Source of the DNA: an uncultured Lysobacterales bacterium
GTDB lineage: Bacteria > Pseudomonadota > Gammaproteobacteria > Xanthomonadales > SZUA-36
Direction: 5' to 3'
Length of the DNA stretch: 42,924 bases
Assembly (NCBI GenBank): GCA_947258865.1
Contig: CAMYKC010000040.1
Location: 11,459 to 54,382, forward strand
In this document: positions 1 to 42,924 of the stretch, in pieces
Position numbering within the stretch: the first letter of the stretch is position 1
How the letters are laid out: every line of letters begins with the position of its first letter
Program-made: the position numbers and the translations under genes
Notes under the pieces: generated by a model
Seen by the model: the letters and a program-made list of their open reading frames with translations, nothing else
Told to the model about the DNA's origin: nothing
The model's database searches: none

Positions 1-903
1 ACCGCGTTGTTCCAGCCGGTGTACAAACCGGCGCCGCTTGGTTTCAGAACCGATCAATCCCAGCCAGGCAAATTCATCCCGGCGTAAAACTTCCAGGCAA
101 ATATCCTCATCCGCCTGGTGGCTGTGTGTCATGACTACAAAAATGCTGCCGCCTGGTGCCCGCGCCGCTTCGGCAGGCGGGTCTTCGGACTGCAGGACCT
201 GGATGTTGGCTGGCAGCTTTTCCGGAAATACGCCTTCCCGTGAATCGATCCATGTGACCCTGAATGGAAGCGGCGCCAAGGCGCGCGCGACGGCTTGACC
301 CACATGCCCGGCTCCAAACAGCAGCACCGGCCGTTCGGCTTGCTGGATTTTTTCAATCCACCACTTTTCGCCATCCAGCGCCAGTTCCTCGAACCCTCCG
401 TTTGTCGCCCGTTCCCCGCTCAGCAGGGTAAGGGCTGCTTCATGCACACCAGCGGGCAGTCCGGGATGCAGCGGGCTATCCGGTTCGATGACCTGCCGGA
501 TTGGAATCGCAGCATCAACGGCCATGGCCAGTAACGCGGATTCATGATTCTCATTCTTGCGTTGCAGCTGTTCCAGCCACTCAGGCACGCCTTTGGGCAG
601 GGCTTCGAACAGCACCGCCACAGCACCGCCACAGCATTGATTCAGCGCCGGCCCAAGGCCATACAATTCACATTCCTGGCTCGCCTCAGCGTGATTCCCC
701 AGCAGCGAGCGGGCTTTTTCAATTGCCTTGAATTCGAGATTCCCACCGCCGATGGATCCCCGAACTTCTTGTCCGGTGACGATCATCCGGCTGCCCGATT
801 CCCGCGGCGCGGAGCCGCTGACGATCCGCAGCGTCACCAGCACGCAGGATTGCGTGGCCAGTACCTGCCCGAGGTCAGTTATCCAGTTCAGAGGTGCGGG
901 CAT
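1..903 (-). CDS. xdhC: XdhC, xanthine dehydrogenase accessory protein (3' end outside window)
   Basis: XdhC-family proteins bind molybdenum cofactor and deliver the sulfurated form to the large subunit of xanthine dehydrogenase. An open frame runs from an ATG at 903 off the left edge of the window, about 300 codons without a stop. The N-terminal part has the family's SAPRESGSRM and GSIGGGNLE motifs and a CCGG motif. The C-terminal half has a Rossmann-like VLLFGAGHVGQAVARAL stretch followed by VVMTHSHQADED and GLIGSETKRRR. The ATG at 903 was chosen because the ATG at 908 meets a stop after six codons. The gene begins 12 bp after xdhB on the same strand, so it is the last gene seen of a uraH-xdhA-xdhB-xdhC operon. 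Its 3' end is cut by the window, not by mutation. Confidence 0.9.
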   Translation of the reverse strand, partial: MPAPLNWITDLGQVLATQSCVLVTLRIVSGSAPRESGSRMIVTGQEVRGSIGGGNLEFKAIEKARSLLGNHAEASQECELYGLGPALNQCCGGAVAVLFEALPKGVPEWLEQLQRKNENHESALLAMAVDAAIPIRQVIEPDSPLHPGLPAGVHEAALTLLSGERATNGGFEELALDGEKWWIEKIQQAERPVLLFGAGHVGQAVARALAPLPFRVTWIDSREGVFPEKLPANIQVLQSEDPPAEAARAPGGSIFVVMTHSHQADEDICLEVLRRDEFAWLGLIGSETKRRRFVHRLEQRG

Positions 904-915
904 TTCATTCGTGGC

Positions 916-3243
916 TCAGTCGCCGCCGTTATCCGTGACGGAGCGAATGCACATCAGGATACGTTCGGGGGTTGCCGGGGCATCCAGTGCGGGCAAGGGC
1001 CGGTCCGGCGCCAGGCTGGCGATGGCCTGGTTGATGGCGCTATGCACTGAAATGGCCAGCATCAACGGCGGCTCGCCGACAGCCTTGGACCGGTGGATCG
1101 TCGGTTCGCGGTTTTTGCCGGGTTGCCAGATTCGCGCGTTGAATTCTTCCGGCACATCACTGCTGACCGGAATCTTGTAGGTCGAGGGTGAGTGTGTCCT
1201 GATCGCGCCTGAGTCATCCCACCACAGTTCTTCCATGGTCAGCCAGCCGGCGCCCTGCACAAACCCCCCCTCGATCTGCCCCATGTCGATTGCCGGATTA
1301 AGCGAACGCCCGGCGTCGTGCAGGATATCCACCCGACGAATCCGGTTTTCGCCAGTCAGCGTATCGATTTCCACTTCGCTGACCGCCGCACCGTAAGCAA
1401 AGTACAGGAAGGGACGGCCACGCGCCTTCTTGCGGTCGTACCAGATTTTCGGCGTGCGGTAGTAGCCGGTCGCCGACAATGAAACCCGGCCCAGGTAGGC
1501 CTCGTTCACGAGTTCAGGGAAGGGAATAAGCGTATCGCCAATAAGAACCTGGCCGTCGACAAACTGGATCGACTCGCTGGCTACGCCGTATTTCTCCGCT
1601 GCAAATACAATCAGCCTTTTCTGGATCTTACGCACCGCATTCAGCGCGGCCATACCGTTCATGTCAGAGCCGGAAGAGGCAGCCGTTGCCGAGGTATTGG
1701 GTACTTTAGCGGTGGTAGTGGCGGTGATCTTTACCTGGTCCAGGCTGACCTGGAAGGCATCGGCGACGACCTGCGCCACCTTGATGAACAAACCCTGTCC
1801 CATCTCGGTCCCACCGTGATTGAGATGAATGCTGCCGTCCTTGTACACATGCACCAGCGCACCCGCCTGGTTCAGGAAAGTCGTTGTAAATGAGATACCG
1901 AACTTGACCGGCGTCAGCGCGATGCCGCGTTTTATGACGGGGCTGTCGTGGTTGAACGCGTCGATCGCGTCACGGCGCGAGTGGTATCCGGCCGTTTCCG
2001 CCAATTCCGGCATCAATTCGTGCAGCACGTTGTCCTTCACTTCCATGTGGTAGGGCGTAATGTTGCGCCCTTCGTCACCATAGAGATTGGCCATGCGCAC
2101 GTCGAGCGGATCTTTGCCCAGCCGGGCCGCGATCGCGTCGATCACGCGCTCGATTCCCATCATGCCCTGGGGGCCGCCAAAACCGCGCAGTGCGGTGTTC
2201 GAGACCGTATGGGTCCGGCAGCGGTAGGAGCGAATCCTTGCAGTCGGCAGGTAGTAGGCATTGTCGCTGTGGAACATCGCCCGGTCGCAGATCGCCGCGG
2301 AAAGATCGGCTGACATGCCGCAACGCGCGGCAAGCTCCACATCCAGTCCTTCGATCCGCCCGTCATCGTCGAAGCCAACCTCGTAAACGATCCGGAAGTC
2401 GTGGCGTTTACCGGTGCTGATCATGTCATCGTCCCGGTCCAGCCGGATCTTCGCCGCTCGACCCGTGTGGTGGGCGGCCAATGCCGCCAGCAAAGCCCAT
2501 TGCGCCGCCTGGGTTTCCTTGCCGCCGAAAGCCCCGCCCATGCGGCGCACCTCGACAGTGACCGCGTTGTCGCTCAAGCCAAGCGTGGCGGCAACGAGAT
2601 GTTGCAGCTCTGACGGGTGTTGCGTGGAGGAATAAATCAGCATATCGCCGTCTTCCTGGGGAATGGCCATGGCCGCCTGGCCTTCCAGGTAGAAGTGCTC
2701 CTGGTTCCCGGTCCGCAACTCGCCACGCAGGCGGTGGGACGCGGCTGAAATCGCCGCGGCCGCATCGCCGCGTCTCATCTCCTGGGGCTCGCTGACCCAG
2801 GATTTGCGCGCCAGTGCTTCCTCGACATCCAGGATGGCCGGTTCCTCCTCGACCTCGATCTCTGCCAACCGGGCGGCACGCCGGGCCGTTTCGCGGTCTT
2901 CCGCAGCCACGGCAAACAAGGGCTGGCCGGCAAAATGGATCTCACCGCTGCACAGGATTTCCTCGTCCAGCGTGTGCGTCGGACTGATGTCGTTCAGTCC
3001 GGGTATGTCCTGTGCGGTGATGACTGCCACTACACCTGGCAGTGCTTTCACTTCGTCCAGGCCAAGCTGCCGGATGTTACCCCGGGCGCAGTCGCTGGTG
3101 CCGAAGTAAACGTGCAGCAGACCGGCCGGCTCAAGCATATCGTCGACATAAACCGCCTCGCCCGTGACGTGCTTGACCGCGCTGTCATGGGCATGGTCCA
3201 TGTGGACTGCGCCAGTGCTTTTCTGTGAGGCTTCCCTGTTCAT
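916..3243 (-). CDS. xdhB: Xanthine dehydrogenase molybdenum-binding (large) subunit XdhB
   Basis: This is the molybdopterin subunit of cytoplasmic xanthine dehydrogenase, which oxidises hypoxanthine to xanthine and then urate. The 775-residue length is normal for bacterial XdhB. Visible landmarks are the GGAFGGKET motif near residue 240, NTALRGFGGPQG (substrate-orienting Arg region) near 350, GGTEMGQGL near 480, and KAVGEPPLML near residue 725, which carries the catalytic glutamate of the family. The start ATG overlaps the xdhA stop by one base (TGATG), so the two subunits are translationally coupled. The split into XdhA and XdhB with a separate XdhC is the usual proteobacterial arrangement. 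No defect is visible. Confidence 0.96.
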   Translation of the reverse strand: MNREASQKSTGAVHMDHAHDSAVKHVTGEAVYVDDMLEPAGLLHVYFGTSDCARGNIRQLGLDEVKALPGVVAVITAQDIPGLNDISPTHTLDEEILCSGEIHFAGQPLFAVAAEDRETARRAARLAEIEVEEEPAILDVEEALARKSWVSEPQEMRRGDAAAAISAASHRLRGELRTGNQEHFYLEGQAAMAIPQEDGDMLIYSSTQHPSELQHLVAATLGLSDNAVTVEVRRMGGAFGGKETQAAQWALLAALAAHHTGRAAKIRLDRDDDMISTGKRHDFRIVYEVGFDDDGRIEGLDVELAARCGMSADLSAAICDRAMFHSDNAYYLPTARIRSYRCRTHTVSNTALRGFGGPQGMMGIERVIDAIAARLGKDPLDVRMANLYGDEGRNITPYHMEVKDNVLHELMPELAETAGYHSRRDAIDAFNHDSPVIKRGIALTPVKFGISFTTTFLNQAGALVHVYKDGSIHLNHGGTEMGQGLFIKVAQVVADAFQVSLDQVKITATTTAKVPNTSATAASSGSDMNGMAALNAVRKIQKRLIVFAAEKYGVASESIQFVDGQVLIGDTLIPFPELVNEAYLGRVSLSATGYYRTPKIWYDRKKARGRPFLYFAYGAAVSEVEIDTLTGENRIRRVDILHDAGRSLNPAIDMGQIEGGFVQGAGWLTMEELWWDDSGAIRTHSPSTYKIPVSSDVPEEFNARIWQPGKNREPTIHRSKAVGEPPLMLAISVHSAINQAIASLAPDRPLPALDAPATPERILMCIRSVTDNGGD

Positions 3244-4709
3244 CAGGTAGCTGCTCCGGCCTGTAAATGAACAGGTTCGTCCCGTGTCGTTTCCAGGAAA
3301 AAGCGTTGTAAAAGATTTTGCGCAGCGATCATCCGGTATTCACTGCTTGCCCGCCAGTCGCTGATCGGTTCAAAATCACGTTCTAACGCGGACATTGCGC
3401 CGTCAAGACCCGCCTGCGTCCAGGACTGTCCGTGAAGAGTGCTCTCGGCTTCCCGCGCCCTGGCCGGCACACCGGCCATGCCGCCGTAGCAAATGCGGAT
3501 CGAAGCTACAGTCCCTTTATCGAGGGTCAGCGCAAACGCGGCGCAGACCGCTGAGATATCCTGGTCGAATCGCTTGCACAGCTTGTATGCACGGAATTGT
3601 TGACCCGCGGACGGGAGCGGCAACAGGATTTTCTCGACACATTCCCCTGGCCTGAGATCCTGCCGGCCGTACTCAATGAAAAACTCTTCGAGATCGAGGG
3701 TCCTTTGGCCATGAATACCGCGTAACACCAAGCGGGCGTCCAGCGCAATCAGCGGCGGCGGCATGTCACCAATCGGTGATCCGTTGGCGATATTTCCACC
3801 GATCGTACCGGCGTTTCGTACCTGCACCGCGCCCAGGCGGGCCAGTAGTGGCCGGAAATCGGGATAGACGTCTGTCAGGGCGCCCATGGCGTCCGTGTAA
3901 CTCACTGCTGCCCCGATTTCCAGGCAAGCGGACTGCTTATCGATTGCCAGTGTTTGTAATTCCGTGACATTGGCCGTGTAAATCAGGGTGTCGATGACCC
4001 GCAACTGCTTGGTGATCCACAGGCCCACGTCGGTGGCGCCGGCGACCATGACGGCATCCGGGTGTTGCGCCAGCAGAACGCATAGTTCGTCCAGGCTGCG
4101 TGGTGCGAAGAAGCTGCGGTTCTCGTATTCCAGTTCGAGGCATTCGGTGGGCTGAATCTGCTTCAGGCTGGCGACAGTTTGTTCTCTCGCCTGGCTGAAG
4201 TGATCATCCGCGGGCACGGAGAGTGCCTGCCGTGCGGCGCGAACAATGGGTGCGTAACCGGTACAGCGGCACAGGTTGCCTGCCAGGCCTTCGTCAATCT
4301 GCCGGCGTCCGATGCCTTGTTCCCCGGGGGGTCTGTTCTCGTGATACAACGCAAACAGGCTCATAACGAAACCGGGCGTGCAGAAACCGCATTGCGAGCC
4401 GTGGTGGTCGACCATAGCCTGTTGCACCGGGTGCAGTCCTGCCTGCGCCAGGTCTTCCACAATAATCAGCTGTCGGCCATCCAGGGTAGCCAGTAACTGG
4501 ATGCAGGCATTGAAGGAACGATAGCGAATTTCATCGCCGGCCAGGTCGCCGACCACGACCGTGCAGGCACCACAATCGCCTTCCGCGCAGCCTTCCTTGG
4601 TGCCGGTGTGGCGATTCTTGCGCAGCCAGTCCAGAACCGTCAGTTGCGGGTCAAAATCCGAGGCTTCGATCAGCCTGTTACCCAGCAGGAATCGGATGGC
4701 GCCGGACAT
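3243..4709 (-). CDS. xdhA: Xanthine dehydrogenase iron-sulfur/FAD (small) subunit XdhA
   Basis: XdhA carries electrons from the molybdenum site through two [2Fe-2S] clusters to FAD and NAD+. In order, the 488-residue product shows a plant-type ferredoxin domain with CAEGDCGAC from residue 41, a four-helix [2Fe-2S] domain with CGFC and CRC motifs at about 110-150, and a FAD domain with AGATDVGLW near 223 and NAGTIGGNIANGSPIGDMPP in the 290s-310s. The length is normal for the family. It lies between uraH and xdhB with one-base TGATG overlaps on both sides, so the operon order is uraH-xdhA-xdhB-xdhC. Confidence 0.96.
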   Translation of the reverse strand: MSGAIRFLLGNRLIEASDFDPQLTVLDWLRKNRHTGTKEGCAEGDCGACTVVVGDLAGDEIRYRSFNACIQLLATLDGRQLIIVEDLAQAGLHPVQQAMVDHHGSQCGFCTPGFVMSLFALYHENRPPGEQGIGRRQIDEGLAGNLCRCTGYAPIVRAARQALSVPADDHFSQAREQTVASLKQIQPTECLELEYENRSFFAPRSLDELCVLLAQHPDAVMVAGATDVGLWITKQLRVIDTLIYTANVTELQTLAIDKQSACLEIGAAVSYTDAMGALTDVYPDFRPLLARLGAVQVRNAGTIGGNIANGSPIGDMPPPLIALDARLVLRGIHGQRTLDLEEFFIEYGRQDLRPGECVEKILLPLPSAGQQFRAYKLCKRFDQDISAVCAAFALTLDKGTVASIRICYGGMAGVPARAREAESTLHGQSWTQAGLDGAMSALERDFEPISDWRASSEYRMIAAQNLLQRFFLETTRDEPVHLQAGAAT

Positions 4710-5059
4710 CAGCTTCCGCGGTAGGTGCTGTAGCCGAAGGGTGAGATAAGCAGCGGCACGTGGTAATGCTCATTTTCGTCTGCAAGACCGAAGCGGATCA
4801 CGACCTGGTCCAGGAAACGGGGCTGCGGTAGCTTCAGACCGGTGGCGGCGAAGTAATCGCCGGCATGAAATACCAGCTCGTATTTGCCTTTTCGAAACTC
4901 CTCGCCCTGCAGTAATGGTTGGTCGCAACGCCCGTCGCTATTGGTCGTGGTTTGGCCGAGATGGACACGCCCGTCACCGATCCGGTAGAGATCGATCACT
5001 ATTCCCGCGCCGGGCCGGCCGTTGGCGGTATCCAGTACATGAGTGGTCAGATTTCCCAT
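4709..5059 (-). CDS. uraH: 5-hydroxyisourate hydrolase (transthyretin-like)
   Basis: The enzyme hydrolyses 5-hydroxyisourate, the product of urate oxidation, to OHCU. The 116-residue product starts LTTHVLD shortly after the Met, keeps the internal RCDQPLL and HYHVPLL segments, and ends in YRGS, the conserved C-terminal tetrapeptide of the family. The frame is open upstream to an ATG at 5077. I prefer the ATG at 5059 because AGGAG lies four bases upstream and family members start close to the LTTHVLD motif. It is the first gene of the minus-strand operon and overlaps xdhA by one base. Its presence implies a urate oxidase elsewhere in the genome, because none is in the window. Confidence 0.95.
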
Positions 5060-5117
5060 GACGCTCCTGTGCCACATCTCTTGCTGCCTATTCTACAGAT
5101 GAGGAGTGGCGTAAAGT
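5060..5117. promoter_or_regulatory. Divergent promoter region between uraH and the PuuE-UraD gene
   Basis: This 58-bp spacer must hold the signals for both arms of the purine-degradation locus. On the minus strand a TAGAAT hexamer (5090-5095) is a plausible -10 for uraH, with no good -35. On the plus strand GAGGAG at 5101-5106 serves as the ribosome binding site for the ATG at 5118. No clear operator palindrome is visible, and no purine-responsive regulator gene lies in the window. Confidence 0.35.
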
Positions 5118-6467
5118 ATGTGTCCGGTAGGAAAAGAGTATAGCAACTCGATGGCACAGAATTACCCCAGGGACCTTGCCGGCTACGGCGCCTGTCCACC
5201 CGACCCCCAGTGGCCCGGTGGTGCCCGGCTTGCCGTCCAGGTCGTGCTCAACTACGAAGAAGGTGGCGAGAACTGCGTGCTGCACGGAGATCCGGCATCC
5301 GAAGCCTTCCTGTCCGAAATCATCGGCGCTGATGCGCGTGAAGGTGTGCGCCACATGAGCATGGAGTCCATTTACGAGTACGGCAGCCGCGTCGGCGTCT
5401 GGCGTCTGGCGCGCTTATTCGATGAATTCAACGTGCCGGTCACAGTATTCGCGGTCGGCATGGCGGTGGAGCGTTATCCTGACCCGGTGGTCGCACTGCA
5501 CGGAGCAGGGCATGAAATCTGCAGCCACGGTTTCCGCTGGATCGACTACCAGCATGTGGATGAGGACGTCGAGCGGGAACAGATGCACAAAGCCGTTGCA
5601 GTACTCGAAAACACCATTGGGGAACGCCCCCTGGGCTGGTACACCGGCCGCAGCAGTCCGAACACACGCCGCCTGGTGATCGAGGAAGGCGGTTTTCTGT
5701 ATGACGCCGACGACTACAGTGACGACCTTCCGTACTGGGATCAACGCTATGGCCGGCCCCATCTCGTCATTCCCTATACGCTGGATAACAACGACATGCG
5801 CTTTGCCACCAGCCAGGGTTTCAATAGCGGTGAACAGTTCTACCAGTATTTGAAGGACAGCTTCGATGTGCTGTATGCCGAAGGTGAACGAACACCCCGG
5901 ATGATGTCGGTTGGACTGCACTGCCGCCTGGCTGGACGCCCGGGGCGATTCGCCGCCCTGGAGCGGTTAGCGAAATTCATCTCAGTTTTCGGCCATGTGT
6001 TCGAGCATTCGCCGTGGATTGCCGGCAGAACATGGGAGAAGGACCTGGACCGTCGTCAGGATTCGGTGCAAGGCTTGCACGATGCCTTCAGCGCCGTGAT
6101 TCGCGATGCCGGGCATGATGAGCAACGGTCGCTGCTGCTGGCGCACCCGGAATTGGCCGCAGGTCTCGCGGGGGAAGAAGAACTGACCCCCGATTCGCAC
6201 AATGAGCAGCGCGGCGCTGGCCTGGATCGGTGCCGGCCGGATGAACTCAGCGAGTTCCAGCGCCTGAACGAAAGCTACCGGGAAAAGTTTGGATTTCCCT
6301 TCATCATGGCGGTGAAAGGGCTCGACAGGCAGCTTATCCTGGAATCATTCCGGTCGCGGCTGATGAACTCCAGGGAGCATGAGTTTCTGGAAGCAGTGGA
6401 ACAGGTGATCCGCATCGGCTATTTTCGTCTCGAGCAACTTTTCCGCGTGGATACAGGTAAACAATGA
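5118..6467 (+). CDS. puuE: Bifunctional allantoinase PuuE / OHCU decarboxylase UraD fusion
   Basis: Residues about 12-305 are a PuuE-type allantoinase of the polysaccharide-deacetylase fold (LNYEEGGENCVLHGD, GHEICSHGFRW, GWYTGRSSPNTRR, GLHCRLAGRPGRF). Residues about 305-449 are OHCU decarboxylase (FEHSPWIAG with the conserved His, then KFGFPFIMAVKG). OHCU decarboxylase makes S-allantoin and allantoinase opens it to allantoate, so the fusion holds two consecutive steps. Such fusions are known. The joint is unusually tight: about 25 residues normally ending PuuE (an RRxDIARHW-type segment) and the first dozen of UraD are absent, while the frame is kept. The ATG at 5118 has a GAGGAG site 11 bases upstream. 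The ATG at 5151 fits family N-termini better but has no good site. It overlaps the next gene by 4 bp. Confidence 0.92.
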   Translation: MCPVGKEYSNSMAQNYPRDLAGYGACPPDPQWPGGARLAVQVVLNYEEGGENCVLHGDPASEAFLSEIIGADAREGVRHMSMESIYEYGSRVGVWRLARLFDEFNVPVTVFAVGMAVERYPDPVVALHGAGHEICSHGFRWIDYQHVDEDVEREQMHKAVAVLENTIGERPLGWYTGRSSPNTRRLVIEEGGFLYDADDYSDDLPYWDQRYGRPHLVIPYTLDNNDMRFATSQGFNSGEQFYQYLKDSFDVLYAEGERTPRMMSVGLHCRLAGRPGRFAALERLAKFISVFGHVFEHSPWIAGRTWEKDLDRRQDSVQGLHDAFSAVIRDAGHDEQRSLLLAHPELAAGLAGEEELTPDSHNEQRGAGLDRCRPDELSEFQRLNESYREKFGFPFIMAVKGLDRQLILESFRSRLMNSREHEFLEAVEQVIRIGYFRLEQLFRVDTGKQ

Positions 6468-7456
6468 CAGGAAAGCCCGATTTTACGGATCGCTACATCG
6501 ATTTGGCCCAGCCGCGCCTGGGAGCAGAAGTCATTGCCGCAACGGACGACTTTTTTGCGCCCAAGGAGCGGCTAATCCAGCCTGAAGCCCCGGTGTTCAT
6601 TCCGGATAAATACGATGATCACGGCAAGTGGATGGATGGTTGGGAAAGCCGGCGTAAGCGGGAAGAAGGGCACGATCACTGTGTGATCCGCCTGTGTGCC
6701 GGCACGATTCATGGCGTTGAATTGGACACCAGTTTCTTTACCGGCAACTACCCGCCGGAAGCTTCACTGGACGGCTGTTGCTGCGATGAAGATCCGGACG
6801 ATAAAACAGAATGGATCAGCCTGTTACCCAGGTCACCATTGAAAGGAGATGCACATCACTATTTCGCGGTCAAGGACACGCGCGTCTGGACACATGTGCG
6901 CCTCAACATCTATCCCGATGGCGGCGTTGCCAGGCTCAGGATTTACGGTATAGCCCAATGCGACTGGGCCGTGGAACCACCCGCTGAGTTGCTGGACCTT
7001 GCCGCGATGACCCGGGGCGGCCGGGCGCTGGCCTGCAACGACATGCATTACGGCCATATGTCCAACCTGATTGCGCCGGGCAACGCGGTCAACATGGGCG
7101 ATGGCTGGGAAACCCGGCGGCGGCGTGAGCCGGGTAACGATTGGGTCATCCTGGCGCTCGGTCACCCCGGCACGATTCGACGGGTGGAAGTGGACACCTC
7201 GTTCTTCAAGGGAAATTATCCTGCCAGGTGCTCACTCCACGGCGCTCTGCTCGGGGACCGGCCGGATAGCGCTATCTCCGCCGAGGCGCCCTATTGGCGG
7301 GAAATCCTCCCACCTTCAGAGCTTGGCCCGAATCGATTGCATACTTTCGATCAGGAAGTGATGGATGCGGATACGGTGAGCCATGTGCGCTTCGATATTT
7401 TCCCCGACGGCGGTGTCAGCCGTTTGCGGCTCTTGGGACACATTAATGGCCACTGA
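6464..7456 (+). CDS. alc: Allantoicase
   Basis: Allantoicase hydrolyses allantoate to ureidoglycolate and urea. The 330-residue product has the family's internal duplication. The first half carries MDGWESRRKRE and VELDTSFFTGNYPPE. The second repeats it as GDGWETRRRREPG and VEVDTSFFKGNYPAR. Both halves end in an HVRxxxxPDGGVxRLR segment. It begins with an ATGA overlap at the end of the PuuE-UraD gene, so translation is coupled, and it is followed 12 bp later by allA. Length and motifs are complete. Confidence 0.96.
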   Translation: MTGKPDFTDRYIDLAQPRLGAEVIAATDDFFAPKERLIQPEAPVFIPDKYDDHGKWMDGWESRRKREEGHDHCVIRLCAGTIHGVELDTSFFTGNYPPEASLDGCCCDEDPDDKTEWISLLPRSPLKGDAHHYFAVKDTRVWTHVRLNIYPDGGVARLRIYGIAQCDWAVEPPAELLDLAAMTRGGRALACNDMHYGHMSNLIAPGNAVNMGDGWETRRRREPGNDWVILALGHPGTIRRVEVDTSFFKGNYPARCSLHGALLGDRPDSAISAEAPYWREILPPSELGPNRLHTFDQEVMDADTVSHVRFDIFPDGGVSRLRLLGHINGH

Positions 7457-7468
7457 CCGGTTGCACCG

Positions 7469-7984
7469 ATGAAGCCTTCCCGTCTGGGGCTCAGGCCGCT
7501 GACCCAAGAGGCGTTTGCCCCATTTGGAGATGTCGTTCAAAAACAGGGACATCGGCCGGAAGAAATCAACTACGGCCAGACCCTGAAGTATGCCGGGTTG
7601 GCCGACATTGACATTGTTGAAAGTGGCGGCGAACCGGCTGTCCACATCTATCGCAGTGAACCTATCGATCTTCCTTTCCGGGTCGAGATCATGGAATGCC
7701 ACCCGCTGGGCAGCCAGGCTTTCATTCCCCTTCACAACCGTCCGTTCCTGGTGGTCGTCGCTCCACCTGCCGAGGAACCCATGCCCGGATCCATTCGTGG
7801 CTTCATCACCAATGGGAAACAAGGCGTGAACATCAACAGAGGCGTATGGCACCATTACCAGCTCTCGCTGGGCGAGCCTGCGGACTACCTCGTCATCGAG
7901 CGAGGTGGCCCGGGAGAAAATTGCGTGGAGCGGCAGCTGAAGGACCCGCTGATTATCGAGAATCTGGAACTGGAAATCCCATGA
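7469..7984 (+). CDS. allA: Ureidoglycolate lyase
   Basis: The enzyme splits ureidoglycolate to glyoxylate and urea, the last step of this pathway. The 171-residue product is normal in length. It has the LTQEAFAPFGDV start typical of the family, MECHPLGSQAFIPL in the middle, and GVWHHYQLSL toward the C-terminus. It follows allantoicase by 12 bp and overlaps the next gene by 4 bp (ATGA), so the whole plus-strand arm is one coupled operon. Urea would be the end product, and no urease gene is in the window. Confidence 0.93.
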   Translation: MKPSRLGLRPLTQEAFAPFGDVVQKQGHRPEEINYGQTLKYAGLADIDIVESGGEPAVHIYRSEPIDLPFRVEIMECHPLGSQAFIPLHNRPFLVVVAPPAEEPMPGSIRGFITNGKQGVNINRGVWHHYQLSLGEPADYLVIERGGPGENCVERQLKDPLIIENLELEIP

Positions 7985-8886
7985 AATTGTGGTTAAAAAT
8001 TGTCCTCGTGGCGCTCGGCCTCATCCTTGCAGCCGGATTGTACCTGTTCAGTGAAGTGCATAGCCTGCGTAGCGAACAGCTCACGAAAGACGTTCACGTG
8101 ATTTTCGGCATGGGCGGAAATGTCGGTGTGCTCAGAACCGATGCCGGCACCGTGATCGTCGACACCATGACACTGAAATACCAGGGAAAACGGATTCGTA
8201 GAGTGGCTGAGGAACTGACCGGCAAGCCGGTGGTTGCGATCATCAATTCCCATTACCACATGGATCATACCCACGGCAATCCGGCTTTCGAGGCCGGTAT
8301 GCGGGTGATCTCCACGGGGCGCACGCTGCATCACATCAAGACCGTGGATTCCGACTATTTCTCTGGCGAAGCAGCAGCCTTGCTGCCCAATCAACTACTC
8401 GAAAACCGGCAAACCAACACCGTGGGAAACAAGACCATTGAGCTGCTACCGACCGGTCCGGGCCACACGGACGGAGACCTGGTGGCCCTGTTCGTCGAAG
8501 ACAGAGTACTGCACACGGGCGATCTCTATTTCAACGGGCTTTACCCCAACATCGACCTGGAGGCAGGCGGCTCTGTCGTTCAGTGGAGCGCCGCGATCGA
8601 CCAGGCGCTGGAACTCCCCTTCGACCGCATCATTCCCGGCCATGGCGAGGTCAGTGGGCGGAATGAAATGCTTCAGTTCCAGCGGTTCATGAACCAACTT
8701 GCCGAAGTTGGCCGCAAGGCCGCTGCCGAAGGGTGGACCAGGAAGCAGACCCAACAATCCGCAGAACTGACCGAAGATGAAGGCTACCGGGACGTCAAGA
8801 TGCTGGTTTTCACCATCCTGGACCGGGAATTCGTGCTGGGGCGCGCCTGGGATGAAGCGACGGAAGGTTTTGAGCTAAGAAACTGA
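7981..8886 (+). CDS. Membrane-anchored or exported metallo-beta-lactamase-fold hydrolase
   Basis: The 301-residue product starts with a hydrophobic segment (residues 4-23), which reads as a signal anchor or signal peptide, followed by an MBL domain with a full set of metal ligands: HYHMDH (His91, His93, Asp95, His96), GHTDGD (His162), Asp181 in HTGDLYF, and His221 in PGHG. The start at 7981 forms an ATGA overlap with allA. The frame is open upstream to 7696 only inside allA in another frame. The substrate is not identifiable from sequence. Coupling to the ureidoglycolate lyase gene hints at a role near purine catabolism, but this is inference. It converges with hisIE and overlaps it by 12 bp. 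Confidence 0.88.
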   Translation: MKLWLKIVLVALGLILAAGLYLFSEVHSLRSEQLTKDVHVIFGMGGNVGVLRTDAGTVIVDTMTLKYQGKRIRRVAEELTGKPVVAIINSHYHMDHTHGNPAFEAGMRVISTGRTLHHIKTVDSDYFSGEAAALLPNQLLENRQTNTVGNKTIELLPTGPGHTDGDLVALFVEDRVLHTGDLYFNGLYPNIDLEAGGSVVQWSAAIDQALELPFDRIIPGHGEVSGRNEMLQFQRFMNQLAEVGRKAAAEGWTRKQTQQSAELTEDEGYRDVKMLVFTILDREFVLGRAWDEATEGFELRN

Positions 8887-9510
8887 TTCATGCCGGGCCC
8901 TGAGCACAGAAGTCACATCAGATAATTCCAGGCCGCCGGCGCGGAGCAGGACCAGCAAGTGGTACAGCAGGTCAGCGGTTTCGTTGACCAGTTCCTCGCG
9001 ATCGCCGGCGGTTGCCGCCAGCGCTGTTTCCACACCTTCCTCGCCCACTTTCTGGGCAATCCGCCTGATGCCGGCCTCGAAAAGCTTCGTCGTGTAACTG
9101 CCTTCCGGCCGATCGGATTCGCGTTGGGCGATCAGGCGTTGCAAGCTGGCCAGGAAGGCGAGACGAGGAATGACCTTCTCCTCTTCATCGAAGCAGGTAT
9201 CGGTGTTGCGATGGCAGGTGGGGCCATGGGGGGTGGCCAGCACCAGCAGGCAGTCACGATCGCAATCCGCATGAACCGCGATCAGTTCGAGCCTGTTTCC
9301 CGAGGTTTCGCCCTTGGTCCACAGTTGTTGACGGCTGCGGCTCCAGAACGTCACGTTGCCGGTCTCGATGCTGTGTTCCAGCGCGTCCGGGTCCATAAAA
9401 GCTTGCATCAGCACCCGGCCATCGAATGCGTCCTGGACAATGGCAGGCAACAGCCCATCCATTTTCTCCCATTCGAGCTCATCGATATCCTGTTTGTTTT
9501 CGATCAACAT
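8875..9510 (-). CDS. hisI: Bifunctional phosphoribosyl-AMP cyclohydrolase / phosphoribosyl-ATP pyrophosphatase HisIE
   Basis: HisIE performs steps two and three of histidine biosynthesis. The N-terminal HisI domain (about residues 10-115) has [26 protein letters not shown] and [10 protein letters not shown] with metal-binding residues. The C-terminal HisE domain (about 120-205) has [20 protein letters not shown] followed by the [17 protein letters not shown] helix. It is the last gene of the his operon, overlaps hisF by 7 bp, and its 3' end overlaps the convergent MBL gene by 12 bp. No separate terminator is visible at this crowded junction. Confidence 0.96.
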
Positions 9511-10295
9511 GGGCGTACCTCGATGCCGGCGGCAGCCAGCGATTGCTTCAGTTCGGGTATCGGGATCTGGCCGGAGTGAAACACGGTGGCGGCCAGGGCG
9601 GCGTCGACGTCCGCTTCGTCGAATACTGCGATGAAGTGTTCCACGGCGCCAGCGCCTCCCGAGGCCACCAATGGGATCGGGAGCAATCTCCGGGCGGCGC
9701 CGAGTTGTTCGATGTCATAACCAGCCCGCGTCCCGTCCGCGGACATACAGTTCAGCACGACTTCGCCGGCGCCGCGGTCGACGACCTCCCGCAGCCAATC
9801 CAGCGTTTCCCTGCCGGGTGTTTTCATCGCGTCGGGTGTGCCGGTATGTGATCTCACGGTGTATGCCTCGCCATCCGCGATCGAATCTACCCCGATAACG
9901 ACGCACTGGCTGCCGAAAGCCTTGACCAGTTCGTCGATCAGGCCGGGGTTTTCCAGCGCCGGCGTGTTGATGGAGATTTTGTCCGCACCCTGTCCCAGGA
10001 CTTTGGCCGCGTTATCGACGCTGCGGATACCGCCGGCCACGCAAAATGGAATATCAATGGTTTCCGATACCCTGCGCACCCAATCGACGTCCACGCTGCG
10101 GCCCTCGGGGCTGGCGGTGATGTCGTAAAAGACCAGTTCGTCGGCGCCTTCGTCACGGTAACGGGCCGCGAGTTCAATGATGTCGCCCATGACCCGATGG
10201 TTGCGGAACCGCACGCCTTTGACGACCTGGCCCTCGCGGACATCGAGGCAGGGGATGATGCGCCGCGCTAGTTTGTGTTCTGTCGCGGAGCTCAT
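9504..10295 (-). CDS. hisF: Imidazole glycerol phosphate synthase cyclase subunit HisF
   Basis: HisF uses ammonia from HisH to make imidazole glycerol phosphate and AICAR. The 263-residue TIM barrel starts with [20 protein letters not shown], where the Asp in CLDV is the conserved catalytic residue, and contains [61 protein letters not shown] and [10 protein letters not shown]. It overlaps hisA by 4 bp upstream and hisIE by 7 bp downstream. The length is typical and no defect is visible. Confidence 0.97.
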
Positions 10296-11032
10296 GAGAG
10301 AAATTCCAAAGCTTCGGCAACCGTGAAACAGCCCTCCAACAGTGCCTTTCCGGTGATGGCTGAATCGACACCGGTGCTGGCGAGATCACGAAGGTCCAGC
10401 AGCCCGCTGACTCCACCCGAGGCCTGCACGGCCAGTTCCGGGTAACGCTGCGTGATCTCTACGTACAGGTCTACGTTGGGTCCGGTCATGGCGCCATCCC
10501 TGCCGATATCGGTGCACAGAACATGTTTCAATCCCTTGTCGGAGTAAAAATCCAACAATTGCCAAAGACTCTGTTCAGAATGCTGGGTCCAGCCATGCGT
10601 GCGTGGCCAGGGAATTCCATGCTCGTCGAGCTTGACATCCAGCGCTGCCACGAGCATGTCAGCCCCGAATTCTTCAATCCAGGCGGCGAATCGTCCTGGC
10701 TGAACGATGCTGATGCTTCCCACAACGACCCGGCTGGCCCCATGCTCAAGCCGCAACTTGATGTCGCCTTCATCGCGCACCCCGCCCCCCGTCTGTACTT
10801 GTTGTGGTGCGCTTTTTAGCAGCCGCAGCAGGGGCTTGATGTCCGCGCCTTCGCCATCGCGCGATGCGGCCAGGTCGACGACGTGCAGCCACCGGGCGCC
10901 TTCCTCGGCGTACACATTAGCCAGCTTTACGGCGTCCAGGTCGTAGACCTTGCAGTTGTTGAAGTCACCGTGGAGCAGGCGCACGCAACTGCCGTCCAGA
11001 AGATCGATGGCTGGAATTATGTCGATGCTCAT
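10292..11032 (-). CDS. hisA: Phosphoribosylformimino-AICAR ribotide isomerase HisA
   Basis: HisA isomerises ProFAR to PRFAR, the substrate of HisHF. The 246-residue TIM barrel opens with [20 protein letters not shown] and has [44 protein letters not shown] and [10 protein letters not shown]. The frame is open upstream to 11176, but the ATG at 11032 gives the conserved family start and makes an ATGA overlap with the hisH stop. Its 3' end overlaps hisF by 4 bp. Confidence 0.96.
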
Positions 11033-11625
11033 GTCAGGGGGGTCTCCAGGAAACCGCGCAGCAATTCGGCTCCGGCCTTCGCCGAACGTTCCGGGTGGAA
11101 TTGTGCGCCGTAGAAATTGTTCCACCTGACGATTGCGCTGAATGGCCTGCCATGATGGCTGGTGGACAGAGTCCAATCACCGATGGGGGCCGCGTATGAA
11201 TGTACGAAATAGAACCATTTTCCATCCAGTGGATCGGCCAGGCTGTCTTGTTTCCTGTTGGAAATGGCATTCCATCCCATGTGCGGCACCCTCAGTCCTG
11301 CTTCTTCATGCAAGCGCGTGAGCCGTCCCGGGATCAGTCCAAGCATGCGGGCATTGTCTTCCTCGGAGGACTCGAACAGCAATTGCATGCCAAGACAGAT
11401 GCCGAGTACCGGTTGCTGCAGCTTACGGATTACTTCCACCAGCCCGTGCTGGTTGAGAACTTGCATGGCCCTGCCGGCGGCGCCGACACCGGGAAGGATC
11501 ACCCGTTCCGCGTCACGGATTACCGAAGCGTCATCGGTGAAGGCCGGCTCGGCTCCAAGCCTGCGCAAGGCATGCAAAACCGAAGAAATGTTCGCGCCTC
11601 CACTGTTAACGACCGCGACTGTCAT
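11029..11625 (-). CDS. hisH: Imidazole glycerol phosphate synthase glutaminase subunit HisH
   Basis: HisH is the class-I glutamine amidotransferase that supplies ammonia to HisF. The 198-residue product starts MTVAVVNSGGANISSV, has the nucleophile loop GICLGMQLLF with the catalytic Cys, a PHMGWNAI segment, and YGAQFHPERS with the His of the catalytic triad. It overlaps hisA by 4 bp and hisB by one base, keeping the HisH-HisF pair near each other in the operon. Confidence 0.97.
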   Translation of the reverse strand: MTVAVVNSGGANISSVLHALRRLGAEPAFTDDASVIRDAERVILPGVGAAGRAMQVLNQHGLVEVIRKLQQPVLGICLGMQLLFESSEEDNARMLGLIPGRLTRLHEEAGLRVPHMGWNAISNRKQDSLADPLDGKWFYFVHSYAAPIGDWTLSTSHHGRPFSAIVRWNNFYGAQFHPERSAKAGAELLRGFLETPLT

Positions 11626-12698
11626 CAGAGCATTCCTTTTGTGCTCGGCAGCTCGCTACCTTGCCTGGCCAGGGCCGGTCTCAGTGCCCGCCCGGTACCC
11701 TTGAACAGGGCTTCGATCATGTGATGCGTGTTTTCACCGCTCACCTGCAGGTGTATGGCAGCGCCCAGCGACTGGCTGAGCGAAGCAAAAAAGTGCCGCA
11801 CCATCTCGGTGGAGAATTGCCCGACACTGTCCCGTGGGAAATCGGCTTCGAAGACGATGGCCGGGCGGCCGGAAAGATCAATAGCCACTTGCGCCAGCGA
11901 TTCATCCATCGGCAGCAGGAAGCCGTAGCGGCCGATTCCACGGCGGTCACCCAGAGCCGAATTCAGGGCTTGTCCCAGGGCCAGTGCGCAATCCTCAACC
12001 GTGTGATGTTCATCTATCTCGAGGTCGCCGTTGCAATCAAGTTCGAGTCTGAAGCCGCCGTGGCTGGCCAGTTGATCGAGCATGTGGTCGAAAAATCCAA
12101 TGCCGGTCTCCACCTGGCTGCTGCCGCCGCCGTCCAGGTCCACAAGAACCCGGATAGCGGTTTCATTGGTGTTCCTTTCCACCGTTGCCCGCCGCGGCCG
12201 GTTGATCAGGCGGTGCGTAATCGAGGCCCAGTCCTCGTGACCATCACCCAGGCGCAGTCCACCAATGCCCATGTTTTCAGCCAATTGCATGTCGGTCTCA
12301 CGGTCGCCGATGACCCAGCTGTCCGCCAGGTCCAGTTCGCCGGACTTCAGGTAGTCCAGCACCATTCCGATACCCGGTTTGCGCGTCGGCGCATTGTCAT
12401 GTTCGAAATGCGGATCAACATGAACGGCGCTGAAATTGATACCCTGCGACTCGAAAATATCGATCATTTTCTGTTGCGGTATTTCGTAATCCCGCATGGG
12501 AAAGGAGTCGGTACCAAGGCCATCCTGATTGCTGACTATGACCAATTCGTAGCCGGCCCCGGCGAGTTCAAGCAGGGCCGGAATAACACCAGGCACCAGT
12601 TCCAGTTTTTCCAGAGAGTCGTACTGCTCGTCAGGCGGCTCGACAATGAGTGTGCCGTCCCGGTCGATAAAAAGAATGCGTCGCTTCTTGATGCTCAC
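11625..12698 (-). CDS. hisB: Bifunctional histidinol-phosphatase / imidazoleglycerol-phosphate dehydratase HisB
   Basis: The 357-residue product is a two-domain enteric-type HisB. The N-terminal HAD phosphatase (about 1-165) has ILFIDRDGTLIVEP with the nucleophilic Asp, VIVSNQDGLG and a WVIGDRETDMQLAENMG motif. The C-terminal IGP dehydratase has GIGFFDHMLDQLASHGG and DEHHTVEDCAL metal-binding segments. The frame is open to 12833, but the GTG at 12698 gives the family N-terminus, overlaps the hisC stop as GTGA and has GGGAG a few bases upstream. It catalyses steps six and eight of the pathway. Confidence 0.96.
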   Translation of the reverse strand: MSIKKRRILFIDRDGTLIVEPPDEQYDSLEKLELVPGVIPALLELAGAGYELVIVSNQDGLGTDSFPMRDYEIPQQKMIDIFESQGINFSAVHVDPHFEHDNAPTRKPGIGMVLDYLKSGELDLADSWVIGDRETDMQLAENMGIGGLRLGDGHEDWASITHRLINRPRRATVERNTNETAIRVLVDLDGGGSSQVETGIGFFDHMLDQLASHGGFRLELDCNGDLEIDEHHTVEDCALALGQALNSALGDRRGIGRYGFLLPMDESLAQVAIDLSGRPAIVFEADFPRDSVGQFSTEMVRHFFASLSQSLGAAIHLQVSGENTHHMIEALFKGTGRALRPALARQGSELPSTKGML

Positions 12699-13780
12699 CT
12701 TGTGCTCTCCCACTCGTCCAGGGCGGCGGAAAGTGCCGCGATGTCGTTTTCGGAACCCACCGAGATACGGATGCAGCCGCGCAGCATGGGGTCGGCTGGA
12801 AAGCCGCGGAGAACCAGGTTGCGCTGCGCGCAAAAAGCGAGCAGTTCTTCCGCTTCATCGACCCGGATCAGCACGAAATTGGCCTCGCCCGGGATGAGAT
12901 TACGGATGAACGGGCGGTTCTCCAGCACCCCTATCAGGACACGCTTGTTGTCGCTGATCTGCTGCAGCAGATTTTGCTGCTTTTCGAGCATGTCCCGGCC
13001 CAACATGCGCAAAGCCAGAGCAACCACCGGGCTGGGTAGCGGGTAGGGCGCGATGACGCGACGAAGCAATGCAATGGCCGCCGGCTGGGCAAGCACAACG
13101 CCACAACGCAGTCCCGCGGCCGCCCAGGCCTTGGACATGGTGCGTAAAACCACCAGGTTCTCGTTGGCGGTGATCATCCCGGATGCCGAGGGCTGCCGGC
13201 AGAATTCGGCATAGGCTTCGTCTACGATGACGAGCGCGCGGTTTCTGCTCACCCGCAGCAGTTCCTCCAGATAATCCTCGCCAATGACGTCGCCAGTGGG
13301 GTTATTGGGCGAGGTCAGAAAAACGAGCTTGATACGCTGGTCATCCTGCAGGGCATCCAGCATAGCCTGCCTGTCGAGACTGAAACTGCCGTCCGGCATT
13401 CTCGGTACGGAAACAACTTCCGCGCCCTGTGTCTGTGCCGCAATCCGGTACATTCCGAACGTCGGTGGACACTGCAGGATGGCATCCTGACCGGCGCGGC
13501 AGAAAACCCGGGTTAACAGGTCAATGCCTTCATCGCTGCCGCGGGTCATGAGCACCATCTCTTCGGGTACCTGATAAAGGTCTGCCAGGCGCGCGAGCAG
13601 GTCGGCGGGCTGAGGATCGGGATAGCGGTTCAGTTCGGCGCCGATAAGGGTGTCGCTCAGCAGCGGCCAGGGGGCCTCGTTGGCATTAAGTAATATTCCC
13701 TTGCCGGGCGCTTCCGTCCTGGCGGAAGAGTAGGGCTTCATCGCCACGATCTCGGGCCGGGCCAGTTCAACAATGCCCAT
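12695..13780 (-). CDS. hisC: Histidinol-phosphate aminotransferase HisC
   Basis: HisC is the PLP aminotransferase converting imidazole acetol phosphate to histidinol phosphate. The 361-residue product has ILLNANEAPWPL near the start, RGSDEGIDLLTRVF, FLTSPNNPTGD, VIVDEAYAEF, and RTMSKAWAAAGLRCG, which contains the lysine that binds PLP. It lies directly after hisD with a one-base TAATG overlap and couples to hisB through GTGA. It appears intact even though the upstream hisD is broken. Confidence 0.96.
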   Translation of the reverse strand: MGIVELARPEIVAMKPYSSARTEAPGKGILLNANEAPWPLLSDTLIGAELNRYPDPQPADLLARLADLYQVPEEMVLMTRGSDEGIDLLTRVFCRAGQDAILQCPPTFGMYRIAAQTQGAEVVSVPRMPDGSFSLDRQAMLDALQDDQRIKLVFLTSPNNPTGDVIGEDYLEELLRVSRNRALVIVDEAYAEFCRQPSASGMITANENLVVLRTMSKAWAAAGLRCGVVLAQPAAIALLRRVIAPYPLPSPVVALALRMLGRDMLEKQQNLLQQISDNKRVLIGVLENRPFIRNLIPGEANFVLIRVDEAEELLAFCAQRNLVLRGFPADPMLRGCIRISVGSENDIAALSAALDEWESTR

Positions 13781-15100
13781 TAGTTTTCACCCACTGAATC
13801 GAGCCGCGCCCGAACCGCCATTCTGTGAGCATCCAGACCTTCCACGGCGGCGAGTTTTTCGGCTGTCGGACCAACCCGTTCAAGAGCGTCGCGGCTGGCT
13901 TGCTGGAACGTCATGCGGCGCATGAAATCACCGACGCCGAGTGCGCCATGGGATCTGGCCCAGCCGTAAGTCGGCAATACGTGATTCGTACCCGAGCAGT
14001 AGTCCCCCAGAGATTCCGGAGTCCAGGGGCCGACGAACACCGAACCGGCGTTTTTTACCTGGGCGGCAAGTTCCTGGGCACTGGCCGTGTTGAGGATCAG
14101 GTGTTCCGGGGCATAGTCGTTGGAGAGTTTCACTGCCTGGTCCAGATCGGCCACCCGGATGATGCGGCACGCGGACAGGGACTTCTCCAGGATGGCCGCC
14201 CTCGGCGAAGCAGGCGCCAGCCGGCCAAGTTGTTCGATGACGGAATTCGCCAATTGCTCACTGTCGGTCAGGAGGATGACTTGCGAGTCGGGTCCGTGCT
14301 CTGCCTGCGAGAGCAGGTCGGGCGATGAACTCGGCATTAGCACTGGAATCCGCAATCACCAGAACTTCGGATGGGCCGGCCGGCAGATCAATCGCCGCAG
14401 CCCGGGGATCCTGCGATACCTGCTGCTTGGCTTCAGTCACCCAGGCATTGCCGGGGCCAAAGATTTTTGCGCAGCGGGGTATGGATTCCGTGCCGTAGGC
14501 CATCGCTGCCACAGCCTGCGCCCCGCCTGCGCAAAAAACACCACTGACTCCGCAAAGGTAAGCGGCTGCCAGGATTTCAACGGCAATCTTGCCGTCCTTG
14601 CCTGGCGGAGAACACATGACGATTTCATCGCAGCCGGCCAGCACGGCCGGTATCGCCAGCATCATGACGGTCGAAACCAGCGGTGCGCTGCCGCCCGGGA
14701 TGTATAGACCCACCGGAGAAAGTGGCTGGTAGTGAACTTCACAAGTCAGTCCGGGCGCGGTTTCGACGGCCGTTTTCGCCGGCATATCGGACTTGTGGAA
14801 TGTCCGGATACGCTCGCTGGCAGTCTGCAATGCCCTGACCAGTGGCTCGTCAACGGTTTGTGCGGCCGACCGTAAAGTCGCCAGGTCGGCTTCGACTACC
14901 TGGGGTGAAACGCCGTCCAATTCCCGGGTCAATTCAGCCAGCGCTTTGTCCCCGCCCTCACGAACGCGGCGCACGATCGCGGCAACGGAATCAGCCAGCC
15001 CGGGGTGCTCGAAAACCGGACGCTCCAGTACGAGGGCCTGTTCCTTTGAGTCCAGGCCGGACCAATGAATCGTATTCAGCTTGCTAAGCATTTTCTTCAT
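13780..15100 (-). pseudogene. hisD: Histidinol dehydrogenase hisD, interrupted by a frameshift
   Basis: Histidinol dehydrogenase makes the final two oxidations to histidine. The first frame (15100 down to about 14320) encodes the N-terminal two thirds and ends in PAGPSEVLVIADSSANAEFI. A second frame (about 14326 down to 13780) continues with DLLSQAEHGPDSQ, YAPEHLIL, GPWTPESLGDYCSGTNHVLPT and a normal C-terminus. The break lies at 14317-14326. Restoring two bases, for example GCC-GCC-GAC in place of GCC-C-GAC, rebuilds the expected FIAADLLSQAEH and a 440-residue protein, the normal length. Everything else in the operon is intact, so a very recent mutation or a sequencing/assembly error is likely. 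The start may be 15100 or 15091. The gene follows hisG by 20 bp. Confidence 0.9.
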
Positions 15101-15120
15101 ACCTGGCTTGGTTGCCGCGA

Positions 15121-15999
15121 TCAGGCGAGCATTTTTTCCACCGGCAGCACCAGGATGGCGGACGCTCCGACGGCTTTGAGCGCCTCGAGGTGCTCCCAGA
15201 AAACCGTTTCACCACAAACAGCGTGAATGGCGATCCGCTCGGAGCCCTCCAGCGGCATGATCGAGGGGTGCTCGACGCCGGGGAGAAGCTCGGTGATTTT
15301 TTCCAGTGCATCCCGCGGCGCGTGCAGCATCACGTACTTGCTTTCAGAGGCGCGCATTACGCCGTTCAAACGCGAAAGCAGGCGATCCAGCAACTCCTGC
15401 TTGGTTGCGGAAATGTCGTTGACCCGGCCATACAACGCAGCCTGGCTTTGGTACAGCACTTCCAGCTCTTTGAGGTGGTTTGCCCTCAGGGTCGTTCCGG
15501 TCGAGACCAGGTCGGAGATAGCGTCCGCCGTTCCCATGCTTGGCGCAATTTCCACGGAACCGGACAGTTCCACGATTTTTGCACCGACGCCTTGTTGTTC
15601 GAGCAGGTAGCGGGTCAGCTCCGGGTAGCTGGTGGCAATTCTCATGCCTTCCAATTCGCTGAGTAACGAGATTTCCAGGTCTTCGGGAACCGCGATGGAC
15701 AGGCGGCAGTGGCCAAAACCCAACTTGCGCAGTCGCTTCAGTTCTGACTCACCGTCCCTTTCCAGCATGACTTCGCCGGCAATGTTCTCACCGACGATAC
15801 CCAGCTCGCAGACGCCGTCCAGCAACAGCCGTGGTATATCATCGTCACGGACCAGCAGCAGGTCGACCGGAAAGTCCTGGCCATACCAGAATAGCTTGTC
15901 CTTGCTGCGGGCAAAGCGCAGGCCGCAACCCATCAGGAGTTCCTGCGACCGTTCTGAAAGTCGGCCGGATTTTTGAATGGCTACTCTTAATCGACTCAT
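15121..15999 (-). CDS. hisG: ATP phosphoribosyltransferase HisG (long form)
   Basis: HisG catalyses the first, feedback-inhibited step of histidine biosynthesis. The 292-residue product is the long form, with a C-terminal regulatory domain in addition to the two catalytic domains. Visible segments are RLRVAIQKSGRLSE at the start, CELGIVGENIAGEV near residue 90, RIATSYPELTRYLLEQ near 120, and DAISDLVSTGTTLRANHL, the PRPP-binding region, near 160-180. The ATG overlaps the stop of the upstream TrpR-like gene by one base (TAATG), so enzyme and regulator are co-transcribed. Confidence 0.97.
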   Translation of the reverse strand: MSRLRVAIQKSGRLSERSQELLMGCGLRFARSKDKLFWYGQDFPVDLLLVRDDDIPRLLLDGVCELGIVGENIAGEVMLERDGESELKRLRKLGFGHCRLSIAVPEDLEISLLSELEGMRIATSYPELTRYLLEQQGVGAKIVELSGSVEIAPSMGTADAISDLVSTGTTLRANHLKELEVLYQSQAALYGRVNDISATKQELLDRLLSRLNGVMRASESKYVMLHAPRDALEKITELLPGVEHPSIMPLEGSERIAIHAVCGETVFWEHLEALKAVGASAILVLPVEKMLA

Positions 16000-16310
16000 T
16001 ATTCATTCTTCCCCAGGCGATCCAGGACGGCACGATAGCCTCCCGTGCCCTGTTCCATGAAACGCGCTACCCGACCTATGGTAGTGACACTGACCTCGGT
16101 CATTTCCCTGATCTCACGATAGGACAGGCCCTTGTCCAGCAATTGGGCGACCCGCCATCGATCCACCATCGCCTCGATTTCCGCCGGCGTGCACAGGTCT
16201 TCCAGGAACTGCTTCACACCCTGGGCCGTGTCCAGTGTCAGCAGGGCTTCGGATAAGGACCGGGCCGCTGTCTTCAACTCATCTTTCTGTGATTGGTCGT
16301 GTTGTTTCAT
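15999..16310 (-). CDS. TrpR-family (YerC/YecD-like) regulator heading the his operon
   Basis: The 103-residue product is a small helix-turn-helix protein of the TrpR superfamily: LCTPAEIEAMVDRWRVAQLL, then a DNA-binding unit with LSYREIREMTEVSVTTIGRVARFM. YerC-like proteins lack the tryptophan role of TrpR, and relatives named HisR have been linked to histidine genes by comparative genomics (from memory). As first gene of the his operon, overlapping hisG by one base, it is a strong candidate for a histidine-responsive autorepressor. The ATG at 16310 was chosen because it gives the usual family length. No clear Shine-Dalgarno site precedes it. The frame extends upstream to 16421 across the promoter, which I reject. 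Confidence 0.88.
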   Translation of the reverse strand: MKQHDQSQKDELKTAARSLSEALLTLDTAQGVKQFLEDLCTPAEIEAMVDRWRVAQLLDKGLSYREIREMTEVSVTTIGRVARFMEQGTGGYRAVLDRLGKNE

Positions 16311-16321
16311 ACCGTGATAGT

Positions 16322-16339
16322 GTATTAATGTGTTAATAC
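16322..16339. promoter_or_regulatory. Candidate operator of the TrpR-like his regulator
   Basis: This is a perfect inverted repeat, GTATTAA-TGTG-TTAATAC, 18 bp long and 12 bp upstream of the regulator's start codon. Its size and layout match the trp operator bound by TrpR (two 7-bp arms around 4 bp). It starts right after the predicted -10 element, so bound protein would cover the transcription start. Assignment to the adjacent regulator is inference from position and symmetry. Confidence 0.65.
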
Positions 16340-16345
16340 GTTGGT

Positions 16346-16374
16346 ATGGTAAGGCATCATGCGGCAGAGGGCAA
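16346..16374 (-). promoter_or_regulatory. Predicted sigma-70 promoter of the his operon
   Basis: On the minus strand TTGCCC (16374-16369) and TACCAT (16351-16346) are separated by 17 bp. Each matches the sigma-70 consensus at four of six positions. The predicted start lies at about 16339, at the edge of the palindromic operator, giving a leader of about 30 nt. No long leader with a His-codon run is present, so classical attenuation is unlikely and repression by the TrpR-like protein is the simpler model. Confidence 0.5.
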
Positions 16375-16469
16375 GAACAAACTTTCCGCACAGGTTTAAA
16401 CCCTGGCAGACCTGCTAGCATCCAACTATCAGGAAGCTATCTCATGAGAAACGAAGGAGAACGAAAACA

Positions 16470-17231
16470 ATGAACCCAGGTATATGGACCGGAGCAGTTC
16501 TTTTGTTGCTTTCCACTTCCCTGACCGCAGACGTCAAGGAAACGGAGGAAATGACCTTTGAAGTCAATACAGGCGCGCGTGTCAGCCTGGAAAACATCAA
16601 TGGCGATATCGTTGTCACCGGTGGTTCAGGTGACAAGGTCGAAGTGCTGGCAAAGAAAAAAGCGGGCACCCAGGAATACCTCGACGGAATCAAAATTGTA
16701 ATCGATGCCGATGAGGACTACATCCGCATCGAAACCCGGCATCCCAAGAGCGAAGATGGCTGGTTTAAATGGGGCAAGGACAGCAGCGGAAGCGTCGCCT
16801 ATGAATTGAGCGTTCCCGTGCACGTCAATCTGGATGAAATTGAGACGGTCAATGGCGATGTCGAAATCAGCGCTGTCGAAGGCAAGGTGAAGGCGTCAAC
16901 CGTCAACGGCTCAATTGATGTCAGGGGGCTGGTGTCCGATGTGAATCTCGAGACGGTGAATGGAAGCGTAAAAGCCGAATTCGACGAACTCGGGGCAGGT
17001 CAGCGCGTCCAGGCAGAGGCCGTGAACGGCAAGATCGTCATTGTCATTCCCGCGAATGCCAGCGCGCGTATCAATGCCGAAACCGTGAATGGCAGCATCA
17101 ACGCGGATGACTTCGGGCTCGAGCCGGAAAAGGGCTTCGTGGGCCGCGACCTCTCCGGCGAGATTGGCGGCGGTGATGCCCGTATTTCACTGGATACTGT
17201 GAACGGATCAATCCGCATCAACAAGAAGTAG
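16470..17231 (+). CDS. Exported DUF4097-type beta-strand repeat protein
   Basis: The 253-residue product has an N-terminal signal peptide (about residues 5-20). The rest is built of short beta-strand repeats centred on a (T/I)NG or VNG turn, with Asn at about residues 44, 128, 146, 164, 186, 207 and 245; several are spaced 18-22 residues apart. This pattern is typical of DUF4097/adhesin-like beta-helical proteins. Function in the envelope is unknown. The start at 16470 has AAGGAG about nine bases upstream. It is transcribed divergently from the his operon with about 160 bp between. The last repeat ends only four residues before the stop. Confidence 0.8.
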   Translation: MNPGIWTGAVLLLLSTSLTADVKETEEMTFEVNTGARVSLENINGDIVVTGGSGDKVEVLAKKKAGTQEYLDGIKIVIDADEDYIRIETRHPKSEDGWFKWGKDSSGSVAYELSVPVHVNLDEIETVNGDVEISAVEGKVKASTVNGSIDVRGLVSDVNLETVNGSVKAEFDELGAGQRVQAEAVNGKIVIVIPANASARINAETVNGSINADDFGLEPEKGFVGRDLSGEIGGGDARISLDTVNGSIRINKK

Positions 17232-17286
17232 AGGGATTTTACTCTCAACGGCTTTGCGTTTTCCGGCCCCCAAACCGGACGGGCAC

Positions 17287-17315
17287 TTAAGTTTTTCCCG
17301 TTCCTGATATATCAT
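17287..17315 (+). promoter_or_regulatory. Possible promoter with overlapping palindrome before the DapA-like/GntR/epimerase genes
   Basis: TTAAGT (17287-17292) and TATCAT (17310-17315) with 17-bp spacing could be a sigma-70 promoter. A perfect 10-bp palindrome, TGATATATCA (17305-17314), overlaps the -10. A site of this kind would suit repression by the GntR-family protein encoded two genes downstream. The palindrome is short and AT-rich, so chance is a real alternative. Confidence 0.35.
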
Positions 17316-17350
17316 CAGCGTACCAGGTTGTCCATCCGGAAAAAATATTC

Positions 17351-18053
17351 ATGCCAGAAATTCAATGGCGCGGGGTCTTTCCAGCCCTGACGACAAAATT
17401 CACTGCCGCTGATGAAATAGATTGGGATGCCATGGCGAGCCATCTCGAATTCCAGCTCGATGCTGGCGTTCACGGTCTGATCATCCTCGGTTCACTAGGC
17501 GAAAATGCAACATTGAGCACCCGGGAAAAACGGGATATGGTCCGCTTTTTCGCCGGCGCTGATCGCAGGGGTTTGCCGCTCATAGCCTGTATCGCAGAAT
17601 CGTCCACTCGGGATGCAAAGGAGTTTGCGGTTGCCGCCGAGGATGCCGGCGCGGATGGCTTCATGCTTCTGCCCCCGATGCGCTATCTCAGCGACCGTCG
17701 AGAGACCGTGACATTCCTTAATGAAGTGACCGCGGCAACATCCTGCCCCATCATGCTCTATAACAACCCGGTCGCATACGGCACCGACATCCGGCCTGAA
17801 GATTTCGCCCGCCTGGCGGACAATCCGAGGTTCGAGGCGATCAAGGAATCGGCCGCAGACACCCGTCGTATTACCGATATCCGTTTGCATTGCGGAGACC
17901 GGCTTGCCCTGTTCTGCGGGAAGCGCCAAAGTGCGGGCGCCAAGACTTCAACTGACTGAAGCCGAGGCGTCCCGTGTCGAAAAAATACTGGCAGGCGCTC
18001 TGGAAAATCGTCCTCACATCGAGGCCCGGCGGACCTCTGAACCGCTGATCTGA
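17351..18053 (+). pseudogene. DapA-family aldolase/deaminase gene with an internal deletion
   Basis: The first 190 codons read as a dihydrodipicolinate-synthase-family TIM barrel: GVFPALTTKF near the start, GSLGENATLS as the pyruvate-site loop, PIMLYNNPVAYGTD, and AIKESAADTRR with the Schiff-base lysine. After LALFCG the frame runs into 12 unrelated residues and stops at 17959. The family C-terminus resumes immediately in another frame (KVRAPRLQLTEAEASRVEKIL and on, to a stop at 18053). About 80 residues are missing between the two parts. In hydroxyproline catabolic clusters this family member deaminates pyrroline-4-hydroxy-2-carboxylate. Neighbouring GntR and epimerase genes support that role, now apparently lost. 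Confidence 0.82.
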
Positions 18054-18069
18054 TCAAGGCAAATATCTC

Positions 18070-18729
18070 ATGATTGCGGCAACTGCAAGAAAATCGAGCG
18101 CATTGAGCCTGGCGGAACAGGCCTACCGGATTCTGGAGGAAAAACTGGTCACCCTGGAACTGCCGCCGGGCACCGTGATTTCCGAGGGGCAGTTGATCGA
18201 TATTACCGGGCTTGGCCGCACACCGGTGCGGGAGGCGATGCAGAGGCTGGCTCAGCAGGAGTTGTTCCAGGTGATGCCTCGCAAGGGACTCCTGGTTACG
18301 CCCGTGAGCCGCCCCGGCATGCTGCATATCCTCGAGGCGAGGAAGCCCCTGGAGCGTGTGATCGTGTACCGTGCGGCGCTCAATGCGCGGGATGAGCAAA
18401 GGAGCGATCTGTCGTCGATCGCACGGGCTTTTACCATATCTCATGACAGCTTCGTGGAGTTCCTGCGACTGGTTTGCGAACTGGATGCCCTGCTCGACTT
18501 CTGTGCCGGTAATCCTTTTGCCAGCGCAGCACTGGCCCCCATGCGCAGCCACAGTCGCCGTTTCCTGTATTTTCATCGCAATCGCATGCAATTGTCCGAC
18601 GCAATTTCCGCTCATTCGAAGATGACCCGCTTGGTCGCCCGCAGGGACTACAACGGGGCGCAAAAGGCGTCGGACGGCGTGATTAGCGTGATGGAGCGAT
18701 TGGTGGCAAGTGTGGACAGGCTAGGCTGA
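18070..18729 (+). CDS. GntR-family (FadR/FCD subfamily) transcriptional regulator
   Basis: The 219-residue product has an N-terminal winged helix (residues about 12-75, with AEQAYRILEEKLV, GLGRTPVREAMQRL and a MPRKGLLVTPV wing) and an all-helical FCD ligand-binding domain behind it. The TPVREAMQRL motif is the hallmark of GntR recognition helices. It sits between the broken DapA-like gene and the hydroxyproline epimerase, 7 bp before the latter, and likely senses a substrate of that pathway. A candidate operator overlaps the promoter before the DapA-like gene. Confidence 0.9.
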   Translation: MIAATARKSSALSLAEQAYRILEEKLVTLELPPGTVISEGQLIDITGLGRTPVREAMQRLAQQELFQVMPRKGLLVTPVSRPGMLHILEARKPLERVIVYRAALNARDEQRSDLSSIARAFTISHDSFVEFLRLVCELDALLDFCAGNPFASAALAPMRSHSRRFLYFHRNRMQLSDAISAHSKMTRLVARRDYNGAQKASDGVISVMERLVASVDRLG

Positions 18730-18736
18730 GAAGTCC

Positions 18737-19753
18737 ATGGCCGGTCCATCTCGAACAACCTTCCACTGCATCGATGCCCACACCTGCGGTAACCCCGTTC
18801 GCCTGGTCTACAGAGGCGGCCCGCAACTCGAAGGCGAAAGCATGCTGGACCGCCAACAGCATTTCATCGCCGAATACGACTGGATAAGAACATCCCTGAT
18901 GTATGAACCGCGCGGCCACGCCATGATGTCGGGGAGTATCCTGTACCCTAGCCATCGTGATGACTGCGACATCGGCGTGCTTTTCATCGAGACGTCGGGT
19001 TGTCTTCCTATGTGCGGACACGGCACCATCGGAACCGTGACCATGGCAATCGAGAATCGCCTGGTCGAGCCGCGTGTCCCGGGGAGCCTTAGCCTTGAAA
19101 CACCGGCAGGGAAGGTTTCCGTTTCCTACACCGAGGTAAACGGAAAAGTCCGTTCAGTGCGCCTGACCAATGTTTCTTCCTTTCTTCATTCCAGCGGCCT
19201 GGAAGTGGATTGTCCGGAACTCGGCGGCCCCTTGACCTTCGATGTGGCCTACGGAGGTAATTTCTACGTGATTATCGAGCCTCAGGAAAACTACCCCGGT
19301 TTGGAACGTCTGACTGCGTCGGATATTGTTCGCCTGAGTCCATTATTGCGTGCACGCATCAACGAGCGATACAGCTTCTCGCATCCTGACGATCACAGGC
19401 TGTCCCATTTGCGGCACGTGATGTGGACTGGCAGCCCGAAAAAATCGGGATCGGATGCGAGGAATGCGGTGTTTTACGGTGACGCGGCGATCGACCGGTC
19501 ACCCTGCGGCACTGGCACATCATCACGGATGGCCCAGTTGGCGGCTCGAGGCGAGTTATCCACAGGCGATACCTTTGTGCACGAAAGTTATATCGGCAGC
19601 CAGTTTACGGGGCGCGTCGAGAACACGGCCAGGGTAGGCGAGTATCCGGCCATTGTCCCCAGCGTTGAGGGCTGGGCGCGGGTATACGGACACAATATGA
19701 TCACCGTGGATCCCGAAGACGATCCCTTCTGGGAAGGATTCATAGTCACATGA
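18737..19753 (+). CDS. 4-hydroxyproline 2-epimerase (proline racemase family)
   Basis: The 338-residue product has both catalytic cysteines of the epimerase/racemase group: Cys93 in PMCGHGTIG and Cys257 in DRSPCGTGTSS. Dehydratases of the family replace the second-site Cys partner, so epimerase activity on trans-4-hydroxy-L-proline is the best guess. Proline racemase cannot be excluded by sequence alone. IDAHTCGNPVRLV at the N-terminus is typical. The gene follows the GntR regulator by 7 bp and overlaps the DUF885 gene by 4 bp (ATGA). The oxidase and semialdehyde dehydrogenase of the full hydroxyproline route are not in the window. Confidence 0.9.
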   Translation: MAGPSRTTFHCIDAHTCGNPVRLVYRGGPQLEGESMLDRQQHFIAEYDWIRTSLMYEPRGHAMMSGSILYPSHRDDCDIGVLFIETSGCLPMCGHGTIGTVTMAIENRLVEPRVPGSLSLETPAGKVSVSYTEVNGKVRSVRLTNVSSFLHSSGLEVDCPELGGPLTFDVAYGGNFYVIIEPQENYPGLERLTASDIVRLSPLLRARINERYSFSHPDDHRLSHLRHVMWTGSPKKSGSDARNAVFYGDAAIDRSPCGTGTSSRMAQLAARGELSTGDTFVHESYIGSQFTGRVENTARVGEYPAIVPSVEGWARVYGHNMITVDPEDDPFWEGFIVT

Positions 19754-21522
19754 TGAAAAAATGTTTGATCAAACTGCATCGCGCCTTACTCGCGGTTTCA
19801 GTGCTGCTGGTATGCTCCGCGACCGCATGGGCCGCGGATGACAGCGAATCGTTCAGGGTGATTTACGAGAAGGAGTGGGACTTCAGGATGCAGGAGTTTC
19901 CGCTTTTCGCTTCCTCGGTCGGCGTCCACGATTACGCGGACTCGATGGGCGGCGTCAGCGAGGAGGACCAGCGCCGCCGCCACGCTTTCTGGACGGGAAT
20001 CCGGTCTGAGCTGGATGCCATCTCCTGTGAGCGGCTGGATCGCGACGAGTGCGTGAATTACCGGGTGTTCGTCAAGCAAATGGACAATTACCTCGCTGCC
20101 TATGAGACCAGGTCATACCTGATCCCCTTCAACAGCGACTGGGGCTTCTACATGGCCTGGGGCCGTTTGCCCGAAGAAACCGATTTCAACAAAGTGGAAG
20201 ATTACCGTAACTACCTGAGCCGTCTGCACTGGTTGCCGGTGGTCATGGATCAGTACATCGCGTTGATGCGCAAGGGCCTGGAACTGGGAATTACGCAGCC
20301 ACGCGTGATACTGGCCGGGCGTGAAGAGCCGATCAAGGCACAACTGGTGGACAAGGCCGAGCTAAGCCCGTTCTTCACCCCGTTTACCGAATTACCGGAG
20401 TCAATGGCCGGCGGTGAAAAGACAGAGTTACTGGCAACGGCTGAGAAAGTCATCACGGTGGGAGTAATCCCGGCCTACCAGCGCCTCCTTGATTTTTTCC
20501 AACGCGAGTATCTTCCCGGAGCGCGCACGTCGTTGGCTGCCACCGCTCTACCGGGAGGTGAGCGCTTTTACCAGTCTCAGATTCAGCTTTATGCGACCGT
20601 CGACATGACTCCCCGGGAAATCCACGAAATTGGCCGTCAGCAAGTTGCCAGGATTCGTGCAGAAATGGAGACCATCATCGAAGAGCTTGGTTTCGATGGC
20701 GATTTCGCTGCATTTCTGGAGTTTTTGCGAACCGATCCACGGTTTTATGTCAGGAGTCCGAAGGAATTGCTGGCTCACGCGTCCTACTATGCAAAGAAGA
20801 TAGACGGCCGCCTGCCCATGATGTTTGGCCACCTTCCACGCCAGCCATACGGTGTCGCCGCGGTGCCCGAAGAAATTGCACCGTTTTATACCGCCGGACG
20901 TTATGTTCCGGCCTCGCTCGATGCTCATCGGGGCGGTTACTACTGGGTTAACACCTATGCGCTGAACAGCCGGCCGCTGTATACCATCCCCGCGCTGACA
21001 TTGCACGAAGGGGCGCCGGGTCATCATACCCAGAGCGCATTGGCGCTGGAGCAGGAAAACCAGCCTCCATTCCGCCGTTTCGACTACATCTCAGCTTACG
21101 GTGAAGGCTGGGGTCTTTACGCCGAAAAGCTTGGGGTCGAAATGGAAATCTATGAAACGCCATATGAGCATTTCGGCCGGCTGACCTACGAAATGTGGCG
21201 CGCCTGCCGCCTGGTCATCGACACCGGCATTCATGCCATGGGCTGGACCCGCGAACAGGCTCTGGATTTTCTCGCTTCAAATACGGCGCTTTCTATCCAC
21301 GAGGTCACCACCGAAGTGGACCGCTATATCTCCTGGCCCGCCCAGGCCTTGAGCTACAAGCTGGGTGAGTACACGATCTGGCAGCTCCGCTCGAAAGCCG
21401 AAGAGGCATTGAATGAGCAATTCGATATCCGTGCGTTCCATGACTTTATCCTGTCACTGGGTTCCGTTCCGCTGGATGTGCTGACGGACGAAGTCAACGC
21501 ATGGATCAAGGGGCAGCAGTAG
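19750..21522 (+). CDS. Exported DUF885 family metallopeptidase-like protein
   Basis: The 590-residue product has a signal peptide (hydrophobic residues about 11-26, AWAADD cleavage region) and a DUF885 domain. The domain carries the zincin-like motif HEGAPGHH (His419, Glu420, His425) and YGEGWGLYAEKLG (Glu452), which together look like a metal site with a catalytic Glu. DUF885 proteins are predicted periplasmic peptidases, and specificity is unknown. Its ATGA overlap with the epimerase gene indicates coupled expression, so it may release hydroxyproline- or proline-containing peptides. That link is inference. The length is typical of the family. Confidence 0.88.
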   Translation: MMKKCLIKLHRALLAVSVLLVCSATAWAADDSESFRVIYEKEWDFRMQEFPLFASSVGVHDYADSMGGVSEEDQRRRHAFWTGIRSELDAISCERLDRDECVNYRVFVKQMDNYLAAYETRSYLIPFNSDWGFYMAWGRLPEETDFNKVEDYRNYLSRLHWLPVVMDQYIALMRKGLELGITQPRVILAGREEPIKAQLVDKAELSPFFTPFTELPESMAGGEKTELLATAEKVITVGVIPAYQRLLDFFQREYLPGARTSLAATALPGGERFYQSQIQLYATVDMTPREIHEIGRQQVARIRAEMETIIEELGFDGDFAAFLEFLRTDPRFYVRSPKELLAHASYYAKKIDGRLPMMFGHLPRQPYGVAAVPEEIAPFYTAGRYVPASLDAHRGGYYWVNTYALNSRPLYTIPALTLHEGAPGHHTQSALALEQENQPPFRRFDYISAYGEGWGLYAEKLGVEMEIYETPYEHFGRLTYEMWRACRLVIDTGIHAMGWTREQALDFLASNTALSIHEVTTEVDRYISWPAQALSYKLGEYTIWQLRSKAEEALNEQFDIRAFHDFILSLGSVPLDVLTDEVNAWIKGQQ

Positions 21523-21574
21523 CGCTCGCGTCCGGTTCGGGCCATAATCCGGGCGGTAAAGGGAGAAATCTGGC

Positions 21575-22066
21575 ATGAAACCAAACACCGTTCTGACCGC
21601 CCTGCTACTCATCATCGCTTCAAGCCTGTACGCGGCCGAAGGCACAGACAGTTCGGGGCAGCCCGGCAGTCATCGTTCAGCTTCGCCAGACGGAGCGTCG
21701 GTAGGATTCTCGAATATCGCCGATGGCGATGTTTTGCCAACCGTGTTCACGGTCAGGTTTGCAGTCAGCGGTATGGGCATTGCGCCTGCGGGCGTTGAGA
21801 TTGACAACACGGGTCATCACCATTTGTTGATCGATGTGGCGGAAATGCCCGATTTCAATCAGCCACTTCCGGCGACGGACAAAATCCGCCATTTCGGGAA
21901 GGGCCAGACCGAGACGGAAGTCCAGCTGGTGGAAGGACAACATACCTTGCAAGTGCTGTTTGCTGATTACAGGCACATACCGCATGAGCCGCCGGTCATG
22001 TCCGAAATTATCACCGTTGAAGTATCCGCGGATGCGCCGGCTCAGGCCGATTCTGAGAGCGATTGA
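21575..22066 (+). CDS. Exported DUF4399 domain protein
   Basis: The 163-residue product has a signal peptide (residues about 5-21, SLYAAEG) and a DUF4399 domain: NIADGDVLPTVFTVRFAVSGM, then NTGHHHLLIDV, ending with HTLQVLFADYRHIPH and an acidic tail. The clustered His residues suggest possible metal binding, but the role of the family is unknown. It lies 7 bp upstream of slyD, whose product is also a metal-linked protein, so the two are probably co-transcribed. Confidence 0.85.
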   Translation: MKPNTVLTALLLIIASSLYAAEGTDSSGQPGSHRSASPDGASVGFSNIADGDVLPTVFTVRFAVSGMGIAPAGVEIDNTGHHHLLIDVAEMPDFNQPLPATDKIRHFGKGQTETEVQLVEGQHTLQVLFADYRHIPHEPPVMSEIITVEVSADAPAQADSESD

Positions 22067-22073
22067 GATTTCG

Positions 22074-22556
22074 ATGGCCATCGAGAACAAAAAGGTCGTT
22101 TCTTTTCATTACACGTTGACCAACCAGCAGGGTGACCAGCTGGAGTCATCGCACGAGGGGCAGCCCATGTCTTACCTGCATGGATCCAGGAATATCATTC
22201 CCGGGCTTGAAAAGGCCATGGCCGGAAAAGACGTCGGGGATGAATTCGAGGTAACCGTGGAACCCGCGGAGGCGTATGGCGAGAGGGTCGAAACCAAAGT
22301 GCAGCGTATTTCCGCCAAACTTTTCAGGCATCCCGGCCGGCTCGAGCCGGGGCAAGCCGTGTCGATTCAGACCAAGCAAGGCCCGGTGCAGGCGATCATC
22401 GCAAAGGTTGGCCGATTCAATATCGACGTGGACCTGAACCATCCGCTGGCGGGCCAGGCGTTGACATTCAATGTCGAAGTGACCGATATACGGGAAGCGA
22501 CCGAGGAAGAAATCTCACACGGCCATGTTCATGGCCCTGGTGGCCACGAACACTAA
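22074..22556 (+). CDS. slyD: FKBP-type peptidyl-prolyl isomerase SlyD
   Basis: SlyD is a cytoplasmic prolyl isomerase and chaperone that also binds nickel. The 160-residue product has an FKBP domain (VVSFHYTLTNQQG, GSRNIIPGLEKAMAGKDVGD, EAYGER) with the inserted-flap domain between. It ends in a short His-rich tail (HGHVHGPGGHEH) that could bind metal, shorter than the E. coli tail. The frame is open further upstream in an overlapping register, but ATG 22074 gives the conserved N-terminus. It follows the DUF4399 gene by 7 bp. Confidence 0.92.
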   Translation: MAIENKKVVSFHYTLTNQQGDQLESSHEGQPMSYLHGSRNIIPGLEKAMAGKDVGDEFEVTVEPAEAYGERVETKVQRISAKLFRHPGRLEPGQAVSIQTKQGPVQAIIAKVGRFNIDVDLNHPLAGQALTFNVEVTDIREATEEEISHGHVHGPGGHEH

Positions 22557-22602
22557 AAGCGCGCTGGTTTAGCTGGCCCGGACGCTATCCGACCGCTATC
22601 TT

Positions 22603-23346
22603 TCAGGATTTACGGGCGACCGTTTTCAGTTCATTCATATCCAGGATGCGAACCTGCTTGCGGTCGACCTTGACCACACCGGCCTTCTGGAATCGGGCCA
22701 ACACGCGGCTCACGGTTTCCGTAGCCAGTCTCAGGTAACTGGCAATATCGCGGCGCGACATCGCCAGGATGAATTCCTTGTCGGAATATCCCCGCCGGGA
22801 GAAACGCTCGGACAGGGAGAGAAGAAACATCGCAATCCGCTCGTCTGCGCTCAAATCGCCCGCAATGGTTTCAAGTTCGCTGATGCGCTGGCTCATCACG
22901 CGGAACAGCTCCGATTGAAGCTCGGGCATATGACGAGCCATGCTGGTGACGGTTTCGAAAGTCAGGCCGCAAACGGCGCTGGTGTCGAGTGCCACGACAT
23001 TGGCTACGTGCTTGCAGGAATGAATTGCATCCAGGCCAATGATCTCACCGGGCAGGTGAAAACCCAGAACCTGCTCCTGCCCTTCATGATCGATAACATA
23101 ACTCTTGAAACAACCGGTTCGCACCGAGGCGACCGAACGGAATTCGTCTCCGGCCCTGAAAAGGTGTTCTCCGGGCTGGATGGGGCGCGAACGGTGGACG
23201 ATCTGCTCGAAACGCTCGGTTTCGTCCGGTGTCAGGCCTCGCGGCAGGCAAAGTTCGCCCAAAGCACAGCGGCTGCAGGCAACTTGCGAGCGGGAGGGTT
23301 CACGACGGTAATCTCGAATATTGGCGACTCTTAGGGAACTTTCCAT
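22603..23346 (-). CDS. fnr: FNR/Anr-type oxygen-responsive regulator
   Basis: The 247-residue product has all elements of an oxygen-sensing FNR: N-terminal Cys24, Cys27 and Cys33 (CSRCALGELC) and the fourth ligand Cys126 (TSAVCGL) for a [4Fe-4S] cluster, a cyclic-nucleotide-like barrel, a long dimer helix, and a winged helix with the ATETVSRVL recognition helix. The E..SR pattern in that helix is the one that reads TTGA half-sites. ATG 23346 was chosen over the upstream open frame because GGAGAG precedes it at proper spacing. It lies downstream of hemN, a classic FNR/Anr target. Confidence 0.94.
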   Translation of the reverse strand: MESSLRVANIRDYRREPSRSQVACSRCALGELCLPRGLTPDETERFEQIVHRSRPIQPGEHLFRAGDEFRSVASVRTGCFKSYVIDHEGQEQVLGFHLPGEIIGLDAIHSCKHVANVVALDTSAVCGLTFETVTSMARHMPELQSELFRVMSQRISELETIAGDLSADERIAMFLLSLSERFSRRGYSDKEFILAMSRRDIASYLRLATETVSRVLARFQKAGVVKVDRKQVRILDMNELKTVARKS

Positions 23347-23377
23347 GACGCACTCTCCAATTAATTCTTTTGAGTGC

Positions 23378-23427
23378 ATTATATTGCGCAGCACGCTCAG
23401 CCACATGCGTATAAATACGTATGTGGC
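23378..23427 (-). promoter_or_regulatory. fnr promoter: consensus -10 with a 28-bp dyad upstream
   Basis: On the minus strand a perfect TATAAT (23383-23378) lies about 32 bp before the fnr start codon. No acceptable -35 hexamer is found 16-18 bp upstream. Instead a near-perfect inverted repeat occupies 23400-23427: two 13-bp arms with one mismatch around a 2-bp centre, arms of the form GCCACAT(G/A)CGTAT. Its centre lies about 42 bp before the predicted start site, the position of class II activators. The motif is not an FNR or CRP consensus, and I do not recognise the binding protein. Confidence 0.5.
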
Positions 23428-23520
23428 ATTGCTTAGGACCCCGGATTCCCTTCCTGAAGAACAGGTCAGACCAGCGGTTCAGCAAGGCACCGCCGCAGTG
23501 TTGTTGAGCGTAAAACCCCC

Positions 23521-24818
23521 TCAGATCACCCTTGAGAATTTCGGCTTGATTTGAGGTTCCTGCAGGTATTCATCGAACACCATGGCGATGGCCCGCAATA
23601 ACAGCCGGCCTTCCGCCGTTACGCTGAAGGCGTCATTGCCCATTTCGACCAGGCCGTCTGTTTCGAGTTGCTGCAGGTTCCCGAGCTCAAGTGCGAAGTG
23701 CTCGTGAAAATCAATGGCGTAGTTGGACTCGAAATGTTCGAAATTGACTTCGCCGTGACACATGATGGATTCGATGACGCTGCGCCGTAAGCGGTCTTCG
23801 GTGGTCAGGCTCACGCCGCGCCAGATGGGCAGCTTCCCTTCGGCAACAACCGATTGCCAGGTCGGGATGTCCTTGATGTTCTGTGCATAGCAGTCACCCA
23901 CCTTGCCAATTGCACTGACACCCAAACCCACGAGATCGCATTCCCGGCGGGTCGAATAACCCTGGAAGTTGCGCTGCAGCCCTCCTTCCCGCTGGGCGAC
24001 GGTAAGTTCATCATCAGGCAGAGCAAAGTGGTCCATGCCAATATAGATGTAACCGGCTTCAGTCAGTTTCGTGATGAGTTATAAACGGCAAGGCGATCGG
24101 GTTTCGCTTCGACCACAGTGTCGATGGTCTTGCCGAAGCTTTCCACTGTTTGCAGCGGCAAGCCGTAAATCAGATCAATGGAAACCGAATTGAATCCGAG
24201 GTTTCTCGAGCCATCTATCATTTCCAGTGTGGCCTCAGGATCCTGAACACGGTTGACGGCCTTCTGAACCGCCGGGTCGATGTCCTGCACACCAAGGCTG
24301 ATCCGGTTAAAGCCCATCGCAGCCAGTTCAGCCAGCCGCTCAATGCCGACCGTACGCGGGTCCACCTCGATTGAAAATTCCCGGCTGTCCCTTTTGCTCA
24401 GAGAGAAATGCCGCCCTAACTGCTTGACCAGGGCTTTGAGTTCCTCATCATTGTGGAAGGTTGGGGTGCCGCCGCCAAAGTGAAGTTGGATCACCTCACG
24501 GTCGTGATCAAACAGTTTTCCCTGCAGCTCTATTTCGCGATCCAGCAGCCCAAGGTAGTGCGTCGCCTGGTGCTCGTGCCGGGTCACTTTTTTCATGCAT
24601 CCACAGTAATAGCAAAGTGACCTGCAAAATGGCAGATGAACATAAAGAGAGAGCGGTTTTGGAATCAATTCGCTGTTGCTGTCCGCCGTATTCCGGCGGT
24701 AGGCCTCCGCGTCGAATCCTTCCATGAATTGCACTGCTGTTGGGTATGACGTGTAGCGTGGTCCCGCTATGTCATACCTTTTTATCAGTTCTGTATTGAA
24801 TTTAACTCGTTGTTCCAT
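23521..24818 (-). pseudogene. hemN: Oxygen-independent coproporphyrinogen III oxidase hemN, internal deletion and frameshift
   Basis: HemN is the radical-SAM enzyme that makes protoporphyrinogen IX without oxygen. The first frame (24818 to about 24075) has RYTSYPTAVQF, the CRSLCYYCGC cluster motif, HFGGGTPTF, and SIDLIYGLPLQT, then after DRLAVYN runs out of register and stops at 24063. The second frame resumes as LITKLTEAGYIYIGMDHFALPDDEL and continues to a normal FSRVI C-terminus. Against E. coli HemN (from memory) about 33 residues, roughly 100 bp, are missing at 24070-24080. The deletion would remove part of the barrel and break the frame, so the gene as given should be inactive. ATG 24818 is preferred over the open frame to 24869. 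Confidence 0.88.
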
Positions 24819-24854
24819 CAATGGGCCCTGGATCATCCTGTTTGCAATGAGAAG

Positions 24855-24894
24855 ACTATACGATGGCAACCAGTTTTCAGTTGACCGGCGTCAA
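24855..24894 (-). promoter_or_regulatory. hemN promoter with FNR/Anr box
   Basis: TTGAC-CGGC-GTCAA (24881-24894) is a perfect inverted repeat matching the FNR/Anr consensus TTGAT-N4-ATCAA except at the inner base of each arm. A TATAGT hexamer (24860-24855, minus strand) follows 20 bp after the box, placing the box centre about 41 bp before the predicted start site. That is the standard class II FNR activator layout. The recognition helix of the FNR encoded nearby fits TTGA half-sites. Confidence 0.65.
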
Positions 24895-25075
24895 CCATCA
24901 AGCCTTTGGACGTCATCCCCGGGGAAATAATTCCATATCCCGCAACAATTTTAAACATGACTCAGGTCAATTACGCTTCCAGAGTCCAACCGTACACTAC
25001 AGTCGTCGGCAGAATTGAACGTAGATTTTGTCGAAGGAACACGATTGTGTGAAGACTCTCCAAGTCTCAAGAATT
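24895..25075. other. Non-coding spacer upstream of hemN; possible plus-strand transcript
   Basis: The gap between the hemN start and the queD end is about 310 bp. Besides the FNR box and a plus-oriented terminator it holds a small hairpin near 25052-25068 (AGACT and AGTCT arms). A 51-codon plus-strand frame (24863-25018) exists but has no recognisable relatives or strong ribosome site. The terminator with no annotated plus-strand gene before it suggests a small RNA, but I see no convincing promoter. Confidence 0.3.
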
Positions 25076-25103
25076 AGGCCAGACATAAGTCTGGCCTTTT
25101 TTT
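25076..25103 (+). terminator. Strong intrinsic terminator, plus orientation
   Basis: A perfect 9-bp stem (AGGCCAGAC with GTCTGGCCT) closes an ATAA loop and is followed by seven T residues. The T tract marks a plus-strand transcript. In the minus direction, past queD, only a weak U stretch follows the stem. No plus-strand gene was found immediately upstream. Confidence 0.8.
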
Positions 25104-25131
25104 ATGAGCGCGGAGTATGCCCGTAATGGAC

Positions 25132-25488
25132 TCAATTGCCGGTATAAACACAACCCGCGTTGCAGGTTTCCTGGACGACCACTTTTGAAAGTTCAGGGAG
25201 GTCGGGCAGAAGCCGGACCCAAATCCAGCAAGCGAGATTTTCGCTGGTCGGATTTTCCAAACCTTCGATGTCATTCAGGCAATGATGATCCAGTTGGTCG
25301 TACAACGGCTGAAATACGCGGCGCAAGTCGGCGAAGTCCATGACCCAGCCAGACTCCGGACCCACCGGCCCGCTGATGTGAATTTCAATCTGGAATGAGT
25401 GCCCGTGCATGCGTGCACACTTGTGGCCCTCCGGTACGTTCGGGAGCCGGTGCGCGGCTTCGATCTGAAAAACGCGAAACACTTCCAT
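25132..25488 (-). CDS. queD: 6-carboxytetrahydropterin synthase QueD
   Basis: QueD converts dihydroneopterin triphosphate to 6-carboxytetrahydropterin for queuosine (7-deazaguanine) synthesis. The 118-residue product has the zinc-binding histidines in EAAHRLP and CARMHGHSF (with the catalytic Cys), the DFADLRRVF segment, [19 protein letters not shown] and the C-terminal [11 protein letters not shown]. It resembles E. coli QueD closely in length and motifs. It lies 44 bp after the CDGSH gene on the same strand. Other queuosine genes are not in the window. Confidence 0.95.
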
Positions 25489-25532
25489 GGACGGATTGTG
25501 CCGCCCGTGAAAGGTCTGCGCAACTCTGCCCG

Positions 25533-26174
25533 CTATCTGCCGGTGCGGAAACCTACCTTTTCATGTGATCCGTCACAAAATGGCTTGCTGGTTGAATGGC
25601 CGCAGCGACACAAGGAACCCCGCATCTTGACGCATTCCTGTCCAAATTGGTTGTGGAGCCTCAATCTTCCACGGAACGTGATCGGTCCGTCCTTGATGCA
25701 GGAAATCGTTATCTTGCTGGGCCGCTGTGAAGCCGGAATTTCAGAAGCCTCTGAAATCTTACCCGGGTTCAGAAATTCGCGTTCCAGATGCTGACCATCA
25801 CAGTTCGGTTTAGAACCTGAGTTTCCGCATCGGCAGAGCGTCAGGTGGTTGGCGTATTGAACGCTTCCGTCTTCATTCACAATCGTGATATTGCCGGTAA
25901 TCTGCAGCGGGCCCCCGTTCGAAACCAGAGCCTCGTTGGGCACTTCCAGCAAGCGGGGGGCTCCAAGGTTTTTCTGACGCTCCGTGAACCAGCGATCGAG
26001 TGCTTTCGCCGAAGTCGTCAGGTCTTTCTCCTGACCAACAGTGGCAGTGCCGCCCTTCTCGGCGGGCTCATTCATGAAAGCGACGAATGATTCGCTGGTT
26101 TCCGTGCTGGCAGATTCCGGGTCTTGTTTCACCCGGGCAGCGGCGGCTGCCGCATTTCTGGTGGAGTCATCCAT
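25533..26174 (-). CDS. Protein with two CDGSH iron-sulfur domains
   Basis: The 213-residue product has a low-complexity, Ala- and Glu-rich N-terminal part (about 1-75) and two CDGSH zinc-finger-like motifs that bind [2Fe-2S] clusters by three Cys and one His: [16 protein letters not shown] near residue 115 and [16 protein letters not shown] near 195. The first has Gln in place of the usual small residue before His. Such proteins likely transfer electrons or clusters; the partner is unknown. ATG 26174 was chosen because GGAGG stands eight bases upstream; the frame opens at 26219. It lies 85 bp downstream of the ABC permease and upstream of queD. Confidence 0.86.
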
Positions 26175-26259
26175 AACTTTAACCTCCAGGAAATCCTTTT
26201 CCTGACTACACTTTAGCACCAGTTTTTGTCAAGTGAAAGCAAAAATGAACCCTGGAATG

Positions 26260-27441
26260 TCAGGAACCGCTGAAAATCAATTTCGGGCGGTTATACAAAG
26301 TCGCGGCCATCATGGCGAGAACCAGGCCAATAATCAGCGTACTGGCGATGGACATCGCATACCAGGACAACATTACCGACTCACCGCGAATGATCTCACC
26401 GATCAGGATATTTTGCGAAAACAGCGGGATCATCATCATCCATGCTTCTGCCTTGATGGGGTTGGCCATGAAAATCAGGCTCGGAATCATCGGGATCAGG
26501 ATCACCAGGCCCATGTAACTTTGCGCTTCTCGATAAGACTTGGCGAACGAGGCAAGCAGGGTCAGCAGTGCGGCCGCCAGGATCGCTACCGGTGATATCA
26601 CCAGCAGGATCATCAGGAGCGTATTCAGCCCCAGCGTGAGATCCATCCCGAAAGCGCCTACCGGCAAGAAGGGGAGCACAATCCGGAACGCGATCAGGGT
26701 CAGGGCCAGCGAAGCCATGGCGAAGACCATCGTCGTTATCATCTTTCCGCTCATGATCTGCCAGCGGGGTACCGGGTTTATCAACAACGGCTCCAGGGAC
26801 TTCCTCTCCTTTTCACCGGCAGTCGTGTCCATGGCCAGGTGCGTTGCTCCGGTAAACGCGGTAATCATCAATACGTAAGGCAGGAAGATCATTGCCAGGA
26901 TCGCGCGGCTCTTAGGGGTCGAAAGATCGACATCCTTGATCATGATGGGCGATGCCAGTTGTGGTGCAATACCGCGTAATTGCAGGCGCAGCGAGCCGAT
27001 CTGCTGGCCATAGCCGAACAGCAGGCCCTTGACCCGACGGATCGAAGCGTTAGATTCCTGCCGGGAAGGATCCGAAAGGACTTCGACCGGCGCCGGCAGG
27101 CCCTGTTCCCACTGCTCGGGATATTCCGGAAGAATGCGAAGAACCACCGGTACTTCCTGGTTGCGCACCATTTGTTCCGGATCCTCAGGTTCCGGCTGGA
27201 TCAACGCGCCTTGCTGCTCGAGAAAGCGGATAAGGCTCGGGGCGTAATGAGCACCGACCACGGGTAATTCCAGTGTCTTTTCAGCTCGCTCCCTTTCTGT
27301 GCTTTCGAGGAACCACATCAAGCCGACGAAGAGCAGTGGGAAAAGGATCGGGCCGAGTAACAGGGAATTGAACAATGCCCGGCCAGCAATCCCTCCTCGG
27401 TGCCGATCAGTTTCACGAAGGCGTCTTCGAGCGAGTCGCAA
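26260..27441 (-). CDS. ABC-2 type permease, NatB-like, N-terminus disrupted
   Basis: The product resembles NatB-type permeases of Na+/drug exporters. It has a first membrane helix (LFNSLLLGPILFPLLFVGLM), a large external domain of about 150 residues, and five C-terminal hydrophobic segments. Homology starts only at about 27381. The usual 20-25-residue start (a KEIRDxLRDRR-type cytoplasmic segment) is absent, and the frame upstream is antisense-free coding sequence of the ATPase read in another register. A natural start codon with a ribosome site is not visible; a TTG at 27375 is possible. About 75 bp seem to be lost at the NatA-NatB junction. As given, expression of this permease is doubtful. 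Confidence 0.75.
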   Translation of the reverse strand: MRLARRRLRETDRHRGGIAGRALFNSLLLGPILFPLLFVGLMWFLESTERERAEKTLELPVVGAHYAPSLIRFLEQQGALIQPEPEDPEQMVRNQEVPVVLRILPEYPEQWEQGLPAPVEVLSDPSRQESNASIRRVKGLLFGYGQQIGSLRLQLRGIAPQLASPIMIKDVDLSTPKSRAILAMIFLPYVLMITAFTGATHLAMDTTAGEKERKSLEPLLINPVPRWQIMSGKMITTMVFAMASLALTLIAFRIVLPFLPVGAFGMDLTLGLNTLLMILLVISPVAILAAALLTLLASFAKSYREAQSYMGLVILIPMIPSLIFMANPIKAEAWMMMIPLFSQNILIGEIIRGESVMLSWYAMSIASTLIIGLVLAMMAATLYNRPKLIFSGS

Positions 27442-28112
27442 CCAGACCGTTGAAGCAAATCTTCGGCCGTGCCGTCCGCGGCTACCTCGCCCTTGGCGAT
27501 AATAATGATGCGGTCACACAGAGCGGCGACCTCCTGCATGATATGGGTGGACAGCACCACCGAGTGCCCCTCGTGCTTCAAACCGCGAACATAGTCCCGC
27601 AGCGCCCTGGTGCTCATGACGTCCAGGCCATTGCTGGGTTCGTCCATCAGCACCGTCTGGGGCTCGTGCACCATCGCACGCGCGATGGCTACCTTGACGC
27701 GCTGGCCCTGGGAAAATCCCTCCGTGCGCCGGTCGATGAAGTCGTCCATGTCCAGCGTTTCCGTCAGGTTTTCGATCCGCGCCCGGATGGCTTGCTTGCT
27801 CATGCCGTGCAATTGGCCGTAGTAGCTGATGTTTTCCCGGGCGGTCAGGCGCGAGTAGAGTCCGCGGCTATCGGGCACAACCCCAAGGGTTCGCTTGATC
27901 TCCATCGCATCCCGCGTGGGGTCCAGCCCGTCGATACGGATTTCACCATCATCCGGTGGAAGCAGCGAATAAAGCATGCGAAGCGTGGTCGTTTTGCCTG
28001 CCCCGTTGGGGCCCAGAAGACCGGTAATTTGACCATCCCGGGCCTCGAAAGACACACCATTGACCGCCTTGACGTCGCCAAAGGACTTGCGCAGGTCTTT
28101 GACCACTATCAT
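27318..28112 (-). CDS. ABC transporter ATP-binding protein, NatA-like, C-terminus read through
   Basis: The product is an ABC ATPase with Walker A GPNGAGKTT near residue 35, signature FSQGQRVKVAIARA, and Walker B TVLMDEPSNGLD, plus the H-loop STHIMQE. The normal end of such proteins (SLEDAFVKLIGTEEGL) is reached near 27384, but the stop codon is missing and 20 residues from the permease's DNA in a different register follow. This fits a deletion spanning the natA stop and the natB start. The ATG overlaps the upstream hydrolase stop by 4 bp (ATGA). Confidence 0.88.
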   Translation of the reverse strand: MIVVKDLRKSFGDVKAVNGVSFEARDGQITGLLGPNGAGKTTTLRMLYSLLPPDDGEIRIDGLDPTRDAMEIKRTLGVVPDSRGLYSRLTARENISYYGQLHGMSKQAIRARIENLTETLDMDDFIDRRTEGFSQGQRVKVAIARAMVHEPQTVLMDEPSNGLDVMSTRALRDYVRGLKHEGHSVVLSTHIMQEVAALCDRIIIIAKGEVAADGTAEDLLQRSGCDSLEDAFVKLIGTEEGLLAGHCSIPCYSARSFSHCSSSA

Positions 28113-29587
28113 GGCGTCGGCCCTGTCAGGGAAATGAAATACGGGGTGATCTTCATCTGGGACATACAGCCGGTTTCCAGGTCCTCCGTGCTGCCGGAGA
28201 TGATGAACTGGGACACGATCTTGCCCATGCAGCCGCGCGTTGATGCAATGTGACCCTGTCCCGGAGCGATCAGGTGAAGACTGTTCGGGAAGTGGGTGGC
28301 GACGCGTTCGGCATACTCCGGTGGCGTGACCGGGTCGAGTTCTCCAGACAAGAGGAGTACGGGCACTTCGCCCCCGACCGGGTCATGGAAATTATCGGGA
28401 ACAGGTCCTTTGGGCCAGACCCCGCACTGGATCCCAACGGCCTTCTCCATCATATTGCCCATGAGGAAGTCGTTGGCGGGCGGGTTTGCAGGGAACAGCG
28501 GAAAATCCTCGGCACACATGACGGACAATTCCATGCCCTGTGAAATACTCTGTTGCAGCCCGGTCGCCGCGATCATCATCTGGCTCGCAAGCCGGTCAAA
28601 TCGTCGCTCGACCGCGGCTTCGTGAATCAACAGCGGCAGCATCGCTTGCGTATCCGGGGAATACGACAGGAAACGCAGGGACGAGGCGAGCACTTCGCGG
28701 TCGAAAGAAAGGCTGAAGGGTACGCCGGTGGTCGGATGCTCAACTGTGACGTCAACTGGATTTTCTTCGAGCGATTTCACCAGAGCGGCCAGTTTTCCGG
28801 CGGAATCGGGAAACGTTTCTCCACACTTTGCATCAGTATCGCAGGCATTGAGAACCCGATAGATGGCCTGGTCCAGTTTTTCGGCATGCTCGGTACCCAA
28901 CGCCAGGGTCTGCGGCACAACGCCATCCAATACAACGGATCGAACACGTTCTGGGAACAGCCTCAGGTAGACCTGGGCCGCTCGTGTGCCGTAAGAACCG
29001 CCAAAGAGGTTGACCTGCTCATAACCCAGGGCGGCGCGCGCTGCATCGATGTCATGCATTCCAATCGTCGTCGTGTAGAACCGTGGGTCGCCATCCAGGG
29101 ACTCGAGGCATTCGCGGGTCGTTCGAGCCAGTTCATCCCAATCCAGCGCCAGAGCCTCGTCCAGCTCAATTTGCGGGCACTTAAGGGCATTGGACTGTCC
29201 GGTGCCGCGCTGGTCGACCAGCAGGATATCCCGGTTTTCGCTGACTTTAGCCAGCGCGCGTGCAATCAACGGCCATGTTTCGGTGGCGGCTTGCCCTGGC
29301 CCGCCTGCAAAAAAGACCAGCGGATCGGATTCGGCGACGCGGCCGCGAGCGGGAATGCGCGCGACCCGAATATTGATCCGGCGTCCGTCGGGTTCGTCCG
29401 GATTTTCCGCGACATCGAGCCAGCCGCATTGACCGACCGTAGACAGCGGTGTGCCTGGCACGACCAGCTCACAGGTCTCCAGTTCAATGCCCGAATCGTC
29501 CCCGGCTGCCTTGGCCAGGTCGCTATCGGTCGTCAACACCAGTGCGCACAGCAGTGCTGCCAAAGATTTTGATCGTCTGGAACGCAT
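28109..29587 (-). CDS. Exported alpha/beta hydrolase (TAP-like peptidase family)
   Basis: The 492-residue product has a signal peptide (hydrophobic residues about 8-20) and an alpha/beta hydrolase core: the oxyanion-side FFAGGPGQAA, VDQRGTGQSNAL, the nucleophile elbow GGSYGTR, LSGELDPVTPP with the acid, and GQGHIAS with the catalytic His. TAP-like C-terminal features and the length suit tripeptidyl or proline aminopeptidases that act in the periplasm. It is coupled by ATGA overlap to the NatAB-like exporter, so its substrate may be connected with that transport system. ATG 29587 has GGGAG three bases upstream; a TTG at 29602 is the alternative. Confidence 0.85.
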   Translation of the reverse strand: MRSRRSKSLAALLCALVLTTDSDLAKAAGDDSGIELETCELVVPGTPLSTVGQCGWLDVAENPDEPDGRRINIRVARIPARGRVAESDPLVFFAGGPGQAATETWPLIARALAKVSENRDILLVDQRGTGQSNALKCPQIELDEALALDWDELARTTRECLESLDGDPRFYTTTIGMHDIDAARAALGYEQVNLFGGSYGTRAAQVYLRLFPERVRSVVLDGVVPQTLALGTEHAEKLDQAIYRVLNACDTDAKCGETFPDSAGKLAALVKSLEENPVDVTVEHPTTGVPFSLSFDREVLASSLRFLSYSPDTQAMLPLLIHEAAVERRFDRLASQMMIAATGLQQSISQGMELSVMCAEDFPLFPANPPANDFLMGNMMEKAVGIQCGVWPKGPVPDNFHDPVGGEVPVLLLSGELDPVTPPEYAERVATHFPNSLHLIAPGQGHIASTRGCMGKIVSQFIISGSTEDLETGCMSQMKITPYFISLTGPTP

Positions 29588-29698
29588 GATCTCCCGACTC
29601 AACCAGAAACAAAAAGAGCAGAAACGATAGGCTTAATTCGGTGCACTGTCCATAGGTGAATGGTCATTGAATTCAAAGGATGCGTGCACCACATCTAG

Positions 29699-30637
29699 AT
29701 GATGTATGCACTTCAGGTCAATGATCTCAGGAAAATCTACAAGAACGGTACCGAAGCCCTCAAGGGAATATCGCTTGAAGTTGAAGAGGGGGATTTTTTT
29801 GCACTGCTCGGTCCGAACGGCGCTGGAAAATCCACCCTGATCGGCATCATTTCGTCGCTGGTCAATGCGTCCAGCGGCGAGACCCGTGTTTTTGGCACCA
29901 GTGTGCAGCGGGATCGGTCCAGGGCCATGTCGTACATAGGCCTGGTTCCGCAGGAACTCAACTTCAACCAGTTCGAGAAACCGCTGGAAATTGTCGTCAA
30001 TCAGGCGGGCTATTATGGCATTCCGCGCGAAGTCGCCCTGGAACGAGCAGAAAAGTACCTGCAACAACTGAACCTCTGGGACAAGGCCGACAAAATTTCC
30101 CGGACACTCTCCGGCGGTATGAAAAGGCGCTTGATGATCGCAAGAGCAATGGTGAACGAACCCCGTTTGTTGATCCTTGACGAGCCGACCGCCGGAGTCG
30201 ATATCGAAATTCGCCGCTCCATGTGGGAATTCATCAAAGACATCAACGCCAGCGGCACGACCGTAATACTCACGACCCACTACCTGGAAGAGGCGGAAAG
30301 CCTTTGCCGTAACATCGCAATCATCGATCACGGAGAAATCATCGAGAACACCGACATGAAGTCATTGCTGGCCACACTCGATGTCGAGACATTCGTGCTG
30401 GATCTCCGGGAGTCCATCGTGCAATGTCCCACCTTGGAGGGCATGGAGATCGTAGTGCGCGATGAGAAAACGCTGGAGGCTTCCCTGCCGAAGCAGAAAT
30501 CGCTCAATAACCTGTTCTCTGAACTGGAGCGCCAGGGTATTCACGTGCTGAGCATGCGCAACAAGGCGAACCGCCTCGAAGAACTTTTCATGCGCCTGGT
30601 GGATAAAAGCGCCCGGCAGCCCGGAGTCGCGGCATGA
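29699..30637 (+). CDS. yadG: ABC transporter ATP-binding protein YadG
   Basis: The 312-residue ATPase has Walker A GPNGAGKST, a FNQFEKPLEIV Q-loop region, signature LSGGMKRRLMIARAM, Walker B LLILDEPTAGVD, and the H-loop TTHYLEEAE. Length and sequence resemble E. coli YadG (about 308 residues), the ATPase partner of YadH. The substrate of YadGH is unknown. The frame begins with ATGATG at 29699; either Met may be used, and no strong ribosome site is visible. The ATGA overlap with yadH shows coupled translation. It is divergent from the exported hydrolase gene. Confidence 0.92.
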   Translation: MMYALQVNDLRKIYKNGTEALKGISLEVEEGDFFALLGPNGAGKSTLIGIISSLVNASSGETRVFGTSVQRDRSRAMSYIGLVPQELNFNQFEKPLEIVVNQAGYYGIPREVALERAEKYLQQLNLWDKADKISRTLSGGMKRRLMIARAMVNEPRLLILDEPTAGVDIEIRRSMWEFIKDINASGTTVILTTHYLEEAESLCRNIAIIDHGEIIENTDMKSLLATLDVETFVLDLRESIVQCPTLEGMEIVVRDEKTLEASLPKQKSLNNLFSELERQGIHVLSMRNKANRLEELFMRLVDKSARQPGVAA

Positions 30638-31407
30638 ACAGCAACGTCATTTGGGTCGGTTATGCAACCATTGTACGCAAGGAGGTCACGCGTATCCTGC
30701 GGATTTGGGGCCAAACCATTGTGCCACCTGCGATCACGATGACCCTGTATTTCATCATTTTCGGTGAACTGATCGGACGCCGCATCGGTGACATGGGTGG
30801 ATTTAGCTACATGCAATATATTGTGCCGGGCCTGGTCATCATGTCGGTGATCACCAATTCCTACGGCAACATGGTCTCATCATTCTTCGGCGCCAAGTTC
30901 GGCAAGCACATCGAGGAACTGCTGATCTCCCCGCTGCCCAATTGGATTATTCTGGCAGGCTATGTCACAGGTGCACTGGTGCGTGGCCTGATGGTTGGCG
31001 CAGTGGTGATGCTGGTTTCGCTGTTCTTCACCCGGATCGAGGTGCAGCATCCGCTGATCATGCTTTCAGTTCTTTTCCTGACGGCAGTGGTTTTTGCGCT
31101 CGCAGGCATGGTCAACGCGATATTTGCGCAGAAGTTCGACGACATCGCGATCATTCCGACTTTTGTCCTCGCTCCATTGACCTACCTGGGCGGCGTGTTT
31201 TACTCGATCTCGCTGTTGCCGGAATTCTGGCAGAAAGTTTCGATATTCAACCCGATACTGTACATGGTCAACGGATTCAGGCTTGGAATGCTCGGTGTAT
31301 CGGACGTGAGCCTGGGGATGACTTACGGGGTGATCCTGACCGCTGGTGCAATTTTGTTCGTTTCGTGCCTGGTGCTGCTCAACAGGGGAACCGGGCTGCG
31401 GACCTGA
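30634..31407 (+). CDS. yadH: ABC-2 type transporter permease YadH
   Basis: The 257-residue product is a six-helix ABC-2 permease, the membrane half of the YadGH exporter. Hydrophobic segments are seen at about residues 28-45, 57-77, 106-130, 140-160, 172-190 and 228-248. LAPLTYLGGVFYSISLLP is the well-conserved ABC-2 motif before the last helices. The length equals that of E. coli YadH. It is coupled to yadG by a 4-bp overlap. A weak 5-bp GC hairpin follows the stop, not a convincing terminator. Confidence 0.92.
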   Translation: MNSNVIWVGYATIVRKEVTRILRIWGQTIVPPAITMTLYFIIFGELIGRRIGDMGGFSYMQYIVPGLVIMSVITNSYGNMVSSFFGAKFGKHIEELLISPLPNWIILAGYVTGALVRGLMVGAVVMLVSLFFTRIEVQHPLIMLSVLFLTAVVFALAGMVNAIFAQKFDDIAIIPTFVLAPLTYLGGVFYSISLLPEFWQKVSIFNPILYMVNGFRLGMLGVSDVSLGMTYGVILTAGAILFVSCLVLLNRGTGLRT

Positions 31408-31533
31408 GTTCCTGAACCCTGGTCTGCATTAGCGACGCCGTTGCGGCGAAATTACATGCGTAACGCGCGCAGCTGGTTTAAACTGATAGGTTAAACGAGA
31501 CGTGTACAAAATGATTATTTGCAGGAACTATTG

Positions 31534-32694
31534 ATGTCTGAATCCAATCTCATGGAAGAACAAGAGCGCCCGTCCGTCAACTGGGCTGTGACCGCAGTGC
31601 TTGGACTTACTTTTCTCGCTGCCGTCACAGTCGTTCCGTGGTACGGCATTGTTTACGGTTATAACGGCTGGAGCTGGCTGTTTTTCGGTATCTTCGCTGT
31701 GCTGAACGGCATCGGTATTGGCAGCGGTTATCACCGTTTGTGGTCGCATCGCACCTATGAAGCGCACCCTCTTTTGAAGTGGTTTCTGGCCGTCATGGGC
31801 GGCATGGCTCTGCAGAACAGCATCATCGTCTGGTCAGCGCGCCACCGGGTCCATCACCGGGACGTTGACGACAATGACAAGGATCCGTATTCAATCGGAC
31901 GAGGATTCTGGTTTGCGCATATCGGCTGGATGTTGAAGGATTATCCCAGCGGAGAAGTCGATTACAGTATCGTACGTGATCTCGAGAAAGATCCAGTGGC
32001 CGCCTGGCAACATCGCTGGTACTGGACTCTGGTGTGGGCCACCAACCTGGGTGTGCCGCTGTTGCTGGGTTGGCTGACCGGCGACGTGCTGGGTATGTTC
32101 CTGCTGGCCGGCGTGGCCCGGTTGGTGGTCAACCACCACGTTACCTTCTTCATCAATTCGCTGGCCCATATGTGGGGCCGGCAGCCTTACACCGATGAGA
32201 ACTCAGCCCGGGACCAGCATTTTCTCGCACTGATTACCTACGGCGAGGGTTATCACAATTATCATCACCTTTTCCAGAGTGACTATCGCTGCGGAATACG
32301 TTGGTGGCATCTCGACATGAATAAATGGTTCATTTCTACCTGCGCCTTGCTGGGCCTGGTTAAGAACAGAAAACGTGCGCCCATGTTCAAGGTCCTGAGG
32401 GCCCGCCTCAACATGGATTTCAAGAACGCCCAGAGAAAGCTCGAGCAGGGTGGCGTCAGCACCCGTCTGAGAGAACAGCTCGAAATCGAGTATGCCCAGT
32501 TCGTCGATACCATCAAAGAATGGCAGCGATTGCAGATGGACCGTGTCCAGGTGGGCAGGCAAAAACTGGCCGAACGCATCGAGACCGAGACAGCTTCTTT
32601 CACTTCGCGTTACCGGGACCTGGAAAAAAGCCTGAAGTTACAGCACAAGCGTATCGTGCTGTTGACGGCGCAAGTGATGCAACAGCCCTTCTGA
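31534..32694 (+). CDS. Membrane fatty acid desaturase (delta-9 acyl type)
   Basis: The 386-residue product has the three histidine boxes of acyl-lipid/acyl-CoA desaturases: HRLWSH, HRVHH and HNYHH, and four hydrophobic helices around them. It makes double bonds in acyl chains at the diiron site, adjusting membrane fluidity. The C-terminal 100 residues are charged and helical, likely coiled coil, and extend past the shorter desaturases; gammaproteobacterial DesB-type enzymes have similar total length. ATG 31534 has AGGA seven bases upstream and is preferred to a TTG at 31519. It converges with tatD, only 10 bp between the stops. Confidence 0.9.
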   Translation: MSESNLMEEQERPSVNWAVTAVLGLTFLAAVTVVPWYGIVYGYNGWSWLFFGIFAVLNGIGIGSGYHRLWSHRTYEAHPLLKWFLAVMGGMALQNSIIVWSARHRVHHRDVDDNDKDPYSIGRGFWFAHIGWMLKDYPSGEVDYSIVRDLEKDPVAAWQHRWYWTLVWATNLGVPLLLGWLTGDVLGMFLLAGVARLVVNHHVTFFINSLAHMWGRQPYTDENSARDQHFLALITYGEGYHNYHHLFQSDYRCGIRWWHLDMNKWFISTCALLGLVKNRKRAPMFKVLRARLNMDFKNAQRKLEQGGVSTRLREQLEIEYAQFVDTIKEWQRLQMDRVQVGRQKLAERIETETASFTSRYRDLEKSLKLQHKRIVLLTAQVMQQPF

Positions 32695-32704
32695 GTGCGG
32701 TCGC

Positions 32705-33499
32705 CTACTGCGCGGATAATCTGAAAAAGCGACGCGCGTTTGCGGTCGTATGATCCGCGACGACGTCGGGATGCTCGCCCCGTGCAGCTGCAAGCGTGCC
32801 CACGATCCAGGGTAGCCAACGAGGTTCGTTGCGATGGGTTTTTACCCGAGGCCTGAGGTTGCGGGGTTTCAGGTAGGGGGCATCGGTTTCCACGAGTAGT
32901 CGGTTTAGCGGAATGTCACTCAGGTACTCTTTCATGTGCGTTCCGCGCCTTTCGTCGCAGATCCAGCCGGTGATGCCGATGTGGCAGTCCAGGTCCAGGT
33001 ATTCATGCATTTCTTCGCGGCTGCCGGTAAAGCAGTGGACGACAACGTCGCTAAGATCATGCCGGTTTTCCTTCAGGATGGCATGAAAATCCTGGTGTGC
33101 ATCCCGCAAGTGGAGAAAAAGCGGAAGGCCGGAGTCGATCCCGATCTGTAACTGCCGCCGGAATGCATCGCGTTGCACATCGCGCGGCGAGATATCCCTG
33201 AAATAATCCAACCCGGTTTCCCCCACGGCAACGACACTCGGCTGCGCGCTCAACAAGCGCAGCAAAGATTCCGTTTCATCCGTGAATTCGGAAGCCCGGT
33301 GGGGATGCACCCCCGCCGTTGCAAAGAGTCTTCCGGGGTGGCTTCGGGCCAGTTCCAGCGCTGCCTTGCTGCCATCTTCGCTGGCGCCGGTAACGATCAT
33401 CTGAACGACGCCGGCTTTCGCGGCGCGTTCCATAACCTGTTCCCGGTCTTCGTCAAAAGAATCGTGTGTCAGGTTGCAACCGATATCGATCAGTTCCAT
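32705..33499 (-). CDS. tatD: TatD family metal-dependent DNase
   Basis: TatD proteins are metal-dependent 3'-5' exonucleases of the amidohydrolase fold. The 264-residue product starts LIDIGCNLTH, has GVHPHRASE, VGETGLDYF, PLFLHLRDAH, VVHCFTGSREEM and LLVETDAPYL, which together provide the metal ligands. ATG 33499 gives the family start; the frame runs open to 33946 only across the divergent ubiA gene. The stop is 10 bp from the desaturase stop. The gene is divergent from ubiA with about 100 bp between. Confidence 0.94.
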   Translation of the reverse strand: MELIDIGCNLTHDSFDEDREQVMERAAKAGVVQMIVTGASEDGSKAALELARSHPGRLFATAGVHPHRASEFTDETESLLRLLSAQPSVVAVGETGLDYFRDISPRDVQRDAFRRQLQIGIDSGLPLFLHLRDAHQDFHAILKENRHDLSDVVVHCFTGSREEMHEYLDLDCHIGITGWICDERRGTHMKEYLSDIPLNRLLVETDAPYLKPRNLRPRVKTHRNEPRWLPWIVGTLAAARGEHPDVVADHTTANARRFFRLSAQ

Positions 33500-33602
33500 G
33501 TCTATTTCACAGTTGATTTTGCGCGCATTGTATCGAATTTGGTTGCACTCGGGCCCGAAGCGTTCAGAATATCTTGATCCAGGTAAGGCAGCAGGCTGCT
33601 CG

Positions 33603-34478
33603 ATGACCATTCCGTGGAACGCATACTGGAGGCTGATGCGCTTCGACAAGCCCATCGGCATATTATTGCTGCTCTGGCCAACCTGGTGGGCATTGCTGCT
33701 GGCCGGCGCAGGTTTACCAGCGTTCAAGATTATCCTGATTTTCACGGCCGGAGTGGTCGTCATGCGCGCCGCCGGTTGCGTGATGAACGATATCGCTGAC
33801 CGGGGTTTCGATCCACACGTTGAACGAACCCGTAACCGGCCGTTGGCTTCAGGTGAACTGCATCTGAAGCAGGCGGCAGGCCTGTTCCTGCTTCTGATGC
33901 TGTTCGCTTTCCTGCTGGTGCTCCTGACCAATTCCCTGACCATCAAGCTGGCGCTGGTGGGCGCTGCACTCGCCTCGACCTATCCGTTTTTCAAGAGATT
34001 CACGCATGTTCCACAGGTCGTGCTGGGCATTGCATTCGGCTGGGGCATACCGATGGCGTTCGCGGCAGAAACCGGCGCTGTGCCTTTTACCGCCTGGTGG
34101 CTGCTGGCCATCAACACACTATGGGCTGTGAGTTATGACACGCTGTACGCCATGGTGGACCGCGAAGACGACCTGGCGGTGGGCATCAAGTCAACCGCCA
34201 TTCTTTTTGGCAGGTTCGACCTGCTGGTGACGGGTGTGCTGATGGCGCTGATGCTCGCGATGCTGGCCTCGATGGGCGTTACTCTGGATCTGAGTTGGCC
34301 CTGGTTCGCGGGTGTGACCTGCGCCGGCCTGCTGTTTGCGCGGCAACTCGTCAGCGTTCGCGCCCGGGACCGGGAGGCCTGCTTCAAGGCTTTCCTGAAT
34401 AACAACTGGGTCGGCTTCGTTATTTTTCTCGGGTTGATGGTTCATTTTGCCTTGGCGGGTGCATACACACAGGCCTGA
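33603..34478 (+). CDS. ubiA: 4-hydroxybenzoate polyprenyltransferase UbiA
   Basis: UbiA attaches the polyprenyl tail to 4-hydroxybenzoate in ubiquinone synthesis at the inner membrane. The 291-residue product has RFDKPIGILLLLWPTWWALL at the start, the first Asp-rich motif NDIADRGFD with following ERTRNRPLASG, the second YAMVDREDD, and eight to nine hydrophobic helices. ATG 33603 was chosen for the family N-terminus; the frame opens at 33474. No chorismate lyase (ubiC) is next to it here. Confidence 0.95.
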   Translation: MTIPWNAYWRLMRFDKPIGILLLLWPTWWALLLAGAGLPAFKIILIFTAGVVVMRAAGCVMNDIADRGFDPHVERTRNRPLASGELHLKQAAGLFLLLMLFAFLLVLLTNSLTIKLALVGAALASTYPFFKRFTHVPQVVLGIAFGWGIPMAFAAETGAVPFTAWWLLAINTLWAVSYDTLYAMVDREDDLAVGIKSTAILFGRFDLLVTGVLMALMLAMLASMGVTLDLSWPWFAGVTCAGLLFARQLVSVRARDREACFKAFLNNNWVGFVIFLGLMVHFALAGAYTQA

Positions 34479-34766
34479 AATGGAAGGAGTCTCGCTTCCC
34501 TGCTCCCGCCTACGCGTGGACGGCGTTCGGTCAGCACTTTTTTCGGCTACGCCGAAAGTCGCTCTGCCCTCACTGCCTACGCTGCGGAAGGCGGCTGCGC
34601 TCAACGGCACGCGATAGGCGCTCGACCCTTCTGGTACCGCTCACGCGCTACGGCATTACGGGCGCGCTTCTTCGGCTGCGCCGAAACCGCACCCCCTGCA
34701 TTGCCTGCGCTTTGCTCGACTTACCCAACCAGGGTCGGCGGGTCGCCTATGGCTCCGGGGAGAAGC
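34479..34766. repeat. Non-coding region with two degenerate copies of a ~45-bp repeat
   Basis: The 288 bp between ubiA and comF have no credible gene. Two related units are seen at about 34546-34592 and 34668-34716. Each begins with a TTCGGCTnCGCCGAAA hairpin followed by a C-rich stretch ending in TGCCT(A/G)CGCT. The remaining sequence is also GC-rich and repetitive in feel. It could be a dispersed extragenic repeat or decayed coding sequence. Confidence 0.45.
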
Positions 34767-35534
34767 TCAAACCGGATGGTTGACCTGGCTGGCCGGCGCA
34801 CGGGCGGCGATCCAGATGGAGACTGTTCTCACGCCGGCGGCTTTCAGCGCTCTCGTGCAATCCGCAAGCGTCTCACCTGTTGTCATCACGTCATCAACCA
34901 GGGCGGCATGGTTGATCGCCGCGCCACCAGTGGGCTTCCTGCAACAAAACGCCCCTTTGACGTTCTTGCGCCTGTTGGCTGCATCGAGACCGGACTGGGC
35001 GCGGGTACGCCGGACGCGGCGTAAAAAGCAGCTGTGCACCGGAATGCCGAAATGACTGGCCAGTTGCCGGGCCAGCAAATCAGCCTGGTTGAACGATCTG
35101 ATGAAATGGCGTGCCCGGTGCAGTGGCACAGGGATGATGACATCGGGCATTTCCACCTGCCGCTGACCAATCGACCGGAGCAATTGCGAGCCCAGTATTT
35201 CGCCGCAGGCCAGACTGCGGTTGAATTTGAACCTGCGGACCAGGTGATCAGCGGGATGCCGGTACTCGAGTCCCGAGACAACCCGGCTCCAGGGTGGAGC
35301 CAGTGTAAGGCAAGGGCCGCAGACCGGGTCGCGTGCCGTCGCAATGGGTAGACCACACAGCGTGCAGGAATACCGCGTGCGAGGCAGATCGGCCTCACAC
35401 AAATCGCACAGGTTGGCATCGGTGCTGAGTTGGCCACATAAGACACAATGCCGAGGAAGTATGCCATCGACAATCCAGGCCACCCAGCGACCGCCCGGCT
35501 TTCCGGGTAAGTTGCTGCTGAAGGTTTGCCACAT
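34767..35534 (-). CDS. comF: ComF family phosphoribosyltransferase-like protein
   Basis: The 255-residue product has the ComF architecture: an N-terminal zinc-ribbon-like region with CVLCG, CDLCE, CTLCG and CGPC motifs and a C-terminal PRTase-type domain with VDDVMTTGETL, the PRPP loop. ComF proteins (GntX in E. coli) take part in DNA uptake and use of DNA as nutrient. Start ATG 35534 has AAGG seven bases upstream. It is divergent from bioC, an arrangement often seen in gammaproteobacteria with comF near the bio genes. Confidence 0.92.
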   Translation of the reverse strand: MWQTFSSNLPGKPGGRWVAWIVDGILPRHCVLCGQLSTDANLCDLCEADLPRTRYSCTLCGLPIATARDPVCGPCLTLAPPWSRVVSGLEYRHPADHLVRRFKFNRSLACGEILGSQLLRSIGQRQVEMPDVIIPVPLHRARHFIRSFNQADLLARQLASHFGIPVHSCFLRRVRRTRAQSGLDAANRRKNVKGAFCCRKPTGGAAINHAALVDDVMTTGETLADCTRALKAAGVRTVSIWIAARAPASQVNHPV

Positions 35535-35719
35535 CGCTTAACCTTAGCCTGCCGGGAGAAACCTGGTGTAGGAACGTGTTCATGAATGCTGCAGGAATTT
35601 TTCCTTCTTCGCATCGCCCGCAGCCGGGAGCAGCTAAGCAAGACCCCTTATTTGGCTTGGCCCGGCCGACGCTGCAAAATACCCCCTAGTTCTTGCAAAG
35701 ACAGTGTCCGGAGCCAGGT

Positions 35720-36586
35720 TTGATCAACTCACACTCCATTCGGGATCATTTCGATCGCATGGCCGATCAGTATGATCGGCACGCTGCACTTGAACGCGAA
35801 GCAGGAGTTCGTCTGTTGGAGCGGACCGGTTTTCGCCGGTTCGAGCCGTCACGCATTTTCGACCTGGGTTGCGGGACGGGTGAGGGAAGTGCCGGGCTCA
35901 AGCAAACGTTTCGAAAGGCTGAGGTCATTAGCCTGGACATATCCCGGGCTATGTTGTTGCAGCTTCGGCGCAAATCGCGTCTGCGCAGAGCGCTCAAGCC
36001 AGTGTGTGGAGACATGGGCGCGTTGCCGTTCGCAACCCGGTCTGCCGATTTGGTTTTTTCCAATCTGGCCTGTTTTTGGTCACCAGATCCCGTGGACCTG
36101 TTCGCAGAAGTCCGGAGGATATTGCGCCCGGACGGCATGTTTCTGTTCACGACCCTGGGGCCCGCCGCACTGGTACAACTTCATGATGCATTTGCATTGA
36201 TAGGCGAAGGCATGCGGGCGCCCTTTTTTCCGGACCTGTTGGAGGTGGGAGATGCCCTGGCTTCAGTGGGCTTCCGTGAAACGGTCATGGACACGGAAAA
36301 AATCACGCTTCATTATCCGTCCCTCGACGCGCTGGCCGAAGAGTTGGAAGCCACCGGTACGGCCATGCTGGTCGAGGGTTGGGATTGCTGGGAGAGCGTG
36401 AAAGACCAGCTCGAGCTCGCCTTCGGGCCTTTACTGGTCCAGGGCAAGTACCCGCTCACTTTCGAGATTATCTACGGCACGGCCTTTGGGCCACCCGAAG
36501 GACAGCCTCAGCAGACTCCCGACGGAGACTTGTTGACTATTTCTGTCGATTCCTTGCTCAAATCGCGGCCAATAGGCTATGATTGA
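35720..36586 (+). CDS. bioC: Malonyl-ACP O-methyltransferase BioC
   Basis: BioC methylates malonyl-ACP so that fatty acid synthesis can build the pimelate part of biotin. The 288-residue product has the SAM motif IFDLGCGTGEGS, the LDISRAML acidic loop, VFSNLACFW, and RRILRPDGMFLFTTLG. The TTG at 35720 is preferred as start because GGAG stands six bases upstream and family N-termini begin near there; a TTG at 35693 is the alternative. The rest of the bio genes are not in the window. A terminator follows at 36702. Confidence 0.88.
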   Translation: MINSHSIRDHFDRMADQYDRHAALEREAGVRLLERTGFRRFEPSRIFDLGCGTGEGSAGLKQTFRKAEVISLDISRAMLLQLRRKSRLRRALKPVCGDMGALPFATRSADLVFSNLACFWSPDPVDLFAEVRRILRPDGMFLFTTLGPAALVQLHDAFALIGEGMRAPFFPDLLEVGDALASVGFRETVMDTEKITLHYPSLDALAEELEATGTAMLVEGWDCWESVKDQLELAFGPLLVQGKYPLTFEIIYGTAFGPPEGQPQQTPDGDLLTISVDSLLKSRPIGYD

Positions 36587-36669
36587 TTTGGGCTGAAATA
36601 ATTTTTCCAGAAGATAAAATATATCGATCAAACCGGATTTGTCGTCCCCCCTTACGACATTTCTGGTTC

Positions 36670-36738
36670 GAGACCGGTGTTCCCCTTGCACCAGGTCTCA
36701 TGAAAGGGCCGGTTGACCCCTTACCGGCCCTTTCTTTT
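36670..36738 (+). terminator. Hairpin followed by intrinsic terminator downstream of bioC
   Basis: A first hairpin (36670-36699) has GAGACC-GGTG paired with CACC-a-GGTCTC. The second (36702-36734) is a perfect 11-bp stem, GAAAGGGCCGG with CCGGCCCTTTC, followed by TTTTA (36735-36739). The second is a canonical terminator of bioC transcription. The tandem arrangement after an AT-rich stretch resembles the 3' end of a small RNA. Confidence 0.8.
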
Positions 36739-36755
36739 AGCTGGCTCCGAATTGC

Positions 36756-37838
36756 CTAGGGCAGATGCGGCTGAGCCAGGTAATCGTGGGATTGCATTTC
36801 CGTCAAGCGGCTCCTTGTTCGTTCGAATTCGAAAGCAAGCTTGCGCCCGGCATACAGGTCGATGATGGAAACCTCGGCGGACATCAGTAGCTTGACATTG
36901 CGGTCATAGAATTCATCGACCATGGTGATAAAGCGCCGGGTTGCATTTGCATCTTCGTCGGTCAGTTGCGGTGTATTGCTGAGCGCCACGGTGTTGAAAG
37001 CTCGCGCGATCTCGATGTAGTCGATACTGCCGCGGGGTTTTTCGCAGAGCTCATTGAAGTCGAACCAGATAACGCCATCGCCCCGCCTTGCGGCATGGAA
37101 GGCGCGGCCGTTGATTTCGAGGTCATGGTTCAGTTCGCACTCGGCCGCCATGCGGTTGAAAATGGCCGTCATGACCTCGTCGGCAGACCGGTCCAACGGA
37201 TAGTGATAAATTTCGGATTGCTCCAGTATCCGCAGCCTGTAATCGGTCCGGCCGGGCAATTCCATCACCTGGGTATGTTTCTTGATCAGCTCGATGGCGG
37301 GCAGAAACTTGGCACGCTGCAGCCCGTCACGGTAAAGCTTGTCGGGTTCACTATTGGAAGTGGTGACCAGCGTCACGCCTGTTTTAAACAGGTTTTCCAG
37401 CAGACCCGCCAGCAGCATGGCATCGGCAATGTCGGATACGAAAAACTCATCAAGACACAAAACGCTGCAGGATTCCGCCCATTCCGCCGCAATACGGGGT
37501 AAGGGATCCTGAACCTTGCCCTGTGCCTTGAGCCCGTGATGGACCCGCTGCATGAAGCGGTGGAAGTGAAGACGTTGCTTGCGTTTTACAGGCAAGTGTT
37601 CGAAAAACAAATCCATGAGCCAGGTCTTGCCACGCCCTACGCTGCCCCAGAGGTACAGGCCTTTCGCGTACTCTGGCGGTTTACGGCGGATTCTGTCGAG
37701 AATAGTGGGGTGCCGCTGTCTCTGCAGTGCATGCCACAGCCCGTCCAGTGCCGCTATGGCGTCTAACTGGTCCGGATCGCGAGTGAACTTATCGCTTTCA
37801 ACCAGTTCCTGGTAATGCTTCAGTGGAGAGTTGCGCAC
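36756..37838 (-). CDS. zapE: Cell division protein ZapE (AFG1-like ATPase)
   Basis: ZapE is an AFG1-type AAA+ ATPase that acts on the Z-ring in division. The 360-residue product has GLYLWGSVGRGKTWLMDLF (Walker A), LHFHRFM, VLCLDEFFVSDIADAMLL (Walker B), TSNSEPDKLYRDGLQR and FNELCEKPRG, all typical. It starts with GTG at 37838 directly after the stop (TAG) of the upstream hydrolase, so the two genes form a coupled pair. The length is close to the family's. Confidence 0.94.
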   Translation of the reverse strand: MRNSPLKHYQELVESDKFTRDPDQLDAIAALDGLWHALQRQRHPTILDRIRRKPPEYAKGLYLWGSVGRGKTWLMDLFFEHLPVKRKQRLHFHRFMQRVHHGLKAQGKVQDPLPRIAAEWAESCSVLCLDEFFVSDIADAMLLAGLLENLFKTGVTLVTTSNSEPDKLYRDGLQRAKFLPAIELIKKHTQVMELPGRTDYRLRILEQSEIYHYPLDRSADEVMTAIFNRMAAECELNHDLEINGRAFHAARRGDGVIWFDFNELCEKPRGSIDYIEIARAFNTVALSNTPQLTDEDANATRRFITMVDEFYDRNVKLLMSAEVSIIDLYAGRKLAFEFERTRSRLTEMQSHDYLAQPHLP

Positions 37839-38513
37839 CTATGGGAGATTTTCACGGACGCCGTTCTTCAGCAGGCCGCGCAGGTCCATGATGCGGCGGT
37901 GAAAGAAATGATCTGCTTCTTTCATGACGATCAGGTCAGGTGGGGGGTTGAGCTTTTTGACCCAGTTTGTGACCGCGTCGATGTTGATCACCTCGTCCTC
38001 ATCGCCCTGGATAACCAGCCAGGGGCACTCGGGATGATGCAGGCTTTCAAAAGCATAGCGATCTACAGGCGGCGCGATCGTTATGAGCTGGCCTACATCG
38101 AGGTTGAGCGCTGCCCGGGTCGCTATATAGGAACCAAACGAAAAACCACCCAGCCAGAGCGAATCATCCGGGCGGGTTCGCCTGACCCATTCCGCTACCG
38201 CGAACAGATCGTCGGTTTCGCCATAGCCGTCGTCAAAAATACCCTCGCTTGCACCCACGCTGCGGAAATTGAATCGAATCGTTCTCAGCCCGAGTTCCCG
38301 CATGGATCGCTCGAGAATGGTCACCACTTTGTTATGCATGGTTCCGCCATGATCGGGGTGAGGATGGCAGATAATGATGGTTGCAGGCCGCGCATCGCCC
38401 GGTTCGGGCACATCCACAGCGCATTCGAGCACGCCGGCCGGTCCGCGTAACAGAATTTCGCTGCGTTCGGCTGGAAACTCGCCTGGTTGCTCGACAGTCC
38501 GGGCTTCTGTCAT
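37839..38513 (-). CDS. Cytoplasmic alpha/beta hydrolase
   Basis: The 224-residue product is a small serine hydrolase of the dienelactone/CPBP type: ATIIICHPHPDHGGTMHNKV (oxyanion region), TIRFNFRSVGASEG, WLGGFSFGSYIA with the nucleophile Ser, VIQGDEDEVI with the acid, and EADHFFH with the catalytic His. No signal peptide is seen. The substrate is unknown. It is co-transcribed with zapE, with stop and start codons adjoining. ATG 38513 fits the family length; the frame runs open to 38663. Confidence 0.88.
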   Translation of the reverse strand: MTEARTVEQPGEFPAERSEILLRGPAGVLECAVDVPEPGDARPATIIICHPHPDHGGTMHNKVVTILERSMRELGLRTIRFNFRSVGASEGIFDDGYGETDDLFAVAEWVRRTRPDDSLWLGGFSFGSYIATRAALNLDVGQLITIAPPVDRYAFESLHHPECPWLVIQGDEDEVINIDAVTNWVKKLNPPPDLIVMKEADHFFHRRIMDLRGLLKNGVRENLP

Positions 38514-38602
38514 GTCCTGGTAGATCGCCTCGCGTGGGATTACATGATAACGCAGAGCGACGGTGAGAGGCCAGAAGCCAGGCTTTCTGGTAGTCTGGCT
38601 CG

Positions 38603-39208
38603 ATGAATTTCCTGGCCCATCTCGTGCTCGCGGGTGATGATGAAAGCCTGAGGCTGGGTGCAATGCTGGGTGATTTCATCCGCGGAAAACAGGCTCTTGC
38701 GGCATTCAGCGAGGAAGTTCAGCGGGGTATTCTTCTGCACCGACATATTGATGTTCATACCGATGCACTTCCCGAGGTCGCCAGCATGCGAAGTTGGTTT
38801 GGCGCTCCGTTCCGGCGCTTCAGCGGAATTGTCATCGATCTGGCCATTGACCATGAACTGGCGAAACGATGGACACACTACTCCGAAGTGAGTCTCGATG
38901 ACTTTGACCTCGGAGTTCGCGCACTACTCGCCCGTCATGATGAGCTGCTGCCAGACAGGCTGCGGAGGTTCATGCGCTACGCGGACCGGCGCGGACTTTT
39001 TGCCGCCTACCGTTCTGGGGACGAAATTCTTTACAGCCTGGAGGGCATTGGCCGGAGACTGTCGCGGCCCAATCCCCTGCACCGTGTGCACGAAATCTGG
39101 GACGATTTCGAGCCTTTTTTAGCCGCCCGGTTCGAATCCGTCTTCGGCAAACTTCAATCGGAAGTGGCTGAATGGCTGAAGTTGAAATCCACGATCACCG
39201 GGTCGTGA
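38603..39208 (+). CDS. acpH: Acyl carrier protein phosphodiesterase AcpH
   Basis: AcpH removes 4'-phosphopantetheine from holo-ACP. The 201-residue product starts with the family's MNFLAHLVLAGDD, continues GAMLGDFIRGKQALAAF, then GILLHRHIDVHTDALPEV with the clustered His/Asp metal ligands, and VIDLAIDHELAKRW. Length is near that of E. coli AcpH. Its last 55 bp overlap the 3' end of the convergent nuclease gene, and both reading frames look functional there. It is divergent from the hydrolase-zapE pair. Confidence 0.93.
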   Translation: MNFLAHLVLAGDDESLRLGAMLGDFIRGKQALAAFSEEVQRGILLHRHIDVHTDALPEVASMRSWFGAPFRRFSGIVIDLAIDHELAKRWTHYSEVSLDDFDLGVRALLARHDELLPDRLRRFMRYADRRGLFAAYRSGDEILYSLEGIGRRLSRPNPLHRVHEIWDDFEPFLAARFESVFGKLQSEVAEWLKLKSTITGS

Positions 39209-40854
39209 TCTGACATTCGCAGCCAGGGTTCCGGTAAATCCATGCCTCCCGGCCAGTCGGCATTGATGTGCCAGATCTGTGCCTGCCGGGCGTTAACGGA
39301 AAGCGCGGGGGAAGCGAATGCATAATCCAGAGTGCCTGTTTGCCCCCAATACAGGAAGCTGTGCTGAGGCAAGCCTGATCGTTCTTCCACGAGATCGACG
39401 TAACCAGCCGCTTTGAATTGCTCTATCGGTTCTTCGTTACGCCAGGCATTCATATCGCCCAGGATCAGGACATGGTCGCTGCCGACGTCAAGTGACAGGC
39501 TCTTCAACCACGGGACCAGTGCCTGGACGGCTGCCGCGCGGGATTGGTTCCAGCAACCCTGGCCATCCTCCTGATCGGTGTTTTCACCGGATTCAGGGCA
39601 GCGCCCTTTGGACTTGAGGTGGTTGACCGCCACGAGCAAATTAGCTCCCGAGTCCCTGTGCCGAAACAGTTGCGCCAGCGGGGGCCGGCTCAAACCGTCG
39701 AACTCCGGGGCATAGAGCACATGGGCAGATCCAATGGGCTCCAGTGCTTGTGGCCGGTAGAACAGGCCAACCGTGATGATGTCATTGCCGATGCGATCTT
39801 CAGAGGGTGCGATAAAGGCGTAATCCCCGTGCCCGGCTTGGCTCAAGAGTTCCACCAGCGACTGTGCCGCACTGAACTCGCCGAATCCGTCATTTTCCAG
39901 TTCCTGTACCGCCAATAAATCGGCCCGCATCATCGCCGTGGCGGCTTGGGTACGGTCTTTTTGATTTTCGAAGTCCAGGAGCGTTTTCGCCCCACGCTCG
40001 GTCGGAAAGCCACCGCCGCGGCCATCGCCGTTAAAAAAATTCAACAGGTTGCTGCTGACTATTCGCAAGTCGCCCGGGGCGGGTGGCGCCAGCACGGCCG
40101 CTCGTGGTGACTCAGCGATTTGCCAGTACTCGAGCAGCAGTTGCTGCTCGTTGCCATCGTGACCTAACACGCCCATCACCTCGCGAAGGGTTGATCCGAC
40201 AGGGGAAGGTTCGAAAGTCGCGCCAGGTAGCAGTGCGTCAATGGATCTGGAGCGGTTTTTCCTGGCTTGCTGGCCCGCATCGCCGCCCGGCATCCTGATT
40301 TCGGTGGGCACGCGGAGCACGCCCTTGGCGCTAAGGGTCGTTTCCCCGCGATGGAAGTTATAAATATCCGTGATGGTCAAAGCCTGTTCGAAGGCAAGCC
40401 TCATGCCTTCCAGTGCCTCACGATTTTCGGAGTCCATCGGCAGTTCAGCCCGGGTAAGCGGAAGATCCAGGTTCTCGGCGCATAAGGCATGTGAAGTGAC
40501 GTCGGCCAACGAAGTCAGCGTGTCCTTTTTCGCGCCCGTCTCGTCCACCCGGCCGCTGAGCGTCAATTGCTGGCCCGGAGTCACCAGACCAGACAGGCTG
40601 GCGTCCGCAACGTAAAGCGCTCTCGAGGACTGTGCCGGCTCGACCACGCCGGACTCTTCGATATAAAAGCCTTTACCGGGGTCGGCAGAAGTGACAATTC
40701 CGCGAACGGTGACGGTGGAGTCCTGCAGCGGTGAGTACCAATCTTTGCCCTGAATGGCGGATATTGCCGTGGCTTCAGCCTGGCAGAGCAGCGCGGCCTG
40801 ATTATCTGGTGGTGCGGCGTCGCTGCAGCCCAAAGCGAGCAAGACGCCCGGCAA
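39154..40854 (-). CDS. ExeM/NucH-type extracellular endonuclease, probable lipoprotein
   Basis: The C-terminal 300 residues form an endonuclease/exonuclease/phosphatase domain (LRIVSSNLLNFFNGDG, DLLAVQELENDGFG, LVAVNHLKSKG, VLILGDMNAW, LDYAFASPAL and SDHDPVIVDF with the catalytic His and Asp). The first 250 residues resemble the OB-like N-terminal domains of ExeM/NucH nucleases, which degrade extracellular DNA. The extreme N-terminus has a hydrophobic stretch ending in ALGC, a possible lipobox. The start is uncertain: only TTG at 40854 or non-ATG codons further up are in frame. The catalytic SDHD motif lies in the overlap with acpH. Confidence 0.86.
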   Translation of the reverse strand: MPGVLLALGCSDAAPPDNQAALLCQAEATAISAIQGKDWYSPLQDSTVTVRGIVTSADPGKGFYIEESGVVEPAQSSRALYVADASLSGLVTPGQQLTLSGRVDETGAKKDTLTSLADVTSHALCAENLDLPLTRAELPMDSENREALEGMRLAFEQALTITDIYNFHRGETTLSAKGVLRVPTEIRMPGGDAGQQARKNRSRSIDALLPGATFEPSPVGSTLREVMGVLGHDGNEQQLLLEYWQIAESPRAAVLAPPAPGDLRIVSSNLLNFFNGDGRGGGFPTERGAKTLLDFENQKDRTQAATAMMRADLLAVQELENDGFGEFSAAQSLVELLSQAGHGDYAFIAPSEDRIGNDIITVGLFYRPQALEPIGSAHVLYAPEFDGLSRPPLAQLFRHRDSGANLLVAVNHLKSKGRCPESGENTDQEDGQGCWNQSRAAAVQALVPWLKSLSLDVGSDHVLILGDMNAWRNEEPIEQFKAAGYVDLVEERSGLPQHSFLYWGQTGTLDYAFASPALSVNARQAQIWHINADWPGGMDLPEPWLRMSDHDPVIVDFNFSHSATSD

Positions 40855-40909
40855 AGGCGCCAGGCGGAATCTGATACATGAGGGAATGGATGTCAGGATA
40901 GCGCTTCAG

Positions 40910-41401
40910 CTATGGCAGCATGAACTCGACGGCCGCCTGGATCTGCTCATCGCTAAGGGTAGGATTGCCGCCCCTCGCCGGCATCGCGTTCAGCCCGTTG
41001 ATGGCATTGTAAACCAGGGTCTCGAGGCCTTTTTCCGTCAACCGGGCGGCCATTTGTTCCGAGCCCTTGATTGGGGCGGCGGCAACACCGGTGTCATGGC
41101 AGGTCTTACAAAGGCCTCCATACACGGTGGAACCATCTACCACAATCTCGCCGGCCGGTTCGGCCTCATCGACCGCCGCCTGCATCTCTGCCAGGGCCGC
41201 GGCGCCTGCCTCACCAGCGCGCACGGCGCCTACTGGCGCGATCCGTTGTTCGGCCAGGATGCCCTGGCTGGGATTGGCGCTGCTGTCTGGTTCGGGCTGC
41301 ATATACCTGGCCAGGAAAATGAGTGCAATCGTCAGCACGATGAAGGCTACGATGACACCACTGAACTGGCGCAGAAATGCGCGATCTTCGCTTTGATCCA
41401 T
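40910..41401 (-). CDS. Membrane-anchored cytochrome c5-type protein
   Basis: The 163-residue product has an N-terminal cytoplasmic tail, one membrane helix (about residues 17-35) and a C-terminal cytochrome c domain with the heme-binding CKTCH and an axial Met in NAMPARGGNP, spacing as in cytochrome c5. It is likely an electron carrier in the periplasm held by the membrane anchor. ATG 41401 has GAGG five bases upstream; the frame extends to 41500. A consensus TATAAT lies 67 bp upstream. It lies upstream of the nuclease gene on the same strand. Confidence 0.9.
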   Translation of the reverse strand: MDQSEDRAFLRQFSGVIVAFIVLTIALIFLARYMQPEPDSSANPSQGILAEQRIAPVGAVRAGEAGAAALAEMQAAVDEAEPAGEIVVDGSTVYGGLCKTCHDTGVAAAPIKGSEQMAARLTEKGLETLVYNAINGLNAMPARGGNPTLSDEQIQAAVEFMLP

Positions 41402-41467
41402 TGGAACCTCTGAAGCAATGTTTTGTTTTCTGTTTCCTGCCCCGTCAGACAGGATATCAAGCAGAAT

Positions 41468-41473
41468 ATTATA
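41468..41473 (-). promoter_or_regulatory. Consensus -10 (TATAAT) of the cytochrome c gene
   Basis: A perfect TATAAT on the minus strand is preceded at 17 bp by a poor -35 (TTCCTG). The leader would be about 60 nt. The weak -35 suggests an activator or a modest promoter. Confidence 0.5.
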
Positions 41474-41558
41474 GCGTTTGCACCCCCCTACAGGAAGCAC
41501 TCACTCGTTTACTTGGACAGGTATATGCCATTAAACTAGCGCCCCTGGAAAAAATTAC

Positions 41559-41635
41559 GCGCCCGTAGCTCAGCTGGATAGAGTGCTGCCCTCCGAAGGC
41601 AGAGGTCACAGGTTCGAATCCTGTCGGGCGCGCCA
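41559..41635 (+). tRNA. tRNA-Arg (anticodon CCG)
   Basis: The 77-nt cloverleaf has a perfect 7-bp acceptor stem (GCGCCCG with CGGGCGC), a D-arm with AGCTCAGCTGGATAGAG, an anticodon stem CTGCC/GGCAG holding the loop CTCCGAA (anticodon CCG), and a T-arm GGTTCGAATCC. CCA is encoded. It reads CGG arginine codons. Confidence 0.97.
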
Positions 41636-41657
41636 TTATTATTTATCTTAAATACAA

Positions 41658-41687
41658 GGGCTTAGAGTAAATCTCAGGCCCTTTTTT
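41658..41687 (+). terminator. Intrinsic terminator after tRNA-Arg
   Basis: GGGCTT pairs with AGGCCC (one G-T pair), a bulged A follows, then GAG/CTC close a TAAAT loop. Six T residues follow. It stands 23 bp after the tRNA and ends its transcript. Confidence 0.75.
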
Positions 41688-41787
41688 ATTGCCCGAGAAT
41701 ACCCTGGATCTAGTTCTTAAATCCTATGTAAATCCTTTTGTTTGACCTGCCCCCTGTCTCAGTATCACGTTTTACTTAGTTGAGCCG

Positions 41788-42579
41788 TCATTGTTTACGT
41801 AATTGTTCGGCCTTTTCGACCGGAGTTATGTACCCCAGCATCGAGTGTGGCCGATGTTCATTGTAGTCCTGTCGCCAATGTCTGAGTATCGCTCTGGCAT
41901 GCTCGAGTGAATGGAACCAGTGTTCGTTCAGGCATTCATCTCGTAGCTTGCCGTTAAAACTTTCGATAAACGCATTTTGGGTTGGTTTGCCTGCCTGAAT
42001 CAGCTTCAGTTCAACACCGTGCTCATAAGCCCACTGGTCCAGCGCCTTGCTGGTGAACTCGGGTCCCTGGTCGGTGCGAATGGCTTGCGGATAACCACGG
42101 AACCGGGCGGCCCGATCCAACACTCGGCACACATAGTGAGCGGAGATGCTGCTATCGGCTACCAAGTCAACGAGCTCTTTGGTGCAGTCATCCACGATGG
42201 CCAGTACTTTCAAGCGCCGGCCGGTGCTGAGCGCATCGAAGATGAAGTCCATCGACCAGACCGCATTACGTTCTTTAGGCAAGGTCAACGGTTCTCTGGG
42301 CACCGCCACACCTTTGCGACGCTTACGTTGACGAACCGCCAGGCTGGCTTCCCGGTACAGTCGATACGTCCGTTTGTGGTTGATCTCATAGCCTTCACGC
42401 CGCAGCAAGGCATGGATCCGGCGATAGCCGAACCGGCGCCGTTCCTGCGCCAGTTCGATGATCCTGGCCTGGAGTTGCTCATCTTCCCATGATCGTCTTG
42501 GCTCATAACGTAAGGTCCTTCGCGCCAACCCCACAAGCTGGCAGGCCCGGCGCTCGGAAATGGCTGTCTCGGCCTGCAT
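41788..42579 (-). CDS. IS3-family transposase OrfB (DDE integrase domain)
   Basis: The 263-residue frame has an HTH_21-type start (ACQLVGLARRTLRYEP, RFGYRRIHALLRREGY) and an rve integrase core with the DDE triad: Asp in WSMDFIFD, Asp in RTDQGPEF and Glu in NAFIESFNGKLRDECL, then HRPHSMLGYITPVE. It is normally made as an OrfAB fusion by -1 frameshifting at A-AAA-AAG (42624-42618). In the -1 frame reading continues through VLTPQAKRAAVAEM into this ORF. All parts appear intact, so the element may still be active. Confidence 0.93.
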   Translation of the reverse strand: MQAETAISERRACQLVGLARRTLRYEPRRSWEDEQLQARIIELAQERRRFGYRRIHALLRREGYEINHKRTYRLYREASLAVRQRKRRKGVAVPREPLTLPKERNAVWSMDFIFDALSTGRRLKVLAIVDDCTKELVDLVADSSISAHYVCRVLDRAARFRGYPQAIRTDQGPEFTSKALDQWAYEHGVELKLIQAGKPTQNAFIESFNGKLRDECLNEHWFHSLEHARAILRHWRQDYNEHRPHSMLGYITPVEKAEQLRKQ

Positions 42580-42611
42580 CTCTGCTACCGCTGCTCGCTT
42601 CGCTTGCGGGG

Positions 42612-42878
42612 TTAATACTTTTTTCTCAAAGCTGCCTCGATCGCCTCTTTGTCCAGCATCGTCTCGGCCAGCAGCTTCTTCAGGCGGGCATTCTCTTGTT
42701 CCAGCGCCTTCAGTCGCTTGATGTCAGACAGCTCCATACCGCCGTATTTGGATCGCCAGTTATAGAATGAGGCATCACTGAAACCGTGTTTACGACACAG
42801 CTCCTTGACTGGAATACCGGCCTCGGCCTCTTTCAAAAATCCCAGTATCTGGGCCTCGGTGTAGCGCTTGCGCTTCAT
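42612..42878 (-). CDS. IS3-family OrfA (helix-turn-helix protein)
   Basis: The 88-residue product has an HTH_Tnp_1 domain (RYTEAQILGFLKEAEAGIPVKELCRKHG) followed by a leucine-zipper-like helix that ends LLAETMLDKEAIEAAL. It binds the element's ends and is the N-terminal part of the OrfAB transposase. The ATG at 42878 has GGAG eight bases upstream (AAGGAGACGGAC). The slippery A-AAA-AAG lies at its 3' end, one codon before the stop. Confidence 0.92.
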   Translation of the reverse strand: MKRKRYTEAQILGFLKEAEAGIPVKELCRKHGFSDASFYNWRSKYGGMELSDIKRLKALEQENARLKKLLAETMLDKEAIEAALRKKY

Positions 42879-42924
42879 GTCCGTCTCCTTGCTTGAAAAC
42901 GGACTCTACTAAGTTCACGATGGA

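Follow-up and report, generated by a model that had tools for sequence, protein, structure and literature searches.

An inverted repeat, GTATTAA-TGTG-TTAATAC, located immediately upstream of hisR is predicted to be the operator through which HisR, a small TrpR-family repressor, controls its own gene and the his operon that follows it; this reading is given a probability of roughly 0.88. The repeat lies within the window, the whole stretch of 42,924 bp of DNA from an uncultured Lysobacterales bacterium that was analysed. When histidine is plentiful, HisR dimers would bind the operator and cover the transcription start just downstream of the -10 element, which would block initiation, and HisR would thereby limit its own synthesis along with that of all his enzymes. 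Two or three HisR dimers may lie side by side on half-sites spaced 8 bp apart, in a TrpR-like manner. HisR binding, histidine as the co-repressor, the exact transcription start and tandem occupancy are points that we infer from sequence. Autorepression of the whole operon by this small regulator was the proposal of the first-pass annotation; it is the natural reading and matches the prediction that Ashniev et al. (2022, PMC9413887) made for Proteobacteria.

The his operon and the HisR protein

The hisR gene heads hisGDCBHAF(IE) on the minus strand, and hisG directly follows it in the window and in nearly all relatives. The features of the locus are given below in window coordinates.

8875-12833, minus strand: block of hisB, hisH, hisA, hisF and hisIE, named from translations (ORFs 11625-12833, 11029-11625, 10292-11176, 9504-10295 and 8875-9510 respectively; start codons unrefined)
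12695-13780, minus strand: hisC, profile match
13780-15100, minus strand: hisD, split over two reading frames near 14306-14319
15121-15999, minus strand: hisG, profile match
15999-16310, minus strand: hisR (HisR/YerC, TrpR family), 103 amino acids, named from profile, sequence and fold matches
16314-16347, no strand: probable full operator, in which half-sites recur at 8 bp to either side of the core; outermost positions weaker
16318-16343, no strand: 26 bp of strong symmetric conservation (positions -4 to 21 from the palindrome start in minus-strand reading)
16322-16339, no strand: predicted core HisR operator, GTATTAA-TGTG-TTAATAC, unique in the genome and kept in 109 of 110 hisR loci
16346-16351, minus strand: predicted -10 element TACCAT, weak by consensus
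16369-16374, minus strand: predicted -35 element TTGCCC, 17 bp upstream of the -10
16470-17231, plus strand: DUF4097 (LiaG-like) gene, divergent from hisR

The only hisD of the genome consists of two overlapping frames that cover profile positions 1-224 and 221-393. The his operon is intact apart from this split, which is either a true frameshift or an error of the draft assembly. Beyond the DUF4097 gene, the plus strand from 17351 to 19753 encodes a DapA-family ORF with an early stop (202 amino acids, a match to roughly two thirds of the profile) together with a GntR-type regulator and a 4-hydroxyproline epimerase, and these genes are probably a hydroxyproline-use cluster.

The HisR protein passes the cut-offs of the YerC/YecD TrpR-related family (TIGR02531, 69.2 against 42.2 bits) and of the Pfam Trp_repressor family (PF01371, 89.7 against 27 bits) and fails that of the TrpR equivalog (TIGR01321, 32.8 against 67.25 bits). 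Sequence and fold searches, the latter run with an AlphaFold model of HisR (pLDDT 93.6), place the HisR-type structures 3KOR, 3G1C and 3FRW at the top, followed by E. coli TrpR. No second TrpR-like protein or true TrpR was found in the genome. In a residue alignment to TrpR, the positions of Arg69, Thr81 and Arg84, which we take to be the DNA-contact residues of TrpR, are invariant in 49 diverse HisR sequences of the order, as are those of Arg54 and Thr44. Gly85 and Ser88, which presumably form the indole (tryptophan) pocket of TrpR, are replaced by Val and Phe in the HisR of the window; across the order the replacements are Val/Ile for Gly85 and mostly Phe/Thr/Cys for Ser88. At the Arg69 position of TrpR, which is Arg65 in the HisR of the window, a HMMER alignment places Leu or Ala in the Gram-positive HisR structures, in contrast to the Arg of the Lysobacterales branch.

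Conservation and extent of the predicted operator

The letters at 16322-16339 are identical to those first reported. The 7-bp arms GTATTAA and TTAATAC pair perfectly around a 4-bp TGTG centre without palindromy, giving a 7+4+7 inverted repeat, and the earlier description as a perfect 18-bp palindrome therefore holds for the arms and not for the 18-mer as a whole. The A of the HisR ATG (16310, minus strand) is about 11-12 bp from the palindrome edge at 16322, in line with the 12 bp previously given. With up to three mismatches allowed, 0.22 copies of the palindrome pattern are expected by chance in the window and 1 is observed. Pattern searches of the 3.77-Mb draft genome find the perfect copy to be unique, all remaining matches having three mismatches.

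Footprinting upstream of hisR in related genomes, the check that the first-pass annotation had suggested, recovers the site almost without exception. Of 151 relatives searched, 123 gave a HisR; those with names are MAGs, mostly filed under Lysobacterales, and cultured members of Luteimonas and Lysobacter. Upstream sequence is present for 110 hisR loci, and GTAnTAR-YRYR-YTAnTAC is located just upstream of hisR in 109 of them, from 12 families of Lysobacterales/Xanthomonadales, although the genomes share descent and these counts are not independent events. Scored against GTANTARYRYRYTANTAC, 109 of the 110 loci reach at least 15 of 18 and 84 reach 18, compared with mostly 12-13 (maximum 16) for shuffled upstream regions and a maximum of 14 for hisG coding sequence. 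The conservation pattern is kept in a set thinned to less than 80% HisR identity (61 loci, 12 families). The exact pattern is present in 94 of the 123 HisR-positive genomes versus one of the 28 HisR-negative genomes, and it occurs once per HisR-positive genome with the exception of two copies in G112; a reversed-pattern control occurs in 3 of the 151 genomes.

The second G112 site (L152, position 2001) follows a gyrase/topoisomerase-like gene, and the site of the HisR-less genome G134 (L153, position 2001) precedes a GntR-type gene accompanied by an ABC transporter. No his gene is seen near either of these exact matches, which are probably look-alikes. In G007, G016, G020, G036 and G119, hisR and a window-like hisG are missing together, reflecting either auxotrophy or draft gaps. 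The few loci from alpha-proteobacterial relatives (L142, L143, L148-L151) exhibit a poorer fit to the core motif, and their runner-up match is in most cases offset by 8 bp from the top one.

The first-pass annotation had taken the operator to be 18 bp long; the site is real and conserved, and flank conservation together with 8-bp half-site repeats extends it past this length. Outside the palindrome, A at -3 and T at 20 are conserved in 89-94% of loci and Y at -1 and R at 18 in 100%, with weaker conservation of G/C at -8/25 and T/A at -7/24. Scoring of the core half-site restricted to the flanks gives a clear signal at register 8 on both sides and at no other register. At least five of seven positions of GTNYTAAY are matched by 68-70% of flanks versus 3-4% of shuffled flanks, and the two flanks of the window match five of seven positions each. 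In 103 of 109 loci the runner-up site lies 8 bp from the top-scoring one; shuffled flanks give about 55 such loci, a count that arises because the core has some 8-bp self-similarity. A purely promoter-driven origin of the flank conservation was rejected, as the maximum is at register 8 on either flank and the pattern persists in families whose promoter registers differ. Tandem TrpR dimers are spaced 8 bp apart, and the half-site repeats make tandem binding of HisR dimers probable; the outer GTNYT, the outermost five positions, is less convincing and by itself only moderately above background.

Promoter, leader and alternative readings

The end coordinate given in the first-pass annotation, 16374, is the first base of the predicted -35 element. 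The pair TTGCCC-17-TACCAT receives no score in a strict sigma-70 scan and matches 8 of 12 consensus bases. Across the loci, TTG-17-TAnnnT pairs cluster at four registers, with the -10 at -16, -12, -4 or +15 from the palindrome start, and, judged by these predicted elements, the operator stays in place while the promoter shifts among at least four registers. The -10 that had been called plausible next to the palindrome is weak, but its -12 register is kept throughout the closest relatives of the window (L005-L015). This register puts initiation at about the palindrome edge, so that a bound repressor would block it, and the transcript would carry the operator within a leader of some 30 nt. Families with the -10 at +15 have the operator between the two promoter elements, which predicts a message almost without a leader.

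The same site could in addition control the divergent DUF4097 gene within a shared two-way control region, and in many members of the family to which the window belongs a DUF4097 homologue flanks the operator on the side away from hisR. This extension is unlikely, given that the operator is positioned over the hisR promoter, about 130 bp from the DUF4097 ATG, and is kept in other families whose fetched flanks yielded no DUF4097 homologue.

The Shine-Dalgarno site reported as missing is absent before hisR order-wide. SD-like 4-mers precede hisR in 5 of 100 loci versus 14.5 expected from shuffles and precede hisG in 69 of 108 loci, so the absence is a conserved feature. It would also suit a palindrome that works at the RNA level, as a hairpin of the SD-less leader that controls translation of hisR instead of its transcription, and the leader can form a 7-bp hairpin (-6.1 kcal/mol for the 50-nt fold, z about -2.5). 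Such a hairpin is nonetheless very unlikely to be what the site is kept for: in the +15 families it would not be transcribed, absence of HisR goes with absence of the site, and the 8-bp direct periodicity and fixed YRYR spacer fit TrpR-type dimers on DNA and not a loop. As first reported, no His-rich leader peptide is seen upstream of hisR in the window; no terminator-like site is present there, and a search of Rfam for a leader RNA or riboswitch at this position gave no match.

Short AT-rich palindromes are common and a HisR-less genome carries the look-alike before a GntR-type gene (L153), but with near-universal conservation, a kept position and spacer, about one site per genome and loss together with hisR, the footprint already excludes chance as the origin of these sequences, and an operator of another regulator is, with no true TrpR in the genome, hardly credible.

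Comparison with known systems

HisR autorepression of the hisR-his operon can be set beside three described systems, the nearest being HisR itself. HisR (YerC) has been described as a repressor of Firmicutes and Proteobacteria, with Xanthomonadales among its carriers; its control of the his operon in Proteobacteria is a published prediction, and histidine-dependent binding was shown for the Ruminococcus protein (Ashniev et al. 2022, PMC9413887). The palindrome of the window, immediately upstream of hisR, is of the proteobacterial HisR site type given in that paper, and the circuit is thus not new, having already been predicted for this order. A literature search for a studied Xanthomonas HisR operator returned only this paper and the X. 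oryzae work cited in it. Compared with the published HisR, the host here is an uncultured member, the conserved operator exceeds 20 bp, its half-sites recurring at 8 bp to either side, and the promoter register and the absent Shine-Dalgarno site are added. The extended operator with 8-bp repeats, the sliding promoter and the SD-less start are not found in the available portions of the main text of Ashniev et al. (2022). The published Gram-positive operator cacTTTAnnnnnnTAAAgtg is without the outer G (PMC9413887), and this branch may have kept that base because a TrpR-type Arg69 is retained.

We lean slightly towards a fuller model in which proteobacterial HisR operators are arrays of about 34 bp, GTnYTAAY-GTAtTAAY mirrored, on which two or three dimers would stack at 8 bp like TrpR. 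The promoter would slide round this fixed array and the operator would fill an SD-less leader, giving a nearly leaderless hisR mRNA in some families, and retention of Arg69 would explain the outer G.

The system resembles E. coli TrpR and its trp operators in fold, in a mirrored half-site G-N-A-Y-T at 8 bp and in Arg69, Thr81 and Arg84. E. coli TrpR also binds as tandem dimers (1TRR; Carey 2022, PMC8745587), and the half-sites of the HisR operator have the matching 8-bp geometry. Unlike TrpR, the HisR of the window is below the equivalog cut-off, has Gly85 and Ser88 replaced and targets the his operon, in a genome with no trp repressor present.

As in enteric his attenuation, the his operon would be turned down when histidine is ample. 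Unlike the enteric his leader, however, the window has neither a leader peptide nor an attenuator, while HisR-less members of family f8 (L119, L126) have them. HisR was found in only one of the sampled f8 genomes, and the HisR-less members examined encode a divergent hisG (26-34% identity). At several f8 loci, His-rich leader peptides are followed by terminator-like hairpins, for example MNINLIALHHHHHHFIMDGAC in L126. These leaders were identified by visual inspection of peptide and terminator and are not recognised in an Rfam search. Two units of leader peptide and terminator-like hairpin precede hisG in L119, which are possibly tandem his attenuators; two His-rich leader peptides in a row are located upstream of hisG in L119, L120, L121 and L124. 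The contrast between repression and enteric attenuation that was drawn at the outset is supported by the presence of His leaders in HisR-less f8 and their absence from the window.

In about 100 genomes, a family of uncultured Lysobacterales among them, the survey confirms, as a prediction, repressor control of a his operon for which attenuation is the textbook mechanism. A sharper model of the operator is provided as well, with 8-bp tandem half-sites and an SD-less autoregulated leader. Within this one order, HisR control appears to have been exchanged in one family for a divergent his operon with attenuators, which would offer a natural comparison of both strategies.

Follow-up and report, generated by a model that had tools for sequence, protein, structure and literature searches.

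The fnr locus and the conserved core of its dyad

The window, the whole stretch of 42,924 nucleotides that was analysed, carries an fnr gene on the minus strand, and a 28-bp dyad lies between this gene and hemN upstream of it. The features concerned, together with a tRNA gene of the window, are as follows.

22603..23346, minus strand: fnr, assigned by NCBIfam NF008365, Pfam CRP-type domains and the cysteines in the translation
23355..23358, minus strand: probable ribosome-binding site GGAG, judged from the sequence
23378..23383, minus strand: -10 element TATAAT, based on the sequence and its spacing to the box, with a presumed transcription start
23400..23427, minus strand: 28-bp dyad, read directly from the sequence
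23406..23421, minus strand: predicted FixJ-type box TACGTATTTATACGCA, based on conservation and sequence comparison
23521..24869, minus strand: hemN, upstream of fnr, in two pieces that match TIGR00538
41559..41635: tRNA-Arg (ccg)

The Fnr protein scores 238 bits against NF008365, above the cut-off of 228, and its translation contains a CX2CX5C motif (CSRCALGELC) plus a central Cys. It is predicted to be a 4Fe-4S oxygen sensor. It does not belong to FixK, a CRP/FNR protein lacking the Fe-S cysteines, since these cysteines are present in the window Fnr. The ATG at 23346 (stop at 22603) is preferred over the start of a longer ORF from 23406 because of the conserved Fnr start and the GGAG. The hemN gene is broken around 24036-24084, where about 35-40 codons kept in relatives are absent and the frame is lost. 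It is uninterrupted in relatives, and the break is either an assembly collapse or a real lesion.

The sequence GCCACATGCGTATAAATACGTATGTGGC forms the dyad at exactly 23400-23427, with two 13-bp arms, a single mismatch and a 2-bp spacer, just as the sequence-only reading had described it. Its centre is 30 bases upstream of a perfect TATAAT (23383-23378, minus strand), and thus at about -42.5 when TATAAT is taken as the -10. A search of 23300-23560 gave no sigma-70 promoter with a TTGACA-like -35. This layout agrees with the class II position proposed earlier and is that predicted for the site of a dimeric activator. The motif was also rightly said to be neither an FNR nor a CRP box: the FNR/Anr box TTGATNNNNATCAA is not matched at the dyad, and its sole match in the window within 1 mismatch is at 9494. 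The window fnr box is an imperfect palindrome of the 16-18 bp class within a promoter, with 6 of its 8 core pairs self-complementary; by the same count, the Sinorhizobium meliloti fixK site has 5 of 8.

Two positions of the window (23400 and 36701/36702) have 13-bp arms with at most 1 mismatch and a loop of 0-10 bp, where 0.39 would be expected from Markov sequence; with a 2-bp loop there is one position, and 0.04 would be expected. The symmetry by itself is therefore just moderately unusual, and it is conservation, rather than symmetry, that makes the dyad a feature. The other strong dyad of the window, the inverted repeat GAAAGGGCCGG...CCGGCCCTTTC at 36701-36735, looks like a terminator stem.

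Homologues of fnr were found in 56 of 61 genomes, and the upstream DNA was compared for the 30 with loci. Among these family promoters, 17 of 30 contain a TACGTA half-site (at most 1 mismatch) in a box whose centre is 30 bases (6 promoters) or 31 bases (11 promoters) from a -10-like hexamer, while 1.75% of Markov-shuffled upstream sequences reach this half-site and spacing. With the promoters aligned at the dyad centre, the information in the 16-bp core averages 1.67 bits per column for 11 close relatives, counting the window itself, and 1.51 for all 17 box-bearing promoters, and a comparison stretch 45-15 bases upstream has 0.29 and 0.21 bits, respectively. Conservation in relatives, which had been put forward as a check on the dyad, is thereby confirmed. 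Most of the information upstream of fnr in relatives is held by the inner 20 bp or so, a conserved core around TACGTATTTATACGCA that reaches a few bases beyond the box on either side. Six promoters form a distant group (G001, G009, G010, G013, G015 and G020), in which the second half of the box is TTCCCGAA-like; one half-site is retained there and most of the symmetry is gone. In three distant fnr promoters (L010, L011 and L012), an FNR-type box (CTGATCTRKATCAA) is located between the FixJ box and the -10, and this placement points to autorepression of fnr.

A second box between a fixJ-like gene and a cbb3 oxidase operon

The distant form of the box was searched for in 39 family genomes. Matches recurred between a FixJ-like gene and a gene for a single-domain receiver, followed by HiPIP and ccoN genes where the locus was long enough. 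The box is directly 3' of fixJ in all 14 loci that a contig end does not truncate. The 15th fixJ locus (G005) is truncated, and a box was located on a separate contig of that genome, ahead of receiver-HiPIP-ccoN; in total, a matching box precedes the receiver-HiPIP-cbb3-oxidase operon in 15 of 15 related loci. The cco box of the window's genome (G000) is TACGTAATTTCCCTGAT, on contig C92 (5923-5939). The gap from the cco box to the -10, measured in 14 promoters, is 30 in 10 loci and 31 in 3, with no -10 at that place in G010. The fnr and cco boxes thus have a common spacing of 30/31 bases to the -10.

The first gene of the operon (L096:5460-5924, on C92 of G000) encodes a single-domain receiver whose phospho-acceptor Asp is replaced (SESSLP), and three cysteines are conserved in most of its close relatives. 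This receiver is a candidate FixT-like feedback protein. A tandem pair of overlapping FixJ-type boxes follows fixJ in G010 (L100:5951-5981). A perfect FixJ-type box is present upstream of an ABC-transporter-like ORF in G018 (L139:1501-1517), where FixJ was not detected.

FixJ orthologues, with at least 48% identity to the reference protein P0001, are present in 15 of the 39 family genomes, including the window's. The gene fixL adjoins fixJ, and the two encode a two-component system with PAS and HisKA/HATPase domains in one protein and a receiver and a LuxR-type HTH in the other; the HisKA domain was seen in the FixL copy of G006, and the G000 copy is partly given as X. The best solved match to the FixJ-like protein is FixJ 5xso (1.5e-49), which we take to be a Bradyrhizobium japonicum-type FixJ, and the recognition-helix region SPRTVEIHRAHVM resembles SPRTIEVYRANVM of 5xso. 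The PAS domain of the G000 FixL belongs to the heme-PAS type: it aligns at 3e-34 to FixL heme domains, its best solved relatives, and retains MPEP..SRHD and IIGIGR. The SRHD and IIGIGR stretches presumably hold the residues corresponding to H200 and R220 of B. japonicum FixL. The NCBIfam models for FixJ (NF006900; 222 and 235 bits of 255) and FixL (NF041777; 268 and 302 bits of 850) are the best families but stay under their cut-offs, and the proteins are therefore designated as FixLJ-like.

Evidence for a FixJ-like regulator and its alternatives

Published FixJ sites include that of fixK, TAAGTAATTTCCCTTA, and the SELEX motifs GTAGTTTCCC and GTAMGTAG (PMC4999443). The cco box of the window's genome shares 14 of 16 positions with this fixK site of S. 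meliloti, and the 15 cco boxes share 11-14 of 16, whereas random 16-mers reach 13/16 at a rate of 5e-6. The 17 fnr boxes show 8-12/16 identity to the same site. For the window fnr box the identity is weak (9/16, a level reached by 1.4% of random 16-mers) and the TTTCCC half is missing; on its own, this box is not recognisable as a FixJ site. The motif GTAGTTTCCC is found exactly in 2 of the 17 fnr boxes (G013 and G009). A weight matrix was built from cco boxes only, with the tested genome left out. With it, the fnr-promoter site is the top-scoring of about 7,450 positions in the G000 locus, and 12 of the 17 box-bearing loci have this site in first place. The fnr site is second or third in four FixJ-bearing genomes and is missed in G002.

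All 14 fixJ-bearing genomes compared have the fnr box, as do 3 of the 16 others, but the Fisher value of 5e-6 overstates the co-occurrence because the pattern follows the tree, on which there are three box changes and just two independent pairs on well-supported branches. The co-occurrence is supporting evidence, short of decisive. The three genomes with a box and no detected fixJ (G015, G014 and G002) are MAGs that are 83, 77 and 65% complete, respectively, and G016 has fixJ and the cco box, with no fnr match found. Within the order, FixJ-like proteins were matched at 1e-42 in 56 of 299 genomes, and 41 of the 56 lie beyond the family. Among these 41, the fixJ loci of 15 were scanned (L108-L122), with a plausible box after fixJ in L122 and a weak one in L108. 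In other families, five genomes that encode a FixJ-like protein (42-47% identity) lack a box within 400 bp of fnr, so that, across the genomes tested, the wiring seems limited to the family. G040, G051 and G069, also outside the family, gave no fnr match at 1e-15.

Based on the cco box, the shared spacing, the match to the fixK site, the co-occurrence and the heme-PAS motif, a FixJ-type site is the best reading of the dyad. With good though indirect support, the dyad is probably the operator of a FixJ-like response regulator predicted to activate fnr in the class II manner. The earlier view that the regulator is an unknown one can be given up: a box of the same form and spacing precedes the cbb3 operon beside the fixLJ-like genes, and matches published FixJ sites there, and the fnr box co-occurs with the fixJ-like gene. 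ErdR/CrbR (acetate) was also considered on account of the TACGTA half-site, and was rejected; the available text of the ErdR paper contains no matching motif, and the gene context points to FixJ.

The site could belong to another LuxR/FixJ-type regulator, a FixJ paralogue that happens to share the TACGTA half-site. Other FixJ-like regulators do exist, such as the second matches in G022, G003 and G026 at 40-42%, and in the window's clade the fnr and cco boxes diverge in their second half. A paralogue is nevertheless unlikely, because the half-site and spacing are equal at the two promoters, which are linked by intermediate boxes (G013, G009 and G010), and the fnr box co-occurs with precisely that FixJ whose gene adjoins the cco box. 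G061, whose best FixJ-like protein reaches only 39%, is without the fnr box.

A dimeric regulator of a wholly unknown kind, reading the entire 28-bp dyad including CCACAT/ATGTGG, would fit the complete outer arms of G000 and the similarly long symmetric extension of G021, the only one among the other 16 box-bearing promoters. The outer arms, however, are not conserved in relatives, where the outermost positions hold about 0.1-0.5 bits, and they are a local extension in the window's genome. At positions 9-14 from the centre, 36 of 66 cells are paired in the close group, some of them within the conserved CAT/ATG extension, and 12 of 36 in the distant group. CCACAT-N14-ATGTGG has a single exact occurrence genome-wide, and its eight 1-mismatch places look like chance. 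Such a regulator is very improbable. The sequence-only reading was right that the dyad is real but laid its emphasis on arms that vary, while the inner core is conserved. The genome-wide search for a second site that it proposed finds the outer arms to be unique, but a second core-type site exists in the same genome. A 2-mismatch search of G000 with the fnr core gave 5 other places, mostly intragenic, against 16 control matches, and no further regulon members are therefore claimed; two 2-mismatch cco-type matches are on contigs C33 and C59 of G000.

An RNA hairpin or terminator ending hemN, instead of a protein site, is the least credible reading: a transcript across the dyad can form an 11-pair stem, but there is no T-run, no intrinsic terminator was found at 23300-23560, the folding z-score is -1.2, the distant group drops most of the symmetry while keeping one half-site, and the spacing to the -10 is fixed.

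The predicted circuit and known oxygen-sensing systems

In Gammaproteobacteria, fnr is generally placed at the head of the oxygen response. By analogy with rhizobial FixLJ, the heme-PAS kinase FixL would autophosphorylate at low oxygen and pass the phosphate to FixJ. Dimers of FixJ~P would bind the TACGTA-N4-TACGCA core at about -42.5, stand in for the absent -35 and turn on fnr from the predicted start. At the equal position beside fixLJ, FixJ would also activate the receiver-HiPIP-cco operon. FNR, an Fe-S oxygen sensor in its own right, would then act at lower oxygen, so that the two oxygen sensors would be in series. The chances are about even that, in a free-living gammaproteobacterial family, FixLJ directly drives an Fe-S FNR without FixK, together with a cbb3 operon headed by the gene of a FixT-like receiver that may provide feedback. 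Should fnr transcription in these lineages be set by a FixL-type heme sensor, their oxygen response would have an extra upstream layer, predictable from a short box. A FixLJ-like regulon is thereby predicted beyond nitrogen fixation and beyond Alphaproteobacteria.

The control of a CRP/FNR-family gene by FixJ is classical knowledge. In the literature searched, a body of partial texts largely outside subscription journals, no description was found of an Fe-S fnr under FixJ control or of FixLJ within this order; relative to that literature, the Fe-S FNR itself as the predicted target, the direct box and the host group of MAGs appear to be new.

The predicted circuit shares with FixLJ-FixK of Sinorhizobium, Bradyrhizobium and Caulobacter the heme-PAS kinase FixL, FixJ, a FixJ box before a CRP/FNR-family gene, and a high-affinity oxidase in the response (PMC4999443, PMC7078487). 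It differs in that the target is an Fe-S FNR with cysteines instead of the cysteine-free FixK, in that a FixJ box is directly ahead of the cco operon, and in that the relatives are MAGs labelled Lysobacterales, Chromatiales, Xanthomonadales, Gammaproteobacteria or Proteobacteria. The FixJ targets listed in the available part of PMC4999443 are only nifA, fixK, fixX and SMc03253 in Rhizobiales, and fixK in Caulobacteriales. The circuit would resemble a stage implied by the alphaproteobacterial history given in that source, at which FixLJ had captured an fnr-type gene and the cluster loss of FixK came later.

FixLJ beyond Alphaproteobacteria is also described in the Burkholderia cepacia complex, where it activates a fixK reporter at low oxygen, but the host is Burkholderia, the target is called fixK, and no box is described in the portion of the report available (PMC5234846). 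Caulobacter FixT is likewise a single-domain receiver with a FixLJ-induced gene; the receiver here differs in being the first gene of the cco operon and in that most close relatives have three conserved cysteines instead of the 4-Cys motif given for FixT in the accessible text (PMC7078487). The hFixL-FxkR-FixK-FnrN pathway of Rhizobium leguminosarum, as far as the available text of PMC7888657 describes it, is similar in that a heme-kinase path increases fnrN at 1% oxygen while FnrN itself works closer to anoxia, so that two sensors operate in series. The path there runs via FxkR and FixK, whereas the FixJ-type box here is on fnr itself. The two systems would offer a natural comparison of two-sensor designs, with a predicted direct link in this family and a route through FixK in R. 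leguminosarum.
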